The notes under the pieces are model-generated. The model was not told the origin of the DNA, did not search any database, and worked only from the letters and a program-made list of their open reading frames with translations. 64,000 bases of DNA from Actinomycetota bacterium (GTDB lineage Bacteria > Actinomycetota > Acidimicrobiia > Acidimicrobiales > Ilumatobacteraceae), in assembly GCA_016870865.1 (NCBI GenBank), contig VGAC01000005.1, positions 62,001 through 126,000 on the forward strand. Direction: 5' to 3'. Below are positions 1 to 64,000 of the stretch, in pieces (position 1 is the first letter of the stretch; each line of letters starts with the position of its first letter). The position numbers and the translations under genes are program-made.

Positions 1-137
1 CGGTGCACCACGTCGGTGACGGGGATGTGGCGGTTCAAGAAGAACGGACCGGCCCCGAAGTTCCGCGCCCAGGCGTGTGCGGCCTGCTGCGGGTCGTCGA
101 CCACGTAGGCGATCTGGACCGCGGGACCAAAGATCAT
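1..137 (-). CDS. VOC (glyoxalase-like) family protein, 3' part missing
   Basis: Only the first 45 codons lie in the window; the gene continues past the left edge. The reverse strand reads MIFGPAVQIAYVVDDPQ and then a WARNFGAGPFF stretch. The latter closely resembles the N-terminal half-module of the VOC protein at 21619-22167, which has YWHDTFGAGPFSV at the equivalent place. VOC folds bind a metal and act as lyases, isomerases or dioxygenases, but the ligands are not visible here. The ATG at 137 overlaps the TGA of the small upstream gene (ATGA), so the two are translationally coupled. Family call is good; substrate unknown. Confidence 0.7.
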   Translation of the reverse strand, partial: MIFGPAVQIAYVVDDPQQAAHAWARNFGAGPFFLNRHIPVTDVVH

Positions 138-307
138 CGGATTTTCGCGACGAACAGGCTGAGGAGACCGACGAAGGCCCCGCCGAACGAGGTGACGGCG
201 GTCGAGCGCTTCGTGACCAGGGCGTCGGGTCGGGTGTCGATGTGAAGAACGCAGGCGACACCGGCCCACCCGCTCGGCGGGCGGTGTTCCATCAAAGCAC
301 CGCACAC
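134..307 (-). CDS. small hypothetical protein, 57 aa, coupled to the VOC gene
   Basis: I do not recognise this protein. The frame opens with GTG at 307 (an in-frame stop lies at 319-317) and ends in a TGA that overlaps the ATG of the VOC gene. Third codon positions are strongly G/C, as in neighbouring genes, which supports real coding. A TAGAGT hexamer ends six bases before the GTG and there is no Shine-Dalgarno sequence, the pattern of a leaderless transcript. The C-terminal third is glycine-rich and hydrophobic (GGAFVGLLSLFVAKIR), so it may touch a membrane. ATG at 292 is an alternative start. Function unknown. Confidence 0.5.
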   Translation of the reverse strand: MCGALMEHRPPSGWAGVACVLHIDTRPDALVTKRSTAVTSFGGAFVGLLSLFVAKIR

Positions 308-313
308 GTCGTC

Positions 314-319
314 ACTCTA
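314..319 (-). promoter_or_regulatory. -10 element (TAGAGT) for a leaderless transcript
   Basis: TAGAGT on the reverse strand is followed by six bases and then the GTG at 307. The spacing places the transcription start at or next to the start codon. No -35 match is obvious. Confidence 0.45.
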
Positions 320-387
320 GACCCCTTGCTCATCGCCGCACAGGTGGTCGTCGTGTCGGGTCCGGGTGTGCGTTGCGGAAGGTCTGA

Positions 388-393
388 CAGACT
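388..393 (+). promoter_or_regulatory. -10-like element (CAGACT) before the dehydrogenase
   Basis: CAGACT ends six bases before the ATG at 400, with no Shine-Dalgarno sequence between. The first base departs from the TANNNT pattern seen elsewhere in the window. The same CAGACT occurs seven bases before the ATG at 54141, which supports its being a weaker variant of the same signal. Confidence 0.35.
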
Positions 394-399
394 GACGTC

Positions 400-1266
400 A
401 TGACGCGTGTGGGGTTCGTGGGTCTCGGTGTGATGGGCTATCCGATGGCGGGACATCTGGTCAACGCGGGCCACGACGTGAGCGTGTTCAACAGGTCGCC
501 CGACAAGGCCGGGAAGTGGGCGCAGCACCACGTTGGTCGTGCGTTGCCCACACCGCGTGAGGTCGCCGCGGTGAGCGACGTGGTGATGGTGTGCGTGGGC
601 AACGACGATGACGTGCGCAGTGTCGTCAACGGCCCGGATGGTGTGCTCGCCGGACTAAACAAGGGTGGGATCCTCGTCGACCACACCACGACGTCGGCGA
701 CCCTGGCCCGCGAACTAGCCGTCGTCGCGGCGGCTGCGGGGGTGGGTTTCGTCGATGCTCCTGTGTCGGGCGGGCAGGCGGGGGCCGAGAACGGCTCGTT
801 GACGGTGATGTGCGGTGCCAACGACGAAGGTGTCTACGGCCGGGCGCGTGAAGTCGTCATGTCGTATGCGCGGGCCTGTGAACGTCTGGGCGGGGCGGGT
901 AGTGGTCAACTCGCCAAGATGGTCAACCAGATCTGCATCGCGGGTATCGTCGAGGGCCTGTCCGAGGGGATCAATTTTGCGCAGCGCGCGGGACTCGACA
1001 TCGAGCAGTTGATCGGCGTGATCTCCCAGGGCGCGGCTGGATCGTGGCAGATGGTGAACCGTTCGTCGACAATGGCGCGCAACGAATTCGATTTCGGGTT
1101 CGCGGTCGAGTGGATGCGCAAGGATCTCGGCTTCTGCCTCGACGAGGCACGCCGCAACGACACCCGTCTGCCCCTCATCGAACTCGTCGACGGGTTCTAC
1201 GCCGAGGTCGAGGCGATGGGTGGCCGACGCTGGGACACCAGCAGCCTCATCGCGCGACTGCGCTGA
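400..1266 (+). CDS. NAD(P)-dependent 3-hydroxyisobutyrate dehydrogenase-family oxidoreductase
   Basis: A 288-residue beta-hydroxyacid dehydrogenase. The N-terminus carries the dinucleotide-binding GFVGLGVMG (residues 5-13), followed by the family substrate signature around residues 120-135 (DAPVSGGQAGAENG). The conserved lysine lies in KMVNQ near residue 173. The C-terminal part is the all-helical 6-phosphogluconate-dehydrogenase-like domain. Such enzymes oxidise 3-hydroxyisobutyrate or reduce small semialdehydes such as tartronate semialdehyde. The adjacent convergent SDR and aminotransferase suggest amino-acid or beta-hydroxyacid catabolism, but the exact substrate cannot be read from sequence. 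The start is set by the -10-like hexamer just upstream. Confidence 0.85.
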   Translation: MTRVGFVGLGVMGYPMAGHLVNAGHDVSVFNRSPDKAGKWAQHHVGRALPTPREVAAVSDVVMVCVGNDDDVRSVVNGPDGVLAGLNKGGILVDHTTTSATLARELAVVAAAAGVGFVDAPVSGGQAGAENGSLTVMCGANDEGVYGRAREVVMSYARACERLGGAGSGQLAKMVNQICIAGIVEGLSEGINFAQRAGLDIEQLIGVISQGAAGSWQMVNRSSTMARNEFDFGFAVEWMRKDLGFCLDEARRNDTRLPLIELVDGFYAEVEAMGGRRWDTSSLIARLR

Positions 1267-1269
1267 GGT

Positions 1270-2007
1270 TCAACCCAGCGTCGGCTCGGGCAGACGAGTG
1301 GTGGGCTGGCCGGGAAACACGACCCAGTGGGCACCCGGGGTGGGTTCTGCGATCGCCAGCTGCGCGGCCTCGACAACGCGGTCGACCGTGAGAACCTCGA
1401 AGCCGGTCTCACGTATCTGCGCCTGCTGTTCTTTGGGTACGAGCGGCGTGTCGACGAAGAACGGGCAGATCGCCGAGAGGCACACACCGCGTTCGTGAAG
1501 TGCGGGCGCAAGGGACTTCACGAAACCGCTGACCGCGTGCTTGGAGAGCCCGTAGATGGGGTCCGCGGGAATGGGGTAGATGCTCGCCATCGACGCCGTG
1601 ACGAGGATGTCCCCCGAGCCGCGGGCGACCATTGCCGGAGCAAGGTGAGCTATGCCGAAAACGACACCGTCGACGTTGACGCCGAGTGTTCGGCGGTAGG
1701 CGGCGAGATCAAACGACGAGAAGGGCGAGGTATCGGGGGCGCCGAAGACGAGGTCGCCCGTCGCGACGCCGGCATTCAAAAAGACGACGTCAAAGGCGTC
1801 GTTGGCCACCGCGAACCTTCGCCATTCCGTTTCGTCGCGCACATCGAGACGAAAATAGGCGCAGCCGAGTTCGGTGGCGAGTGTCTTGCCGTCGAAGTCG
1901 TTCACGTCGGTGATGGTGACGTCGTGACCGAGGTTCGACCAGTGTCTGGCGATGGCGGCTCCGATACCGCTGGCACCGCCCGTCACGAGGATGCGCGAAG
2001 TGCTCAC
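1270..2007 (-). CDS. SDR-family oxidoreductase
   Basis: A 245-residue classical short-chain dehydrogenase. It shows TGGASGIG near residue 9 (cofactor binding), LNAG (residues about 77-80), the catalytic serine in TASMAS and the YGLSK catalytic pair. The GTG at 2007 is chosen because it overlaps the TGA of the upstream aminotransferase gene (GTGA), the usual coupling in this window. Sequence farther upstream in this frame belongs to the aminotransferase gene. It ends three bases from the convergent dehydrogenase. Cofactor and substrate are not evident; coupling to an aminotransferase suggests it acts on an aldehyde or ketone made by transamination. Confidence 0.85.
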   Translation of the reverse strand: MSTSRILVTGGASGIGAAIARHWSNLGHDVTITDVNDFDGKTLATELGCAYFRLDVRDETEWRRFAVANDAFDVVFLNAGVATGDLVFGAPDTSPFSSFDLAAYRRTLGVNVDGVVFGIAHLAPAMVARGSGDILVTASMASIYPIPADPIYGLSKHAVSGFVKSLAPALHERGVCLSAICPFFVDTPLVPKEQQAQIRETGFEVLTVDRVVEAAQLAIAEPTPGAHWVVFPGQPTTRLPEPTLG

Positions 2008-3254
2008 TTGCCGGCCTCTGCGACCATCGTGGCCGTCGTGGTTGCAAAGACGTCGATCAGGCGGTCGAGTTCGCCGTCGGTGATGACGAGCGGGGGACAA
2101 AACGAGTTCGTATCGGTGTTCAGACCACGTGTGATCGCCCCGGCCGTGAGCATGCGGTCACGAACAACGAACGGGTCGACACCCGCTTTGTGGGCGGCCG
2201 CCCACACCGCCACACAACCGCGGGCATGGTCGATCGTCCCGTCGTCGGCGAGTGCGCCGAGGCCCGAAGCGAGTCGACAGCCGATGTGCACCGCGCGTTC
2301 GAGCAGCCCTTCGCGTTCGATGATGTCGAGGTTCGTGATTGCGGCGGCGCACGCGGTGGCGTGGCCCGAATAGGTGTAGCCGTGGCGCAGGAGGAAACCG
2401 GGGTCGGACTCGATGGGGTCGCACACGCTCCGCGAGAGGATGACTCCACCCAGTGGTTGGTAGCCCGACGTGACGGCCTTTGCAAACGTCAGCAGGTCCG
2501 GCGTGACACCGAAGTGCTGGGCACCGAACCACGTACCGAGGCGACCGAAGGCGGTGATCACCTCGTCGAAGATGAGGTAGGCGCCGTGCTGGTCGCAGAG
2601 ACGACGCAGTTGCATGAGGTAGCCGTCGGCCGGTGGGAACACACCACCGGCACCCTGTACGGGTTCGCTGATGACGGCAGCGAGCCGTTGGGAGTTCTCG
2701 GACATCAGTTTCGCGAGTCCTTCGATGTCGTCGGGCTCGACGTGCAGCACATCGCCGACCAATGGTCCATAACCGGCACGGTTCGGTGGAATTCCCTGTG
2801 CGCTGGTTCCGCCGTAGTTCGTGCCGTGATAGCCGCGTCCGCGCGAAATGATGAGCGTACGTTCGGGCCGGCCTGACTGCACGTGGGCCAGACGCGCCAA
2901 CTTCATCGCCGAGTCGACGGCCTCTGATCCGCTGTTGCACAGGAACACACGTGCCTGTTCGATGGGTGACAAATCGGCGAGGCGTTCACAGAGCTCGTCG
3001 GCAACGCGGGTGGTGAACGGGTCGAATGCCGAGTATGCCTCGATCGTTGCGACCTGCTGCGCGATCGCGTCGGCCATCTCGCGCCGTCCATGGCCGATCG
3101 CGCAGTACCAGAGGCTTGCCATACCGTCGATGTACTCGTTGCCGTCGATGTCGTAGATGCGCGCACCATCACCGCGCGCGACCGTGATGAATCGCTCCCG
3201 GGTGGGCTTGGCGAACGGGTGCAGGAAGCGGGGCAGGCCAAGCGGCTGGGGCAT
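2004..3254 (-). CDS. class III pyridoxal-phosphate aminotransferase (omega-aminotransferase type)
   Basis: A 416-residue fold-type I aminotransferase. It has the NSGSEAVDSAMKLAR phosphate-site region (about residues 105-120), the FDEVITAFGR segment with the PLP-pyridine aspartate (about 230-239) and the Schiff-base lysine in TFAKAVTSGYQPLGG (about 258-273). This pattern matches beta-alanine/pyruvate, taurine/pyruvate and other omega-amine transaminases; the amine donor cannot be settled from sequence. It is transcribed away from the rhamnose operon across 33 bases and is coupled to a downstream SDR by a 4-base overlap, so the pair probably converts an amine to an aldehyde and then to an acid or alcohol. 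Confidence 0.88.
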   Translation of the reverse strand: MPQPLGLPRFLHPFAKPTRERFITVARGDGARIYDIDGNEYIDGMASLWYCAIGHGRREMADAIAQQVATIEAYSAFDPFTTRVADELCERLADLSPIEQARVFLCNSGSEAVDSAMKLARLAHVQSGRPERTLIISRGRGYHGTNYGGTSAQGIPPNRAGYGPLVGDVLHVEPDDIEGLAKLMSENSQRLAAVISEPVQGAGGVFPPADGYLMQLRRLCDQHGAYLIFDEVITAFGRLGTWFGAQHFGVTPDLLTFAKAVTSGYQPLGGVILSRSVCDPIESDPGFLLRHGYTYSGHATACAAAITNLDIIEREGLLERAVHIGCRLASGLGALADDGTIDHARGCVAVWAAAHKAGVDPFVVRDRMLTAGAITRGLNTDTNSFCPPLVITDGELDRLIDVFATTTATMVAEAGK

Positions 3255-3273
3255 GTTCTGATGGTAGGTCGCC

Positions 3274-3279
3274 TAGGAT
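3274..3279 (+). promoter_or_regulatory. -10 element (TAGGAT) of the rhamnose operon
   Basis: TAGGAT ends eight bases before the ATG at 3288, and no ribosome-binding site is present. A leaderless or nearly leaderless mRNA is implied. It lies in the short divergent gap shared with the aminotransferase gene. Confidence 0.5.
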
Positions 3280-3287
3280 GTCGGGCG

Positions 3288-4373
3288 ATGAAGGGGCTCA
3301 TTCTTTCGGGTGGCGCGGGCACGCGACTGCGGCCCATCACCCACACCAGCGCCAAGCAACTGGTGCCCATCGCCAACAAGCCGATTCTCTTCTACGGCAT
3401 CGAGGCGATGGTCGGGGCGGGTATCGGTGAGATCGGCATCATCGTCGGTGACACGGGCGACGAAATCCGCGCCGCCGTCGGCGACGGCTCCCGCTTCGGC
3501 GTCAAGGTGACCTACATTCCCCAGGACGCCCCGCTCGGACTGGCCCACTGCGTGCTCATCGCCCAAGACTTCCTCGGTGACGACGATTTCGTCATGTACC
3601 TCGGGGACAACATGCTCCAGCAGGGTCTCACCGACTTCGTGAAGCGTTTCGAGGCGGCACGCGCGGCCGGGGGTGCCGCGGCGCCGAACGCTCAGATTCT
3701 CCTCTGCGAGGTCGACGACCCGCGATCGTTCGGTGTGGCCGAAGTCGACGCGCGGGGAGAAGTCGTGCGACTCGTCGAGAAGCCCAAGGATCCCCCGTCG
3801 AACCTCGCGCTCGTGGGCGTCTATCTCTTCGACAAGACCGTGAACACGGCGGTGCGCGCGATCAAGCCGTCGGCACGCGGCGAGTTGGAGATCACCGACG
3901 CCATTCAGTGGTTGGTCGACAACAAGCACCGTGTCCGTCACGAGGTGTTGCACGGTTGGTGGATCGACACCGGCAAGAAGGACCCGCTGCTCGAATGCAA
4001 TCGCCTCGTCCTGGAGGTTCTCGAGTCACGCAACGACGGCAGCGTCGATGCCGGCTCGCAGATCGAGGGTCGCGTCGTCATCGAATCGGGCGCCAAGATC
4101 GAAAACTCGCGCATCCGTGGACCGGTTGTCATCGGCTCGGGCAGCGTCGTGCGTAACAGCTACATCGGCCCCTACACATCGGTTGGCAACAACTCCACCG
4201 TCACAGGCTCCGAAATCGAGCATTCGGTTCTCCTCGACGGAAGTTCGATCAGCGACATCAACCGCATGTCCGACTCGTTGGTCGGTCGCAACGTCACGGT
4301 CAAGCGTTCGGCACGGCGTCCGTCGGCCCTGCGCCTGATGCTCGGCGACGACAGCACCGTGGAAGTCGAATAG
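3288..4373 (+). CDS. rmlA: glucose-1-phosphate thymidylyltransferase, long form
   Basis: A 361-residue nucleotidyltransferase that makes dTDP-glucose from dTTP and glucose 1-phosphate, the first step to dTDP-L-rhamnose. The N-terminal signature GGAGTRLRP is at residues 8-16 and the metal-binding LGDN at 105-108. The EKP motif lies near residue 170. The C-terminal third consists of hexapeptide-like repeats (left-handed beta helix, from about residue 250). That makes it the long StrD-like form rather than the roughly 290-residue enterobacterial RmlA. It is first in the rmlA-rmlC-rmlB-rmlD order. The start is placed at 3288 because of the upstream -10 hexamer and because the conserved N-terminus begins there. 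Confidence 0.92.
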   Translation: MKGLILSGGAGTRLRPITHTSAKQLVPIANKPILFYGIEAMVGAGIGEIGIIVGDTGDEIRAAVGDGSRFGVKVTYIPQDAPLGLAHCVLIAQDFLGDDDFVMYLGDNMLQQGLTDFVKRFEAARAAGGAAAPNAQILLCEVDDPRSFGVAEVDARGEVVRLVEKPKDPPSNLALVGVYLFDKTVNTAVRAIKPSARGELEITDAIQWLVDNKHRVRHEVLHGWWIDTGKKDPLLECNRLVLEVLESRNDGSVDAGSQIEGRVVIESGAKIENSRIRGPVVIGSGSVVRNSYIGPYTSVGNNSTVTGSEIEHSVLLDGSSISDINRMSDSLVGRNVTVKRSARRPSALRLMLGDDSTVEVE

Positions 4374-4398
4374 TCCCCCATCAATCGAAGAGGATCAC

Positions 4399-4965
4399 AT
4401 GGCAGTCATCACTCCGTCAGACGTCATCGAGGGCGTGCACATCGTCGAACCTGCGATGCACGGCGACGAGCGCGGTTTTTTCATCGAGACGTATCGTCGT
4501 GAGTGGTTCCCGCAGGGACGTGAAATGATCCAGGCAAACCGCGGTGACCGTCAGCAGGGCTGTCTGGTTGGTCTCCACTACCACCTGCACCAGGCCGATT
4601 ACTGGTACGTGCCGTTCGGCAAATGTCGAGTGGTGCTGCACGACCTCCGCCAGGGTTCGCCGACCGACGGAGCCACCCAGATCATCGACCTCGGCGCACG
4701 CGACGACGCCACGCACGACCACCGCGGTGTCTTCATTCCACCGGGTGTCGCCCACGGGTTTGCAGCGCTGACGAAAATGACGATCACGTACCTCGTCGAC
4801 GGCTACTACAACCCCTCCGACGAATTGGGCGTCGCCTGGAACGATCCCCAGGTGGGTGCGGATTGGGGGGTTGCGGAACCGCTGTTGTCGAACCGTGACC
4901 AAAACAACCCGCTGCGTCGTGACATCTCAGCCCAGTGGCAGCCGCACTTCAACCTTCGTCCCTGA
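4399..4965 (+). CDS. rmlC: dTDP-4-dehydrorhamnose 3,5-epimerase
   Basis: A 188-residue cupin. It contains the DERGFFIETYR start of the RmlC fold (about residues 23-33), the catalytic histidine in GLHYH (about 58-62), the PPGVAHGFAAL strand (about 114-124) and the tyrosine-bearing YLVDGYYNP segment (about 134-142). It epimerises dTDP-4-keto-6-deoxyglucose at C3 and C5. A GAGGATC Shine-Dalgarno precedes the ATG. It lies 25 bases after rmlA and 28 bases before rmlB in one operon. Confidence 0.92.
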   Translation: MAVITPSDVIEGVHIVEPAMHGDERGFFIETYRREWFPQGREMIQANRGDRQQGCLVGLHYHLHQADYWYVPFGKCRVVLHDLRQGSPTDGATQIIDLGARDDATHDHRGVFIPPGVAHGFAALTKMTITYLVDGYYNPSDELGVAWNDPQVGADWGVAEPLLSNRDQNNPLRRDISAQWQPHFNLRP

Positions 4966-4993
4966 ACGCATTCACCGACACGGAGCACCCCTC

Positions 4994-5953
4994 ATGAAGC
5001 AGTTCGTCACCGGTGCTGCCGGATTCATCGGGTCCAACTACCTTCGCTACGTCCTGGACAACACCGACGACGAAGTGACCGTCTTCGACTCGCTGACCTA
5101 CGCGGGCAACCTCTCCACCTTGAAAGACGTCGACGACAACCCGCGCTTCAGGTTCGTGAAGGGCAACATCTGTGATCCCACCGCAGTTGCCGAGTCGATG
5201 AAGGGCCACGACGCCGTGGTCCATTTCGCCGCCGAAAGCCACGTCGACCGCTCGATCGACGGGTCCGAGGACTTCATCCTGACGAACTGTTTCGGCACCA
5301 ACGTCGTCGTCGACACAGCCCGCAAACTCAACATCGGTCGCGTGCTGCATATCGGCACCGACGAGGTGTACGGGTCCGTCGAGGTCGGGTCTTCGCTCGA
5401 AACCGACCCCCTCGAACCGCGCTCGCCCTATTCGGCCTCGAAGGCCGGCTCCGACCTCATCGCCCTTGCCTACCACCACACGCACGGAACGCCGGTGTTG
5501 GTGACCCGCTGCACCAACAACTTCGGTCCGTATCAGTATCCGGAGAAGGCGATACCGCTGTTCACGACCAACTTGATCGACGGCAAAAAGATTCCTCTCT
5601 ACGGTGACGGTCTCAATGAGCGCGACTGGTTGTTCGTCGACGATCACTGCTCGGGCGTCCATTTGGTGTTGACGAAGGGGAACGTCGGCGAGATCTACAA
5701 CATCGGTGCGGGCAACGAAACCCCCAACCGCGTGTTGGTCGACAAACTGCTCGGCATCTTCGGTGTGGGCGAAGAGATGGTGCACTACGTCGAGGATCGC
5801 AAGGGCCATGACCGGCGCTATTCGGTGAACATCGACAAGATCACCGCCCTGGGCTGGAGGAAGAAGCGAACGCTGGACGAGGCTCTGGCCGAAACCGTTG
5901 GGTGGTACCGCGACAACCGCTGGTGGTGGGAGCCGCTCAAGGCAAGATCGTGA
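4994..5953 (+). CDS. rmlB: dTDP-glucose 4,6-dehydratase
   Basis: A 319-residue extended SDR. It has an N-terminal GAAGFIGSNY (NAD binding), HFAAESHVDRS, the T-D-E triad in IGTDEVYGS (about residue 120) and the catalytic YSASK (about 146-150). A CTNNFGPYQYPEK substrate-binding segment follows. It converts dTDP-glucose to dTDP-4-keto-6-deoxyglucose using tightly bound NAD+. The ATG at 4994 starts directly before the first beta strand. The stop overlaps the rmlD start (GTGA). Confidence 0.95.
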   Translation: MKQFVTGAAGFIGSNYLRYVLDNTDDEVTVFDSLTYAGNLSTLKDVDDNPRFRFVKGNICDPTAVAESMKGHDAVVHFAAESHVDRSIDGSEDFILTNCFGTNVVVDTARKLNIGRVLHIGTDEVYGSVEVGSSLETDPLEPRSPYSASKAGSDLIALAYHHTHGTPVLVTRCTNNFGPYQYPEKAIPLFTTNLIDGKKIPLYGDGLNERDWLFVDDHCSGVHLVLTKGNVGEIYNIGAGNETPNRVLVDKLLGIFGVGEEMVHYVEDRKGHDRRYSVNIDKITALGWRKKRTLDEALAETVGWYRDNRWWWEPLKARS

Positions 5954-6798
5954 GGGTTCTCGTCACCGGCGCGGCCGGTCAGCTGGGAAACGAACTGGTC
6001 GGTGTGTTCTCGCGCGCAGATCATGAGGTCGTCGCCACGACGCACCAGTCCCTCGACATCTGCGACGTCACGGCGGTTGCGGCGATGCTCGACGCCGTGC
6101 GCCCCGACTGGGTCCTGCATGGTGCGGCTTGGACTGCGGTCGACGCCTGCGAGTCCGACCCCGACCGTGCAGATGCGGTGAACGGCGGGGGCACGCGCAA
6201 CATCGTCGCGGCCGCCGAGCGCGTCGGAGCACGCGTTCTCTACGTCAGCACCGACTACGTCTTCGACGGATCGAAGAGCGGCCCGTACCTCGAATCGGAT
6301 CTGCCCAACCCACAGTCGGCGTATGGTTCGTCGAAGCTTGCGGGTGAGCGCGCCATGCGACCGAACGACTTGATCGTGCGCATCTCCTGGGTGTGCGGCT
6401 ACCACGGCAACAACATGGTCAAGACGATCCTGCGCATTGCCGGCGCACAACCTTCTCTCAGTTTCGTCGACGACCAGGTTGGCCACCCCACGTTCGCCGA
6501 TGATGCGGCGGGGGGAATGCTGGCTCTCGTCGAGGCAGGCGCATCGGGACTCTTTCATCTCACGAACCAAGGTGCGGTCAGCTGGTGTGGTTTTGCCCGC
6601 GCCGTGCTGGAGGCCGCGGGCGACGACCCGGCGCGTGTCTCTGCCATCCGAACCGCCGACCTCCAGCCGCCACGACCCGCCAAGCGACCGGCCAACTCCG
6701 TTCTCGACAATGCGGCGATGCGCAACGCAGGCTTTGAACTCCTCGATGATTTCCGCGTGCCCCTGTCTCGGTTGGTTGGGCGACTGCTGGCAGACTGA
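5950..6798 (+). CDS. rmlD: dTDP-4-dehydrorhamnose reductase
   Basis: A 282-residue extended SDR that reduces dTDP-4-keto-L-rhamnose to dTDP-L-rhamnose. It shows TGAAGQLGNEL at the N-terminus, the STDYVFDG strand near residue 100 and the catalytic YGSSK (about 126-130). GTG at 5950 overlaps the rmlB TGA. With it the window holds all four enzymes of the pathway; the sugar probably goes to cell-wall glycan or exopolysaccharide. No rhamnosyltransferase is next to it. Confidence 0.92.
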   Translation: MRVLVTGAAGQLGNELVGVFSRADHEVVATTHQSLDICDVTAVAAMLDAVRPDWVLHGAAWTAVDACESDPDRADAVNGGGTRNIVAAAERVGARVLYVSTDYVFDGSKSGPYLESDLPNPQSAYGSSKLAGERAMRPNDLIVRISWVCGYHGNNMVKTILRIAGAQPSLSFVDDQVGHPTFADDAAGGMLALVEAGASGLFHLTNQGAVSWCGFARAVLEAAGDDPARVSAIRTADLQPPRPAKRPANSVLDNAAMRNAGFELLDDFRVPLSRLVGRLLAD

Positions 6799-6802
6799 CC
6801 CG

Positions 6803-7519
6803 ATGCGCGGCATCGGCACGATTACGAACTTTCTCACCATCATCGGTGGAACCGTCGTTGGTCTGGCGGTCGGTCGCTTCATCGCCGATCAGATGCGTAC
6901 GACGATCGAACAAGCCGTCGGCATGGTCACCATCGTGCTCGGTGTTGCGACGGCGGCGCAGTCCGACAACATCGTTTTCCCCCTCGTCAGCGTGGTGCTG
7001 GGTGGTATCGCCGGCGAAGTGATGCGCATCGAGCACGGTTTTTCGGTTCTTGGTCATTGGGTGAAGGCGAAAGCCGAGTCGGCGCTTGCGGGTCGGTCGC
7101 GGGAGGCGTCCTTCCATCCTCGGTTCGTGGAAGGCTTCGTCACGGCGACCTTGTTGTTCTCGATCGGCCCGATGTCGATTCTCGGGTCGATCGATGATGG
7201 CCTCGGTCGTGGAGCCCAGATCCTCATCGTGAAGTCTGCACTCGACGGTTTGGTCTCGATTCTCTTCGCCGCGACGATGGGTTGGGGCGTCGCGCTCAGC
7301 GCCTTCGTCGTGGCCGCCTATCAGGCTGTGATGACGCTGAGCGCCTCGGGCCTCGACGCGATTCTCGACGACCGAATGGTCCACGAAATGAGCGCAACCG
7401 GAGGCCTCATGGTGTTCGGCATCGGTCTTCGGTTCATGGACGTGAAGCCGATCAGGGTCGGCAGTCTGTTACCGGGGCTTGCGATCGCCCCGGTACTTGT
7501 TGCGCTGTTTGCCCGCTGA
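6803..7519 (+). CDS. DUF554 family membrane protein (YqgA/YdfK-like)
   Basis: A 238-residue integral membrane protein with about six or seven hydrophobic segments. The glycine-rich GTITNFLTIIGGTVVGLAVG start and the SIGPMSILGSIDDGL motif in the middle are typical of the DUF554 family, whose function is not established. The ATG at 6803 follows the rmlD stop by four bases, so it may be read from the rhamnose operon, though a functional link is not implied. Its last 51 bases overlap the 3' end of the convergent helicase gene. Confidence 0.8.
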   Translation: MRGIGTITNFLTIIGGTVVGLAVGRFIADQMRTTIEQAVGMVTIVLGVATAAQSDNIVFPLVSVVLGGIAGEVMRIEHGFSVLGHWVKAKAESALAGRSREASFHPRFVEGFVTATLLFSIGPMSILGSIDDGLGRGAQILIVKSALDGLVSILFAATMGWGVALSAFVVAAYQAVMTLSASGLDAILDDRMVHEMSATGGLMVFGIGLRFMDVKPIRVGSLLPGLAIAPVLVALFAR

Positions 7520-8845
7520 CGCGCCGCCCTTTCGGTGACCGCCCGGCTTGGCGTACCTGTGGCCCGAACCCGCGGGTTTGCCCGAGCCCCCGGATCGGCG
7601 CGGGCCCTTGGGCTTGCGCGGGGGCGAGGGGTGCAGGTCGATCGAGGCCGTCTCGACGAACACGCGGTCACCGGGGGCGAGCTGGTTGAGGAACGGATGG
7701 TTCGGGGCAACCTTGGTCGTGGTGGGAAGGATCCCCGCCTGCTTCGCGAGGGCGCGTACCGAACGGCGCTGCTTGTCGGTCATCAGCGTGACGACGGTGC
7801 CCGAAGCGCCGGCTCGGGCGGTGCGACCGGAGCGGTGCAGGTACGCCTTGTGCTCCTCGGGCGGGTCGGCGTGAATAACGAGGCTGACGTCGTCGACGTG
7901 AATGCCTCGGGCGGCGATGTCGGTGGCCACCAATGTCTCGGCCCGTCCCGCTGCGAACGCCGCGAGATTTCGCGCACGAGCCGACTGTGACAGGTTGCCG
8001 TGCAGTTCGACTGAGGGAACACCGGCCTTCACCAGCTGTTCGGTGAGGCGCGCAGCGCCGTGCTTGGTGCGTGTAAAGACGAGGGTCTTGCCCGGTGCGG
8101 CACAGAGGTCTCTCAGGATGCCGACGCGGTCGGCGTTGTCGATGTGCAACACATGGTGCGTCATTGCCTCGACCGGTGAATCGGCGGGGTCGACCTCGTG
8201 GGTGACGGGATTGGCCAGGTAACGCTCGACGAGGCGGTCGATGCCGCGGTCGAGCGTTGCTGAGAACAGCAGGCGCTGCGTGCCGCGCGGGGTGGCCGCA
8301 AGAATCTGCTCGACGTGCTGGAGGAACCCGAGTTCAGCCATGTGGTCGGCCTCGTCGAGGACGGTGATCTCGACCGCGGACAAGTCGACGTTGCGCGACT
8401 CCATGTGGTCGACGAGACGACCCGGACACGCGACGACGATGTCGACACCCTTGCGAAGGGCGTTGAGCTGACCGCCGTACCCGACGCCGCCATAGATGGT
8501 CGTGGTGAACATGCGCAGGCTGCGGGCGAGGGGCATGATGACCTCGTTGACCTGGTTCGCAAGTTCGCGCGTCGGCACGAGAATCAGCGCACGCGGCTTG
8601 TTGGCCCTGCGCGGTTTGTTCGATTCGGCCAAGCGGGTGAGGAGCGGCAAGGAGAATGCGAGCGTCTTGCCCGAGCCGGTGCGACCGCGACCAAGAACGT
8701 CACGTCCGGCCAGTGCATCGGGGATTGTCGCGGCCTGAATGGGGAACGGTTGCCTGAGGCCCTGTTCGGCGAGGTGGCTCTTCAACGACTTGTGGATCTC
8801 CAGGTCGTCGAAAGACGAAACGGGACAAGACGCAACAATTGACAT
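7469..8845 (-). CDS. DEAD-box ATP-dependent RNA helicase (RhlE-like)
   Basis: A 458-residue RNA helicase. The order is Q motif (FDDLEIHKSLK, with the PFPIQAATIP glutamine), Walker A GRTGSGKT, PTRELA, the DEAD box in VLDEADHM, SAT, then RGIHVDDVSLVIHADPP and HRSGRTARAG in the second RecA lobe. The last 60 residues are rich in Lys, Arg, Gly and Pro, an RNA-binding tail common in this group. The ATG at 8845 is the first methionine before the Q motif; a longer frame upstream lacks conservation. Such helicases act in ribosome assembly, mRNA decay and cold adaptation. Confidence 0.93.
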   Translation of the reverse strand: MSIVASCPVSSFDDLEIHKSLKSHLAEQGLRQPFPIQAATIPDALAGRDVLGRGRTGSGKTLAFSLPLLTRLAESNKPRRANKPRALILVPTRELANQVNEVIMPLARSLRMFTTTIYGGVGYGGQLNALRKGVDIVVACPGRLVDHMESRNVDLSAVEITVLDEADHMAELGFLQHVEQILAATPRGTQRLLFSATLDRGIDRLVERYLANPVTHEVDPADSPVEAMTHHVLHIDNADRVGILRDLCAAPGKTLVFTRTKHGAARLTEQLVKAGVPSVELHGNLSQSARARNLAAFAAGRAETLVATDIAARGIHVDDVSLVIHADPPEEHKAYLHRSGRTARAGASGTVVTLMTDKQRRSVRALAKQAGILPTTTKVAPNHPFLNQLAPGDRVFVETASIDLHPSPPRKPKGPRRSGGSGKPAGSGHRYAKPGGHRKGGASAGKQRNKYRGDRKPR

Positions 8846-8901
8846 GGCGGGGGCTCCGGGCGGGGGAATCAGCCACGGACGCCGGTGTGCACCCATGGGG
8901 A

Positions 8902-8933
8902 CTCGCAGACGACCTGCGAGACCAATGACCCTA
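8902..8933 (-). promoter_or_regulatory. helicase promoter element and leader hairpin
   Basis: On the reverse strand a TAGGGT hexamer (8933-8928) is followed by a perfect 7-base-pair hairpin, CTCGCAG-GTCGT-CTGCGAG (8920-8902). The helicase ATG comes about 80 bases after the hexamer. This would give the helicase mRNA a structured leader of about 75 bases, unlike the leaderless genes nearby. Structured leaders are common on cold-induced RNA helicase genes; a role here is inference. Confidence 0.35.
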
Positions 8934-8989
8934 GCGCCGATTCCCGCCAGAAATGGCGATCTTGGCAAGTTTCTAGTTCGATTCTCCCC

Positions 8990-9961
8990 ATGGCTTCGTT
9001 TCTCGACCGCGCAATGGACACGTTGGTGGTGCCCGGCTTTAGCCGCGTTGGCTACGCGGTGCGCTCGCGGTCCTTTACTCCACTGTCAGAAATGTCACTT
9101 GAAGGCAAGACCGTCGTTGTCACGGGACACACCTCCGGACTCGGTCTCGCCGCCGCGAAGCAGTTGCGCGCCACGGGCGCAGACCTTGTTCTTGTCGGTC
9201 GCGACGCGACGCGCAGCACCAGTGCGGGCGAGGTCGTGGGTAGAGAGCCGGGTAGCGGGTCGGTGGAGGTGATGGTGGCCGACATGGGTGACCTCCAAGC
9301 CGTTGCAAAACTCGCATCGACCATCACCGCGACGCATTCACGTGTCGACGTCGTCGTGCACAACGCGGGTGCACTCTTGAAGGTGCGCGAGCGAACCGCC
9401 GCCGCCCACGACATGACCCTCGCCGTTCATGTTTTCGGTCCGTTCCTCCTCACACACATGTTGCTCCCTTTGCTTGCGGCGTCGAATGGCCGGGTCGTGA
9501 CCGTGGCGTCGGGCGGCATGTACGCGGTGCCGCTGCCCGACTTCTCGCGGGGACACTCCTTGGAGCTGCCCGACGACAAGTTCGACGGCACGCGGCAGTA
9601 CGCGATTGCCAAGCGCGCCCAGGTGACGTTGAACGAAATATGGGCAAGCGAACCGTCGGCGCACGGAGTTTCCTTCCACGCGATGCACCCGGGCTGGGCC
9701 GATACTCCCGGTGTGGCATCGTCGATTCCGGTGTTTCGCGCCGTGACCCGACCGATCCTGCGCAACGCGGCGCAGGGCGCCGACACCATCTCATGGCTTG
9801 CAGGAGTCGAAGCATCGACGCTGGGTTCGGGCGGGTTCTGGTGCGACCGTGAACGGCGGGCAATTCATCGCTTGGCTTCGACGCGACGGGCCGATACGGC
9901 TGCATCGCGCCGTGCGTTGTGGGACCAGGTGCGGGCAGCTGCGCTAGGGTCGAGTGCGTGA
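8990..9961 (+). CDS. SDR-family dehydrogenase/reductase
   Basis: A 323-residue short-chain dehydrogenase preceded by about 35 extra N-terminal residues, as in DHRS12-like proteins. TGHTSGLG lies at about residues 43-50, HNAG near 123, the ASGG catalytic-serine strand near 170 and the YAIAK pair near 203. The ATG at 8990 is preferred because the residues before it show no family resemblance. The stop overlaps the start of the ferredoxin gene (GTGA), placing it at the head of the P450 group. Substrate unknown; a hydrophobic alcohol or ketone is plausible from the context. Confidence 0.82.
   Translation: MASFLDRAMDTLVVPGFSRVGYAVRSRSFTPLSEMSLEGKTVVVTGHTSGLGLAAAKQLRATGADLVLVGRDATRSTSAGEVVGREPGSGSVEVMVADMGDLQAVAKLASTITATHSRVDVVVHNAGALLKVRERTAAAHDMTLAVHVFGPFLLTHMLLPLLAASNGRVVTVASGGMYAVPLPDFSRGHSLELPDDKFDGTRQYAIAKRAQVTLNEIWASEPSAHGVSFHAMHPGWADTPGVASSIPVFRAVTRPILRNAAQGADTISWLAGVEASTLGSGGFWCDRERRAIHRLASTRRADTAASRRALWDQVRAAALGSSA
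9945..9950 (+). promoter_or_regulatory. -10 element (TAGGGT) for a leaderless ferredoxin transcript
   Basis: TAGGGT ends seven bases before the GTG at 9958 and lies inside the 3' end of the SDR gene. It suggests that the ferredoxin-P450 pair has its own promoter in addition to read-through. Confidence 0.5.
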
Positions 9962-10152
9962 AAGTGCAGTTGGTCGAAGGTCGTTGCCAGGGCCATCAGA
10001 TGTGTGCAATCGCCGCACCCGAGGTGTTCGGGAGTGACGACATCGGTAATGCGACGATTCTGGTCGGGGGCGAACTGCCCGCCGATCTGGAGGCAAAGGC
10101 GCGGCGCGCCGAGGGCAACTGCCCCGAGCGGGCGATCGAGATCGTCGAATGA
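9958..10152 (+). CDS. small ferredoxin, partner of the adjacent cytochrome P450
   Basis: A 64-residue acidic ferredoxin. It has RCQGHQMC near residues 9-16 and a final NCPERAI near residue 55, so three cluster cysteines plus a histidine where a fourth cysteine often stands. That pattern fits the [3Fe-4S] ferredoxins that feed electrons to actinobacterial P450s. It is 28 bases upstream of the P450 gene. The GTG at 9958 is set both by the overlap with the SDR stop and by a -10 hexamer seven bases upstream. A ferredoxin reductase is not present in the window. Confidence 0.9.
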   Translation: MKVQLVEGRCQGHQMCAIAAPEVFGSDDIGNATILVGGELPADLEAKARRAEGNCPERAIEIVE

Positions 10153-10180
10153 GGCGATCCCGGCTGCTGATGGGGGGATC

Positions 10181-11368
10181 ATGAAGCAGGACGTCGACTA
10201 CGACATCTTCAACCATGATTTCATCTGGAACCCGTTCCCGATGTTCGAGGCGGTGCGCGAGTCGGAGTCCCCGATCGTGCACTCCGACAAGTGGGGAGGG
10301 TCGTGGATGCCGACCCGCTACGAGGACATCGTCGCACTCGCCCAGGAACACGACGTTTTCACATCGCGTGAGATCAGCGTGGTGCCACCGCCGCCCGGCC
10401 AACTCGAGGGTCCATACGGCGGGGTCAAAGCACCGCCGATCACCTCTGATCCACCGGATCATCACTGGCACCGTCGCGCCATTCTTCCCGTGTTCTCTCC
10501 GCAATCGGCGGCCACCTACGAGACCGCCATGCGCGAGTTCTGCAACGTACTCATCGACGGCTTCATCGACGCCGGCCGCGCCGACGCCGCCGCCGACTAC
10601 GCGCAACGGATTCCCGTCAACGTGATCGCACGCATCCTCGGCGTTCCCGTCGAGATGTCTGAGACGTTCACGGAGTGGGTGCGCGGTGTGCTCGAGATCG
10701 GTCTCACGAACCCGGAAGTGCGTCGCGAGAACCGTATGAAGATCATCGAGTTCTTCGTCGGCCAGATCAACGAGCGCAAGGCCAATCCGCGTGAGAATGA
10801 TCTCATCACCGATTTGCTGCGTCTCGAAGTCGACGGTCAGCCCGCTCCGCTCGAATACGTCATCGGTGCGTGCAATCTGATGCTCGTCGCGGGTATCGAC
10901 ACCACGTGGTCGGCCATCGGTTCGTCGCTGTGGCACCTCGCGGGACACGCAGACCACCGCAAGCAGTTGCGTGAAAAGCCCGACCTGTGGCCGACCGCAG
11001 TCGAAGAGTTCCTTCGCGCCTATGCGCCGGTGACGATGGCACGCATCGTCGACCGCGACATCGAATTCCAGGGTTGTCCGATGAAGGCCGGGGACCGCGT
11101 CTTGATGACCTTCCCCGCGGCGAACCGCGACCCGCGACAGTTCGATCGCCCCGACGAGGTCGTCCTTGACCGCCAGAACAACCGCCACGTGGCCTTCGGC
11201 GCCGGTATCCACCGGTGTGCGGGTTCCAACCTGGCACGTCTGGAGTTGAAGGTCGCGTTGCAAACCTGGATGGAGCGCATCCCCGAGTTCACCCTCGTCG
11301 ACCCGACGGCGGTCACCTGGGCGGGGGGCCAGGTGCGCGGACCGCGTCAATGTCTCGTGTCGTTCTGA
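10181..11368 (+). CDS. cytochrome P450
   Basis: A 395-residue soluble bacterial P450. The I-helix oxygen-binding motif is AGIDTTWS (about residues 232-239), the K-helix ExxR is EFLR (about 273-276) and the heme-thiolate loop is FGAGIHRCAG (about 340-349). These are typical of class I P450s using ferredoxin, matching the ferredoxin gene just upstream. A GGGGGG purine run lies before the ATG. Neighbouring Rieske oxygenases, SDR and Baeyer-Villiger enzyme suggest oxidation of a hydrophobic carbon source such as a terpenoid or steroid, but sequence alone does not name the substrate. Confidence 0.93.
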   Translation: MKQDVDYDIFNHDFIWNPFPMFEAVRESESPIVHSDKWGGSWMPTRYEDIVALAQEHDVFTSREISVVPPPPGQLEGPYGGVKAPPITSDPPDHHWHRRAILPVFSPQSAATYETAMREFCNVLIDGFIDAGRADAAADYAQRIPVNVIARILGVPVEMSETFTEWVRGVLEIGLTNPEVRRENRMKIIEFFVGQINERKANPRENDLITDLLRLEVDGQPAPLEYVIGACNLMLVAGIDTTWSAIGSSLWHLAGHADHRKQLREKPDLWPTAVEEFLRAYAPVTMARIVDRDIEFQGCPMKAGDRVLMTFPAANRDPRQFDRPDEVVLDRQNNRHVAFGAGIHRCAGSNLARLELKVALQTWMERIPEFTLVDPTAVTWAGGQVRGPRQCLVSF

Positions 11369-11397
11369 TCGTCCGTGTGAGATAGGAGACCCACAAC

Positions 11398-12543
11398 ATG
11401 GTGCACGTTCCCACCCGCGGCTCTCTGCCCGCCCGTGTCGGCCCGCAAATCGACAACATGCCGCACTACGGTCCGACGAAGATGAGCCGCCAGCCCTACA
11501 CCGATCCGGTGCAGTACGAACTCGAACGCGAGCACGTGTTGGCAAAGCACTGGATTCTCGGAGGCCATGCGTCGAGCGTCGAAAATCCGGGCGATTGGAT
11601 GACCTTCGAGGGCCACGGCGAAACGGTCGTCATCACCCGTCAACCCGACGGGTCGCTCTCTGCTTTTCAGAACGTGTGTCAGCACCGCGGTTCGGCATTC
11701 GTCTCGGAGATGACGGGCTGCAAGGCGCGACGCTTCACCTGCCCCTACCACGGTTGGGTGTACGACACCACGGGCAAGTTGGTCGGCGTTCCTGAGCGCG
11801 AGGATTTCTCCGAAGAGCACCTGCGCGACGTGCGTGCCCCGAAAGTCGCCGTGGGCGAGTGGGGTGGCTGGGTGTGGATCAATCTCGCCGGTGACGATGC
11901 CGTTCCGCTCGAAGAGGGTCTCGGTGCCGAGATCATGGCCGACCTCGGTGCCTACAAGATGGAGGACATGGTTCTCCACGAGGTCGTCGAATTCGACGTG
12001 CCCGTGTCCTACAAGGCGGTCGTCGACGGTTTCAACGAGATTTACCACGTGACCGAACTGCACCACGTTGCACCCGAGTTCACCAAGGCATGCCGCAAGG
12101 CAGCCTTCCACGTGGTCGGCGACAACTACATGTGTTTCGTCCCGAAACCCGAGAACATGGACAAGTGGGACGAGAACTACGACCACCACAAATGGGCGAT
12201 CTGTCACTACGTCGTATTCCCGAACACGGTGTTCAACTGCAACCCCGAGCACATCCAGGTCTTCAACCCGATTCCCATCGGTGTCGACCACACCCGCTTC
12301 CTGTGCTGGCAGATCATCTACCCGGGTGACAAGTCCGATCCTGAGTACGCGGCGTATTTTGCCAAGACCGAGCGGCTGTGGGCCGGGCTCAAGGTGGTCG
12401 TGGGCGAGGACATCGCCATCTACGAGCAACTGAAACGCACGAAGAACTCTTCGGGCTACAGGGAGCACATCCTCTCCGAGCGTGAGTGCAAGATTCACCG
12501 CTACCACGAGACCATTGCACTCAAGATCCGCGGCCTCGGCTAG
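11398..12543 (+). CDS. Rieske non-heme iron oxygenase, alpha subunit (copy 1)
   Basis: A 381-residue oxygenase. The Rieske cluster ligands are CQHRG (about residues 89-93) and CPYHGW (about 109-114). The mononuclear iron site is in the segment DGFNEIYHVTELHH (about 204-217), with two histidines and a later acidic GEDIAIYEQL (about 337-346). Where naphthalene dioxygenase has the bridging aspartate, this protein has glutamate (NEIYH). An AGGAG Shine-Dalgarno precedes the ATG. The protein closely resembles the next gene. No beta subunit or reductase is adjacent, so it is probably an alpha-only oxygenase using a separate electron donor. Confidence 0.9.
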   Translation: MVHVPTRGSLPARVGPQIDNMPHYGPTKMSRQPYTDPVQYELEREHVLAKHWILGGHASSVENPGDWMTFEGHGETVVITRQPDGSLSAFQNVCQHRGSAFVSEMTGCKARRFTCPYHGWVYDTTGKLVGVPEREDFSEEHLRDVRAPKVAVGEWGGWVWINLAGDDAVPLEEGLGAEIMADLGAYKMEDMVLHEVVEFDVPVSYKAVVDGFNEIYHVTELHHVAPEFTKACRKAAFHVVGDNYMCFVPKPENMDKWDENYDHHKWAICHYVVFPNTVFNCNPEHIQVFNPIPIGVDHTRFLCWQIIYPGDKSDPEYAAYFAKTERLWAGLKVVVGEDIAIYEQLKRTKNSSGYREHILSERECKIHRYHETIALKIRGLG

Positions 12544-12630
12544 GCCGCACCAAACCCCAAACTCCAACCTGCGTGGCCCGTGGGGCGTGTGGCAAACTGA
12601 CAGGGCAGTCGATCCCTTCGGAGGGTTTCC

Positions 12631-13791
12631 ATGGTTCACGTCCCCACTCGCGGCACTTTGCCTGCCCGCGTCGGTCCGCAGATCCGAACCATGCCCGAGT
12701 ACGGGCCGAGCAAGATGAGCCGCCAGTCCTACACCGACCCGGTGCAGTACGAGCTTGAGCGTGAACACGTGCTCAACAAGCATTGGCTGCTCGGCGGCCG
12801 ATCGGAGGACTTCCCGAACCCGGGTGACTGGATCACCTTTGAGGGCCACGGCGAAACGATCGTCATCACGAGACAGCCCGATGGCGGTGTCGCCGCGTTT
12901 CACAACGTGTGTCAGCATCGTGGACCGGCAATCGTGGGCGAGTTGAAGGGGTGCAGGGCGCGCCGTTTCACCTGCCCCTACCACGGTTGGGTGTACGACA
13001 CGACGGGCAAGTTGGTTGGCGTTCCCGAGCGTGAGGACTTCTCCGAGGAGCACCTGCGTGACGTGCGTGCCCCGAAGGTCGCCGCTGATGAGTGGGGTGG
13101 CTTCGTGTGGATCAACCTCCTTGGTGACAAGGCGCCCTCACTCGAAGAAGGTCTCGGGGCCGACCTCATGGCCGACCTCGGTGCGTTCGGAATGGATGGG
13201 ATGACCGTCTACGAGGTCGTCGAGTGGGACGTGCCCGTGTCGTACAAGGCCATTGTCGACGGTTTCAACGAGATCTACCACGTCACCGAACTGCACCACT
13301 CGCCACCCGAGTTCACGAAGGCCTGCCGCAAGGCCGCGTTCCATATTTCTGGTGACAACTACATGTGCTTCGTGCCGCGGCCCCAGCACCTCGACAAGTG
13401 GGACGAAAATTTCGACCATCACAAGTGGGCGATTTGCCACTACGTGGTGTTTCCGAACACGGTGTTCAACTGCAACCCCGAGCACATCCAGGTCTTCAAC
13501 CCCATCCCGCTCGGTGTCGACCGCACCCGGTTTCTGTGCTGGCAACTCATCTATCCCGGTGACATGGCTGACCCCGAGTACGCCGAGTATTTCGCGCGAA
13601 TGTCCGAACACTGGATGACGCTAAAGGGTGTCGTGGGCGAGGACATCGCCATCTACGAGCAGTTGAAGCGCACCAAGCAATCATCGGGCTACCGGGAGCA
13701 CATCCTCTCCGATCACGAGTGCAAGATCCATCGTTACCACGAGACGATCGCGCTCAAGATCCGCGGCAAGAACTGGGACGACGTCAAATAG
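12631..13791 (+). CDS. Rieske non-heme iron oxygenase, alpha subunit (copy 2)
   Basis: A 386-residue paralogue of the preceding gene. It keeps the same N-terminal motif MVHVPTRG, the Rieske ligands CQHRG and CPYHGW, the NEIYHVTELHH iron segment and GEDIAIYEQLKR. Most residues are identical by eye, while differences are spread along the chain, so this is an older tandem duplication rather than an assembly repeat. A GGAGGG Shine-Dalgarno precedes the ATG. The two copies are 87 bases apart on one strand and could form a mixed oligomer or differ in substrate. The last 8 bases overlap the convergent HAD gene. Confidence 0.9.
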   Translation: MVHVPTRGTLPARVGPQIRTMPEYGPSKMSRQSYTDPVQYELEREHVLNKHWLLGGRSEDFPNPGDWITFEGHGETIVITRQPDGGVAAFHNVCQHRGPAIVGELKGCRARRFTCPYHGWVYDTTGKLVGVPEREDFSEEHLRDVRAPKVAADEWGGFVWINLLGDKAPSLEEGLGADLMADLGAFGMDGMTVYEVVEWDVPVSYKAIVDGFNEIYHVTELHHSPPEFTKACRKAAFHISGDNYMCFVPRPQHLDKWDENFDHHKWAICHYVVFPNTVFNCNPEHIQVFNPIPLGVDRTRFLCWQLIYPGDMADPEYAEYFARMSEHWMTLKGVVGEDIAIYEQLKRTKQSSGYREHILSDHECKIHRYHETIALKIRGKNWDDVK

Positions 13792-14446
13792 CGAGCATTT
13801 CACGGGCCTCGGCGATCGCCCTGGAGTGGTCGTCGACGCACACGGTCGCAAACCCAAGAGCCCCGGCTGCTGCGACCATGTCGGGGGAGTCGTCAAGGAA
13901 CAGCACTTCGTTCGCGGTCACACCGCAACGCCCGAGGGCGAGATCAAAGATCGCGCGGTTCGGCTTGCGAACGCCCTCGACGCAAGAGTAGATCACGACG
14001 TCAAAGCGCCCGGTGTGATTCGTGATTTCGTCCCATCGCTCGACGTACTCGTTGAAGATGTTCGACACGATGCCCGTCTTGTAGCCGGCGGCGCGGGCGT
14101 CGTCGACGAGGCCGTGCATGCCGTGGTGAGCGGTCATGTGCACGAAGAGAGAGTGGGGCGAGTCAGGGTGCATCAGACGCCACAGGGCATCACGGGCCTC
14201 ACCGAAGCTGTCGAGAAACTCCATGATCCCGACCTCACCCCGCTCGAGGCGGTGGGAGGGAGCATCGCCGTCTTGGCCACCAAAGAAAGTGTCGCGAAAC
14301 TGCGACCCGACCGTGGAAACATCCATCATTCCGTCGGCTGCGATTTTTGTCAGCGTCTCTCGGAGCGGAATGGTCAGGACGCCACCGACGTCGAAGAAGA
14401 CGGCCTTGATCGCTGCGTTGGGGGGCACCCCCCGAGTGTGGCACAT
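13784..14446 (-). CDS. HAD-superfamily hydrolase
   Basis: A 220-residue haloacid-dehalogenase-fold protein. Motif I is FFDVGGVLT (about residues 17-25), with the nucleophile aspartate and a glycine where phosphatases usually have the second aspartate. Motif II is in GIVSN, the lysine is in EGVRKPNRAIF and motif IV is FLDDS (about 185-189). The Gly in motif I is common in the HAD-IA subgroup of epoxide-hydrolase-N-terminus-like and dehalogenase-like members. The ATG at 14446 is the first start; GTG a few codons in is an alternative. It is divergent from the flavin monooxygenase. Substrate unknown. Confidence 0.8.
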   Translation of the reverse strand: MCHTRGVPPNAAIKAVFFDVGGVLTIPLRETLTKIAADGMMDVSTVGSQFRDTFFGGQDGDAPSHRLERGEVGIMEFLDSFGEARDALWRLMHPDSPHSLFVHMTAHHGMHGLVDDARAAGYKTGIVSNIFNEYVERWDEITNHTGRFDVVIYSCVEGVRKPNRAIFDLALGRCGVTANEVLFLDDSPDMVAAAGALGFATVCVDDHSRAIAEAREMLAI

Positions 14447-14486
14447 GCCGCCGGGTCGTGACCTCAGGCGGGGCGAACCCGCGCAA

Positions 14487-14492
14487 TAGAAT
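14487..14492 (+). promoter_or_regulatory. -10 element (TAGAAT) for a leaderless transcript
   Basis: TAGAAT ends seven bases before the GTG at 14500, which immediately precedes the conserved FAD-binding strand. It decides the start of the flavin monooxygenase over a longer reading from 14458. Confidence 0.55.
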
Positions 14493-14499
14493 TGCGGTT

Positions 14500-15957
14500 G
14501 TGGTTGAGCATTTCGACGTCATCGTCGTTGGGGCCGGACTGTCGGGAATCGGTGCTGCCTACCACCTGACAACACGCTGTCCCGACAGGTCCTTCGTGAT
14601 TCTCGAAGGCCGCAGCGACATCGGTGGCACATGGGATCTCTTTCGGTACCCCGGTGTGCGATCCGACAGCGACATGCACACCCTGGGCTTTTCCTTCAAG
14701 CCCTGGACACACGAGAAGTCGATCGCTGACGGGCCTGCAATCATGGATTACCTGCGCGAGACCGTCCACGAGCACCACATCGACGAAAAGATCCGCTTCA
14801 ACAACCTCGTCTCGTCCGCATCATGGTCAACGGCAGACGAGCGATGGACGCTCGTCTCGCATGACGCCGCGACGGGCACCGAAACGTCGTACACGTGCAA
14901 TTTTCTCTTCATGTGCTCGGGCTACTACTCGTACAAGGGCGGTCATGAACCCGAATTTCTCGGACGCGAGCGGTTCCGTGGCACCGTGGTGCACCCGCAG
15001 AAGTGGCCCGAGGATCTCGATTATGCGGGCAAACGCGTGGTCGTCATCGGTTCGGGCGCAACCGCAGTCACCCTCGTGCCCGCGATGGCCGATCGCGCGG
15101 CAAAGGTCACGATGCTGCAGCGCACGCCGACGTGGATGGTGTCGCGGCCCGACACTGATGCGGTGGCAAACAGATTGGGCAGGCTCTTACCCAAGCGTGT
15201 CGCATACGCGATCACGAGGCTCCGCAACACCACGTTCCAGCAGATCGCCTACAAGCGTACGCGCACCAAACCCGACCGGGTCCGTGCGTTTCTCCTCGAT
15301 CAAGTACGCAAGGAACTTCCCGATGGTTTCGATGTCGACAAACACTTCACACCGCCGTACAACCCGTGGGACCAGCGGCTGTGCCTGGTGCCGAACAGCG
15401 ACCTCTTCCGCGCTATCAAGGCCGGCAAGGTCGATGTCGTCACCGACAAGATTCTCAACTGGACCGAATCGGGAATCGACCTGGTTTCGGGTGAACACCT
15501 CTACGCCGACATCATTGTCACCGCGACAGGTCTCGAATTGGTCACGTTGGGTGAGATGGATTTCGTCGTCGACGGTGCACCGGTCGATTTTGCAAAGACA
15601 TGGACGTACAAGGGCCTTGCATATTCGGGTGTGCCGAACCTTGTTTCGACCTTCGGGTACATCAACGCCTCCTGGACGCTTCGTGCCGATCTCATCTCCG
15701 AGTACGTCTGCCGCCTGCTCAACCACATGCGCGCGACGGGAACGCGGATCTGTCGGCCCACCCTGCGTCCCGGCGATGCCGCGATGCCCGAACGCCGGTG
15801 GATCGAGAACTTCAGTGCGGGCTACATGGAGCGCGTCATGTATCTGTTTCCCCGGCAGGGTGATCGCGAACCGTGGATCAATCCGCAGAACTTCGCCCGC
15901 GACAAGAAGATGTTCCGCAAGTCGCCGGTCGACGACGGGGTGATGATCTTTGGATGA
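14500..15957 (+). CDS. flavin-containing monooxygenase, Baeyer-Villiger type (EthA-like)
   Basis: A 485-residue FAD/NADPH enzyme. The first Rossmann motif is VVGAGLSGIG (about residues 8-17), the second VVIGSGATAV (about 182-191). Between them is FRGTVVHPQKWP (about 163-174), which fits the Baeyer-Villiger fingerprint FxGxxxHxxxWP. It inserts oxygen next to a ketone to give an ester or lactone. The closest known type is the EthA group of mycobacteria. It sits beside P450, Rieske oxygenases and SDRs, consistent with breakdown of cyclic or long-chain ketones. The nitroreductase start overlaps its end by eight bases. Confidence 0.9.
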   Translation: MVEHFDVIVVGAGLSGIGAAYHLTTRCPDRSFVILEGRSDIGGTWDLFRYPGVRSDSDMHTLGFSFKPWTHEKSIADGPAIMDYLRETVHEHHIDEKIRFNNLVSSASWSTADERWTLVSHDAATGTETSYTCNFLFMCSGYYSYKGGHEPEFLGRERFRGTVVHPQKWPEDLDYAGKRVVVIGSGATAVTLVPAMADRAAKVTMLQRTPTWMVSRPDTDAVANRLGRLLPKRVAYAITRLRNTTFQQIAYKRTRTKPDRVRAFLLDQVRKELPDGFDVDKHFTPPYNPWDQRLCLVPNSDLFRAIKAGKVDVVTDKILNWTESGIDLVSGEHLYADIIVTATGLELVTLGEMDFVVDGAPVDFAKTWTYKGLAYSGVPNLVSTFGYINASWTLRADLISEYVCRLLNHMRATGTRICRPTLRPGDAAMPERRWIENFSAGYMERVMYLFPRQGDREPWINPQNFARDKKMFRKSPVDDGVMIFG

Positions 15958-16645
15958 CAACGACCGCGTCGAGCTGCTCGAGGGCCTCCGCACCACGCGT
16001 GCGATCCGACGGTACCGACCAGAGCCCGTGCCCGACGGGGTCCTGCGCGACATCCTCTTTGCCGCGACGCGTGCGCCGAGCGGATCGAATCGCCAACCTT
16101 TTCGCTTCATGGTGTTCACCGACTCGGAACGATCACGCGAAGTCAAGGAACTCATTGCGCGCGGCGCGCGCGAGATCTGGGGCGGCAAGCGCACGAACGA
16201 GGGTTACGACGAGGGGAGTGGGCGGGTAGCCGACTCCCCAAAGGCGCGTATGGCGGCCACGATGCAGCACTACGTCGAGAATTTCGCCGATGTTCCCGTG
16301 CTCGTGCTGGCCATCAACCTGCGCTACCGCGGCAAAGTGCAGATCGAGGGTGCGTCCATTTATCCGGCCTGCCAGAACCTGTTGCTCGCTGCGCGCGGGC
16401 TTGGCTACGGAGGGGCGCTCACGGGATTTCACGGCCCCGTCGAGGCTGAACTGACCACGCTGCTCGGCCTGCCCGACCACGCCCAGATTGCCGCCACGAT
16501 CACTCTCGGCAAGCCCGCGGGTGGCCACGGGCCGGTACGTCGCGCGCCGATCGCCGAACTTGTCTTTGGCGACACCTGGGGTGAGGCACCGATTTGGGCA
16601 GTGGACCCGGAGGGCACCCGCTTTACCGCCAAGATGCCCTTGTAG
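15950..16645 (+). CDS. nitroreductase-family FMN oxidoreductase
   Basis: A 231-residue protein of the nitroreductase fold. It has the N-terminal RTTRAIRRYRPEPVPD signature (about residues 14-29) and RAPSGSNRQPFRF (about 41-53), which binds FMN phosphate. The LLLAARGLGYGGALTG helix (about 144-159) completes the flavin site. The start is TTG at 15950: the ATG at 15954 is in another frame, and no other early in-frame start exists. The 8-base overlap with the monooxygenase implies coupling. Family members reduce nitroaromatics, enones or flavins; the true substrate is unknown. Confidence 0.85.
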   Translation: MDDNDRVELLEGLRTTRAIRRYRPEPVPDGVLRDILFAATRAPSGSNRQPFRFMVFTDSERSREVKELIARGAREIWGGKRTNEGYDEGSGRVADSPKARMAATMQHYVENFADVPVLVLAINLRYRGKVQIEGASIYPACQNLLLAARGLGYGGALTGFHGPVEAELTTLLGLPDHAQIAATITLGKPAGGHGPVRRAPIAELVFGDTWGEAPIWAVDPEGTRFTAKMPL

Positions 16646-16720
<75 letters not shown>

Positions 16721-16768
16721 GTGACGCGAAGTCCGCGCCGCAAGGATAGCGGCGAAGAGTCTTGTCGC

Positions 16769-17392
16769 TCAGCCGCGGGAGGCTCTGGCGTGCCGGTTGT
16801 TTCGACGTGCTCGGACGACAATGACGGCGAGGCCACCGATGACGACGGCAACGACCCCGTACTGCAGGTAGTCGCCCCACTTGCCGGCTCTTTCCCATTG
16901 GTCGCCGAGGCCCCAACCAATCGCCACCCACACGGTGTTCCATGCCAGCGAACCCGCCGCAGTGAGAAGCGTGAACCGAGATAGAGGCATCTTTTCTGCG
17001 CCCGCGGGAATTGAGACCACGGAACGCACGACGGGGATCAGCCGACCGAAAAGGACGACCGCCCTGCCGTGACGTTCGAACCACCGGAAGCCCTTGTGAA
17101 CGTCGGTCTTCTTCAGCCCGAGGTATTTGCCTACACCGGCGAGCAGCGTCTCGAGTCGATCCTCGTGAACGAGTCGGCCGAGCGCGTAGAGAAAGTAGGC
17201 GCCCACGACCGAGCCGATGGTCGCCGCAATCACACCGCTGACGAAGTCGAACCGACCCTCGCTGACATTGAAGCCGGTGAGAAGAAGGATCAGTTCGGAG
17301 GGGATGGGCGGAAAGACGTTTTCGAGCGCGACGAGAACCGCAACTCCGACCAAACCGACCGCGTCGATGATGTCGGCAGCCCAATCAATCAC
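16769..17392 (-). CDS. DedA-family membrane protein
   Basis: A 207-residue integral membrane protein. The family motifs are ENVFPPIPSELILLLTG (about residues 24-40), GAYFLYALGR (about 63-72) and the amphipathic FGRLIPVVRSVVSIPAG (about 115-131) with its conserved arginines, followed by the GSLAWN helix. DedA proteins are linked to undecaprenyl-phosphate or phospholipid translocation and to membrane-potential homeostasis. The start is GTG with a GAGG purine tract just upstream. It is divergent from glpD. Confidence 0.9.
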   Translation of the reverse strand: MIDWAADIIDAVGLVGVAVLVALENVFPPIPSELILLLTGFNVSEGRFDFVSGVIAATIGSVVGAYFLYALGRLVHEDRLETLLAGVGKYLGLKKTDVHKGFRWFERHGRAVVLFGRLIPVVRSVVSIPAGAEKMPLSRFTLLTAAGSLAWNTVWVAIGWGLGDQWERAGKWGDYLQYGVVAVVIGGLAVIVVRARRNNRHARASRG

Positions 17393-17427
17393 CCCTCAAT
17401 TGTAGATGCGCGCGCAGTGTGGGGTCG

Positions 17428-17433
17428 TAAACT
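17428..17433 (+). promoter_or_regulatory. -10 element (TAAACT) upstream of glpD
   Basis: TAAACT ends six bases before the ATG at 17440, the start of an 11-codon mini-ORF that ends just before glpD. No Shine-Dalgarno sequence lies between. Confidence 0.45.
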
Positions 17434-17439
17434 GATCGC

Positions 17440-17472
17440 ATGTCGCGTTGCGGGTCTCTGGTGGGCATCTGA
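17440..17472 (+). CDS. possible leader peptide of glpD (MSRCGSLVGI)
   Basis: A ten-residue open frame starts with ATG six bases after a -10 hexamer and stops with TGA one base before the GTG proposed for glpD. Its frame differs from that of glpD. The layout fits a leaderless leader peptide with termination-reinitiation into glpD. The coding signal in ten codons is weak, so this may instead be a chance ATG within a short 5' leader. Confidence 0.3.
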   Translation: MSRCGSLVGI

Positions 17473-17473
17473 C

Positions 17474-19153
17474 GTGTTGTCCCGTCCCGTGGAGCGTTTA
17501 CGTGAGGGCTTCGATGTCGTCGTCGTCGGTGGTGGTGTAACGGGCGTGTGGGTGGCTCGCGAGGCAGCGGCCCGCGGCCTGAAGGTGGCGCTGGTCGACC
17601 GGGGCGACTTTGGAGCCGAGACGAGTGCGGCCACGACCAAGTACATCCACGGGGGTATTCGCTACCTCGAGCAGTACGACTTTGCGGTGGTGCGTGAGAG
17701 TCTGCGTGAGCGGCGCATTCTGGCCCTGGGTGCGCCGCACCTGGTGGAGCAGACGAAGTTCATCATGCCGGCGTGGCGATGGAGCAAGCCGAGCGCACCG
17801 CTGTTGGGCGCGGGCATGGCGCTGTACGACCTGTTGTCGTTCGACCGCAACCGCGAGGCTCCGGCGTCGCTGCGCATTCCGCATCCACGATGGATGTCGA
17901 AGAAGAAACTTCTGCGGTCGGTGCCTTGGCTCGAGCCGTCGGGTTTGGTCGGAGCGTTTGCGTACCACGACACGCTGAACGTGCACCCAGAGCGGCTGTT
18001 GTTGGCGTACGTGAAGTCGGCCGAGGCGGCAGGCGCGGTGATGGTCAATCACTGCAGTGCCGACGGTTTCCTCGTCGACAACGTGGGAGACCGATTGGTC
18101 GTCGAGGGGGTGTGTGCGACCGACGTGCTGACGGGCGAGTCGCTCGAGGTGCGCGCGAAAGTGGTTGTGAACGCAGCCGGGCCGTGGATCGACAGGGTCC
18201 TTGCGACGCTCGGCCGTGACGCAGGTGTGGGTGTCGACCGATCGAAGGGTGTGCACATCCTCACCCGGGCGTTGGGTGGGGGTGTGGTGCGCGACGCCGT
18301 GTTCGCCCGGGCCAAGTCGGGACGTCATGTCATCGTCTCTCCCTGGATGGGCAAATCGTTCATCGGGCCGACCGACACTCTGATGGGTGGTGAAGAGATT
18401 CGTGCCGACCGCGATGACGTGCAGTCGATCATCGACACGGTGAACTCGACGATGGGCCGTGCCGAGCGTCCACTCGAAGAAGCCGATGTCGAATTGACCA
18501 CGGTGGGTGTGCGCCCCTTGATCAAGGCGCCGGGCACCGAGGGCACCTACACGGCCAGTCGTCGGCACGAGCTGTACCACCATGTCGATCAGGGCATCGA
18601 CAACGTGTGGACGATCGGCGGTGGCAAATGGACCACTGCCCGCGCAACGGCCGAGGAAATGGTCGATGAACTCTTCAAGCACGAGCTCAAACGTGTGCGC
18701 GAAGTAAAGGGCAACTCGCGGCGGGGGGCCGCATTCGGCGCGTTTGCTTGGGCGCGTGACGCGGGTCCGTATCTTGCTGATGCCGGCAGGGAACTGGTCG
18801 AGGCGGGTCTGTCGACGAAGTCGGCCGAGTTGATCGCACGCCTCTACGGCACCGAGTACATCGAGATTCTGCGTCTCGTGTTGGAGGACCGCCGTCTTGC
18901 CGAGGTCTTTCCGTCGGGAGATGTTGCCGCACAGGTCGTGTTTGCGGTGTCACGTGAAGGTGCCCGCACTTTGTCCGACATCGTCGACCGTCGTTTGGTT
19001 GCCGGGACGGTGGGCCGTGTCGACGGGGCGGTTCTGGACCGAATCGCGCATTTCGCTGCGCCGCTGTTGGGATGGGACGCAGTACGCGCCGAGGCTGAAG
19101 TGGCGCGCGAGGATGCCCGCCGCAAGACTTGCGAATTCAGTCGAACAGTGTGA
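17474..19153 (+). CDS. glpD: FAD-dependent glycerol-3-phosphate dehydrogenase
   Basis: A 559-residue membrane-associated flavoprotein that oxidises glycerol 3-phosphate to dihydroxyacetone phosphate and passes electrons to quinone. The FAD motif VVVVGGGVTG is at about residues 15-24, then the family segment TSAATTKYIHGGIRYLEQ (about 50-67), and GPTDT and GGGKWTTARATAEEMVD toward the C-terminal half. The typical GlpD C-terminal helical domain is present. GTG at 17474 is chosen as the first start before the FAD strand; TTG at 17477 is an alternative. The upstream -10 lies 41 bases away, with a mini-ORF between. Confidence 0.9.
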   Translation: MLSRPVERLREGFDVVVVGGGVTGVWVAREAAARGLKVALVDRGDFGAETSAATTKYIHGGIRYLEQYDFAVVRESLRERRILALGAPHLVEQTKFIMPAWRWSKPSAPLLGAGMALYDLLSFDRNREAPASLRIPHPRWMSKKKLLRSVPWLEPSGLVGAFAYHDTLNVHPERLLLAYVKSAEAAGAVMVNHCSADGFLVDNVGDRLVVEGVCATDVLTGESLEVRAKVVVNAAGPWIDRVLATLGRDAGVGVDRSKGVHILTRALGGGVVRDAVFARAKSGRHVIVSPWMGKSFIGPTDTLMGGEEIRADRDDVQSIIDTVNSTMGRAERPLEEADVELTTVGVRPLIKAPGTEGTYTASRRHELYHHVDQGIDNVWTIGGGKWTTARATAEEMVDELFKHELKRVREVKGNSRRGAAFGAFAWARDAGPYLADAGRELVEAGLSTKSAELIARLYGTEYIEILRLVLEDRRLAEVFPSGDVAAQVVFAVSREGARTLSDIVDRRLVAGTVGRVDGAVLDRIAHFAAPLLGWDAVRAEAEVAREDARRKTCEFSRTV

Positions 19154-19213
19154 TCGACACCACGACGCGACGCTCTGCGTCGGGGCCCGTCTTGGTGGTC
19201 GGCGGGTGTCGAT
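19153..19213. repeat. inverted repeat between glpD and the alpha-galactosidase gene
   Basis: ATCGACACC (19153-19161) and its exact complement GGTGTCGAT (19205-19213) flank 43 bases that also contain GACGC/GCGTC. It could be a weak terminator stem without a T tract or an operator. It lies just upstream of the alpha-galactosidase start. Confidence 0.3.
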
Positions 19214-19243
19214 GCGGGGTTTCGGCTCTGCGAGGATGGGTCC

Positions 19244-20596
19244 GTGGTCGGTCCAAGAGTCGTTTTCGTCGGGGCAGGGAGCACCGTCTTTGCTCGCAAT
19301 TTGATGGGCGACATTTTCAGCCGTCCGACGCTTGCGGGGGTGACGGTGGTGCTCCACGACATCGACCCAGGGCGGCTGGCGACCTCGGAAGTGGTGGGAC
19401 ACAAGGTTCTCGCGACTTTGGGGGTGCCGGGCCGGGTTGAGGCGACGACCGACCTGCGGGCGGCCCTGGCGGGTGCCTCGTACGTAATCACGATGTTCCA
19501 GGTGGGCGGCTACCGGCCGTCGACCGTGGTGGACTTCGAGATCCCGAAGCGTTTCGGGCTCGAGCAAACCATCGCCGACACCCTGGGAGCGGGTGGCATC
19601 ATGCGCGGTTTGCGGACGATTCCGGTGCTGCTGGATGTGTGTCGCGTGATGGAGGAGGTTTGCCCGAACGCGGTGTTGTTGAACTACGTGAACCCGATGT
19701 CGATGTTGTGTTGGGCGGTGTCGCGCGCATCGTCGATTCGCACCATCGGCTTGTGCCACAGCGTGCAGCACACGGCATCGCAGTTGGCGGGCGACATCGG
19801 GGTGCCGGTGGACGAGATCTCGTATCTGTGCGCGGGCATCAACCACATGGCGTTCTACTTGCGCTTCGAACGCAATGGCGCCGACTTGTATCCGTTGATT
19901 GCCAAGCGTGCGGGTGAGTTTCCGCTGCCATCGCGCGGAGATGTCGAGCGATCCGACGGCGGCTTCGAAGGGTTGTCGGATGCGGTGCGCTACGAGATGT
20001 TCCGTCGTCTGGGCTATTTCGTCACCGAGTCGAGCGAGCACTTCGCCGAATACGTGCCGTGGTTCATCAAGCGCGACCGGCCCGACTTGTTGGATCGTTT
20101 CGGTGTTCCACTGGACGAGTACCCGCGGCGGTGCGAACGCCAGATTGCCGGTTGGGAGAAGTTGCGGTCGCGGTTGGAAGATCCTTCGGCACAGTTGCGG
20201 GTCGTCCCGAGCGAGGAATACGGGTCTTTGGTCATCAATGCGATGGAAACCGGCGAGTCGGTGACGGTGTACGGCAACGTGCCGAATACCGGATTGATAT
20301 CGAACCTTCCCGACGGGTGCTGCGTGGAGGTTCCCGTGGTCGTTGATTCTGCTGGTTTGCATCCGCAGGTGATCGGTGCGTTACCGCCGCAATTGGCGGC
20401 GTTGATGCAGACGAACGTGAACGTGCAGTCTTTGACGGTCGAGGCGTCGTTGACGGGCAAACGTGAGCACGTGTACCACGCCGCAATGCTCGACCCACAC
20501 ACCGCGGCCGAGCTTGACCTCGACCAAATTTGGGCGTTGGTGGATGAGATGATGGAAGCCCACCGCGGCTGGATTCCCGAAGCGCTGTATGCCTGA
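19244..20596 (+). CDS. melA: family 4 glycoside hydrolase, probable alpha-galactosidase
   Basis: A 450-residue GH4 enzyme, which cleaves by an NAD+- and divalent-metal-dependent redox mechanism. The N-terminus has VVFVGAGSTVFARN (NAD binding, about residues 6-19). NYVNPM (about 143-148), GLCHSVQ (about 170-176) and CAGINHMAFY (about 200-209) are metal and substrate motifs. The GLCHSVQ form points to alpha-galactosidase rather than 6-phospho-glucosidase members. This fits the galactokinase gene that overlaps its end. GTG at 19244 is preceded by GAGGAT six bases upstream, a near match to the leaderless -10 pattern. No galT or galE is adjacent. Confidence 0.87.
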   Translation: MVGPRVVFVGAGSTVFARNLMGDIFSRPTLAGVTVVLHDIDPGRLATSEVVGHKVLATLGVPGRVEATTDLRAALAGASYVITMFQVGGYRPSTVVDFEIPKRFGLEQTIADTLGAGGIMRGLRTIPVLLDVCRVMEEVCPNAVLLNYVNPMSMLCWAVSRASSIRTIGLCHSVQHTASQLAGDIGVPVDEISYLCAGINHMAFYLRFERNGADLYPLIAKRAGEFPLPSRGDVERSDGGFEGLSDAVRYEMFRRLGYFVTESSEHFAEYVPWFIKRDRPDLLDRFGVPLDEYPRRCERQIAGWEKLRSRLEDPSAQLRVVPSEEYGSLVINAMETGESVTVYGNVPNTGLISNLPDGCCVEVPVVVDSAGLHPQVIGALPPQLAALMQTNVNVQSLTVEASLTGKREHVYHAAMLDPHTAAELDLDQIWALVDEMMEAHRGWIPEALYA

Positions 20597-21542
20597 GACG
20601 TTTCGCGCGATTGCGCCGGGGCGCGTGAACCTGATTGGCGACCACACCGACTACACGGGGGGCCTGGTCTTCCCGATGGCGATCGACCGTTCGACGGTGA
20701 TCGAGTTCTCCGAATCCAACGTTGTCGACTTGGTATCCGGTGATGTCGAAGGTGACGGGTGGTTGCGGTACGTCGAAGCAGTGCGTCGGTTGGTTCCGGG
20801 TGCGCGCGGGGTGTCGGGTCGGGTGTCAACCTCGATTCCAATCGGCGCGGGGCTCAGTTCCAGTGCGGCGCTGGAGGTGGCTTCGGCGCTGGCCTTTGGA
20901 TATGCGGGTTCGGCCGTCGACTTGGCGGTGCTGTGCCGTCAGGCGGAACACGACGCGACGGGTGTGCCGTGCGGAATCATGGACCAGTTGTGCATCGCGG
21001 CCGGTCAGGCGGGCCGGGCGACAATGATCGACTGTCGAACGCTCGACGTGACGCACGTGCCGGTGCCGGATTCGGTGAGGGTGGTGGTGCGTTTCGTCGC
21101 ATCGCGCACACTCGAGGGCTCGGAGTACGCGACGCGAGTGGCTGAATGCGCCGCAGCGGAGGCGGCCGTCGGTCCGTTGCGGGATGCGTCATTGCGCGAT
21201 GTTGCCGGAATCGGTGATGAACGGGTGCGGCGGCGTGCGGTGCACGTGGTGTCGGAGAACGCAAGGGTACGGTCATTCGCCTCGGCGTTGGCCTCGTATG
21301 ACTTTGGCTTGGCTGGTGAGATCATGCTCGAGGGGCACCGCAGCTTGGTGGAGAACTTCGAGGTCTCGACTTCAGCGATGGATCGTGTGGTGCGAGAGAT
21401 GGCAGAGACGCCCGGTGTGTACGGAGCGCGGATGACGGGCGGTGGCTTCGGCGGCTGCGTCGTGGCGCTGTGTGACCCCGAGGCGCGCGTTGACGGTTGG
21501 GTCGTGACCGCTGCAGATGGGGCCCGGTTGGAGCGTTGTTGA
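20589..21542 (+). CDS. galK: galactokinase (GHMP kinase family)
   Basis: A 317-residue GHMP kinase. The galactokinase signature GRVNLIGDHTDYTGG (about residues 9-23) binds galactose. The glycine-rich ATP loop is PIGAGLSSSAAL (about 84-95) and the third motif is MTGGGFGGCVVAL (about 281-293). It is shorter than the roughly 380-residue E. coli enzyme, mainly in the middle and C-terminal regions, but all three motifs are intact. The ATG lies inside the end of the alpha-galactosidase gene (8-base overlap), so both are made together to release and phosphorylate galactose. Confidence 0.9.
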   Translation: MPETFRAIAPGRVNLIGDHTDYTGGLVFPMAIDRSTVIEFSESNVVDLVSGDVEGDGWLRYVEAVRRLVPGARGVSGRVSTSIPIGAGLSSSAALEVASALAFGYAGSAVDLAVLCRQAEHDATGVPCGIMDQLCIAAGQAGRATMIDCRTLDVTHVPVPDSVRVVVRFVASRTLEGSEYATRVAECAAAEAAVGPLRDASLRDVAGIGDERVRRRAVHVVSENARVRSFASALASYDFGLAGEIMLEGHRSLVENFEVSTSAMDRVVREMAETPGVYGARMTGGGFGGCVVALCDPEARVDGWVVTAADGARLERC

Positions 21543-21549
21543 TGGGTAT

Positions 21550-21575
21550 CCCCGCTCCGTTCGGGCCTCGCGGGG
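21550..21575 (+). terminator. weak hairpin after galK
   Basis: CCCCGC (21550-21555) pairs with GCGGGG (21570-21575) around a 14-base loop that itself holds CCG/CGG. It follows the galK stop by eight bases but has no T tract, so termination activity is uncertain. Confidence 0.3.
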
Positions 21576-21618
21576 CGAAGTAGTCTCGTTTCGTAAGCAC
21601 ACGTCAGGGGGGAATTTC

Positions 21619-22167
21619 ATGGGTGCATTGGGTACTCCATATCCGCTTTTCCAGCAGGCTTGGTTGGTCAACGACCTCGACGCCTCGATGAAGTATTGGC
21701 ACGACACGTTCGGTGCGGGTCCGTTTTCGGTCACCGAACACCACAAGTGCGACGAGTTCTGGTACCGCGGCACGAATCAGGAAGCCGATGTTTCGTACGC
21801 GTTCGGCTACCTCGGTGACACGATGATCCAGTTCATCGTGCAGCACGACGACACACCGTCGATCTACCGCGACATGTACAAGGCCGGCCAAGAGGGTTAC
21901 CATCACCTCGCGTATCTCGTGACCGATTTCCAGGCCGAGCGTCAGCGCCTCATCGACCTGGGCATCGAGCCGGCGTGCGAATTGTTCGCCGACGGGGTGC
22001 ATGCGTCGTACTTCGACACGCGCCACATCAACGGTGGCTTCACCGAGATCCACGGCGACCCGCCGCACATTCTGCAGATCTTCGCCCAGTGGCGTCGCGC
22101 ACATGAGATTCATCGTCCCGGTGACTCGCTGATCTGGCGCCGCAAGCAGGGCCAACGCACCAGCTGA
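21619..22167 (+). CDS. VOC (glyoxalase-like) family protein
   Basis: A 182-residue protein with two betaalphabetabetabeta modules. The first starts at QQAWLVNDLDASMKYWHDTFGAGPF. The second starts at YHHLAYLVTDF and ends with a GFTEIHGDPPHILQIF segment whose glutamate and earlier histidines could bind a metal. It resembles the truncated VOC gene at the left edge. An AGGGGGGA Shine-Dalgarno precedes the ATG. The reaction is unknown; in this type of context the proteins are often annotated as glyoxalase or lactoylglutathione lyase without proof. Confidence 0.8.
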   Translation: MGALGTPYPLFQQAWLVNDLDASMKYWHDTFGAGPFSVTEHHKCDEFWYRGTNQEADVSYAFGYLGDTMIQFIVQHDDTPSIYRDMYKAGQEGYHHLAYLVTDFQAERQRLIDLGIEPACELFADGVHASYFDTRHINGGFTEIHGDPPHILQIFAQWRRAHEIHRPGDSLIWRRKQGQRTS

Positions 22168-22226
22168 GGGTTTTCGGCGTACTCAGGTGCAGTTTTCGTC
22201 AAGATGCGCCCCGAGAAAGGTAAGAC

Positions 22227-23105
22227 ATGGCTCGTGATGTGAAGGTTCTGGCCGAAGGGATCTACTTCGGTGAGGGGCCGCGATGGAGAGATGGTCGGCT
22301 GTGGTTCAGTGACTTCTATGCGCATGCGGTGAAGTCGGTGTCGCTCGCCGGTGACCTGCGAACCGAGTTCGAAATCGATGATCAACCGTCGGGGCTCGGG
22401 TGGATGCCCGACGGCTCGATGCTGATCGTCGGGATGACGAAGCGCCAGGTCCTGCGCAGAACCACGGATGGCAAGGTATCGGTACATGCCGATTTGTCGG
22501 ATATCGCGACCTTCCATTGCAACGACATGGTGGTCGATGCCCAAGGGCGGGCATTCGTCGGAAACTTCGGGTTCAACCTCGACGAAGAAGTCGCCACACG
22601 ACCCGTCGAAGACGTGATCGCCAATCACAAGACCGCCAAGTTGGCCTGTATCTCACCGTCGGGCAAAGTGAGAGTGGCGGCCGACGACATGCACTTCCCG
22701 AACGGATCGGTGATCACCCCGGATGGCAAGACCCTGATCGTCGGCGAAACCGTTGGGTTCTGTCTGACCGCGTTCGACATCGCGGATGACGGTTCGCTGA
22801 GCAATCGTCGAACGTGGGCGCCGACGCTGCCGCGCATTCCTGACGGTATTTGCCTCGATACCGAGGGTGCGGTGTGGTTCGCGAACCCGATGGGCACGGA
22901 ATGTATTCGCGTCGCCGAGGGCGGTGAAGTGCTCGAGGTCGTCGAGACGGGTCAACTGTGCTTTGCGTGCATGCTGGGTGGAGATGACGGCAAGACGCTG
23001 TTCATGCTGACGGCCGACTCGGCCGACGCCCACTCAGCTGCGGCGAAACCAACGGGACGCATCGTGACCTGCACCGTTGACGCCGCGCGCGCGGGGCTGC
23101 CGTGA
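22227..23105 (+). CDS. SMP-30/gluconolactonase/LRE-family protein
   Basis: A 292-residue six-bladed beta propeller. It has the family start EGIYFGEGPRWRDGRLWFSD (about residues 10-29) with the metal-binding glutamate. FHCNDMVVDAQGRAFVGNFG (about 96-115) has the Asn-Asp pair, and FPNGSVITPDGKTL (about 153-166) and PDGICLDTEGAVWFA (about 203-217) supply further ligands. Members hydrolyse lactones such as gluconolactone or phosphotriester-like substrates. A GAAAGG Shine-Dalgarno precedes the ATG. A lactonase would suit a Baeyer-Villiger route or sugar oxidation, but that link is inference. Confidence 0.85.
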   Translation: MARDVKVLAEGIYFGEGPRWRDGRLWFSDFYAHAVKSVSLAGDLRTEFEIDDQPSGLGWMPDGSMLIVGMTKRQVLRRTTDGKVSVHADLSDIATFHCNDMVVDAQGRAFVGNFGFNLDEEVATRPVEDVIANHKTAKLACISPSGKVRVAADDMHFPNGSVITPDGKTLIVGETVGFCLTAFDIADDGSLSNRRTWAPTLPRIPDGICLDTEGAVWFANPMGTECIRVAEGGEVLEVVETGQLCFACMLGGDDGKTLFMLTADSADAHSAAAKPTGRIVTCTVDAARAGLP

Positions 23106-23127
23106 TGTGACGGTGCGCCGAGAACCC

Positions 23128-24114
23128 TCAGCGGGGGTGGTGGCAGGCGACGAAGTGGCCCGGTGCGACTTCGGTGAGTTGCGGCTCTTCGACCGCGCAC
23201 TCGTCCGTAGCGGCGGGGCAACGCGTGCGGAAACGACAACCCGAGGGTGGGTTGGCCGGTGACGGCGGCTCGCCTTCGATCGCGGTCCGGACCCGCGGAG
23301 CGTTGGGGTCGGGGAGAGGAATCGAACTGACGAGCGCATGCGTGTAGTGGTGCCGTGGTTGCGCATAAATCGTGTCGGGGCCCGCTACTTCGCACACTTT
23401 GCCCAGGTACATCACCATGATGCGCGTGCTGACAGCCTTGACGACGGCGAGGTCGTGCGAAATGAAGACCATTGTGAGCCCGTAGCGCTCTTTCATGTCC
23501 TGCAGGAGATTGAGAATCTGTGCCTGGACGCTCACATCGAGAGCCGACACGGGTTCATCACAAACGAGAAGCATCGGTTCGAGTGCAAGTGAGCGGGCGA
23601 TACTGATGCGCTGGCACTGCCCACCAGAGAACTCGTAGGGCTTGCGGTCGCGCACCAAATGGGCGTCGAGGCCGACGGCTTCGAGCAGTTCGTCGACACG
23701 CTTGCTGCGCTCCTCCACGGTGCCACGGGCCCAGATGGCGAGAGGTTCTTCGACGAGACGCGCAACGCTGAACCGGGGATCGAGTGACGACACCGGGTCT
23801 TGGAAGATCATCTGCATTGCCGGGCGCATCTGGCGTAGTTCGTCGTCGGGCAGGGCGAGCAGGTCACGGCCCTCGAAGGACACCGAGCCACCCGAACTCG
23901 GGATGAGCCGGAGAATCGCCTTGCCGAGAGTGGACTTGCCGCACCCCGACTCACCGACGACGGCGAGGGTTTCGCCGCGGATGAGGTCGAACGAAATGCC
24001 GGAGACCGCCTTGATCGATTCGCGGCCAGCCGCCTTGAACTCGACTACGAGATCCTCGACGCTGAGAATCGGGTCGGAGGAGGGGCGCAAGTGCGCCTTG
24101 CCGCTGCCGGCCAT
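23128..24114 (-). CDS. peptide ABC transporter ATPase, DppF/OppF type
   Basis: A 328-residue ATP-binding protein. Walker A is GESGCGKS (about residues 55-62), the Q loop is in IFQDPVSSLDP, the signature is FSGGQCQR (about 157-164) and Walker B is LLVCDEPVSALD (about 176-187). The switch histidine is in FISHDL. The C-terminal cysteine-containing region CRFRTRCPAATDEC is the oligopeptide-binding extension typical of Opp/Dpp ATPases. The ATG at 24114 overlaps the stop of the partner ATPase (ATGA). Last gene of the importer operon. Confidence 0.93.
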   Translation of the reverse strand: MAGSGKAHLRPSSDPILSVEDLVVEFKAAGRESIKAVSGISFDLIRGETLAVVGESGCGKSTLGKAILRLIPSSGGSVSFEGRDLLALPDDELRQMRPAMQMIFQDPVSSLDPRFSVARLVEEPLAIWARGTVEERSKRVDELLEAVGLDAHLVRDRKPYEFSGGQCQRISIARSLALEPMLLVCDEPVSALDVSVQAQILNLLQDMKERYGLTMVFISHDLAVVKAVSTRIMVMYLGKVCEVAGPDTIYAQPRHHYTHALVSSIPLPDPNAPRVRTAIEGEPPSPANPPSGCRFRTRCPAATDECAVEEPQLTEVAPGHFVACHHPR

Positions 24115-25091
24115 CAGCCGTGTCCTCCGATTGGGTAGAAGCACCGATAGACGTGACCGTCGGCTGCCGTTGTGAGGGGTGGTACTTCGGAACGGCAACG
24201 GTCCTGCACGTACGGGCATCGCGGCGCGAAGGGGCAACCCGGTTCGGGATTCGTGGGGTCGGGCAGGCGGCCGCCGATCATCGGCATGCGTCCACCTGAC
24301 GGCTGGTCGAGTCGGGGAATCGACTTCAGCAACGCCTCGGTGTATGGCATCCGCATCGATGTGAAGAGCTTGGTGGTCGGTGCCTGCTCGACGACTAGTC
24401 CGGCGTAGAGAACCGTGACGTAGTCGGTGTGATTCGCCACGACACCGAGGTCGTGGGTGACCAGAGCCATCGCCATGTTCAGGTCGCGACGAAGGTCGGA
24501 TAGCAACTCGAGAATCTGGGCCTGGACGGTGACATCGAGCGCGGTGGTGGGCTCATCGGCAAAGAGCAACTTGGGTTTGCAGGCGATGGCAGTCGCAATG
24601 ACGACACGTTGGCGCATGCCGCCCGACAACTGTCCGGGAAACTTGCGCAATGTCGCTTCGGGGTCGGGGATGCGGACCAAGGCCAGCAGCTCCGCGGCCC
24701 GGTCACGCGCGGCCTTTTTGTTCATGCCGAGCCGAATCACAAGGCTTTCCGCGAGTTGCGAGCCGATACGGCGCACGGGGTTCAACGCCGTCATAGGGTC
24801 CTGAAAGATCATCGCCATGCCCGTACCGAAGTACTTGCGGACGTCGGCACTTGGGAGATTGCCGATCTCGTCGCCATCGAAGACGACCGAACCGCTGCTG
24901 CGCACGTTGCCTCCCCGAAGCAATCCCATGGCAGCACGGCACATGACGGTCTTGCCCGACCCCGATTCGCCGACGATACCCATGCTGGAGGCCGCTTGCA
25001 CGTCGATATCGACCCCGCGCACCGCCTGGAGCAACCCGCGGGGCGTGTCGAACCCAACCTCGAGGTTCTTGATGGAGAGGAGCGAGTTCAG
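24114..25091 (-). CDS. peptide ABC transporter ATPase, DppD/OppD type, CTG start
   Basis: A 325-residue ATPase with Walker A GESGSGKT, Q loop IFQDPMTALNP, signature LSGGMRQR, Walker B LLFADEPTTALD and the C-terminal CPFAPRCPYVQDRC cysteine motif. The first strand SLLSIKNLEVGFDTPRG is essential to the fold, yet the only in-frame ATG/GTG/TTG near it is a TTG at 25034 that would delete it. The sole candidate upstream of that, after an in-frame stop, is CTG at 25091. It overlaps the permease TGA (CTGA) and has a GGGAGG Shine-Dalgarno seven bases before it. I therefore call a CTG start. Confidence 0.88.
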   Translation of the reverse strand: MNSLLSIKNLEVGFDTPRGLLQAVRGVDIDVQAASSMGIVGESGSGKTVMCRAAMGLLRGGNVRSSGSVVFDGDEIGNLPSADVRKYFGTGMAMIFQDPMTALNPVRRIGSQLAESLVIRLGMNKKAARDRAAELLALVRIPDPEATLRKFPGQLSGGMRQRVVIATAIACKPKLLFADEPTTALDVTVQAQILELLSDLRRDLNMAMALVTHDLGVVANHTDYVTVLYAGLVVEQAPTTKLFTSMRMPYTEALLKSIPRLDQPSGGRMPMIGGRLPDPTNPEPGCPFAPRCPYVQDRCRSEVPPLTTAADGHVYRCFYPIGGHG

Positions 25092-25954
25092 ATCTTGCCC
25101 TCCCGCTCGTCGAGTTGCGCGCGCAGATAGTCACCGATCTGGTTGCAGGCGATCACTGTGAGGGCGAGAACGGCGACCGGCATGTACATAGAGTGCGGCG
25201 CGTAGGTGAAGTCACCCGAGACACGCGCGATTGCGGCACCCCAACTGACACCGTCGGTGATGCCAACCCCGAGGAGTGAAAGAGCCCCTTCGGCGACGAT
25301 CACAACGCCGATGGCCAAGAAACCGATTGCATAGATGGAGGGCAACACGTTCGGGACAACGTGTTTGAGAACGATCTGATGGTTCTTGAGTCCCATCGAT
25401 CGCGCGGCTGTGATGAACTCGCGGTTGATCCAAGTGAGGGTGGCTCCTCGGGCGATTCGGCCAAGAATCGGAATGATGACGATCGTCAGCGAGAGCATCA
25501 CGACAACGACACGTCGATTACTCGACACCGCTTGTGTCGGGTCGGGGCTCGTGGCCAACACCGCGACCAACGCAAGACCCAGAACGAGGTTGGGGATCGA
25601 CAACATGATGTTGAAGGACAGGCTGACGACGTAGTCGAACTTTCCGCGCACGAAGGCGGAAACGATGCCAAGGGCGGCACCGAGAAACCCCCCGAGACCA
25701 ACCGATACGACGGCGATGAGGAGCGAAAGGCGAGATCCGTCGACAATGTTCGCCAAGACGTCGTAGCCGTTGGTGTCGGTACCAAAGACGTGACCCGAGG
25801 AGAACAAGCCGACCCCCATCGACTCGACGTCTGCCTCGCGAGGGTTGACAAGAGGGAGGAGGGGGCCGAGGACCGCCATCAAAATCATGATCGTCAACCA
25901 CGACGAGCAGAGTTTGGTGAACAGGTCGAGGGAACGGAATCTTTCAAGCACCAC
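25088..25954 (-). CDS. peptide ABC transporter permease, DppC/OppC type
   Basis: A 288-residue inner-membrane permease with an N-terminal cytoplasmic stretch, a first membrane helix (about residues 18-37), and a periplasm-side GLFSSGHVFGTDTNGYDVLA segment typical of DppC. Four or five further helices follow. The coupling loop that contacts the ATPases is EFITAARSMGLKNHQIVLKHVVPN (about residues 177-200). GTG at 25954 overlaps the end of the DppB-type gene by 11 bases. Confidence 0.92.
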   Translation of the reverse strand: MVLERFRSLDLFTKLCSSWLTIMILMAVLGPLLPLVNPREADVESMGVGLFSSGHVFGTDTNGYDVLANIVDGSRLSLLIAVVSVGLGGFLGAALGIVSAFVRGKFDYVVSLSFNIMLSIPNLVLGLALVAVLATSPDPTQAVSSNRRVVVVMLSLTIVIIPILGRIARGATLTWINREFITAARSMGLKNHQIVLKHVVPNVLPSIYAIGFLAIGVVIVAEGALSLLGVGITDGVSWGAAIARVSGDFTYAPHSMYMPVAVLALTVIACNQIGDYLRAQLDEREGKI

Positions 25955-26921
25955 GACGCTCCCTCGTGCGTGGGTCGACGATGCCGACGATGACGTCGAT
26001 GACGGAGTTGAAGACGACGTAGCCGACGGCTACGAGGGCAACATAGGCCTGAAGGGCGAAATATTGTCGGCCAAAGATTGCAAACCCGATTTCGGTGCCG
26101 AGTCCCGGGATAGAGAAAACCCGCTCGATCACGAGTGAGCCGCCGATCAGTGCGCCCATGTTGAGTGCCGCCGCGGTGAGCAGAGTGACCGACGAGGGGC
26201 GCAGCACGTGCGTAAAGAGAATGCGTCGGTCGCTGAGACCCTTGGCGACCGCCATCGTGACGAAGTCCTCGCGCAGCGTGGCGATGACGTCGGTGCGCAG
26301 CAGGCGCGTGTAGGAAGCGATGAGGGGAATGCCCAGGGACAGAACGGGGAGCACCATGCCGCGTATGTGATCGACGAAGCTCTCAGAGATCGGTACGTAC
26401 CCGAGTGGGGGCAACCACTCGAGCTTCGCACCGACGATGAGCGCCAGAAGGAGCCCGAGAACGAAGTTCGGAACTGATGCTGCCGTGAAGAGTCCGTACG
26501 ACACGAAGCGGTCGGTGCGTCTTCCCGCTCGGTAGGCGCTGAGAATTCCCAGCGGAATCGCCACGGCGAGCGCGAAGATCTGCGTGTAGAACACGAGCTG
26601 CAACGTCTTTGGAAGCGCTCGACCCACGTGGCTCGCGACACTCTCACCTCCACCACCGGGCAGGACGATGCGACCAAAATCGCCGCGGACAAAGTCCCAA
26701 AGCCAGTGCAGGTAGTAAGAGAACGCGTTGCGGTCGAGGCCAAGTTCCTTGATTTGGCGTTGACGATCCTCTTCGAAGAGACCGGTGACATACAACTCTT
26801 TGAGACCGACGGGCAGCAGACGCAGGAGAAGCGATAGCAGAAACGTTGCACCGATGACGACGAGGAGAAGCTGTGCCAGACGCTTCAGTACATCGACAAT
26901 GCTCGTGGTTTTGGCTTTCAT
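25944..26921 (-). CDS. peptide ABC transporter permease, DppB/OppB type
   Basis: A 325-residue permease. It has a membrane helix at about residues 12-35 and then a large external domain. Further helices contain the ATPase-coupling segment TLREDFVTMAVAKGLSDRRILFTHVLRP (about 215-242), followed by the family C-terminus with IERVFSIPGLG. A GGGGGG Shine-Dalgarno lies about 11 bases before the ATG. It is separated from the binding-protein gene by a strong hairpin, so it may be made at a lower level than the binding protein. Confidence 0.92.
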   Translation of the reverse strand: MKAKTTSIVDVLKRLAQLLLVVIGATFLLSLLLRLLPVGLKELYVTGLFEEDRQRQIKELGLDRNAFSYYLHWLWDFVRGDFGRIVLPGGGGESVASHVGRALPKTLQLVFYTQIFALAVAIPLGILSAYRAGRRTDRFVSYGLFTAASVPNFVLGLLLALIVGAKLEWLPPLGYVPISESFVDHIRGMVLPVLSLGIPLIASYTRLLRTDVIATLREDFVTMAVAKGLSDRRILFTHVLRPSSVTLLTAAALNMGALIGGSLVIERVFSIPGLGTEIGFAIFGRQYFALQAYVALVAVGYVVFNSVIDVIVGIVDPRTRERRGA

Positions 26922-26982
26922 ACGGTGACAATTCCCCCCTCAAAATCTACCCGCAGGGACCCCATCGGTCGGAGAAAACGAA

Positions 26983-27014
26983 AGTGGGCGGGTCGCTTTC
27001 GCGACCCGCCCACT
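26983..27014 (-). terminator. terminator or attenuator after the binding-protein gene
   Basis: A perfect 14-base-pair stem with a 4-base loop (arms 26983-26996 and 27001-27014) lies 26 bases after the binding-protein stop. In the minus-strand direction it is followed by TTCGTTTTC. It precedes the permease genes of the same importer, so partial termination would yield excess binding protein over transporter. Confidence 0.75.
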
Positions 27015-27040
27015 GTGTCATTCGGTTTAGTTCGCGGTCT

Positions 27041-28798
27041 TCACTTAGCGACCCAGATGCCGGTCCAGTTGATACCGGCGTTGGTCATTGGTATGCCGGT
27101 TTTGCCGGCCGCGAGTTCGAAAGTGTCGTAACCGCGGAGTTTCTTTCCGAAGCCGAAGGAGTACATGAGGGTCGGTGTCGGGATGACCACCGCGTTCTCT
27201 TGCACGTACTTGGTGAGGGCCTTCAGCTTGGTCGTGCGGGCCTTCGTGATGTCCTGCTTGGCAGCGTAGACGAGGCCGGTCAGGACGGAATCCGTCTGCC
27301 GCGTGAGGTTCAGGGCGGTTCCCGCGATGGGAAGCAGCGGACTGCGCTCTGTCACGGCATTGTTGCCGGGCTCTTTGAAAACGTTTTGCTGGAGGAACGG
27401 CAGGATGAATCCGGTTCCCTCACCTTCGAACAGGAGCACTGCGTACGCTTGATATGGGTTCAAATTACCCGCCGCAGCGGCGGCGAGGCCGGGGAACGCC
27501 TTGCTGACCTGTGTTGCGCCGTCTTCCTGGTTGATGGTGGTTGTGATACCCGACTTGGCAAAGATTTGCTGTGCTGCCTTTGCATTGTTCAGCGATTCGT
27601 CGCTGAGCGTGGCGTTGAGCGAGAAGGTCAGCTTCTTGCCGGTCTCTTTTTCGTAAGCGTCCTGATACTCCTTGGACTTTGCGGCGCTGTACTTGATGAA
27701 GCCCTTGGTGTTGTACATCACGTTGCCTGGGCCAACGATCGACGTTGGGATGTTGCCGAGGCACTTGCCCTTGAAGCAGTTACGCAACTTGTAGTAGGTC
27801 TCGTTGTCCCAGGCCGCCGCCATTGCCAGACGTGCGTTCTTGTTGTTGAACGGTTCGATCGCTTGGTTCGGCCACCAAGTTGGATAAAAGGTGTCTTTGC
27901 TGTCGACCGAGCCGAGTTTTTTCGAACTCTTGACCGACAAGATCTGCTTCACTTCACCGGCGCTGGAGAACTGCGCCGCATCGTATGTGCCCGAATTCAG
28001 AGCGGTGAGGCGCTGCGTGGGCTGTTGCTGGACGTCGAAAGTGATCGAATCGAGGTAAGGCAACTTCACGCCGGCCTTGTCCTTTCGCCAGTAGTTGGGG
28101 TTTCGCTTCACCTTGACGTTGGTCGCGGTAACCGTCTCGAACATAAAGGGACCGGTACCGACACCCTTGGTGGCGCACTCGTTCTTGTCCTTGATGGTCG
28201 ACGGGGCGCGCATGAAGAATCGACCCGACGCGTAGAGCGTGTCGAGCCAATCAAACTGCGGCGTCCACAGCGTCATGACCACGGTGTCGGCGCCCGAGGC
28301 CTCGATCTTGCGCAGGTTTGCTGTGAATGGAATACCCGACCCTGCCGTGTGCCCGGCTGTCGCCATGTTTTTCAGGTAGTAGTCACCATTGATCGCCTGG
28401 AGGTTGAGCACGACGGCAGCGGCATCCAATGCCTCGCCGTTGCTGAACTGGATGTTGGGACGCAGGGTGAGCGTCCAGGTCTTGTAGTCGGCACTCGCCG
28501 TGATGGACTTGGCCAGGAAGGGAACGAACTTGCCGTCACTGCTCTTTTCGACGAGACCTTCGTAAACGGTCTTCAACACGCCAAGCGCCGAGTTGGGAAC
28601 GTTAGGCGTGTAGCAGGTGGTGAGCACCTGGTCGAAGATGCCGACGGTGATGTTCCCACCTCGGACCGGCTTTTCTGCAGTTGCGGAACTGGCGGACACT
28701 TGTGTTGCAACTGGAATTACCGACGCCGCGACCGCGATGCTCGTGTAGAGGGCCAGACGCCGCGCCCGCCCCGATCTCTTCGTCCCCTTGATCGACAT
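27041..28798 (-). CDS. peptide ABC transporter substrate-binding protein (family 5)
   Basis: A 585-residue extracytoplasmic binding protein. The N-terminus has a basic stretch, a hydrophobic core (LALYTSIAVAASVIPVATQ, about residues 16-34) and an Ala-Ser-Ala export site near residue 40. No lipobox cysteine is visible, so it may be secreted or held by other means. The family motifs GGNITVGIFDQ, NIQFSNGEALDAAAVVLNL and GTGPFMFETV are those of DppA/OppA-like proteins. GAGGGGAAAC precedes the ATG at 28798. It delivers peptides or similar solutes to the four genes downstream. Confidence 0.9.
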   Translation of the reverse strand: MSIKGTKRSGRARRLALYTSIAVAASVIPVATQVSASSATAEKPVRGGNITVGIFDQVLTTCYTPNVPNSALGVLKTVYEGLVEKSSDGKFVPFLAKSITASADYKTWTLTLRPNIQFSNGEALDAAAVVLNLQAINGDYYLKNMATAGHTAGSGIPFTANLRKIEASGADTVVMTLWTPQFDWLDTLYASGRFFMRAPSTIKDKNECATKGVGTGPFMFETVTATNVKVKRNPNYWRKDKAGVKLPYLDSITFDVQQQPTQRLTALNSGTYDAAQFSSAGEVKQILSVKSSKKLGSVDSKDTFYPTWWPNQAIEPFNNKNARLAMAAAWDNETYYKLRNCFKGKCLGNIPTSIVGPGNVMYNTKGFIKYSAAKSKEYQDAYEKETGKKLTFSLNATLSDESLNNAKAAQQIFAKSGITTTINQEDGATQVSKAFPGLAAAAAGNLNPYQAYAVLLFEGEGTGFILPFLQQNVFKEPGNNAVTERSPLLPIAGTALNLTRQTDSVLTGLVYAAKQDITKARTTKLKALTKYVQENAVVIPTPTLMYSFGFGKKLRGYDTFELAAGKTGIPMTNAGINWTGIWVAK

Positions 28799-28848
28799 TG
28801 TTTCCCCTCTTTTGACTGTGGGCACCCTCGTCCGGTGTGCCGCTGCTC

Positions 28849-28877
28849 ACGATACTGCCACGCCCGATAGGTGACAA
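28849..28877 (-). promoter_or_regulatory. sigma-70-type promoter of the peptide importer operon
   Basis: On the reverse strand TTGTCA (28877-28872) and TATCGT (28854-28849) are separated by exactly 17 bases. They lie about 50 bases before the binding-protein ATG, leaving a short leader with a good Shine-Dalgarno sequence. This is the clearest two-element promoter in the window. Confidence 0.6.
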
Positions 28878-28986
28878 AGGCATGAGAGGTCAGTCGCCCA
28901 CCATCGTTGCCACATGCAACCAAAAGACCTGATTGATGGTGTCCGTGTGTTGTGCCCTGACCGCGAATCTGAGCAAGAAACAGACC

Positions 28987-29622
28987 TCAGTGCGGCGCGC
29001 CGAACTGGCGGTCGCCGGCGTCACCGAGCCCCGGGACGATGAAGGCGTGTTCGTTCAGGCGTTCGTCCACCGATGCGGTATAAATGAGGAGGTCAAGGCC
29101 AACTGATTCGAGGTAGGCGATTCCCTCCGGGGCGGCCAGGGCACACACCACCGTGATGGGGCCCCCGGCGCCGCGTTCGAGGAGGAGACGACAGGTGTGG
29201 GAGAGGGATCCGCCTGTGGCAAGCATCGGATCGAGCACGATGCAGGGGCGGCCCGCGAGTGTCTCGGGCAACTTGTTGACGTAGGGCTTTGGTTGGAAGG
29301 TTTCTTCATCACGGCTGATGCCGATGAAGCCGACGTCGGCGTTGGGCATCAGATCCTGCGCAGCCTGCACGAAGCCGAGTCCCGCCCGCAGCACCGGGAT
29401 GACGACAGGCTGGGTCGCGAGCATTTTGCCCGCGGCCACCGTGAGGGGTGTTTCCACGGTGATGTCGGTGGTGCCGAAGCGACGGGTCGCCTCGACGAGA
29501 AGAAGCAAGCCGATGCGTTCGAGTTCCTGGCGGAAGAGGGCGTTGGGCGTCGATTTGTCGCGCACCCGTGCGAGCGAATCCTGAACCAGGGGATGGGATA
29601 CGACTTCGACGCGAACCGGCAT
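28987..29622 (-). CDS. upp: uracil phosphoribosyltransferase
   Basis: A 211-residue type I phosphoribosyltransferase that salvages uracil to UMP with PRPP. The PRPP loop is LDPMLATGGS (about residues 129-138), and the uracil-binding C-terminal segment has IVPGLGDAGDRQFG (about 195-208). The RAGLGF motif (about 79-84) is typical. Length is normal for the family. The ATG at 29622 follows an AAGACT hexamer by six bases, so it may be leaderless; no Shine-Dalgarno sequence is seen. It lies between the importer operon and tRNA-Pro. Confidence 0.95.
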   Translation of the reverse strand: MPVRVEVVSHPLVQDSLARVRDKSTPNALFRQELERIGLLLLVEATRRFGTTDITVETPLTVAAGKMLATQPVVIPVLRAGLGFVQAAQDLMPNADVGFIGISRDEETFQPKPYVNKLPETLAGRPCIVLDPMLATGGSLSHTCRLLLERGAGGPITVVCALAAPEGIAYLESVGLDLLIYTASVDERLNEHAFIVPGLGDAGDRQFGAPH

Positions 29623-29660
29623 GGCACCAGTCTTGCCGAAACCGCCTCAGGCAAAAATTT

Positions 29661-29737
29661 TGGTCGGGGAAGGGGGACTTGAACCCCCGGCCTCCTGCTC
29701 CCAAAGCAGGCGCGCTACCAAGCTGCGCCATTCCCCG
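29661..29737 (-). tRNA. tRNA-Pro (anticodon TGG)
   Basis: The reverse strand gives a full cloverleaf. The acceptor stem is CGGGGAA/TTCCCCG, the D arm has GGCGCAGCTTGGTAGCGC, the anticodon stem CCTGC/GCAGG has loop TTTGGGA reading TGG, and the T arm has GGTTCAAGTCC. Discriminator A and the terminal CCA are encoded. A TAGCCT hexamer about 17 bases upstream may be its -10. Confidence 0.95.
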
Positions 29738-29793
29738 GCGTAGACACGTCTCGTAGGCTAGCGGTGCAAACGGTGGGGGGTATTGCCGTTTCG

Positions 29794-30060
29794 CTATCCC
29801 CGCTTTGCGATGCGCGCCAGACGCTTGGCGGTGCGACCGGTGGCGGCGATCTGCCGTGCATCGAGGTCGCCAATTTCGGCGCCGTTGGCGAAGAGCACGC
29901 GGTAGCGCTGCCAGTTGAAGCCGTTGGCGAGGATCACCTTGCCGGCGGTGCCGGCGGGCACGCCGTCAAGGTCGGCCGTGGCGACCACTTGATCGCCGAT
30001 GCGCAGGTTGATCTGGTCGGCGTGCGGTGTGGCGAGGGCGTGTGGCTTCCAGAACGGCAT
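29794..30060 (-). CDS. small conserved-type protein with a KOW/SH3-like core
   Basis: An 88-residue basic protein. The core (residues about 20-65) has the pattern LRIGDQVVATADL, then GTAGKVILANGFNWQRYRV, then FANGAEIGDLDARQI. It looks like a single SH3-like barrel of the sort that binds nucleic acid or ribosomal partners. A Lys/Arg-rich tail ends the protein. The ATG at 30060 has GAAGG just before it; TTG at 30090 is an upstream alternative. It is divergent from the trigger factor gene. I do not know its function; a ribosome-related role is a guess from the fold pattern and position. Confidence 0.6.
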   Translation of the reverse strand: MPFWKPHALATPHADQINLRIGDQVVATADLDGVPAGTAGKVILANGFNWQRYRVLFANGAEIGDLDARQIAATGRTAKRLARIAKRG

Positions 30061-30113
30061 GCCTTCATCTTTGCCGATCGCTGCGCCCAAAGCCCACTTT
30101 CGATGCAGGTGGA

Positions 30114-30119
30114 TACACT
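30114..30119 (+). promoter_or_regulatory. -10 element (TACACT) of the tig-clp operon
   Basis: TACACT ends nine bases before the GTG of the trigger factor gene. No Shine-Dalgarno sequence follows, implying a very short leader. Confidence 0.4.
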
Positions 30120-30128
30120 CCTGAGCCT

Positions 30129-31511
30129 GTGAAAACGACCCTTGAACCCCTCGATGGCAACAAAGTCAAGCTCACGGTCGAGCTCGACCAGTCGGAGTTC
30201 GATGCCAGTATCGATCTTGCGTTCAAGAAGATCGCCCACGAGGTGCGCCTGCCCGGCTTTCGCGCCGGCAAGGCGCCCCGCAAACTGCTCGAGGCCCGCA
30301 TCGGCCTCGACGCGGCTCGCCGCCAGGCCATCGAGGACTCGGTGCCGTTGTACTTGTCAAAGGCGGTCCGCGAACACGACATCGACCTCATCGCAACACC
30401 CGATGTCAAGTTGGTGTCGGGTGAAGAAGAAGGTGCGGTTTCCTTCGACGCAACCTGCGAGGTGCGTCCCGTCATCACCGTGCCCGGCTACCAGGGTCTG
30501 CGCATCGAACTCGCACCCATCGAGGCCGGCGAGGCGGAAATCGAGGAGGTTGTCTCAGCCGAGCGTCGCCGTCACGGCAGTCTCGTCGATGTCGACCGGC
30601 CGTCGGAGACGGGCGACTTCGTGACACTCGATCTGCGGGGTCTGCGCGACGGAGAACCCGTTCCCGGTTTGAACACCGACGATTGGGTGTACGAGCTCGG
30701 GCGCGGCTGGGTGGCGCCGACCTTTGATGAAGAGGTCACCGGTGCCGAAAAGGGGGCGGAGCTCAAGTTCAGCGCCACGCCGAACGGAACGGAGCAGCCC
30801 GCCGATTTCGAGGTCACGGTTCAGCGTGTCCAGACTCTCGAGCTCGCCGACCTCACCGACGACTGGGTGGCCGAGCACGTCACAGAACACGACACGATCA
30901 CCGCTTGGCGCGAGGCAGTTGCCGCGCGTATTGCGGAGATGAAGTTGAACCAGGCACGCAATGCCGTCATCGACAAGGTCACCGAGGCGCTCGCCGCGCT
31001 CGTCGACATCGACGCACCCGAGGCAATGGTGAACAGCGACCTGCAGGCCCGTGTGCAGAACACGGTGCAACAGTTCCAGTCCCAGGGCATCGCCCTGGAC
31101 CAGTGGTTGTCGGCCACCGGTCAGGACACCAACCAATTCGTCGACGCGTTGAAAGAGCAGTCGGTGAAAGCCGTCAAGGTGGACCTCGCGCTGCGGGCCA
31201 TCGTCGTTGCCGAGGGTCTCGGTGCCACCGAGGACGAGATCGACCTCGAGTATGGGCGCATCGCCGTGCGGGTAAAAAAGGAGCCCGGGGAGGTGCGCAA
31301 GGTCTACGAAAAGAAGGACGCGGTTGGCGACCTTGCGTCGCAAATCGCCAAGTCAAAGGCCCTCGACTGGTTGTTGCTCAATGTCACAATGGTCGACACG
31401 AACGGCAAGGAACTCGACCGCGAGCACGTTCTGGGCCGTGACCGTGTCGATGATGGTGATCAAGATCTTGCGCACAATGGCGATGCGGGTCACTCCCAAG
31501 GGGCAGAATGA
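30129..31511 (+). CDS. tig: trigger factor (ribosome-bound chaperone and prolyl isomerase)
   Basis: A 460-residue chaperone. The ribosome-binding N-terminal domain carries the signature [19 protein letters not shown] (about residues 41-59). The FKBP-type domain covers about 150-240 ([11 protein letters not shown] onward), and the helical C-terminal domain extends to about residue 430 with a short acidic tail. It shields nascent chains at the ribosome exit. The GTG at 30129 directly starts the conserved N-terminus. It is coupled to clpP by an ATGA overlap, the common tig-clpP-clpX order. Confidence 0.95.
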
Positions 31512-32149
31512 TCAGCGTGCCGAACCAGTACCGCAACTATTACGTTCCGAACGTCACCGAGCAGACCAGCCGTGGCGAGCGGGTCTACGACCTCTACAGC
31601 CGTCTGCTGAAAGAGAACATCATCTTCCTCGGTACGCCGATCGACGACACGATCGCGAACCTCATCTGTGCGCAGTTGATCCACCTCGAGAGTGAAAATC
31701 CCGACAAGGACATCAACATCTACATCAACAGTCCCGGTGGTGACATCACCGCACTGTTCGCGATCTACGACACGATGCAGTTCATCAAAAACGACATCGC
31801 AACGATCTGCCTCGGCCAGGCCGCTTCTGCTGCGGCCGTCCTGCTGGCAGCCGGCACCAAGGGCAAGCGCCTCGCCCTGCCGCACTCGCGTGTCCTGCTC
31901 CACCAGCCCTACGGACAGGTCGGTTACGCCCAGGTCACCGATCTGGAAATCGCTGCCCGCGAAATCCTGCGGATGCGCGACCTTCTCGAGGAAATCCTTG
32001 CAAATCACACCGGCCAGCCGATCGACCGCATCCATGCCGACACCGACCGGGATTTCGTAATGGAAGCTCCCGAGGCCCTCGGGTATGGCATCATCGATGA
32101 CATCATTTCGAGTCGTCAGTTGACCGACCGCTCAGGGGCGATCCGCTGA
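31508..32149 (+). CDS. clpP: ATP-dependent Clp protease proteolytic subunit
   Basis: A 213-residue serine protease. The catalytic triad is visible as Ser107 in GQAASAAA, His132 in LLHQPYG and Asp178 in HADTDRDF. It forms the barrel chamber that degrades proteins fed by ClpX or ClpC. Only one clpP is present between tig and clpX, where many actinobacteria have two adjacent copies. The ATG overlaps the tig TGA. Confidence 0.96.
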
Positions 32150-32170
32150 CACCTTTCAGAGGAGGGCCGC

Positions 32171-33454
32171 GTGGCCAAATTCGGTGATTCGGGAGAATTG
32201 CTGAAGTGCTCGTTCTGCGGCAAGTCGCAGAAGCAGGTGAAAAAGCTCATCGCCGGTCCGGGCGTGTACATCTGCGACGAGTGCATCGAGCTCTGCAACG
32301 AAATCATTGAGGAGGAGTTCGCCGACCCCGGTGACGTCCGCTTCGAGGAGTTGCCGACTCCCCGCGAGATCCGTGCGTTCCTCGACGAGTACGTGGTCGG
32401 CCAGGAACAGGCGAAGAAAGTGCTCGCGGTGGCCGTGTTCAACCACTACCGCCGCATCCAGTACCAGTTGAATCAGGGCGCCGCCCGGCGTGAAGATGTC
32501 GAACTGCAAAAGAGCAACATTCTCCTGCTCGGCCCGACGGGTTGCGGCAAGACCCACCTCGCCCAGACCCTTGCGCGCATGCTCAACGTGCCCTTCGCCA
32601 TCGCCGATGCCACCGCACTCACCGAGGCCGGCTACGTGGGTGAGGACGTCGAGAACATCCTCCTCAAGTTGCTGCAGGCCGCTGACTTCGACGTGAAGAA
32701 GGCCGAGACGGGCATCATCTACATCGACGAAATCGACAAGGTCGCACGCAAGAGCGAAAACCCGTCGATCACCCGTGACGTTTCGGGCGAGGGTGTGCAG
32801 CAGGCGCTGTTGAAGATTCTCGAGGGAACCGTGGCCTCCGTGCCGCCCCAGGGTGGACGCAAGCACCCCCACCAAGAGTTCATCCAGATCGACACCACCA
32901 ATGTTCTCTTCATCTGTGGTGGTGCGTTCGCCGGCCTCGATTCCATCATCGAGTCGCGCATCGGCCACAAGGGCGTGGGCTTCCATGCGACCGTGCGCTC
33001 CAAGACCGAGAAAGATCTGGGCAAGTTGTTCGCCCAGGTGCTGCCCGAAGACCTGCTGAAGTTCGGCATGATCCCCGAGTTCGTCGGTCGTCTCCCGATG
33101 GTCGGCGCGGTGCACAGCCTCGACCGCGAGGCATTGACGAGCATTCTCACCGAACCGAAGAACGCCCTCATCAAGCAGTACGCCAAGTTCTTCGAATTCG
33201 AAGATGTCGAACTCGAAGTCGATGCCATGGCACTCGGTGCGATCGCGGATCTTGCACTCGAGCGTGGCACGGGTGCGCGTGGTCTGCGTGCCATCCTCGA
33301 AGAGGTGTTGCTGACCACGATGTTCGACATTCCGGGCAAGGGTGACGTCGCCAAGGTTGTCGTAACCGAGCAGTCGGTCAAGGAAAGGGCCGCACCGCTC
33401 GTCGTGATGCGCGGAAATTCGCGTGCCCCGCGCCAGCGGCGCGCTGCTTCGTAG
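32171..33454 (+). CDS. clpX: Clp protease ATP-binding subunit ClpX
   Basis: A 427-residue AAA+ unfoldase. The N-terminal zinc-binding domain has CSFCGKSQ and CDECIELC (about residues 14-43). Walker A is GPTGCGKT (about 119-126), Walker [10 protein letters not shown], the pore loop GYVGEDVE and sensor 2 GARGLR. A GAGGAGGG Shine-Dalgarno precedes the GTG. It lies 21 bases after clpP in the same operon. Confidence 0.96.
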
Positions 33455-33469
33455 CAACGGGCAGATTTT

Positions 33470-34762
33470 GTGAACTACGCCGAGGCATTGGCGTTCCTCG
33501 ACGAGCACACGAGTTATGAACGCACGGGTCGGGTCGCAGAGCCTTCGCTGCGCAACATCACAGCCTTGACGACCGTCATGGGGGACCCTCACCTGGACTA
33601 TCGGGTGGTCCACGTGACCGGCACCAACGGGAAGGGCTCGACCTCGCAGATCATCACGAAACTGCTGATGGCCCACGGTTTGCGCGTCGGCACCTATGCG
33701 AGTCCACACTTGCAGCGAATCAACGAGAGAATTCTCGTCGACGGTGCGCCGATCGACGACGAAACCTTCGCCGAAAACATCGCGGCGGTCGCCGACGCCG
33801 AGGTTCTGGCGGGGGTGAGACCGTCGTTCTTCGAGATCCTGACGGCCGCGGCATTCCGCTGCTTTTCGGACACGCCCGTCGATGTTGCGGTGATCGAGGT
33901 CGGCATGCTCGGGCGATGGGACGCGACGAATGTCGTGGAATCCGACGTCGCCGTGATCACCAACATCGCCCTTGACCACACCGAATACGCGGGACCAACG
34001 GTCCTCGACATCGCGCGCGAAAAAGTGGGTATCGCCAAGGAGGCTTCGGTGGTCGTGATCGGTGACGTCACACCCGAACTCGCCGATTTTTTCACCGACG
34101 CCGTGTCCGAGGGAGTCCGACGCGGAGAGCACTTCGAGTGCGTCGACAACCATCTCGCTCTGGGCGGCCGGATGATCGAGGTGCGCACAGCGCACGGCAG
34201 GTACGTCGATGTCTTCGTACCACTCCACGGTCGACACCAGGGTGACAACGCGAGTGCCGCCATCGCAGCAGTCGAGGCGTTCTTCGGCCATGCGATTGAC
34301 AGGAACATTCTCGAAGAGGGGTTGAATTCGGTGGTGATGCCGGGGCGTTTCGAAGTGGTGCACCATCAACCGCTCGTCATCATCGATGGTGCACACAACC
34401 CCGCGGGTGCCGATGTTTGTGCGGAGGTTTTCTTCTCCGATTTCGATCCCGTCGGTTCGCATCGGCTCGTCGTGGGTACGTTGCGCAGTCGGGACCCGCT
34501 CGCATTGTTGTCGGCGTTGCGTGCGGACGAATTCGACCAGGTCATCTGCTGCACGGCACCGAGTCCACGCGGCCTGCCCGCAACCGACCTGGCAGAGGTG
34601 GCTCGCGCAATGGGCTGTGACGACGTCGTCGTTCGTGAGTCCGTGGGGGCGGCCATCGACCGTGCGCTCACCGATGCAAACGCCGACGATGCAGTTCTCG
34701 TCACTGGATCGCTTTACGTGGTGGGCGAGGCGAGGGGTCATCTTTCCCGCGTCTTGCCGTAG
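33470..34762 (+). CDS. folC: folylpolyglutamate synthase / dihydrofolate synthase
   Basis: A 430-residue Mur-ligase-fold enzyme that adds glutamate to folates. The ATP loop [10 protein letters not shown] lies at about residues 49-58. [11 protein letters not shown] (about 78-88) and the metal-binding [10 protein letters not shown] region (about 145-154) follow, and HxAHNPAG-type [10 protein letters not shown] is near residue 305. The GTG at 33470 has a weak upstream purine tract. It usually follows valS in actinobacteria; here it directly follows clpX by 15 bases. Confidence 0.93.
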
Positions 34763-34765
34763 GCT
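34760..34765 (+). promoter_or_regulatory. -10 element (TAGGCT) for leaderless ndk
   Basis: TAGGCT ends seven bases before the ATG at 34773 and overlaps the folC stop region. No Shine-Dalgarno sequence is present. Confidence 0.5.
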
Positions 34766-34772
34766 TCTCGGA

Positions 34773-35183
34773 ATGTCGAACCGTACCCTTGTCTTGTTGA
34801 AGCCCGATGCGGTCGAACGCGGACTCGTCGGGAACATCCTGTCGCGTCTCGAGACGCGGGGCCTCAGGATCGTGGCGATGGAACTTCGCAGGCTCGACTC
34901 GGCGATCCTCGCCCGTCACTACGAGGAACACCAGGGAAAGGGTTTCTACAACGACCTCGTGGCATTCATGTCGCGCAACCCCGTCGTCGCGATGGTCGTC
35001 GAAGGCCCGGAAGACACCTGGGAGATCGTGCGCAACATGATGGGTGCCACCAACCCGCGAACCGCGGCGCCGGGAACGATCCGCGGCGACCTGGGAACGA
35101 TTTTCACCGAGAACCTCGTGCACGGCAGCGACTCGGCGGAGTCGGCGGCGCGAGAGATCAAAATCTTCTTTCCGTCTCTGTAA
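34773..35183 (+). CDS. ndk: nucleoside-diphosphate kinase
   Basis: A 136-residue kinase that equalises nucleoside triphosphate pools. The phosphorylated histidine is His117 in ENLVHGSDS, and LVLLKPDAVERGLVG opens the protein. The length and fold order match bacterial Ndk. The ATG at 34773 is decided by the leaderless -10 seven bases upstream; a longer frame upstream overlaps folC and lacks conservation. It precedes mreB by 39 bases. Confidence 0.96.
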   Translation: MSNRTLVLLKPDAVERGLVGNILSRLETRGLRIVAMELRRLDSAILARHYEEHQGKGFYNDLVAFMSRNPVVAMVVEGPEDTWEIVRNMMGATNPRTAAPGTIRGDLGTIFTENLVHGSDSAESAAREIKIFFPSL

Positions 35184-35222
35184 CGTCAGACTCGACGAAG
35201 CTGCAACGCAGGAGGTCACCAC

Positions 35223-36257
35223 TTGGCTGGAGGAAACCCACTCAGCCTCGGCCGCGACATCGCGATCGATCTCGGCACCGCGAACACCCTCGTGTACGTG
35301 CGCGGGCAGGGCGTGGTGCTCAACGAGCCGTCGATCGTCGCCGTCGACATGCGTGACGGAAAACCGGTCGCGGTCGGTTGGGAAGCCAAGCGGATGCTTG
35401 GTCGCACACCGTCGCACATCACGTCGGTTCGACCGCTCAAGGACGGTGTGATTGCCGACTTCGAAGTCTGCGAAAAGATGCTCCGGTACTTCATTCAACA
35501 GGTCAATGCCAGCCGATGGAGCCGGCCCCGCATGGTCATCTGTGTCCCGTCGGGCATCACCGGTGTCGAGCAACGAGCCGTGCAGGACGCGGCCGAGTAT
35601 GCCGGTGCGCGCAAGCCGGTCCACATCATCGAAGAACCCATGGCGGCTGCCATCGGTGCGGGTATCGCGGTGCACGAACCCGCGGGCAACATGATCGTCG
35701 ACATCGGTGGCGGAACCACCGAGGTGGCCGTCATCTCGCTCGGTGGCATCGTGGTTGCCCAGTCGGTGCGCGTCGCGGGCGACGAGATCACCGAGGCGAT
35801 CGGCGACTATGTCAAGAAGGAATTCGGCCTCGACATCGGCGAGAACACCTGCGAGGAAATCAAGATCCAGATGGGTTCGGCTTGGCGGCTGGAGGAGGAA
35901 TTCACCGCAGACATCGGTGGGCGGGATTCGCTCTCGGGTCTGCCGCGGCGCGTCGAGTTGACCACTGAACACGTGCGCAAGGCGATCGCCGAGCCGATCG
36001 CGGCCATCGTCGACGCGATCAAGGCGACACTCGATCGCACGCCACCAGAACTCGCCGCCGACATCATGGAGAACGGCATCGTGTTGTCGGGCGGTGGCGC
36101 ACTGCTTGCGGGTCTCACCCAGCGAGTCACGCATGAGACGGGCATGCGTGCCGTCGTGGCGCCCGACCCGCTGTACGCCGTGGTGCTGGGGTCCGGCCAG
36201 GCGCTCGAGAACATCGAGGCGATGCGCGGTCTGCTCACCCAAACGGGAATCGACTAA
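35223..36257 (+). CDS. mreB: rod-shape-determining actin homologue MreB
   Basis: A 344-residue actin-fold ATPase that organises lateral wall synthesis under the membrane. Phosphate-1 motif is DIAIDLGTANTLVY (about residues 12-25). Phosphate-2 is VDIGGGTTEVAVISLGG (about 159-175), and the adenosine motif is LSGGGALL (about 287-294). The start is TTG, backed by a strong AGGAGGT Shine-Dalgarno eight bases upstream. First gene of the mreB-mreC-mreD-mrdA-rodA elongasome operon. Confidence 0.96.
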   Translation: MAGGNPLSLGRDIAIDLGTANTLVYVRGQGVVLNEPSIVAVDMRDGKPVAVGWEAKRMLGRTPSHITSVRPLKDGVIADFEVCEKMLRYFIQQVNASRWSRPRMVICVPSGITGVEQRAVQDAAEYAGARKPVHIIEEPMAAAIGAGIAVHEPAGNMIVDIGGGTTEVAVISLGGIVVAQSVRVAGDEITEAIGDYVKKEFGLDIGENTCEEIKIQMGSAWRLEEEFTADIGGRDSLSGLPRRVELTTEHVRKAIAEPIAAIVDAIKATLDRTPPELAADIMENGIVLSGGGALLAGLTQRVTHETGMRAVVAPDPLYAVVLGSGQALENIEAMRGLLTQTGID

Positions 36258-36273
36258 GGAGTAGTTCCTCTCC

Positions 36274-37437
36274 GTGCAGTCCTTCACACGTCGGCGCATG
36301 ATCGTCGTGCTGTTGCTCACGTCGATTCTGCTCGTGACACTCGACCTGCGTGACAGCGGGTTCGTCGCGGGGGTACGCGACACGTTCGGCACGGTCTTTC
36401 GTCCCGTCGAACGCTTGACGAACGTCGTCACCAAACCGGTCTCGAATGCCTGGCGGGGGGTTCTCGACTACGGAGATCTGCGCAAGGAGAACCTCGCCCT
36501 GAAGGATTTGTTGGTGAAGCAAGAAGGAACGGCCATCGCCGCTGCGGCGAGCGTGCGCGAAGCGCAGGAACTACTTGCCTTGAACGGATTGCCCACTCTG
36601 GCGGGCATCGACAGCGTGACTGCCCAGATCGTGGGCCAATCGCCGTCGAACTTTTCGCAGACTTTCGAATTGAACCGCGGCAAGTCGAGTGGAATCCGCG
36701 TCGGGATGACGGTCACCAACGGAGCGGGGCTCGTCGGCAAAATCACCGATGCGACACTCGAGCGCTCCGTGGTGATGCTCACGACCGACCCCGAATATGT
36801 GATCGCGGTCAAGGTCGGCAACTGCCCGACTCCCGCGACGACGGCTCCCGAGCCGCCGCCGACAACCCTCGCCGAGACCACCACCTCCACGGTCCTGGTG
36901 CCGCCAACGAACACCGATGGAGTTACGACAACGACCCTGCCCGGCGAGACAACAACCACCACCTCGACCGTGCCGCCGACGACCACGACGACCACGACCA
37001 CGACGACCACGACCACGACCACGACGACCCTGCCGAGGCCCACGACGACAACGATCAAGGGGTTCACACCGTTCCCCACGACGCTGCCGCCGCGACCCGG
37101 TGGTGCGGGCTCGCAGATCACCATTCCCGACACGGGTGGCCTCGTCCCGCGCGAGACGGGTGCCCTCGAAGGCAGGGGTATCGGCAGGACGCCCATCGTG
37201 CGGTTCGTGCAGGTCTCGGAACGATTGGGTGCGCTGTGCGAAGGGGTCCCCGTGGTCACCGCGGGTGGATCGCAAAGCCTCGCGCCACCCGATCTCGTGG
37301 TGGGAATCGTGGCGCGCGTGGTGAACCGCAAAGGCACCGCGGGGCCGTTGCTCGAAGTTGATCTCGCGGCCAATCTCGAGAGTCTCAACTTCGTGCGCGT
37401 CTTGCTGTACCAGCCCGCGACGGAGATCCCGCGATGA
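36274..37437 (+). CDS. mreC: rod-shape protein MreC with a threonine-rich insert
   Basis: A 387-residue bitopic membrane protein that links MreB to periplasmic wall synthases. It has one N-terminal membrane helix (about residues 9-24), a coiled region (about 66-105) and the two-barrel MreC core. The core is interrupted between about residues 184 and 278 by a Thr/Pro-rich insert that includes 17 consecutive threonines (236-252). The insert is absent from ordinary MreC of about 280 residues. Upstream AAGGAG lies 12 bases before the GTG. The end overlaps mreD (ATGA). Confidence 0.9.
   Translation: MQSFTRRRMIVVLLLTSILLVTLDLRDSGFVAGVRDTFGTVFRPVERLTNVVTKPVSNAWRGVLDYGDLRKENLALKDLLVKQEGTAIAAAASVREAQELLALNGLPTLAGIDSVTAQIVGQSPSNFSQTFELNRGKSSGIRVGMTVTNGAGLVGKITDATLERSVVMLTTDPEYVIAVKVGNCPTPATTAPEPPPTTLAETTTSTVLVPPTNTDGVTTTTLPGETTTTTSTVPPTTTTTTTTTTTTTTTTTLPRPTTTTIKGFTPFPTTLPPRPGGAGSQITIPDTGGLVPRETGALEGRGIGRTPIVRFVQVSERLGALCEGVPVVTAGGSQSLAPPDLVVGIVARVVNRKGTAGPLLEVDLAANLESLNFVRVLLYQPATEIPR
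36958..37029 (+). repeat. threonine-codon microsatellite inside mreC
   Basis: The stretch is made of ACG and ACC codons, giving 17 threonines in a row plus nearby Thr pairs. The two codons are mixed irregularly, which argues for selection on the amino acid rather than a recent simple expansion. The frame stays open on both sides. Confidence 0.8.
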
Positions 37438-37964
37438 AACGATTCTTCGCGATCATCGAATCACCGATCACGCGCACGTTCCTGCTCGGTCTCGTCGTGT
37501 TGAGTTTTCAGACGACGCTCTTCAACACGTTGCGTCCCTTGGGTGTGGTGCTTCAGGTCATGCTGCTCTTTGCCTGCGCGAGTGGCATCGCCGCAGGAAG
37601 CGAAGCAGGTGCGGTGACGGGATTCATCTTCGGACTCATGTACGACATGGTGCTCACGGCGCCGATGGGCTTGTCGGCGGTCGTGTTCGGTTTCGCCGGC
37701 TACATGGCGGGGGGAGTCAACGCATTCGTCCACGAGGCGCGGTGGTGGGCGAAGATCATCGCCGTCGCACTGTCGACGGCAACGGCAGTTTTGTTGTATC
37801 CGGCAGCGAGTCTCGTCGTTGGCATCGACGGTTTGCTCGGCTCACGGATCCTGACGGTGGCTCTCACCTGTGCTGCTTTCAACGCTTTGCTTGCCGTTCC
37901 TGCAGCGCGTATCGCCAAGTGGGCGCTGGTGAAGCCTGTTCGCCAGGCCATCTGGGCAGAATAG
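37434..37964 (+). CDS. mreD: rod-shape protein MreD
   Basis: A 176-residue integral membrane protein with about five hydrophobic helices. It contains the MreD-type acidic/glycine segment GFIFGLMYDMVLTAPMGLSA (about residues 63-82). The ATG overlaps the mreC stop (ATGA), and the next gene, mrdA, starts five bases after its own stop. Identification rests on position, length and topology as much as on sequence. Confidence 0.88.
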   Translation: MKRFFAIIESPITRTFLLGLVVLSFQTTLFNTLRPLGVVLQVMLLFACASGIAAGSEAGAVTGFIFGLMYDMVLTAPMGLSAVVFGFAGYMAGGVNAFVHEARWWAKIIAVALSTATAVLLYPAASLVVGIDGLLGSRILTVALTCAAFNALLAVPAARIAKWALVKPVRQAIWAE

Positions 37965-37968
37965 GGGA

Positions 37969-40140
37969 ATGCCGGCGACGATTTCGGGAAAGCGACCGGG
38001 CGTACTCGGTGGCCTCGCGCTCATCCTGCTCGGTCTCGTGTGCACCCGTACCTGGTTCCTTCAGGTCGTCGACGCCGAGGGCTTGGAGTCGCGCGTCGCC
38101 GAGGTGCGTTCCCGAACGGTCTCGCTGCTACCCGAACGGGGGCGCATCTTCGACGTCGACGGTCGCGTGCTCGCCGACAACGAGCGCGTGCTCATCGCCA
38201 CCATCGATCGCGCCGTGGTGCGCAAACCCGCAGAGAGGGCGGAGTTGTTCCTGCGCCTCTCGGGCGCCCTCCAGACACCCGTCACCGAACTTGAGCGTCG
38301 CTACCAGAGCAAGTTGTACGACCCGCTGCGTCCCTTGCCGTTGCGTGAGGGCATTTCCGAGCAGACCGCGTTGTTCCTGCGCGAGCGCTCGGAGGACTAC
38401 CCGGGTGTCGACGTCGAAGAAGGCTGGAGGCGCGAGTACCCCTACGCCCCAATCGGGTCGCACGTGGTCGGGTTCATGGGCGCGATTCTCGAGCGACAGT
38501 TGCCGTATTACAAGTCGTTCAAGTACTCACCGAACGAACGCGTCGGCCAGTACGGGGTCGAACAGACCTACGAGAGTGTGCTGCGCGGCAAACCGGGTTA
38601 CGTGCGCTTCGAGGTGAACGCCCTCGGCCAGATCATCCGAGAGATCGAGCGGGTCGAACCGATTCCCGGTGACGATGTGCAACTGTCGATCGACCTCGAC
38701 TACCAGCAGTTTGTCGAGCAGGCACTGGAGACGATGTTGGGCCTGCGTCGTCAGGTCGACGCAGGGACGGTGAAGTTGGAGAATGGCGAGCCGGACCCGC
38801 AATACGCGGAGGTCAACTTCTACAAGGCCCCGGCCGGATCCGCGCTGTTGATGAACTACGAAACCGGTGAAGTCGTCGCAATGGCGAGCTACCCGAACTT
38901 CGACAATCGATGGTTCAACGCGGGGATTTCCTCGTCGAAGTTCAAACAGTTGTTCCCCGAGACCAAGGACCCCGACAAGGCGATCATCGTGAACCGCGCG
39001 GTGAGCGGCCGTTACAACCTGGGTTCCACCTTCAAGCCGTTCACTGCGTTCGCGGCGCTCGATTCGGGGCAGATTGCCGAGCCAAAAAAGTTCAAATACC
39101 GCGACGAGGGCACGTACAAGTTGGAGTCCATTCCCAACGGCAGGTGTCAAGAAGGTGTCAAGTGCGTGTTCAAAAACGCCTTCTGTTCCGCGACGAATTC
39201 GCCCTGCCGCTACGGACCGGTCACGGTCGAAGACGCACTCGCCGTTTCCTCGGACGCGTTTTTCTACAAGATCGGCGAGCAGATTCTCACCCAGCGTGGT
39301 TACCGCCCAATTCTTGAAGAGGAGGTGCGCAAGTTCGGGTTCGGCGCACCGACGGGCGTCGACCTTCCGTTCGAATACGGCGGGGCACTACCGAGCAAAG
39401 AGCTGAAAAAGTCGCTCGCCGATGCGGGTGCGATCCCCAAGGAGGAGGGTCGTGCGTACTACGTCGGTGACAACGTGCAGTTCGCGATCGGTCAGGGTCT
39501 CCTTGCGGCCACGCCGCTACAAATGGGCGTCTCGTACTCGGTGTTGGCGAACAACGGGCGTGTCGTCACCCCTCACGTCATCAAACGCATCCTCGAATCC
39601 GGAACGCCCGACGGGAACGCCGGATTTGCAGACCTGTCCGGGGCGATTGTTGTCGAAGACCGCACCCGGGGCAAGGTCGTCCGCAATGTCGAGATGTCAC
39701 CCGACGTGCACGACCCGATCGTGCGCGGCCTCACACGTGTCGTCAACGGGCCGGGAGTGGACTGGGATTTCTACCACAAGGCCACGGGCGAGTTTCTCTT
39801 CAAGAACTACCCGAAGAAACTGTTGCCGATCGCCGGCAAGACGGGCACCGCGCAGGGCTTCAAGAATCTCCCGTGGAACGACTCCTCCGCGTTCACGGCC
39901 TTTAGCCTCGACCCCACGCGGCCCTTCACCGCCGTCGCCTATCTCGAGAAGTCGGGCTACGGATCACAGGCCGCGGCCCCCGTCGTCAAGTGCGTGTTTT
40001 CGGCGCTCGCCGGTGTCGTCGACACCCAGGAAGTGATCCCGAGCAATCCACTCGACATCAACAGCACCGCAGTGGCGCGTCCGCAGCGCCTGGTGAGTCC
40101 GTTGTGCCTTTCGGGCTACGGCGGAGGGGTGCGCGACTGA
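37969..40140 (+). CDS. mrdA: penicillin-binding protein 2 (elongasome transpeptidase)
   Basis: A 723-residue class B PBP. It has a short cytoplasmic start, one membrane helix (about residues 11-28) and a dimerisation domain. The transpeptidase domain has Ser353 in STFK, SSD at 427-429 and KTG at 624-626 (AGKTGTAQGF). It crosslinks lateral-wall peptidoglycan and works with RodA, the next gene. The length is about 90 residues more than E. coli PBP2, with extra sequence between the STFK and SSD motifs containing several cysteines. Confidence 0.94.
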   Translation: MPATISGKRPGVLGGLALILLGLVCTRTWFLQVVDAEGLESRVAEVRSRTVSLLPERGRIFDVDGRVLADNERVLIATIDRAVVRKPAERAELFLRLSGALQTPVTELERRYQSKLYDPLRPLPLREGISEQTALFLRERSEDYPGVDVEEGWRREYPYAPIGSHVVGFMGAILERQLPYYKSFKYSPNERVGQYGVEQTYESVLRGKPGYVRFEVNALGQIIREIERVEPIPGDDVQLSIDLDYQQFVEQALETMLGLRRQVDAGTVKLENGEPDPQYAEVNFYKAPAGSALLMNYETGEVVAMASYPNFDNRWFNAGISSSKFKQLFPETKDPDKAIIVNRAVSGRYNLGSTFKPFTAFAALDSGQIAEPKKFKYRDEGTYKLESIPNGRCQEGVKCVFKNAFCSATNSPCRYGPVTVEDALAVSSDAFFYKIGEQILTQRGYRPILEEEVRKFGFGAPTGVDLPFEYGGALPSKELKKSLADAGAIPKEEGRAYYVGDNVQFAIGQGLLAATPLQMGVSYSVLANNGRVVTPHVIKRILESGTPDGNAGFADLSGAIVVEDRTRGKVVRNVEMSPDVHDPIVRGLTRVVNGPGVDWDFYHKATGEFLFKNYPKKLLPIAGKTGTAQGFKNLPWNDSSAFTAFSLDPTRPFTAVAYLEKSGYGSQAAAPVVKCVFSALAGVVDTQEVIPSNPLDINSTAVARPQRLVSPLCLSGYGGGVRD

Positions 40141-41318
40141 TGGCGGTGCTCGATGCGATGCGTCGCCGACCGTCGTTGTCGGGGATGGGGAACATCCGGC
40201 GCAGCATGGCCGACCCCAGTCGGAACATCGATTGGCTGCTGGTCTTGGCTGTCTCGGCCCTGTCGACAATCGGGGCGTTCGCGGTGTATTCGACGACGCG
40301 GCCGCGGTTGCTTGCCCGTGGTGTCGACCCGTACTACCTCTTGCAGCGACAGATCATCTACATCATCGCGGCCGCGGTGGTGATGGCACTCGTGATGGCC
40401 TTCGATTACGAATGGCTGCGGGGGAGGGCGGAGTTCCTCTACGGTGCGTCGCTCGTTGCGCTGATGCTCGTGCTCGTCGCGGGTGCGGTGCGTGGAGGCG
40501 CACGCCTATCGTTCGACCTCGGCATCGTGTCACTACAGCCGGCCGAGTTGACGAAATTCGCGTTGTTGTTGCTACTGGCGGGCTATCTGTCCGAAGAAGA
40601 GAGCGAACAGTTGCCGTATCACCGGTTCGTGACGAGCCTCGTCATCGTCGGTGCATCAGTGGCTCTCATTTTGTTGCAGCCCGACCTCGGCTCGGCGACG
40701 GTGTTGCTTGCCTGCATGCTGGGTCTCCTGCTCGTTGCCGGCAGCAAAATCCGCTACATCCTGTCCTTCGCGTCGCTCGTGATCCTCTCGGTGACTGTTG
40801 CCGTGTGGAGCGGGCTCGTGCGTGGGTACCAGTTCCGTCGCATCGAGGCATTTCTCAACCAGAACTCGACGGAGTCGGCGCTCAAAGACGTGGTGCTCCA
40901 GGTGCGCTTCGCCAAGCGTGCGGTCGCCACCGGGGGCGTCACGGGCAAGGGCTTCCTGCAGGGTCCGCTCACCAATGGGGCCTTCATCCCGGTGCAGTCG
41001 ACCGACTTCATCTTCTCCGCGATCGCCGAACAGTTCGGCCTGATCGGAGCGGGCGTGACCCTGTCGATCTTCACACTGCTGTTGTGGCGAATCTGGCGGG
41101 TCGGTCGCCTCTCGCGCACCCGTCTCGGACAGTTCATCGCCCTCGGAGCTTTTTCCATGATCCTGTGGCAGACGTTCCAGAACATCGGCATGACCCTTGG
41201 CATCATGCCGGTGTCGGGCCTGCCCCTGCCCTTCGTCTCCTACGGGGGCTCGCACATGGTGGCGTTCGCCGCCATCGTGGGCCTGGTTCAAAGCGTCCAC
41301 ATGCGCCGTTTGCGTTGA
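40140..41318 (+). CDS. rodA: SEDS-family peptidoglycan glycosyltransferase RodA
   Basis: A 392-residue polytopic membrane protein with about ten helices. The SEDS motif is LPLPFVSYGGSHMV near the C-terminus (about residues 363-376). DLGSATVLL (about 182-190) and the long extracellular loop with QVRFAKRAVATGGVTGKGF precede it. It polymerises lipid II into glycan strands with the PBP2 partner. The ATG overlaps the mrdA stop by one base. An N-terminal basic stretch of about 30 residues precedes the first helix. Confidence 0.95.
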   Translation: MAVLDAMRRRPSLSGMGNIRRSMADPSRNIDWLLVLAVSALSTIGAFAVYSTTRPRLLARGVDPYYLLQRQIIYIIAAAVVMALVMAFDYEWLRGRAEFLYGASLVALMLVLVAGAVRGGARLSFDLGIVSLQPAELTKFALLLLLAGYLSEEESEQLPYHRFVTSLVIVGASVALILLQPDLGSATVLLACMLGLLLVAGSKIRYILSFASLVILSVTVAVWSGLVRGYQFRRIEAFLNQNSTESALKDVVLQVRFAKRAVATGGVTGKGFLQGPLTNGAFIPVQSTDFIFSAIAEQFGLIGAGVTLSIFTLLLWRIWRVGRLSRTRLGQFIALGAFSMILWQTFQNIGMTLGIMPVSGLPLPFVSYGGSHMVAFAAIVGLVQSVHMRRLR

Positions 41319-41409
41319 CGCCCCGGGCGCGCACAGGTCACGGTTTGGGTGGAAACCAGGCGATAGCCTGAGGCGAGAGTGGCTTGTAGCCGCACAGGAT
41401 CGAGACATC

Positions 41410-43146
41410 ATGAACCAACCTTCCGAGGGCGCGAATCAGTCCGCCAGCCCCGGGCCGAACAAGAAACGGCGCCGTGGGTCGCGCGGTGGGCGCAACCGCA
41501 ACAAAACAAGCCAAAACGGGCAAAACGCACGCCCCGCCGCCGAGGCTCCGGCAGCGGGTGGCGCCGTTGTCGAATCGAGCGCGGCCAACCCCGCCCCGCC
41601 CCGCCGACCGCAAATCGGCGACACCCGGCCTGCGCCGGCGCGTCAAAGTGCACCACCAAGTGCTCCGGCGACACCCAAGGCAGGAGGCGGCAAACGCCGC
41701 CGCGGAGGTCGCGGTCGTAGTCGCGGGGGGTCGGGGAAAAAAGGTGACCAGGCGGGTCGCCAGCGCCAAAGCCAGGCCGCAGTCGAGGCCGAGATCGTCG
41801 AGCGTCGCCGCGGTCGCACCCGCGATGGCCGGCCCGTCGGGCGTTACCTCATGTGCGTGCAGGTTCGCGAGGGGCTCACCCAGGTGGCCGTTCTCGAGGG
41901 TCGCAAACTGATCGAGCATTACGTCAGCCGTCCGGCCGACGACATCTCTCAAATCCACGGCAACATCTACCTGGGTCGGGTGCAGAACGTGTTGCCGGGC
42001 ATGGAAGCCGCGTTCGTCGACATCGCAACACCGAAGAACGCCGTGCTGTACCGGGGTGACGTGCAATACGACGCCGAGGACATCGTCGAGAAGTCCGCGG
42101 ATCGCCGCATCGAGGACATCTTGAGGGCGCGGCAGTTGATCCTCTGCCAGGTGACCAAGAACCCCATCGGGGCCAAAGGTGCCCGACTCACCCAGGAAGT
42201 GTCCCTACCCGGTCGGTTCGTCGTCCTGATCCCGAATTCAAAGACGTACGGCATCTCAAAGCGCCTGCCCGACGACGAACGTCGTCGTCTCCGTTCGGTT
42301 CTCGATCGGGTCAAACCGGCAGAACACGGGCTCATCGTGCGCACGGCGGCCGAACATGCCACCGAAAACGAATTGCGCGCCGACATGGCACGTCTACTCG
42401 ACGAGTGGGCGCGCATCGATGAAGCGGCCAAGGGCGCCAACGGACCGAAGTTGCTGTACCGCGAGCCCAGCCTTGCCGTGCGCGTCATCCGCGAAGAGTT
42501 CAACGCCGAATACCGCGGTGTCGTCATCGACGACCCGCAGTTGTACGAGGACCTGAAGGATTACGTCCGCGATTTCAACCCCGAACTCGCCGATCGCGTC
42601 GAGTTGTATGCGTCGGGTGGAGCCGATGCGTCGGGTGACGAGGACGGCGACTCACCATCGGCAACGGGTCTGCCGATCTTCGAGCAGTACCGCGTGCACG
42701 AGCAGATCCACAAGGCGCTCGACCGCAAGGTCTGGCTGCCGTCCGGTGGGTCGCTCATCATCGAACACACCGAGGCGCTCACGGTCATTGACGTCAACAC
42801 CGGCAAGAACGTCGGCAAATCGAACCTCGAGGAAACGGTGTTCCACAACAACCTCGAGGCCGCCGAGGAAATCGCCCTGCAACTGCGTTTGCGCGACATC
42901 GGGGGCATCATCGTGATCGACTTCATCGACATGGAAATAAAAGAGAACCGTCGCAAGGTGGTCGACGCTTTCCGTGCTGCCTTGGCTCGCGACAAGACGC
43001 GGACCCAGGTGCTCGACGTGTCCGACCTCGGCCTCGTCGAGATGACCCGCAAGCGCATCGGAGAGGGACTCCTCACCAGTTTCGCCGGTCAGTGCCCCGA
43101 CTGCGAGGGTCGCGGCATCAAGGTCGACTATTCGCTGATTGGCTGA
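41410..43146 (+). CDS. rne: ribonuclease E/G family endoribonuclease
   Basis: A 578-residue RNase. Residues 1 to about 135 form a basic Arg/Gly/Pro/Ala-rich low-complexity extension. The S1 domain then begins at about 142 with YLMCVQVREGLTQVAVLEGR. The DNase-I-like catalytic part has DVNTGKNVGKSN (about 461-472) and IVIDFIDM (about 501-508) with the metal-binding aspartates, and the zinc-link CPDCEG is near residue 563. Actinobacterial RNase E often has such disordered flanks. A 91-base leader contains a TAGCCT hexamer (41364-41369), and AGGATCGAG precedes the ATG. It processes rRNA and decays mRNA. Confidence 0.92.
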   Translation: MNQPSEGANQSASPGPNKKRRRGSRGGRNRNKTSQNGQNARPAAEAPAAGGAVVESSAANPAPPRRPQIGDTRPAPARQSAPPSAPATPKAGGGKRRRGGRGRSRGGSGKKGDQAGRQRQSQAAVEAEIVERRRGRTRDGRPVGRYLMCVQVREGLTQVAVLEGRKLIEHYVSRPADDISQIHGNIYLGRVQNVLPGMEAAFVDIATPKNAVLYRGDVQYDAEDIVEKSADRRIEDILRARQLILCQVTKNPIGAKGARLTQEVSLPGRFVVLIPNSKTYGISKRLPDDERRRLRSVLDRVKPAEHGLIVRTAAEHATENELRADMARLLDEWARIDEAAKGANGPKLLYREPSLAVRVIREEFNAEYRGVVIDDPQLYEDLKDYVRDFNPELADRVELYASGGADASGDEDGDSPSATGLPIFEQYRVHEQIHKALDRKVWLPSGGSLIIEHTEALTVIDVNTGKNVGKSNLEETVFHNNLEAAEEIALQLRLRDIGGIIVIDFIDMEIKENRRKVVDAFRAALARDKTRTQVLDVSDLGLVEMTRKRIGEGLLTSFAGQCPDCEGRGIKVDYSLIG

Positions 43147-43178
43147 TCCCTCGGGTTGGGGTCGCGGGGCCAGCCTTG

Positions 43179-43184
43179 TAGGCT
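43179..43184 (+). promoter_or_regulatory. -10-like element (TAGGCT) before rplU
   Basis: TAGGCT ends 11 bases before the ATG of rplU. The short leader contains GGGAG, a possible Shine-Dalgarno sequence. Confidence 0.35.
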
Positions 43185-43195
43185 CGGGAGCCGTT

Positions 43196-43507
43196 ATGTA
43201 CGCAGTCATCGCCTCCGGTGGGAAGCAGGAAAAGGTCGCCCAGGGCGAGACCGTCAAGGTTGACCTACTCGGTGTCGACCACGGTGCCGAAGTGAAGTTC
43301 ACCCCGGTTCTCGTCGTCGACGGCGTCACCGTGCTCTCCACCCCCGAGCAGTTGAAGAACGCCTCGGTCACCGGCCGCGTCATCGCCACGGCCAAGGGAC
43401 CAAAGATCGACGGTTTCATCTACAAGCGCCGCACCAACCAGCGTCGTCGCTACGGTCACCGTCAGCAGTATTCCGTAGTCGAAATCACGTCCATCGCGAA
43501 AGGCTGA
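43196..43507 (+). CDS. rplU: 50S ribosomal protein L21
   Basis: A 103-residue ribosomal protein of normal length. It opens with MYAVIASGGKQEKVAQGE and has the C-terminal RNA-binding signature YKRRTNQRRRYGHRQ (about residues 78-92). It binds 23S rRNA in the large subunit. The ATG at 43196 coincides with the conserved start. It is followed three bases later by rpmA. Confidence 0.97.
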   Translation: MYAVIASGGKQEKVAQGETVKVDLLGVDHGAEVKFTPVLVVDGVTVLSTPEQLKNASVTGRVIATAKGPKIDGFIYKRRTNQRRRYGHRQQYSVVEITSIAKG

Positions 43508-43510
43508 CCC

Positions 43511-43768
43511 ATGTCGAAAACCAAAGGTGGCGGCTCCACACGCAACGGCCGCGATTCGAACGCGCAGCGCCTTGGTGTCAAGGCATTCGACGGAACACAG
43601 ATCACCGCCGGGGCAATACTCGTGCGTCAGCGCGGGACGCGGGTGCACCCGGGCAAGAACGTGGGTATCGGCAAGGACGACACCTTGTTTGCGCTCGTCG
43701 GTGGCAGCGTGAAGTTCGGAGAGCGCCGCGGCCGTAGGGTCGTTGACGTTCTGCCCGCCGGCAACTAG
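43511..43768 (+). CDS. rpmA: 50S ribosomal protein L27
   Basis: An 85-residue ribosomal protein. It shows [16 protein letters not shown] at the start and the signature [19 protein letters not shown] (about residues 35-53). The N-terminal tail reaches toward the peptidyl-transferase centre. It ends six bases from the convergent dgt gene, leaving no room for an ordinary terminator, so read-through in both directions is likely. Confidence 0.97.
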
Positions 43769-43774
43769 GGCGCC

Positions 43775-44929
43775 TCAGCGGAAGTCAATGCCGACCGGAA
43801 GGTCGGATTCGCTCCAGTTCAGCAGGCTGATCGCCTGCTGGAAGGCGTAACGGTCGGTCATGCCGCCGACGTATTCGACGATCGCCTTGAGCATGTCGGG
43901 CGACTTTGCGGCTGCGTCGAGGTGACGTGTGGCGGGACACGCCGCCGGCCGGGCCGCGTAGTACTCGACGAGGGCCTGCAAGACGCGGACGACCGATGCA
44001 GCCTGGGCCCGTGATTCGGGTCGCAGGTACACGGCTTCGTAGTTGAACTGTCGGAAGGCGCCGAGTGCCTCGGCCATGTCGGTGGTCATCGCGACGCGCC
44101 CGGTGCTCTGCGTGGCGTCGAGCATTCCAGCGATGAAAGACGCAAGTTGCTTGGCGCGCGACGTGCCGCAGCGTTCGCTCACCATCGAGGGCAGGTCCAC
44201 GGACGACACGACGCGCGCATCGACTGCATCCTCGAAGTCATGGCACACGTAGGCGATGCGATCGGCCCACGAGACGACCTCGCCCTCGGGCGTCATCGGC
44301 GCCGGTCGCGACCAAGAATGGTTGCGGATGCCGTCGAGTGTTTCGCGGCACAGATTCAACGGGGCGAGGGTGACGTCTGCTCCCCACAGGGCGTGGTCGT
44401 AGCCGCCCTCGACGAAAGGACTGAGCGCATCTTCGCTGGCGTGCCCGCCCGGTCCGTGCCCGCAGTCGTGACCGAGTGCGATGGCCTCGGTGAGAGCGAC
44501 GTTGAGGCCAAGAGCCCGTGAAATGGACGTGGCGACCTGGGCGACCTCGAGTGCGTGGGTGAGGCGTGTGCGTTGATGATCATCGGGGAAGACGAACACC
44601 TGTGTCTTGCCGGCGAGGCGACGGAAGGCGGCTGCGTGCAGAATGCGGTCCCGGTCGCGCTCGAAACACGTGCGCAATGCATCGGGTTCCTCGGGTCGAC
44701 TGCGGGCGCCCGCACCGATCGAGCGCGTGGCATTCGGGGCAAGAAGATTGTTTTCGTGGTCCTCGCGTTCGTCGCGCGACACCAGCCGTTGTGCGCCCGT
44801 GGACGCGTGCGAGTCGGAGTGTGCGAAGCGAACACTCGTCGGCGAGTGGGAGAGCGCATGTCCCGCCATGGTGGAGGCCCACACCTCGGCGCGGCGCGCG
44901 GCGTCGGAGGGGGATGGCGAACCGCTCAC
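43775..44929 (-). CDS. dgt: deoxyguanosinetriphosphate triphosphohydrolase-like HD protein
   Basis: A 384-residue HD-domain phosphohydrolase that releases tripolyphosphate from dNTPs. Metal ligands are in RLTHALEVAQ (about residues 115-124) and GHDCGHGPGGHASE (about 144-157), with a third aspartate in SWADRIAYVCHD. The N-terminal RDRDRILHAAAFRRLAGKTQVF is the family hallmark. The GTG at 44929 is decided by TATCGT seven bases upstream. A much longer frame continues upstream but is the mirror of obg. It separates rpmA from obg, genes that are usually adjacent. Confidence 0.9.
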   Translation of the reverse strand: MSGSPSPSDAARRAEVWASTMAGHALSHSPTSVRFAHSDSHASTGAQRLVSRDEREDHENNLLAPNATRSIGAGARSRPEEPDALRTCFERDRDRILHAAAFRRLAGKTQVFVFPDDHQRTRLTHALEVAQVATSISRALGLNVALTEAIALGHDCGHGPGGHASEDALSPFVEGGYDHALWGADVTLAPLNLCRETLDGIRNHSWSRPAPMTPEGEVVSWADRIAYVCHDFEDAVDARVVSSVDLPSMVSERCGTSRAKQLASFIAGMLDATQSTGRVAMTTDMAEALGAFRQFNYEAVYLRPESRAQAASVVRVLQALVEYYAARPAACPATRHLDAAAKSPDMLKAIVEYVGGMTDRYAFQQAISLLNWSESDLPVGIDFR

Positions 44930-44936
44930 AAAAGAG

Positions 44937-44942
44937 ACGATA
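44937..44942 (-). promoter_or_regulatory. -10 element (TATCGT) for leaderless dgt
   Basis: TATCGT on the reverse strand is followed by seven bases and the GTG at 44929. It lies in the short divergent gap with obg. Confidence 0.5.
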
Positions 44943-44961
44943 GGTGACAGGTGTGCGCCAT

Positions 44962-44967
44962 TAGCCT
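44962..44967 (+). promoter_or_regulatory. -10-like element (TAGCCT) before obg
   Basis: TAGCCT ends ten bases before the obg ATG at 44978. The leader would be only a few bases long and has no Shine-Dalgarno sequence. Confidence 0.35.
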
Positions 44968-44977
44968 GATCCACACC

Positions 44978-46228
44978 ATGAGTGCCTTCGTCGACGAGTG
45001 CCAACTGAACGTGCGCGCCGGCGATGGCGGGGCCGGATGCGTGAGTTTTCGCCGCGAGGGCCCGGTCGCATTCGGAGGCCCGAACGGCGGTGACGGCGGC
45101 AACGGAGGCGACGTCTGGCTCGTCGCCGACCACAACGTGGCATCGCTGCTGGCTTTCCGGGACCATCCGCACCGACGCGCCCAGGACGGCGTGAACGGAA
45201 TGGGCAAGGACCTTCACGGGAAGTCCGGCCGCGACCTCGAAATCAGGGTTCCGGAGGGGACCGTCGTGCGCGACATGTACACCGACGAGGTGCTGGCCGA
45301 CCTTGTCGCCCACGGCGACCGTTGGAGGGCCGTCGAGGGAGGGCGCGGCGGTCGCGGCAATGCGAGATTCCTCTCCAACCGCAGACGCGCCCCGAAGTTC
45401 GCCGAGCAGGGCGAGTACGGCTCCGAACGTTGGCTGAAACTGGAACTGAAGTTGATGGCCGACGTCGCTCTCGTGGGATTTCCCAATGCCGGAAAGAGCA
45501 CCTTCATCAGTTCCATCTCCGCCGCCAAACCGAAGATCGCCAACTATCCCTTCACGACCCTCGAACCGCACCTCGGGGTCGTGCGCATCGACGAGTCGAC
45601 CGAATTCGTCGTCGCCGACATCCCGGGAATCATCGAGGGCGCAAGCGAGGGTCGGGGTCTCGGCCACCAGTTCCTGCGTCACATCGAACGGGCCCGGGCA
45701 CTGTGCATCCTCGTGGATCTCGCGTCGGTGGACGGCCTGGCGCCCGACGCGCAGGAGAAAATTCTCCTGCGCGAGCTCGAGGCCTACGACGAGGCCCTCG
45801 TCGGTCGTCCGCGCATCGTGGTCGGCAGCAAGGTCGACGTTGCCGACCCGGCGGTGCTCTCGGATTGGTCGGGCCTGACCATGTCGGCCGTCACGCGCCA
45901 GGGTGTTCGCGCCGTGGTCGGCAGACTCGCACAGTTGGTGTCGCAGGCACGCGAGGCGATTCCGCCACGCCAGGCGACGGTCATTTTGCGTCCCGAACCC
46001 GAGGGAACGTGTGTCGAACGCGTCGGGGACAACGAGTTCCGCGTCCTTGGCCGCAATGCGGTGCGATCGGTTGCGCTCAACGACATCACATCGCCTGAGG
46101 CCTTGAATTACATCGACGAACGTCTCAAGAAGATGGGCGTCGGTCGCCTGCTGTCGCGTGCCGGTGCGCGCGACGGCGACGTCGTCCACATCGGTGCCTT
46201 CTCCTTCGAATACACGGCGGAGGTCTGA
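44978..46228 (+). CDS. obg: GTPase Obg (CgtA), ribosome assembly
   Basis: A 416-residue GTPase. The glycine-rich Obg domain covers residues 1 to about 155, with repeated GGxGG motifs. The G domain has G1 GFPNAGKST (about 164-172), G3 DIPG and G4 GSKVD. A C-terminal OCT domain (about 335-416) is present, as in Gram-positive Obg. It supports 50S assembly and stress control. The ATG at 44978 starts the conserved MSAFVDECQLNVRAGDGG. It precedes proB by one base. Confidence 0.95.
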   Translation: MSAFVDECQLNVRAGDGGAGCVSFRREGPVAFGGPNGGDGGNGGDVWLVADHNVASLLAFRDHPHRRAQDGVNGMGKDLHGKSGRDLEIRVPEGTVVRDMYTDEVLADLVAHGDRWRAVEGGRGGRGNARFLSNRRRAPKFAEQGEYGSERWLKLELKLMADVALVGFPNAGKSTFISSISAAKPKIANYPFTTLEPHLGVVRIDESTEFVVADIPGIIEGASEGRGLGHQFLRHIERARALCILVDLASVDGLAPDAQEKILLRELEAYDEALVGRPRIVVGSKVDVADPAVLSDWSGLTMSAVTRQGVRAVVGRLAQLVSQAREAIPPRQATVILRPEPEGTCVERVGDNEFRVLGRNAVRSVALNDITSPEALNYIDERLKKMGVGRLLSRAGARDGDVVHIGAFSFEYTAEV

Positions 46229-46229
46229 G

Positions 46230-47327
46230 TTGCGCGTCGTCGTCAAGGTTGGAACCAGCTCGGTCACGCACGCAGATGGCGTGCTCAACGCCGACATGTT
46301 CACCTCGTTGGCAGCCCAGATCGTGCAGCTGCGGGGCGAGGCTCACGAGGTGCTGCTCGTCACCAGCGGTGCGGTGTCCGCCGGGGTTGCGGCCCTGGGA
46401 ATGGCTCAGCGTCCCGCAGACGTCGGCACGCTCCAGGCACTCGCCGCGATCGGCCAAAGTCGCCTGATGGAGCGTTACAACGCGGTCTTCGCAGCCCACG
46501 GGGTGGTGACGGGTCAGGTGTTGCTCGTGCCGCACGACTTCGGTGACCGTCGGCAGTACCTGCACGCGCGCCAAACCATGCTGCGCCTGCTCGAACTTGG
46601 GGTGCTGCCGGTCATCAACGAGAACGATGCAATTGCCAACGACGAGATTCGTTTCGGTGACAACGACCGCATCGCAGCGTTGGTGGCACACGGTGTCGCC
46701 GCCGATGTCCTCGTTCTGCTCACCGATCAAGAGGGTCTCTACACCAAGGATCCCCGTTCCAACCTGGATGCGACCCTCATCGATGTGGTGACGACCGACG
46801 ACGACCTGCTCAGCGTCGCCGCCGGCAGCGCGGGGAGTGCTCGTGGCAGTGGCGGGATGGCCTCGAAACTCTCGGCCGCGCGCATCGCGTCATGGTCGGG
46901 TGTGCGGACGGTGATCGCCCGTGCCTCGCGCGACAACGTCCTGGTCGACGCCGTCGACCCTGCCAGGGTGGTTGGCACGACGTTCCTCGGTCGTGACCGT
47001 CAATTGTCGGCCAGACGACTGTGGATCGCCTTTGCGGCGCAGTCCGAGGGTCGCGTCGTCATCGACGCCGGAGCAGTGGCCGCCCTCGAATCGCGCGGAA
47101 CCTCACTGTTGTCCCCGGGGGTGACGGCGGTCGAGGGTGACTTCGCGGCCGGTGACGTGATCGACGTGGTCGACGGCTCGGGTGGTCTGGTGGCGCGCGG
47201 AGCGAGCGCCATGTCGCATGCCGAAGTTGCCGCCCTGCGGGGAAGGCGCGCTTCGGATTTGGCCGAGGGTGTGTCGACGCTCGTCGTGCACCGCGACGAG
47301 ATGGTTGTTCTCAGCGCCCTGCGTTGA
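46230..47327 (+). CDS. proB: glutamate 5-kinase
   Basis: A 365-residue enzyme for the first step of proline synthesis. The amino-acid-kinase domain begins VVVKVGTSSVTHADG, with VTSGAVSAG (about residues 45-53), NENDAIANDEIRFGDND (about 133-149) and GSGGMASKLSAA (about 210-221). A C-terminal PUA domain follows (about residues 265-350). The start is TTG with GGAGGT six bases upstream, one base after the obg stop. proA is not in the window. The 3' end overlaps convergent murJ by 17 bases. Confidence 0.94.
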   Translation: MRVVVKVGTSSVTHADGVLNADMFTSLAAQIVQLRGEAHEVLLVTSGAVSAGVAALGMAQRPADVGTLQALAAIGQSRLMERYNAVFAAHGVVTGQVLLVPHDFGDRRQYLHARQTMLRLLELGVLPVINENDAIANDEIRFGDNDRIAALVAHGVAADVLVLLTDQEGLYTKDPRSNLDATLIDVVTTDDDLLSVAAGSAGSARGSGGMASKLSAARIASWSGVRTVIARASRDNVLVDAVDPARVVGTTFLGRDRQLSARRLWIAFAAQSEGRVVIDAGAVAALESRGTSLLSPGVTAVEGDFAAGDVIDVVDGSGGLVARGASAMSHAEVAALRGRRASDLAEGVSTLVVHRDEMVVLSALR

Positions 47328-48900
47328 GGCCGCGGAGCCGGTCGGCCAACGCAGTCGTTTCGCGCACGCGCAACAGTCGCAAGAACCCGACGTACACGAC
47401 AACGCCAACCGCGTACGACGCCGCCGTGCGGGCCACGGCGCCGAGGCCCTCGGTGTCGCCGAGTGCACGACCGATCGCCCAGGCAGCGAGGCTTGCGGGT
47501 GCTGTCGCGGCCAACATCGGGCACAGCGACCGCATCAAGGCGAGCGACGCAAACTCGGGGTGGCGGCGTTCGATGACGACTAGGGCGACGATTGCACTCA
47601 CGAGGTAGGCGATACCGAACGCGAGCCCGAGACCGAGCACGCCGTGGCGGTCGACGAGGATGATCGCGAGCACGACATTGACTACGTTCTCGAAACAGTT
47701 GATGACGAAGGGCGTGCGGGTGTCCTCGCGGGCGTAGAAACCTCGGAGCACGAACAAGTAAACAGAAAAGCCCACGAGACCAACGGAGAAACCCATCAGC
47801 GCTCGAGCGGTGTTGTGGGCGGCTTCGGCGGTGAAATTCCCGTGTTGCAGCAGGGCGCCGATCATGGGCCGCGATGTGACGAAGAAAAGTGACGCAGCGG
47901 GGAGTGTGAGGAGGGTGATCAGGCGAACACCCAGCGACAGACGCCCGACGAAAGCCTGGCGGTCGGCGGACGCAGCAGCGCGGGCGAGGTCGGGTGCGAA
48001 GGTCGTGGTGATCGACGCGGCGAGGAGCGCGTGCGGCAACTGGAAGAACGTGAAGGCCTTCGTGTAGGCATCCGGTCCGCCGCTTCCGGGTTCCGCCAGG
48101 TTGCGCACGACCACGAGGGCGACCTGGTTGGTCAGGACATAACCAAAGGTCCACAGGGACAGACGTGCGAGGCGCCTCACCGCGGGGTGGCGGAAGTCGG
48201 CACGCAAGCCGAACGACGCCCCCGAGGCCCTCGCCACGGCCAGCACGATGACAGCCGTGGTTGCGATGCCGAGCGTCGCCCCGCCGCCCAGGAGCCACCG
48301 CACCGTGGAATTGTCGGCGATGGTGTCGAGGCCGGGACGGCCGTCGATCGAGAGAGGGATGAGGGCGAGGAGAACCACGATGACGACGTTGGCCGCGACC
48401 GGGGCCCACGCGGCTGCGACGAATTTACGGCGGGCATTGAGTGCGGCAGTGGCGAGTGCGGTCAATCCGTAGAAGAAGATCTGCAGCAAAAAGACCCGTG
48501 CAAGCATCGTGCCCAGGTTGCGGTAGGCGACCACATCGATGCCGGCGGCCGGGTTCAGGGAAAAGAGTCTGAAGATCAACGGGGCGCAGGCGACGGCAAC
48601 GGCGGTGAGTGCGGCAAGTGAAACGAGTGCAGTCGCAACGACCGCACGTTGGGCTTCGTCGTCATCGTCGTGGAACAACCGTGTGAAGACCGGAACCAGT
48701 GCCGCGGAAAAAACACCGCCCATCAGAAGTTCGTAGATCGAGTTCGGTGAATTGTTCGCGCCGTCGTAGGCGTCGGCCACTGCGGTCTGGCCGATGACCA
48801 TGCCGAAGACCACGATTCGAGCGAGGCCTGTGACGCGCGACACCGCGGTTCCCGCAGCGACGGCAACGTTGGTTCGCAGCAGATCGCGCGGCGCATCCAT
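47311..48900 (-). CDS. murJ: lipid II flippase MurJ (MviN)
   Basis: A 529-residue MOP-superfamily membrane protein with about fourteen helices. The start VAVAAGTAVSRVTGLARI has the conserved arginines, followed by ADAYDGANNSPNSIYELLMGGVFSAALVPVF (about 42-72), the hallmark of MurJ. It flips lipid II for peptidoglycan synthesis, thus acting in the same pathway as the mre genes upstream. Many actinobacterial MurJ proteins carry a C-terminal kinase-like domain; this one does not. A TAGGCT hexamer lies ten bases before its ATG. Confidence 0.92.
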   Translation of the reverse strand: MDAPRDLLRTNVAVAAGTAVSRVTGLARIVVFGMVIGQTAVADAYDGANNSPNSIYELLMGGVFSAALVPVFTRLFHDDDDEAQRAVVATALVSLAALTAVAVACAPLIFRLFSLNPAAGIDVVAYRNLGTMLARVFLLQIFFYGLTALATAALNARRKFVAAAWAPVAANVVIVVLLALIPLSIDGRPGLDTIADNSTVRWLLGGGATLGIATTAVIVLAVARASGASFGLRADFRHPAVRRLARLSLWTFGYVLTNQVALVVVRNLAEPGSGGPDAYTKAFTFFQLPHALLAASITTTFAPDLARAAASADRQAFVGRLSLGVRLITLLTLPAASLFFVTSRPMIGALLQHGNFTAEAAHNTARALMGFSVGLVGFSVYLFVLRGFYAREDTRTPFVINCFENVVNVVLAIILVDRHGVLGLGLAFGIAYLVSAIVALVVIERRHPEFASLALMRSLCPMLAATAPASLAAWAIGRALGDTEGLGAVARTAASYAVGVVVYVGFLRLLRVRETTALADRLRGLNAGR

Positions 48901-48910
48901 TCGTGACCCA

Positions 48911-48930
48911 AGCCTACCGAACGGTAGGGT
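48911..48930. promoter_or_regulatory. divergent promoter palindrome between murJ and the MoxR gene
   Basis: CCTACCG (48913-48919) and CGGTAGG (48922-48928) form a perfect inverted repeat around AA. Each arm contains part of a -10: TAGGGT (48925-48930) six bases before the MoxR ATG, and TAGGCT on the reverse strand (48916-48911) ten bases before the murJ ATG. The two promoters are thus back to back. Confidence 0.5.
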
Positions 48931-48936
48931 GCAGGC

Positions 48937-49803
48937 ATGGGGAACCGCTTCGATTCGGTGCAGGCCGTGCGTGATGGCCTAAAGAGGGTCAACTATCTCG
49001 CCGACGACGGCATTGCAAGCGTGGCGTTCCTCGCCGACCGCTTGGGCAAGCCCGTCCTGGTCGAGGGTCCCGCCGGAACCGGCAAGACGCAGCTCGCCAA
49101 GAGCATCGCCGATATCACCGGTGCGCGTCTCATCCGCCTGCAGTGTTACGAGGGTCTCGACGAGTCCAAAGCCCTCTACGAATGGAACTACAAGAAGCAG
49201 TTGCTGCGTATCCAGGTCGACAAGAACAACGACACCTGGTCCGAGGTGCACGACGACATCTTCAGCGAGGAGTTTCTCCTCACGCGGCCTCTCCTCGAGG
49301 CCATCCGCGCCGACCAGCCGGTCGTCTTGCTGATCGACGAAGTCGACCGCGTGGAAGTCGAAACCGAGGCGCTGCTGCTCGAGATCCTGAGCGAATACCA
49401 GGTGTCGATTCCCGAGCTCGGCACCATCACCGCCACGCAGATTCCCCTGGTGTTCCTCACGTCCAACAACACACGGGAACTATCCGAGGCGTTGAAGCGG
49501 CGCTGTCTGTACCTGCACGTCGACTACCCCGACATGGACCGCGAAAAGGAGATCGTTCTCGCCAAGGTCGAGGGGATCACCGACCACCTGGCCGACCAGA
49601 TCGCCCGCATCGTGCGCAGCATCCGTCAGCTCGATCTCAAAAAGGCGCCGTCGGTCAGTGAAACCATCGACTGGGCGCGGACCCTGATGCTCCTTGGAAT
49701 CGAGCACATCGACGCGGAACAGGCCAAAGAGACCCTGCACATTCTCCTCAAATACCAGACCGACATCGCCAAGGCGGCGAAGGAACTGTCGTCGGACAAG
49801 TAG
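48937..49803 (+). CDS. MoxR-family AAA+ ATPase
   Basis: A 288-residue AAA+ ATPase. Walker A is EGPAGTGKT (about residues 43-51), Walker B LLIDEVDR, and sensor 1 is in FLTSNNTRELSEALKRRC (about 183-200), which includes the arginine finger region. MoxR proteins act as chaperones with VWA-domain partners to insert cofactors or mature enzyme complexes. The next gene encodes such a partner. CoxD of carbon-monoxide dehydrogenase maturation is a close type, but no CO dehydrogenase genes are nearby. Confidence 0.92.
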   Translation: MGNRFDSVQAVRDGLKRVNYLADDGIASVAFLADRLGKPVLVEGPAGTGKTQLAKSIADITGARLIRLQCYEGLDESKALYEWNYKKQLLRIQVDKNNDTWSEVHDDIFSEEFLLTRPLLEAIRADQPVVLLIDEVDRVEVETEALLLEILSEYQVSIPELGTITATQIPLVFLTSNNTRELSEALKRRCLYLHVDYPDMDREKEIVLAKVEGITDHLADQIARIVRSIRQLDLKKAPSVSETIDWARTLMLLGIEHIDAEQAKETLHILLKYQTDIAKAAKELSSDK

Positions 49804-49816
49804 TCGGAAGCGCACG

Positions 49817-51247
49817 ATGCTCGACCTGATGTCCGGCTTCGTTGCCGAACTGCGCAATGCGGGGTTGCCGGTCAGTTTGACCGAGAACCTCGACGCCATG
49901 GAGGCGATCAAACAGATCCCACTCGAAGACCGCGAGGCCTTCAAGTGGGCCCTGGGTGCGACGCTCGTGAAGAACGCCGCCCACTGGCGCGCATTCGAAA
50001 CCGTCTTCGAGGTCTACTTCAGTCTGCGCGGGCCCGAATACGCCCTGAAGGACGACGAAGACGCCGGCGACTTCTGGCGCGAGATGCAGGAACAAATGCG
50101 CCAGGGCGAGGGCAAGGGCGGGGCCGGAGGGATGGACTCACTCACTCAGGAAGAGTTGATGAACCTGCTGATGCGGGCCCTCATGGACGGTGACCAGGCG
50201 ATGATGCGCGCGCTTGCCAAGCAGGCGGTGCAAAGGTTCGCGGGAATGGAGCCCGGGCGGCCCGTTGGTGGCACCTACTACCTCTACCGCACGCTGAGAA
50301 ACCTCGACCTCGACAACATGATGAGCAAGATCGAGCAGGCCAAGTCGAACGATGGCCAGGAGCCGCTCGAGGATCTGGAACGTCGTCTCGAGAACGACGA
50401 GATGCAACACCGCATCGAGAAGTTCAAGCAGGAAATCGAGGCCGAAATTCGCCGTCGTCTGGTCGCCGATCGTGGCGCGGAGGCAATGGCAAAGACGCTA
50501 CGCAAGCCGTTGCCCGAGGACGTCGAGTTCATGCACGCGTCGCGCGACGAAATGCAGAGCCTGAAAAAAGCGCTCTATCCACTGACACGAAAGCTGGCCG
50601 CCCGTTTGGCCCGCAAGCGCCGTCACGGGCGCAAGGGACCCCTTGACTTCCGCAACACGGTGCGTCACTCGCTGAACTACGGCGGCGTGCCCGCCGAACC
50701 GAAGTTCAAGTATCCGCGACCGGCCAAGCCCGAACTCATGGTCGTCGCCGACATCTCGGGCAGCGTCGCGGCGTTCGCGCGGTTCACGCTGATGCTGGTG
50801 TACGCAATCCAGGGTCAATTCTCGAAGGTGCGTTCTTTTGTCTTCATCGACGGTCTCGACGAAGTCACCGAGTACTTCAAGGCGACCGAGGACATCACCG
50901 AGGCGATCCACCGGGTCAACACCGAGGCTGACGTCGTGTGGGTGGATGGACACAGCGACTACGGGCACGCCTTTGAGGTGTTTTGGGAGCGCTACGGCAA
51001 GGACGTCGGCCCGAAAACCACCGTGCTGCTGCTCGGTGACGCGCGCAACAACTACCACGCGGCCCAGAGTTGGGTCGTGCGTGAGATGAGGCACCGCGCA
51101 CGACACGTGTATTGGTTGAATCCCGAGCCCCGCTCGTACTGGAACACGGGTGACTCGATCGTAGGTGAGTACGGCTCGCACACAGATGGTGTCCATGAGT
51201 GTCGCAATCTGCGCCAGCTCGAGGCGTTCGTGGAGAAGCTGGCGTGA
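49817..51247 (+). CDS. VWA-domain protein (CoxE-like), partner of MoxR
   Basis: A 476-residue protein. The N-terminal half is helical and charged, with a Gln/Glu/Gly-rich stretch near residues 90-110. The von Willebrand A domain (about residues 305-476) has the metal-ion-dependent adhesion motif DISGS (Asp312). It belongs to the CoxE-like group paired with MoxR ATPases. GGAAG precedes the ATG at 49817, 13 bases after the MoxR gene. The client enzyme is unknown. A 4-base overlap couples it to a histidine phosphatase gene. Confidence 0.88.
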   Translation: MLDLMSGFVAELRNAGLPVSLTENLDAMEAIKQIPLEDREAFKWALGATLVKNAAHWRAFETVFEVYFSLRGPEYALKDDEDAGDFWREMQEQMRQGEGKGGAGGMDSLTQEELMNLLMRALMDGDQAMMRALAKQAVQRFAGMEPGRPVGGTYYLYRTLRNLDLDNMMSKIEQAKSNDGQEPLEDLERRLENDEMQHRIEKFKQEIEAEIRRRLVADRGAEAMAKTLRKPLPEDVEFMHASRDEMQSLKKALYPLTRKLAARLARKRRHGRKGPLDFRNTVRHSLNYGGVPAEPKFKYPRPAKPELMVVADISGSVAAFARFTLMLVYAIQGQFSKVRSFVFIDGLDEVTEYFKATEDITEAIHRVNTEADVVWVDGHSDYGHAFEVFWERYGKDVGPKTTVLLLGDARNNYHAAQSWVVREMRHRARHVYWLNPEPRSYWNTGDSIVGEYGSHTDGVHECRNLRQLEAFVEKLA

Positions 51248-51891
51248 CAGGAACCCGCATCATCCTCGTGCGCCACGGCGAGTCCCAGGTGGCCGTCGAC
51301 AAGATGATCGGCGGGCCACGGAAATGTTCGGGTCTCTCGGCGCTCGGCCGCAAACAAGCCGAAGCCCTCAACGCGCGTTGGCAGGCCGAGGGCATCGAAG
51401 CGCCGACGGCTTTCCTGGCGAGCAACTACAAGCGCGCGATCGAGACCGCGAACCTCATCGCACCGTCGCTCGGACACCCCGAACTCCTCACCGACGCCGA
51501 CTGGGGTGAACATGACCCGGGCGAGGTGTGCGACGGCATGACGTATGCCGACTTCGCCGAGAAGTTCGGGCACCGTGATTGGTCGATCGACCCCTACGAC
51601 GAGACCTATCCGGGCGGGGAAACGGTGGCCGCTTTCCAGTTTCGCGTGGGCGGCGCCCTGCGTCGCGCCGTCGACACCTGGGCCGGGGGCACCGTCGTCG
51701 TCGCCTGCCACGCCGGCGTCATCGACACCTGTCTTCGCTACGCCCTGCGCAGTGCGCCCGTGGGTGAGTTCGAGGTGCATACGCTCAACACCTCGGTGAC
51801 CGAACTCGTGCACGTGCGTCCCGGCCGTTGGCAGATCGCTCGTTACAACGACGCCGGGCACCTTGCGGGCCTGCCAAGAAGCACCAATTAA
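51244..51891 (+). CDS. histidine phosphatase family protein
   Basis: A 215-residue phosphoglycerate-mutase-fold phosphatase. The phosphorylated histidine is in LVRHGES (about residues 8-14), and the second histidine is in VVACHAGV (about 155-162). The GTG overlaps the VWA gene stop (GTGA). The substrate cannot be told from sequence; coupling to the MoxR/VWA pair may be only operonic. Confidence 0.87.
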   Translation: MTGTRIILVRHGESQVAVDKMIGGPRKCSGLSALGRKQAEALNARWQAEGIEAPTAFLASNYKRAIETANLIAPSLGHPELLTDADWGEHDPGEVCDGMTYADFAEKFGHRDWSIDPYDETYPGGETVAAFQFRVGGALRRAVDTWAGGTVVVACHAGVIDTCLRYALRSAPVGEFEVHTLNTSVTELVHVRPGRWQIARYNDAGHLAGLPRSTN

Positions 51892-51924
51892 CGGAGAGTC
51901 GGCCGCGAGGCGATCGGGGGAAAC

Positions 51925-52743
51925 ATGGGTCAGTTGGATCAAAGGGTCGCCGTTGTCATCGGCGGACACAGTGGTTTCGGTGAGGCAATCGTGCGGCGCT
52001 TCGCCGCGGAGGGGGCACGCGTGGCGATCGCGGCACGCCGGACGGATTTGGTGAATCTCGCGGCAAACGAGGTTGGCGGCAGGGGTTACACGTGCGACAT
52101 CACGCTCGACGACGACGTCGCGGCGTTGGTGTCGGCGGTCGAGGCCGATTTCGGCCGCATCGACATCGCGGTCAACTGTGCGGGTTACGAACAGAGCACG
52201 CCGATAGCCGACCTCACACCCGAGAAGTTGACGGCGATGCAGGCCGTGCAGTTCACCGGTGCGATCTACTGCATGCGACGTTTCGGCAACTCGATGGCTG
52301 CAAGCGGGGGTGGGTCGTTCCTTTCGATCTCCTCCCAGACGGCCCACAGTCCGGCGGTCGGTCTTGCGGCTTACGGCAGTTCGAAAGCCGGCGTCGAGTA
52401 CGCAACGAAGATCGCGGCCGTCGAGTACGGCCCGATGAACGTCAGGTTCAACTGCGTCGCCTCGGGTCTCATCGAAACCCCCATGACTGCGCGCATATTC
52501 CAGGTCAAGCCCGCGATTCAGGCCTTGCAGGAGCTCACCCCCCTGCGACGCATGGGTTCGTCGCACGACATCGCAAAGGCGGCCTTCTTCTTCTGCAGTG
52601 ACGAGGGCGCCTTCGTCACCGGCCAGACGTTGTGCGTCGACGGTGGTGCGACCCTCCACGGCTTACCAACCGCATTTCACTACGCAGATGCCGCCCGCAG
52701 GTACGCGGAGTCGGCGGACAACGACGCGGGGGGCGCCTCCTGA
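51925..52743 (+). CDS. SDR-family oxidoreductase
   Basis: A 272-residue classical SDR. IGGHSGFG (about residues 12-19) takes the place of the usual TGxxxGxG, with Ile instead of Thr. NCAGYE (about 88-93), the SISSQT serine strand (about 137-142) and the catalytic YGSSK (about 151-155) are present. A long C-terminal tail follows the GQTLCVDGG sheet. A GGGGG purine run precedes the ATG. The next gene, a GMC oxidoreductase, begins in its stop codon, so they form a redox pair. Confidence 0.85.
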   Translation: MGQLDQRVAVVIGGHSGFGEAIVRRFAAEGARVAIAARRTDLVNLAANEVGGRGYTCDITLDDDVAALVSAVEADFGRIDIAVNCAGYEQSTPIADLTPEKLTAMQAVQFTGAIYCMRRFGNSMAASGGGSFLSISSQTAHSPAVGLAAYGSSKAGVEYATKIAAVEYGPMNVRFNCVASGLIETPMTARIFQVKPAIQALQELTPLRRMGSSHDIAKAAFFFCSDEGAFVTGQTLCVDGGATLHGLPTAFHYADAARRYAESADNDAGGAS

Positions 52744-54119
52744 CCCGCCGCGTCGTGGTCGTCGGTGCGGGCGCCGGGGGCTGCGTGGCTGCAGCGTGCC
52801 TTTTCGATGCGGGTTACGAGGTTCATCTCTTCGAGGCCGGTGAGGCGTCGGCTGCGAACACCTCAACGCACCTTGCCGTGTCGACTTCGCGGACCGACCT
52901 CTTGGATCCGGGCGTCTTTGCCTCGACCTACACCGGCGGCCCGCGGTACCCGTACCTGCGTGGACGTGCCCGCGGCGGCACGACTGCGATCAACGCGTTG
53001 GTGCAGATGTCGGGTACGAAAGACGACTGGGACTCCTGGTCGACCGTGCACGGTTGCGCCGGCTGGAATTGGCGTTCGGTGAGTGCGGCCATTGCGTCGC
53101 TCGATTTTCCCTCGCACTTCGCCTCGCCCGCCCAGACGGGTCCGCTGACGGGTGCCGTACTGGCCGCGGCTCGCGGAATGGGTGCCGGCGAATGTCGCCA
53201 TGTCGGCGAAACCTACGACGGTGCGGGACCGGTTGCCCTGTCGCTGCGCCGGGGTCGCCGTGCCGACGTGTTCAGCGTGTTCATCACCCCGCGAGTGCTC
53301 CAGGACGCCGCGCGCATGGTTGTCCATGCTGGGCGGATGGTCGCAGAAATCGCCGTCGAAGCCGATCGGGCACGGGGTGTGGTGGTCGACGATGAAGAGT
53401 TCGTTGCCGACGGCGTGGTACTCGCCGCGGGAACGGTGTGGAGTCCGATCCTCCTGCGTCGCAGCGGTGTGTCACGGGCGGGGATCGGCCGGAACCTCAA
53501 GGATCATCCGGCGATCTCGTTGTGGCTCCGACTTCGCGACGGTGTGGGTGCCACCGCCGACACCCTCGACGTGACGGGTCTCGTCGTAGCGTCTTCGCTC
53601 GACGACTCAGACATCAACCTCCTGCCCGTCGAACCCGACCAATTGGTCGTGGCGGTGACCAAGGTGTCCTCCGTCGGCCATGTCGCCGAGGTCGATGGAA
53701 ACGCCGAGGTGGTTCTCGGAACGATCGAAACCCACGACGATGCGACACGGATGCTCGCCGCGCTGCGACTGGCCGCGGATCTGTGTGCGACGAAGGAGTT
53801 CGGGGACGTCGTCGAATCGGTGTCGATCGATGCCTCGGGCACACCCCTCGACGCTTTGCTTGCCCATGACGACGACACGATCATCTCCTACGTGCGTCGC
53901 GTGCCCGGCGCCTATTCGCACGCCGTCGGCACTTGTCGCATGGGTGTGGAACGTGACAGCGAAGCGGTCGTGGACAACACGGGCGCGGTCTTTGGCGTCG
54001 ATGACCTGTGGGTGGCCGACGCATCGGTCTTCCCCGACATCCCACGGGCCGCCACGCAACTCCCGGTCATGGCTGTGGCCGGCCGGATTGCCTCGGGCGT
54101 CGCCGAACGACTGCGTTGA
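52740..54119 (+). CDS. GMC-family FAD oxidoreductase, probable CTG start
   Basis: A 459-residue flavoprotein. The FAD motif VVVVGAGAGG is at about residues 5-14, the GMC signature region GRARGGTTAINALV at about 81-94, and the active-site histidine in YSHAVGTCRMG (about 396-406). The C-terminal histidine/asparagine region seen in choline or glucose oxidases is replaced by ATQLPVMAVAGR. CTG at 52740 overlaps the SDR stop (CTGA) and has a G-rich tract six bases upstream. GTG at 52755 is the only ordinary alternative and would leave two residues before VGAG. Its size is like MftG-type GMC proteins, though no mycofactocin genes are present. Confidence 0.85.
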   Translation: MTRRVVVVGAGAGGCVAAACLFDAGYEVHLFEAGEASAANTSTHLAVSTSRTDLLDPGVFASTYTGGPRYPYLRGRARGGTTAINALVQMSGTKDDWDSWSTVHGCAGWNWRSVSAAIASLDFPSHFASPAQTGPLTGAVLAAARGMGAGECRHVGETYDGAGPVALSLRRGRRADVFSVFITPRVLQDAARMVVHAGRMVAEIAVEADRARGVVVDDEEFVADGVVLAAGTVWSPILLRRSGVSRAGIGRNLKDHPAISLWLRLRDGVGATADTLDVTGLVVASSLDDSDINLLPVEPDQLVVAVTKVSSVGHVAEVDGNAEVVLGTIETHDDATRMLAALRLAADLCATKEFGDVVESVSIDASGTPLDALLAHDDDTIISYVRRVPGAYSHAVGTCRMGVERDSEAVVDNTGAVFGVDDLWVADASVFPDIPRAATQLPVMAVAGRIASGVAERLR

Positions 54120-54127
54120 ACGCGTGT

Positions 54128-54133
54128 CAGACT
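54128..54133 (+). promoter_or_regulatory. -10-like element (CAGACT) before the metallo-hydrolase
   Basis: CAGACT ends seven bases before the ATG at 54141. The same hexamer is found before the gene at 400. No Shine-Dalgarno sequence is seen. Confidence 0.35.
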
Positions 54134-54140
54134 TGCCGGC

Positions 54141-55109
54141 ATGGCCTACCAAGGGGTTCCGTTTGCGCTCGGCCTGCACGAGGTTGCCGAGGGTTGCCAT
54201 GCCTACCTGCAGCCCGACGGCGGCTGGGGTTTGAGCAACGCAGGTCTCGTCGTGGGTGACGGGGTTTCGTTGCTCGTCGACACCCTCTTTGACCTCGACC
54301 TGACCGCGGCGATGCTCTCTGCGATGGCCGATGCAACGAGCACCGCGCCGATCGGCACCGTGGTGAACACGCACGCAAACGGCGATCACTGCTACGGCAA
54401 CCAGCTCGTCGCGGATCGCGAGATCATCGCGTCACGGGCCGCCGCGGAAGAAATGAAGCTCGTGCCTCCGGCAATGATGGCGAAATTGAACGCGGCGCCG
54501 GGTGAAGTTGGCGAGCTTTTCCGTTCTTTCTTCGGGGACTTCCGCTTCGACGACATAGAGCCGACCGCCCCAACGCGGACATTCGAGGGTCGGCTCGAGG
54601 TCGATGTCGGTGGTCGGGCGATCGAATTGATCGAAGTGGGCCCCGCGCACACGAACGGTGACACCATCGTCGTGGTGCCCGACACGAGAACTGTGTTCAC
54701 GGGGGACATCCTCTTCAACGGGGGAGCCCCCATCGTGTGGGCGGGTCCGCTCGAGAACTGGATCGCTGCATGCGATCTGATGCTCGGGATGGATGTCGAG
54801 ACGGTGGTGCCGGGTCACGGTCCGGTGACCGACAAGGCAGGCGTCGTGGCCGTGCGCGACTATCTCACGACCGTTCTCGGGGCGGCGCGGGAGCACCACG
54901 CCAACGGGGTCGACGCCTTCGATGCGGCCAGGCAGATTTTGCGCGAGATGCAGGGCAATGCGGCGACGCGTGATCTGCGCGAATTCGGTCGCATCGCGGT
55001 GAACGTCGACGCGGTCTACCGCTGCACCGATACCGGTTACGAAACACCGAACGTGATCGAGCAGTTCAGGCGGATGGCCGAGATCGAGTCGCGCGCCGCA
55101 CGAGGATGA
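54141..55109 (+). CDS. metallo-beta-lactamase-fold hydrolase with altered zinc motif
   Basis: A 322-residue MBL-fold protein. The usual HxHxDH motif reads HANGDH in NTHANGDHCYGNQ (about residues 76-88), so the second histidine is asparagine. Further ligands are visible as the histidine in GPAHTNGD (about 168-175), the aspartate in TGDILF (about 188-193) and the C-terminal VPGHGPV histidine (about 220-226). A helical extension follows. The exact reaction is unknown; related forms are annotated as cyclases or hydrolases. Its end overlaps the convergent SURF1 gene by 44 bases. Confidence 0.85.
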   Translation: MAYQGVPFALGLHEVAEGCHAYLQPDGGWGLSNAGLVVGDGVSLLVDTLFDLDLTAAMLSAMADATSTAPIGTVVNTHANGDHCYGNQLVADREIIASRAAAEEMKLVPPAMMAKLNAAPGEVGELFRSFFGDFRFDDIEPTAPTRTFEGRLEVDVGGRAIELIEVGPAHTNGDTIVVVPDTRTVFTGDILFNGGAPIVWAGPLENWIAACDLMLGMDVETVVPGHGPVTDKAGVVAVRDYLTTVLGAAREHHANGVDAFDAARQILREMQGNAATRDLREFGRIAVNVDAVYRCTDTGYETPNVIEQFRRMAEIESRAARG

Positions 55110-55821
55110 ACCACGCGACGATTGCGCAGGCCGAGAAGATGATCCACTGGATCGCATAGGACAGATGTGAACCCTCGGTGAGCTCCGGGTTGGCCACCGT
55201 GGCGATGCCGTCGATGACGCCGTCGCCCGCCGACGTCAACTGCAGAAAGTCGACATAGAAGGGCACGAGCGTTTGATCGTCGGTCGCCCTCATCTGGTCC
55301 GCGAGACGCTCCACGTCGACGCGCTGGACCTCGCGCAGCACACCCTGCGAGGGGTCGCTGAGACCGCCGAGGCGACGTTGTTGGGATTTGCGCGCCCGGG
55401 CAAGAAACTCCACCCCGCCATCGGGGGGCGGTGGAATCTCGCCGGACAGGGGTACGAAGCCGCGGTCGACGAGAACGACGTATTGCCGTCCGTCGATCGT
55501 GAAGTCGAGCGGGGTCAGTGCGTCGACGCCCGCGGTGAGGTTCTGGCTGCGATTGAGAACGATCACTTCGTCTTTTGGGCGGAACGTTCCCCCCACCACC
55601 ACCGGGCGCCACTCAACTTCCTCGGGTGAGAGCCCGACGAGGTCGGCGATGGGGGCGGGTGGCAGGCTCGCGCGGCTGCGCACCTGCTCGTTGAACGCGC
55701 GACGGTCCCCGAGGCGTCCGAACTGCCATGCGGAGAGGTTCGCCATGACGACGACAAGCACGATCACCAGGGCATGGAGGGCGATCATGCGCGGTCGCAG
55801 GAGGGGTTTCACACGGTTCAT
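55066..55821 (-). CDS. SURF1-family cytochrome oxidase assembly protein
   Basis: A 251-residue membrane protein with two helices, one at about residues 14-32 and one near the C-terminus (about 222-242), enclosing an external domain. The family motifs are the WQFGRL segment after the first helix and HLSYAIQWI at the second. SURF1 helps insert heme a into cytochrome c oxidase; no oxidase genes lie in the window. The ATG at 55821 follows a G-rich tract; GTG codons six and nine bases upstream are alternatives. Confidence 0.85.
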   Translation of the reverse strand: MNRVKPLLRPRMIALHALVIVLVVVMANLSAWQFGRLGDRRAFNEQVRSRASLPPAPIADLVGLSPEEVEWRPVVVGGTFRPKDEVIVLNRSQNLTAGVDALTPLDFTIDGRQYVVLVDRGFVPLSGEIPPPPDGGVEFLARARKSQQRRLGGLSDPSQGVLREVQRVDVERLADQMRATDDQTLVPFYVDFLQLTSAGDGVIDGIATVANPELTEGSHLSYAIQWIIFSACAIVAWFILVRRATRSRPSA

Positions 55822-55839
55822 CGCCACCACCCCCGACGC

Positions 55840-55845
55840 TAGTTT
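55840..55845 (+). promoter_or_regulatory. -10 element (TAGTTT) for a leaderless transcript
   Basis: TAGTTT ends six bases before the GTG at 55852. A second GTG at 55846 directly abuts the hexamer and is therefore less likely to be the start. Confidence 0.45.
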
Positions 55846-55851
55846 GTGCCG

Positions 55852-56889
55852 GTGCGTGATCTCTCGTCGCTGACGCGTGCTTTCTGGGAGCAAGTATTCG
55901 GCCCGGGTGTGTCGACCGGCGAACCCGACCGCATCGGTGAGGGAATGATTGGCGCCAACTACCGCATCACCATCGAGTCGCACAGATCCGACGTACCGAG
56001 GTCGGTCGTGGTCAAACTGCCGTCCCCTGGTGAGGAGAGCCGCGCGGCGGGTGTTGCACACCGTACATACGAACGCGAGGCGAAGTTCTACATGCACCTC
56101 GCCGGTACGCTCGACGTCCGCCGCCCACATTGCCACTGGGTCGAGTTCGACGAGTCGAGTCACGATTTCGTGCTTGTACTCGAAGACCTTGCGCCTGCCG
56201 TGCCGGGGAACCAGATCACCGGCTGCACGGTCGATGAGGCTGCACGGGCAGTCCTGGAGTTGGCGAAGCTGCACGGCCCGCGCTGGGGTGACCCGACGCT
56301 GTACGACGTCGACTGGTTGCAGCGCCGCACGGCCCGAGCCGACATCGAGATGCTCCAGGCCGTCTACCAGCAGCTCATGACGCCGTTTCTCGCCACCTAT
56401 GCGAAGTATTTCACCCCGCGCCAGCACGACCTCGCGGTTGCCTTCGGGCCTCGTCTTGCCGATTGGATCGACGGTCGCGGCACCACGCTGACGCTCGGCC
56501 ACGGCGACTACCGGCTCGACAACCTTCTCTTTGGATCCGCCCAGGGTGGTCCACCCGTCGCGGTGGTGGACTGGCAGACGCCGAACCACGGACCGGGTTC
56601 GGTTGACGTGTCGTACTTCATGGGTGCGGCCGTGATGCCCGACGTGCGACGTTCGATCGAGGATGGTCTCATCGACGAGTACATCGCGGCGATTCGTGTC
56701 TATGGGGTCGAAGTGGACCGTGCGGCGTTCCACGGCGAATACGCCCATGCCAGTTTCGCCGGCTTGGTGATGGCGGTCATTGCTTCGACGGTCGTCACCA
56801 AGACCGAACGCGGTGAGGCAATGTTCGCGGCCATGGCCACCCGCGCTGCGCAGCACGCCCTCGACCTGCATGCGTTCGACGTGCTGTGA
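55852..56889 (+). CDS. aminoglycoside-phosphotransferase/EcKinase-like protein
   Basis: A 345-residue kinase-fold protein. The ATP-lysine lies in VVVKLPS (about residues 48-54), the catalytic loop is LTLGHGDYRLDNLLF (about 219-233) and the metal-binding aspartate is in VAVVDWQTP (about 242-250). This is the APH/DUF1679-like group found near fatty-acid and steroid catabolic genes in actinobacteria, where substrates are unknown. The start is set to GTG 55852 by the -10 spacing. It is divergent from SURF1 and followed 13 bases later by a DUF4262 gene. Confidence 0.85.
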   Translation: MRDLSSLTRAFWEQVFGPGVSTGEPDRIGEGMIGANYRITIESHRSDVPRSVVVKLPSPGEESRAAGVAHRTYEREAKFYMHLAGTLDVRRPHCHWVEFDESSHDFVLVLEDLAPAVPGNQITGCTVDEAARAVLELAKLHGPRWGDPTLYDVDWLQRRTARADIEMLQAVYQQLMTPFLATYAKYFTPRQHDLAVAFGPRLADWIDGRGTTLTLGHGDYRLDNLLFGSAQGGPPVAVVDWQTPNHGPGSVDVSYFMGAAVMPDVRRSIEDGLIDEYIAAIRVYGVEVDRAAFHGEYAHASFAGLVMAVIASTVVTKTERGEAMFAAMATRAAQHALDLHAFDVL

Positions 56890-56902
56890 AACAGGAGTTG
56901 AC

Positions 56903-57391
56903 GTGACCGCCGATCTGCCCGACTTTCACATCCCTCACGACGAGAAGATCGCATGGATGGTGGAGACGAACGGCTGGGCGATCGAGTCGGTGCCGCCCGG
57001 TGCCTCAACGACGGCGGATGGCGTGCCGATGCCGACGTATTCCTACACCGTGAATTTCCCCACGGCCTTTTCCATGCCCGAAGTCGTCATTGTCGGCCTG
57101 ACGCCGGTGGCCTGCCGCGGGTTGTTCGATCTGGTTGCCGACGTCTGCGGGTCCGGTCAGTCGATCGAGCTCGATTCCGAGATCGTCGGTCTCTTCGACG
57201 GGGAACAGCGGGCCAGGTTCGTGCTCGTCAACCGATCCGCGTACGGCCATCTCTTCCCGAGCGCGGCCTCGTGGCACAAGGGCCGGGCATTCGACGTGGT
57301 CCAGATGCTGTGGCCTGACCGCAACGGTTTCCTTCCGGGCGAGGCGGGCTTCGACCAACGCCTGCGCTTCACCCAACCGTTGTTCGGCTGA
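56903..57391 (+). CDS. DUF4262-type protein
   Basis: A 162-residue protein of unknown function. The segment YSYTVNFPTAFSMPEVVIVGL (about residues 46-66) followed by a charged helix and the RSAYGHLFP stretch matches the DUF4262 pattern. An AGGAG Shine-Dalgarno precedes the GTG. It is likely cotranscribed with the kinase-like gene upstream. No catalytic motif is visible. It ends six bases from the convergent SET-domain gene. Confidence 0.75.
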   Translation: MTADLPDFHIPHDEKIAWMVETNGWAIESVPPGASTTADGVPMPTYSYTVNFPTAFSMPEVVIVGLTPVACRGLFDLVADVCGSGQSIELDSEIVGLFDGEQRARFVLVNRSAYGHLFPSAASWHKGRAFDVVQMLWPDRNGFLPGEAGFDQRLRFTQPLFG

Positions 57392-57397
57392 GTCGGC

Positions 57398-58210
57398 CTA
57401 CGACCCGGCGAAACCCCTCGCCTCGTTGAGCAGTGCCGCGAGTCGATCGATCGCGTCGACCCGTCCGGCGAGCAGGCCCGTTCGCCACGCCGGGTCGAGC
57501 GGCGCAAGTCGCACGAGGGTTTCCAAGCAAGCCCGTGGGCGGCCGAGGGCGATTCGCATTGCGACGGTCAGTGCGCCGTGCGGATCGTCGTCGATCGTGG
57601 TCATCAGCGTTTCGACGTCATGTTTCGAGAGTCGGCGGGCGAAATGCCGCGCCGCGATTCGGCGCGTCAGGTACGGCGTGAAGTACCCGGCGTATCGATC
57701 CTGCAGGTCGTCGCGTTTCCAGTCGTCCCCGCTGATGCGTGACCGACACTTCGTAGTTCCACATACACAGTCGAACTCGTCGTAGTTGCTGCCGTCGGAC
57801 ATTGCGTAGTCGAAGGTGAGTGCCTCGCCGACGGCGATGTCACGCATCGCAACCACTTGTGCCGCCCCGCACATGCCGCAGTTCGGCTCGCAGGAGTGGT
57901 TCACGGCATCCCCGGGTTCGCGCACGACGGGTCCCAACAGGAAGGTGTCGTCGTCGATCTGTATGGACCGTGATCGACGTTCGGGGTCCTGGCGGTCGAA
58001 GGTGGCCCTGTCCATCGGCGTCCCCCCGAAGGCCGCAACAATGGTTCCCGCGGGGATCGGGGCAATGGCGTACGACCCGAATCCCGCCCCTTTGGCCGGC
58101 CGCACCTGGGCAAGCGGTGTGAGGAAGTTGACGGGCACCGGGCGCAAGATAACGGGTCGAGGCACCCGCCAGAAAAGTTCCGTTGCCGTCCGGGCCGCCG
58201 CGGCTAACAT
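57398..58210 (-). CDS. SET-domain protein, probable protein lysine methyltransferase
   Basis: A 270-residue protein. The SET core shows a GFGSYAIAPIPAGTIV start (about residues 43-58), NHSCEPNCG (about 104-112) and GEALTFDYA (about 128-136). A post-SET-like CVCGTTKCRS with three cysteines (about 148-157) follows. These are the S-adenosylmethionine and lysine-channel motifs of eukaryote-type SET enzymes. The last 90 residues are a separate helical part. The ATG at 58210 overlaps the -10 of the metX riboswitch promoter, so GTG at 58165 or 58138 may be the true start. Target protein unknown. Confidence 0.8.
   Translation of the reverse strand: MLAAAARTATELFWRVPRPVILRPVPVNFLTPLAQVRPAKGAGFGSYAIAPIPAGTIVAAFGGTPMDRATFDRQDPERRSRSIQIDDDTFLLGPVVREPGDAVNHSCEPNCGMCGAAQVVAMRDIAVGEALTFDYAMSDGSNYDEFDCVCGTTKCRSRISGDDWKRDDLQDRYAGYFTPYLTRRIAARHFARRLSKHDVETLMTTIDDDPHGALTVAMRIALGRPRACLETLVRLAPLDPAWRTGLLAGRVDAIDRLAALLNEARGFAGS
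58183..58210 (+). promoter_or_regulatory. promoter of the metX riboswitch transcript
   Basis: TTGCCG (58183-58188) and TAACAT (58205-58210) are 16 bases apart, which places the transcript start near 58217, at the edge of the aptamer. The elements lie within the 5' region of the divergent SET gene. Confidence 0.5.
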
Positions 58211-58214
58211 GAGA

Positions 58215-58391
58215 GTGCTTTTGCATCACGAGTGACCGGGAAACCGGTCCGGCAACCGGGGTCGGTCCACGGTGCCAACCCAACCCGCAACGGTTGGGGA
58301 TGTGGCGGGAAACCGCAACGGGCCCTGTCCCTCGTTCTGCAGAGCACAGCGCGGAAACCTCAGCGCTCGAGCAGAAAGGAAAGGGACAGTG
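58215..58391 (+). promoter_or_regulatory. SAM-class riboswitch (SAM-IV/SAM-I-IV-like) controlling metX
   Basis: The leader has a GAGTGACCGG start, a perfect hairpin GACCGG-GAAA-CCGGTC (58234-58249), the conserved CGGCAACC (58250-58257) and GGTGCCAA (58271-58278). Hairpins CCCAACC/GGTTGGG (58279-58298) and GCGG-GAAA-CCGC (58305-58316) follow. The lack of a kink-turn in the first hairpin fits SAM-IV more than SAM-I. Downstream, CTGTCCCT (58325-58332) is the exact complement of AGGGACAG (58382-58389), which overlaps the ribosome-binding region and the first base of the start codon. This implies control of translation initiation. Confidence 0.8.
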
Positions 58392-59561
58392 GCGGGACAC
58401 GGACGTGACTACCCGGCCTCGGGCGCATGGCGCGCCGGCGACGCCGCGGGCGGGCGCAGGTTCTTCTCGCTGGCCGTCAATCGGGCGGTCGCCCTCGACG
58501 TTGGTGCGACGCTGACGGGTGTCACGGTCGCCTACGAGACGTGGGGCTCGTTGGCCGCCGATGCAAGCAACGCGATCCTGCTGTGTCATGCCTGGACGGG
58601 CGACTCACATGCCGCGGGTTCCGCCGCCGACGGACACCCGACACCGGGCTGGTGGGAGGGACTCATCGGCCCCGGTCTGGCCATCGACACGAACGAGTTC
58701 TTCGTCGTGTGCGCGAACGTGCTGGGTGGTTGCCAGGGCAGCACCGGACCCGCGTCCCTGCATCCCGACGATGGTCGACCGTACGGCTCGCGCTTTCCCG
58801 TCATCACGATCCGTGACATGGTGCGCGCCCAGGCCCGACTCGCCGACCATCTCGGGGTCCGTACGTGGCACAGCGTCATCGGTGGGTCGATGGGGGGCAT
58901 GCAGGTACTCGAGTGGGCGGTCATGTTCCCGGATCGTGTGCGGTCGATCATCCCCATTGCCACCTGCCTGCAGGCCAGCGCACAGCAGATCGCCTGGGGT
59001 GCGATCGGCCGTCGCGCCATTCGTCTCGACCCGCAGTGGCGGGGTGGCGACTACTACGGGGCTGCGCCCGGTGAGGGTCCCTGGGAGGGGCTCGCCATCG
59101 CCCGAATGGTCGCACAGGTGACGTTCCGCAGTGACAACGTGTTCAGTGAGAAGTTCGGACGTGAACTCGCCGACGGCAATGCCGACAAGAGTGGCATTGA
59201 CATGTGGGATCGCTTCGAAGTCGAGCGTTACCTCGACCATCACGGTGACAAGTTGGTGCGTCGGTTCGACACGAACAGCTATCTCGTCATCGGCAAGGCG
59301 ATGGACCTCCACGACATCGGTCGTGGACGCGGGGGGGTGGTTGCGGCGACCCGTCGCATCACCGTTCCGGTGCTTTCGCTCGGGATTTGGAGCGACATCC
59401 TGTATCCCAATTATCAGCAGCGCGAGATCGTGCGTCTCGTGGGAGAAAACGGCGGTCGTGCCGAGTACCTGGAGATCGACTCACCTCATGGCCACGACTC
59501 GTTTCTCATCGAACTCGACCAGGTTGGCCGAGCCGTGAGGTCCCATCTCACTAGGGTGTGA
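58389..59561 (+). CDS. metX: homoserine O-acetyltransferase
   Basis: A 390-residue alpha/beta-hydrolase-fold enzyme of methionine synthesis that activates homoserine. Motifs are AWTGDSHAAG (about residues 75-84), NVLGGCQGSTGP (about 112-123) with the family Gly-Cys-x-Gly-Ser-Thr-Gly pattern, and the nucleophile Ser167 in GGSMGGMQ. The later aspartate is in WSDILYP and the histidine in SPHGHDSF. Acetyl versus succinyl specificity is inferred from family. The GTG at 58389 is backed by AAAGGAAAGG. It is controlled by the upstream SAM riboswitch, giving feedback on methionine supply. Confidence 0.93.
   Translation: MAGHGRDYPASGAWRAGDAAGGRRFFSLAVNRAVALDVGATLTGVTVAYETWGSLAADASNAILLCHAWTGDSHAAGSAADGHPTPGWWEGLIGPGLAIDTNEFFVVCANVLGGCQGSTGPASLHPDDGRPYGSRFPVITIRDMVRAQARLADHLGVRTWHSVIGGSMGGMQVLEWAVMFPDRVRSIIPIATCLQASAQQIAWGAIGRRAIRLDPQWRGGDYYGAAPGEGPWEGLAIARMVAQVTFRSDNVFSEKFGRELADGNADKSGIDMWDRFEVERYLDHHGDKLVRRFDTNSYLVIGKAMDLHDIGRGRGGVVAATRRITVPVLSLGIWSDILYPNYQQREIVRLVGENGGRAEYLEIDSPHGHDSFLIELDQVGRAVRSHLTRV
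59552..59557 (+). promoter_or_regulatory. -10 element (TAGGGT) within the end of metX
   Basis: TAGGGT ends six bases before the ATG at 59564. It would give the downstream genes a leaderless transcript independent of the riboswitch. Confidence 0.5.
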
Positions 59562-59563
59562 GC

Positions 59564-59842
59564 ATGTTCGCCGAAGTTGGTGTCGTGACCCTCATCTCGG
59601 CCCTCCTGATTCTCGGTGGGCTCGCCCTCTTCGGGTTGACGATTTGGTTTTGGAGGACCTCGCGGCCCGAGCCGCGGGCGCTGGCCCGTCTCGAAGTGAT
59701 GAGCGAGCGTGCCTACCGCAAGAGCAGGGGTGTCGACCGCCAGTTTCTGCTGAAGATGGCAGAGCGTGAGGCCCGCGAGTCGATGGCCGAGTCAGCCACG
59801 CCCGATGCGACCGCCTCGTCTGGGGTGGCAGAGCCGAAGTAA
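59564..59842 (+). CDS. small single-pass membrane protein, unknown
   Basis: A 92-residue protein I do not recognise. Residues about 7-30 form one strongly hydrophobic helix (VTLISALLILGGLALFGLTIWFW). A basic segment and a charged helix (about 35-75) lead to an Ala/Ser-rich tail. The topology suggests a short outside end and a cytoplasmic tail. The ATG is chosen by the -10 hexamer six bases upstream; GTG two codons earlier overlaps the metX stop. Codon third positions are G/C-rich as in real genes. Confidence 0.6.
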   Translation: MFAEVGVVTLISALLILGGLALFGLTIWFWRTSRPEPRALARLEVMSERAYRKSRGVDRQFLLKMAEREARESMAESATPDATASSGVAEPK

Positions 59843-59845
59843 ATT
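59840..59845 (+). promoter_or_regulatory. -10 element (TAAATT) for a leaderless transcript
   Basis: TAAATT ends six bases before the GTG at 59852 and overlaps the stop of the preceding small gene. No Shine-Dalgarno sequence lies between. Confidence 0.45.
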
Positions 59846-59851
59846 TCACCC

Positions 59852-60073
59852 GTGGCTACTTTCAATCCCGAGGAAATGATCGTCCGGTTTCGTGAGCGTG
59901 CTGCCTCCGTGAAGCGGCGTCCGTTGCCCCCGGTGGCCGGAGAAGAGCGTCAGTTGTTCTTGCAGCAGGCGCAGGTCGACTTCCAGGACTTCGCAATCAT
60001 CGGTGACGCGACTGCGACGGTCGAAGACGGTGTGCTCGTCCTGCGCGTCGACATGCGCGGCGACGGCGCGTGA
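59852..60073 (+). CDS. small soluble protein, 73 aa, unknown
   Basis: A 73-residue protein without a recognised family. It has a charged helical first half (FNPEEMIVRFRERAASVKRR) and a second half with beta character (DFAIIGDATATVEDGVLVLRVD). It ends in a GTGA overlap with the first EamA transporter gene, so it is translated with the transporter. A role tied to the transporter is possible but unproven. Confidence 0.55.
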   Translation: MATFNPEEMIVRFRERAASVKRRPLPPVAGEERQLFLQQAQVDFQDFAIIGDATATVEDGVLVLRVDMRGDGA

Positions 60074-60981
60074 CCGAAGCGCACGGTCATTCCCACGACT
60101 GGGCGCTGGCCGCCTGCTTTGTTGGTGTCATCGCTTGGAGTTGTGGCCCGCTGATGGTCCGGGGCATCACGGCCCCGGTTGCGGCATTCACTTTCGTGCG
60201 GCTGGTCGTCTCGGTCCCCGTCATGGGCGGGTCCGCCGCCATCGCGGGGCACCGTCTGACATTGTCGGTCTTTCGCGGCAGTTTGGTGCCCGGGATCTTT
60301 TTCTTCCTGTCGATGGCGACCGGTTTCACTTCGTTCCAGCACACGTCGATCGCGAACGCGACGCTCATCTCGTCGATGCAGCCCGTACTCATGCTTCTGG
60401 TTGCGCCGCGACTCTTTGGTGAGAAGCCCACTGCACTGCGGGTTCTGCTTTCGGCCGTGGCCCTGGGCGGAGTCTCGATGGTTGTTCTCGGCGCGGCATC
60501 GGACGGTGAGGCGTCGTTGGACGGTGACTTGTTCGCTGTCGCGAACCTGGTCACCTGGAGTGCCTACTTCGTCTTTGCCAAGCAAGCCCGCGACAAGGGT
60601 GTTCACCCCTCGGCCTTCCTTGCGGGAACATTCACGACGGCGGCGATTCTGGGTTTGCCGTGGGTGCTGATCGCATGGCCCGACTTCGGCGCGATCGGAG
60701 AAAAGGACCTGTTGCTGATCGCAGGGCAGGTTTTTGTTTCGGGCTTGTTCGGTCACACGCTCATGACCTGGTGCGCCCGCTTTCTCGACATCACGCTGGT
60801 GTCCTTGATCAATCTCTTGAGTCCCGCCATCTCGATGGCGGGGGCGTGGCTGATCTACGACCAGTCGATGCGGGCGGTGCAAGTCGTCGGGGCAACCGTC
60901 ATGCTGGGGTCGATTGCATTCGTGGTTGCAACGCGTTCTACGACGGTGGTTCGCGCTGACGAGGGACTGCTGGCCGATTGA
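60070..60981 (+). CDS. EamA/DMT-superfamily transporter (copy 1)
   Basis: A 303-residue membrane protein with about ten helices built from two EamA repeats. It opens with a histidine-containing TEAHGHSHDW stretch. The first repeat has GPLMVRGITAPVAAFTFVR, and the second has KQARDKGVHPSAFLAGTF. Family members export amino acids, metabolites or other small solutes. The stop overlaps a TTG start of a second EamA gene (TTGA). Substrate unknown. Confidence 0.87.
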   Translation: MTEAHGHSHDWALAACFVGVIAWSCGPLMVRGITAPVAAFTFVRLVVSVPVMGGSAAIAGHRLTLSVFRGSLVPGIFFFLSMATGFTSFQHTSIANATLISSMQPVLMLLVAPRLFGEKPTALRVLLSAVALGGVSMVVLGAASDGEASLDGDLFAVANLVTWSAYFVFAKQARDKGVHPSAFLAGTFTTAAILGLPWVLIAWPDFGAIGEKDLLLIAGQVFVSGLFGHTLMTWCARFLDITLVSLINLLSPAISMAGAWLIYDQSMRAVQVVGATVMLGSIAFVVATRSTTVVRADEGLLAD

Positions 60982-61853
60982 AAGAGGCAGTCGACAAGCC
61001 GTCACATCCGCTCGCGTTGTGGGCCGTGTTCGCCGGGGTCTTGTGCTGGGGCTGGGGCGCCGTCATCGTCCGCGGCATTTCCGCGCCGTTCATGGCGTTT
61101 ACGCCCGTTCGCATGTTGATCGGGCTTCCCATCATGGCGACCATTGCCTATGCGTCGGGCGGTCCCCTGACGCGCGCGGTGTGGCGCGTGTCCCTGGTGC
61201 CGTCGCTCTTCTACACGGCCTCCATGTTGTGCGCGTTCGCCTCGTTCCAGAAGACATCGATTGCGACGGCGACCCTGATCGTGTCGCTGAACCCCATTGC
61301 ACTGCTCGTCATCGCGCCGTTTGTCCTCAAGGAACGGGTGACGAAACAAAAGGTCCTGTGGTGTCTGGTCGCCGTGGGCGGTGTGTCGCTGGTGGTCGTG
61401 GGCAAAATGAGCGGGGGCGCAAACACCCTCGAAGGAGACCTCTACGCAGTTGGGAACCTCATTTTTTGGACCGCCTACGCAGTTGGCACGAAGCGTGTTC
61501 GCGACACGGGCGTCCACCCCTTCGCTTTCCTCACCGTTGCCAGCGCCGTCTCGGTCGTGTTGCTGTTTCCACTCGCATTCGCCACGGGTGCCGACTTCCA
61601 TGAGATCGGCGGCAACGATTGGTGGCTGATGCTGTTGCAACTTGTGGTGGCCGGTGTGATGGGTATGGGCTCCATCGCGTGGGCAAATCGCTACATGGAT
61701 GCGACCCTCGTGGCGCTCTTGGGCCTCGGGAGTCCCGTGCTCTCGAGCATCTTTGCCTGGTGGATTTTCGAGCAGTCGATGACCGCGGTGCAGATCCTCG
61801 GGGCCGGCGTGATGCTCGGCGCCGTCGGTGTTGTGGTGACCCGCAAGATCTGA
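60978..61853 (+). CDS. EamA/DMT-superfamily transporter (copy 2)
   Basis: A 291-residue, about ten-helix paralogue of the preceding gene. It shares segments such as VIVRGISAPFMAFTPVRMLIGLPIM and KRVRDTGVHPFAFLT with copy 1. The start is TTG at 60978, overlapping the previous stop; it has no histidine stretch. Tandem full-length copies may function as a heterodimer or export different solutes. No terminator is evident right after it. Confidence 0.87.
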   Translation: MKEAVDKPSHPLALWAVFAGVLCWGWGAVIVRGISAPFMAFTPVRMLIGLPIMATIAYASGGPLTRAVWRVSLVPSLFYTASMLCAFASFQKTSIATATLIVSLNPIALLVIAPFVLKERVTKQKVLWCLVAVGGVSLVVVGKMSGGANTLEGDLYAVGNLIFWTAYAVGTKRVRDTGVHPFAFLTVASAVSVVLLFPLAFATGADFHEIGGNDWWLMLLQLVVAGVMGMGSIAWANRYMDATLVALLGLGSPVLSSIFAWWIFEQSMTAVQILGAGVMLGAVGVVVTRKI

Positions 61854-62078
61854 CCCCCGACAGGCCCATGGGCACAGGGCTCCGCAGGGTACCGACCCGG
61901 CGGCCATGCGGGGAGTGCGGTCCGACGCCCGCGTCTCCCGCTTTCCCTTGCGGGGAGGGGTCTGCGTGACTGTCGTCACGGAAATCCACCACTTTCCCGG
62001 GAGGCCGGCGTACAGTCGGTTTCAGGCGGAGCTTCCCCAACCGGCAGAGCCGGGAGGGTGTCTAAGGAGGTAACGCCC
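61854..62078 (+). other. intergenic region with promoter-like sequence and leader hairpin
   Basis: This is the longest gene-free stretch in the window. It contains a TACAGT hexamer (about 62011-62016) as a possible -10. A short hairpin CCGGC-AGA-GCCGG (62041-62053) follows in the leader, and then the strongest Shine-Dalgarno of the window, AAGGAGG (62064-62070), before the ATG at 62079. I see no open frame with good codon bias in the first 150 bases. Confidence 0.5.
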
Positions 62079-62381
62079 ATGTACACGATGGCACTCGTCA
62101 TCCTGATCGGTCTCGTCGCTCAGACGGTTGTTTCCGTCGCCACGGACCACATTCCCTTCCTCAAGAAGATTCCGATCATCAACAAGGGTGAAGGTTGGCT
62201 CATCGCCGCCTGCATCCTGCTCGTATGGCTGATGGACGTTTCGGTGCTCGGCACATTCATGGGCGCTGAGGGTGCCCGTCTCGAGGCATGGGTCGACATC
62301 GTCGGCTCGGGTCTTGCGGTTGCGGGCTTCACGCACGTGACGACGAACTTCCAGAGTTTCCTCGCGCGCCTGCGCTACTGA
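62079..62381 (+). CDS. small three-helix membrane protein, unknown
   Basis: A 100-residue protein I do not recognise. Predicted membrane helices are residues about 4-22, 45-67 and 75-93. A basic FLKKIPIINKGEG loop lies between the first two, and a short basic C-terminus follows. The architecture is holin-like in size, but nothing else of a phage is nearby. A near-perfect Shine-Dalgarno nine bases before the ATG and a strong terminator after the stop define a single-gene transcription unit, which suggests high expression. Confidence 0.7.
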   Translation: MYTMALVILIGLVAQTVVSVATDHIPFLKKIPIINKGEGWLIAACILLVWLMDVSVLGTFMGAEGARLEAWVDIVGSGLAVAGFTHVTTNFQSFLARLRY

Positions 62382-62408
62382 TCCACACACAAACACGCAC
62401 CTGACCAA

Positions 62409-62460
62409 GGGGCGGTGTCGCGCGGGTTCCCCCCTCCGCGCGGCACCGCCCCGAGGGTTT
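62409..62460 (+). terminator. strong intrinsic terminator
   Basis: Arms 62409-62425 and 62436-62452 form a 17-pair stem (one pair is G-U) with a 10-base loop. GAGGG and a short T run follow. It ends the unit of the small membrane protein and insulates the tRNA gene downstream. Confidence 0.85.
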
Positions 62461-62518
62461 TGTGGGCTTCGATCGGGGTGGCGGCGCGGCGTTTCGGGGC
62501 TACCATTTGCGCCGTTAC

Positions 62519-62594
62519 GCGGACGTGGCTCAGTTGGTAGAGCATCACCTTGCCAAGGTGAGGGTCGCGGGTTCGAATCCCGTCGTCCGCTCCA
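62519..62594 (+). tRNA. tRNA-Gly (anticodon GCC)
   Basis: A full cloverleaf with acceptor GCGGACG/CGTCCGC, D-arm TGGCTCAGTTGGTAGAGCA and anticodon loop TTGCCAA (GCC). The T arm has GGTTCGAATCC, and discriminator T plus encoded CCA end the gene. TACCAT (62501-62506) lies 12 bases upstream as a likely -10. Confidence 0.96.
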
Positions 62595-62618
62595 GGTCGG
62601 AAGTGGGAATATTGGCGG

Positions 62619-64000
62619 GTGCGGCCGAACGTTTTGCTGATCACCCTCGACCAGTTCCGAGGTGACTGTCTGTCGGTGGCGGGGCATCCGCTGGTCAAGA
62701 CACCGAATCTCGACGCGCTGGCGGGACACGGTGTGCGACTCTCACGCCACTACAGCCAGGCGGCACCCTGCGCGCCCGGCCGTGCATCGTTGTACACGGG
62801 CATGTACCAGATGAATCACCGGGTGCTCGGCAACGGGTCACCCCTCGATGGATCATTCGACAACGTGGCGCTGATGGCCCGCCGCGCAGGGTTTTCACCG
62901 GCCCTCTTCGGCTACACCGACCAGGCCGTGGATCCGCGCGACACGACGGGCCCCGACGATCCGCGGTTGTCGACCTACGAAGGGGTTTTGCCGGGCTTTG
63001 ACGTTGCACTAGATCTCACGGGGCCGCACGCACCCTGGACACGGTGGCTGGGGGAACGCGGTCACGATGTCACGGTTGGTCACGTGAAGTTGTTGTCGAC
63101 GGAGAACGAGCGTGCCGCCGAGCACAGCGTCTCGAGCTTCCTCACCGATTCGTTCGGCGAGTGGCTCGATGAGCAGGGTGCGGGCTGGTTCGCTCACCTC
63201 AGTTATCTGCGTCCACACCCGCCGTACCGCGCGGCCGGCGAGTTTGCGACCATGTACGACCCCGACGAGGTTGGCGACCCGATCGAACCCGCGTCCCAGC
63301 GCCACGAACTGCACGACTTGATGTTGACGGTCAAGGAGACGGCTGCACCGGCCGAACAGTTCCGTGTGCGACGCATGCGCGCTCAGTACTACGGAATGAT
63401 TTCAGAAGTTGACTCCCAACTGGGTCGTGTGTGGCAGATGCTGCGTGCGCGGGGGGACTGGGATTCGACGATCATCCTTGTCACATCCGACCACGCTGAA
63501 CTCTTGGGCGACCATGGTCTGCGCAACAAGGGAGGTTTCTTCGAGCAGTCGCAACACATTCTCGGCATCCTGAGCGCACCGGGGTGCGCTTCAGCGGGTC
63601 ACGTGGTTGAGTCATTCAGCGAGAACGTGGACCTGTTTCCCACGCTGTGCGACCTGTTGGGTCAGGAAATTCCCCTGCAGTGCGATGGGCGCAGTCTGGT
63701 CCCGCTGCTGGCGGGTGAGGAACCCCCGTATTGGCGTGATGCGGCGCACTGGGAATACGACTGGAGCCCGATCGTGCTGCCCCTCGGGGATTTTCCCTGG
63801 CCACATGACCGGCGGTTGTCGACGTACTCGCTCGCCGTGCGTCGTGATGCGACGCACGCATACGTGCAGTTCGGCGACGGGACATATTTGTGTTTTGACA
63901 TCGCAACCGACCCCACGTGGCGAACGGTGGAGACGAGTCCTTCTGTGGTGTTGGAAAAAGCACGGGCGATGCTGCAGTGGCGAATGAACCATGCTCGACG
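62619..64000 (+). CDS. sulfatase-family hydrolase, 3' end outside the window
   Basis: The frame is open from GTG at 62619 to the window edge (460 codons). The N-terminus VRPNVLLITLDQFRGD is the metal-binding strand of the alkaline-phosphatase superfamily. The formylglycine-type motif is CAPGRASLYTGMY with Cys51; the fourth position is Gly rather than the usual Ser of C-x-P-S-R. Later ligands are in VTSDHAELLGDHG, and the lysine in GLRNKGGFF follows. The layout resembles phosphonate monoester hydrolase and choline-sulfatase types. It starts 24 bases after the tRNA gene. No maturase is in view. Confidence 0.9.
   Translation, partial: MRPNVLLITLDQFRGDCLSVAGHPLVKTPNLDALAGHGVRLSRHYSQAAPCAPGRASLYTGMYQMNHRVLGNGSPLDGSFDNVALMARRAGFSPALFGYTDQAVDPRDTTGPDDPRLSTYEGVLPGFDVALDLTGPHAPWTRWLGERGHDVTVGHVKLLSTENERAAEHSVSSFLTDSFGEWLDEQGAGWFAHLSYLRPHPPYRAAGEFATMYDPDEVGDPIEPASQRHELHDLMLTVKETAAPAEQFRVRRMRAQYYGMISEVDSQLGRVWQMLRARGDWDSTIILVTSDHAELLGDHGLRNKGGFFEQSQHILGILSAPGCASAGHVVESFSENVDLFPTLCDLLGQEIPLQCDGRSLVPLLAGEEPPYWRDAAHWEYDWSPIVLPLGDFPWPHDRRLSTYSLAVRRDATHAYVQFGDGTYLCFDIATDPTWRTVETSPSVVLEKARAMLQWRMNHAR

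Follow-up and report, generated by a model that had tools for sequence, protein, structure and literature searches.

How could a riboswitch release a start codon that a hairpin in its own leader buries? The question is raised by the metX leader of a member of the Ilumatobacteraceae (Acidimicrobiales; GCA_016870865.1, contig VGAC01000005.1, positions 62,001–126,000 of the forward strand); all coordinates below are those of this 64,000-nt stretch, the window, and the leader and metX lie on its + strand. A sequence-only reading had seen blocks of a SAM aptamer upstream of metX, and the covariance-model search that it called for gave a significant match (E = 3e-7) that places the aptamer more precisely in the SAM-I/IV class: Rfam model RF01725 aligns at 58218–58332 from end to end (model positions 1–99 of 99), scores 53.3 bits against a cut-off of 41.1 and is the reported winner of clan CL00012. 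This was the sole copy that the search found in the 1.95 Mb genome. The aligned helices follow in the order P1, P2, P3, inner hairpin and P5; the 5′ strand of P1 (GCAUC, 58223–58227) pairs with its 3′ strand (GAUGU, 58299–58303), and hairpin P5 (GGCGGGAAACCGC, 58304–58316) lies 3′ of P1. The gene that follows (58389–59561, GTG start, 390 aa) was assigned as metX, encoding homoserine O-acetyltransferase, by NF001209 (PRK00175.1, equivalog; 483 bits, cut-off 331), and the alignment of the closest homologue begins at residue 1 of the frame opened by GTG 58389. The methionine/SAM gene 3′ of the aptamer is metX here and after most RF01725 matches in the family. Membership of the SAM-I/IV class is virtually certain, and SAM binding is predicted. 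A divergent gene (57398–58210, − strand) carries a SET domain (PF00856, E = 2e-9), and its ATG lies 7 bases from the first base of the aptamer, so that the 5′ end of this gene must also contain part of the metX promoter. Two overlapping ORFs 3′ of metX (60070–60981 and 60978–61853, both +) appear by eye to encode related transporters of the EamA/DMT type.

The aptamer is followed by a hairpin, which the sequence-only reading had drawn as three nested arms between 58325 and 58389. All of the quoted sequences are in place, and the outer arm (CTGTCCCT, 58325–58332, with AGGGACAG, 58382–58389) and the second arm (TTCTGC, 58335–58340, with GCAGAA, 58371–58376) held up. The innermost arm (AGCGC, 58348–58352, with GCGCT, 58363–58367) was dropped, being weak, absent from the MFE structure and not kept in relatives; the loop at this position aligns poorly even with the closest of them. 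Folded from 58322 to beyond 58389, the hairpin reached −35.2 kcal/mol, compared to −25.4 ± 3.2 for dinucleotide shuffles (z = −3.08; 1 of 200 as good), and it also forms within the MFE structure of the whole leader. Its 5′ arm, the switch strand Y (CCCUGUCCCUCGUUCUGC, 58323–58340), contains the anti-Shine-Dalgarno sequence (anti-SD) and the complement of an aptamer strand described below; its 3′ arm, strand Z (GCAGAAAGGAAAGGGACAG, 58371–58389), spans the Shine-Dalgarno (SD) region (AAAGGAAAGG, 58375–58384, 5–14 bases 5′ of the GTG) and the first base of the start codon, as the reading had claimed. The Y:Z duplex amounts to −22.3 kcal/mol. Opening the AGAAAG hexamer that overlaps the SD cost 6.1 kcal/mol when Y was available, 4.8 when another tail stretch was blocked as a control and 0.0 when Y itself was blocked; blocking Y also lowered the cost of opening the start from 7.3 to 3.1 kcal/mol. 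No terminator-like site was found within 58100–58700, in agreement with the earlier statement on this point. By computation, the leader combines the lack of an intrinsic terminator with an SD and start that are accessible in only one of its two states, as expected of a translational riboswitch, and the element is very likely a translational OFF switch on metX.

We then compared the leader with its relatives. Of 222 genomes from the window's family, 171 carry an RF01725 match, as do 69 of the 79 in the clean subset with a completeness of 90% or more; sampling of the order gave matches in 108 of 298 genomes. Named records carrying the same metX come from Ilumatobacteraceae and other Acidimicrobiia. 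The comparisons across genera used 142 metX leaders from 20 genera of the one family, with metX located by tblastn and starts chosen with a Shine-Dalgarno sequence. Within the window's genus (L001–L004), the aptamer is near-identical and Y matches it in conservation, whereas the loop and Z have diverged too far to be aligned. The Y:Z duplex reached −22.3 kcal/mol in L001, −18.1 in L003, −21.8 in L004 and only −12.8 in L002. The proposed hairpin would have been disfavoured by relatives in which the pairing is lost with no compensating change; in L003 and L004, a quite different 3′ arm still pairs with a near-unchanged 5′ arm and masks both the SD and the start, and L002 has only a weaker version. 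Together with the missing terminator and the SD-opening energies, this retained tail:SD pairing bears out, computationally, the earlier suggestion of translational control. Across genera the specificity of Y:Z is modest (−16.0 kcal/mol with a leader's own Z, −14.8 with swapped Z; 17 of 1000 permutations), partly because SD regions resemble one another. Blocking Y made the SD cheaper to open in 16 of the 20 genera, in 12 of them beyond the effect of blocking another tail stretch, and scarcely opened it in g6, g24, g18 and g50.

On its own, the hairpin would be merely a constant block, and the earlier reading lacked the element that could lift it. This element is an alternative pairing of Y with strand X (GCAUCACGAGUGACCGGG, 58223–58240), its partner in the predicted ON state, with which it forms 14 of 18 possible pairs without a gap (duplex z = −2.7; 1 of 200 shuffles as good). 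X consists of the P1 5′ strand, J1/2 and the P2 5′ strand, and X:Y and the folded aptamer are therefore mutually exclusive; X:Y and Y:Z exclude each other as well, since they share Y. The computed leader holds an aptamer, a Y:Z hairpin that masks the SD and the start codon, and an X:Y pairing incompatible with both, and sequence and co-variation agree on the arrangement typical of strand exchange, namely two exclusive pairings that share one strand, one of which breaks the aptamer. Locating Y by its best fit to X is circular, and every statistic was hence judged against a rerun of the procedure with sequences that had been swapped or shuffled.

Tails fitted their own aptamers better than those of other genera: the own fit was 11.27, compared to 10.46 ± 0.14 when whole genera were permuted (0 of 5000; 142 leaders, 43 distinct X), and a leader's own X:Y fit exceeded the swapped fit in 16 of the 20 genera. 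After correction for composition by tail shuffles, the mean z was 1.74 for own and 0.87 for swapped pairs (Wilcoxon p = 2.4e-4, 20 genera); swapped fits lie above zero because X itself is conserved and tails fit one another's aptamers too. The pairing recurs in the family with differing bases, for example TCATCCAGAGCGGC/GCTTCCCTGGATGG and TCATCAGGAGAGGT/AACTTCCCTGATGA in g22, GCATTTTGAGCGGT/ATCGCTCAAACTGC in g6, GCATTACGAGCGGC/GCCGCTCTTGATGT in g21 and GCATGACGAGTGGC/GACGCTCGTCGTGC in g24. No better-than-swapped X:Y was found in g5 and g9, which have very short leaders, or in g2 and g23, so the design is not universal among the 20 genera. In the g5 and g9 loci (including L008, L054, L055, L052, L089 and L090), metX starts 20–40 bases past the aptamer and X:Y complementarity is missing; these short leaders must use another expression platform. 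We rejected X:Y as an order-wide feature, as loci beyond the family (e.g. L012, L065–L074) show little or none of it. Loci from other families of the order (L056, L057, L059–L061, L063 and L064) have an aptamer 5′ of a gene that by eye is O-acetylhomoserine sulfhydrylase-like, and separate aptamer copies 5′ of metX.

The family also contains additional SAM-I/IV matches at L084 (in the window's genus), L005, L031, L032, L034, L037, L050, L088, L107 and L029, which lie 5′ of short, varied ORFs, sometimes two or three per genome. These ORFs had no Pfam, NCBIfam or PHROGs match, and a viral origin was dropped after viral contigs, searched for exact patterns and for the proteins, gave nothing. Such second-class loci were left out when the X:Y rule was found, and in most of those tested the tail complements the aptamer 5′ strand. 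At L084, 12 of 12 positions pair (0 of 500 shuffles), and duplex z values were −3.5 for L031, −3.8 for L034 and −4.6 for L107; the tail:aptamer complementarity was unremarkable at L029, L088, L009 and L048.

The order in which the pairings could form was assessed by folding growing transcripts with either P1 or the X:Y core enforced, using nearest-neighbour energies that leave out SAM, Mg2+, the pseudoknot and folding kinetics. In the window, X:Y was ahead by about 2–7 kcal/mol from the emergence of Y until the SD or just before the start codon; P1 was ahead by 3 kcal/mol at the start codon and by 7–13 beyond it. This shift from −7.9 to +10.2, or 18.1 kcal/mol, compares with 4.1 ± 3.4 for shuffled tails, none of which (0 of 120) shifted as much. 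It was also unusually large in L004 and L018, and less exceptional in L028, L087 and L023. In g21, g13, g6, g24 and g19, which have a strong X:Y, the ligand-free calculation favours X:Y even past the SD; in genera in which P1 never overtakes X:Y, the switch would require either an earlier action of SAM or an incomplete SD block. Ligand-free as it is, the calculated folding order is consistent with the ligand choosing the pairing. A tentative pseudoknot, PK-2, may contribute. It is plain and co-varying in many sister genera (g10, g13, g22, g24 and others), with pairs such as GGAAGC/GCTTCC, GGATCGCC/GGCGATCC and GGTTCGCC/GGCGAACC; in the window, the P3-loop side (GGUCC, 58264–58268), which has a clear tail pairing in most sister genera, forms only a weak, partly G-U pairing with the tail side (GGGCC, 58320–58324; invariant in L001–L004). 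The tail side lies directly 5′ of Y, and folding of the aptamer would thus bring Y beside PK-2.

The reading that we consider probable is a co-transcriptional strand-exchange OFF switch that shuts down metX translation when SAM is plentiful, with the SD region and the aptamer 5′ strand competing for one partner, Y. When SAM is scarce, Y would invade P1 as soon as it is transcribed and pair with X; consumed in this way, it would leave the SD free and metX translated. Bound SAM would hold P1 and P2, and probably PK-2, shut, and Y, remaining free, would capture the emerging SD and the G of the GTG and block ribosome entry.

We weighed three other explanations. The same aptamer and hairpin could operate with X:Y idle, the freedom of the tail being set by PK-2 formation or by the stability of P1; the PK-2 strand immediately before Y and the absence of X:Y from some genera would suit this, but it gives no reason why tail and aptamer 5′ strand co-vary across genera or why X:Y occurs before unrelated genes, and we consider it unlikely. 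Slightly less likely still is transcriptional control, in which the untranslated, SAM-bound RNA would be ended downstream by Rho, or the hairpin itself would terminate. Blocked translation often leaves transcripts open to Rho, and the translational M-box of M. tuberculosis is reported to act together with Rho-dependent termination (PMC12810186). However, the 58100–58700 interval holds no intrinsic terminator, and Rho would add to an SD block rather than substitute for it.

The hairpin might also be a constant damper of metX translation attached to a decayed or SAM-unresponsive riboswitch, in keeping with the very stable Y:Z, which the finished transcript favours by 7–13 kcal/mol even without SAM. 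This is highly improbable, as the aptamer is full-length, high-scoring and almost unchanged in L001–L004, and X:Y and Y:Z are both kept.

In riboswitches that work by strand exchange, the usual switching strand is the 3′ side of P1. In the window, the shared switching strand appears instead to be the 5′ side of P1/J1/2/P2, and the tail picks X or the SD region. Otherwise the first helix supplies a switching sequence, the two secondary structures exclude each other and the output is translational, as in the strand-exchange riboswitches that a review classes as mechanistic group 3 and calls the least understood group (PMC10907184). The aptamer itself shows no difference from SAM-I/IV (RF01725, CL00012), a class reported as a variant without the P2 internal loop (PMC2864571), and the expression platform lies outside the model. 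The core and P5 are shared with SAM-IV, as is the PK-2 between P3 loop and 3′ tail that is tentative in the window; SAM-I/IV differs from SAM-IV by lacking PK-1 and having a P4 helix (PMC6890682). There is a functional likeness to the met operon of Xanthomonas campestris, where a translational SAM-I riboswitch, once it has bound SAM, buries the SD and the start codon in a hairpin (PMC7270179), as predicted for metX in the window. There, however, the aptamer is SAM-I, and in the absence of SAM the anti-SD stem stays in place and initiator tRNA opens it (PMC7270179), whereas in the window the anti-SD is predicted to be engaged by a strand of the aptamer.

The aptamer family (RF01725) and the mechanism group (PMC10907184) are already known. 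The literature searched, outside which lay the original SAM-IV and SAM-I/IV structure papers, held no description of an X:Y/Y:Z platform or of any coupling of SAM-I/IV to expression. On balance, we favour the view that in the Ilumatobacteraceae the aptamer 5′ strand serves as a decoy for the anti-SD, in a three-strand switch re-evolved genus by genus before metX and unrelated short genes, which would be a previously undescribed SAM-I/IV platform. With competing strands that can be named base by base and natural co-variation over 20 genera, it offers a compact model on which co-transcriptional strand exchange can be tested, and methionine synthesis is probably controlled in this way in a common freshwater actinobacterial family.
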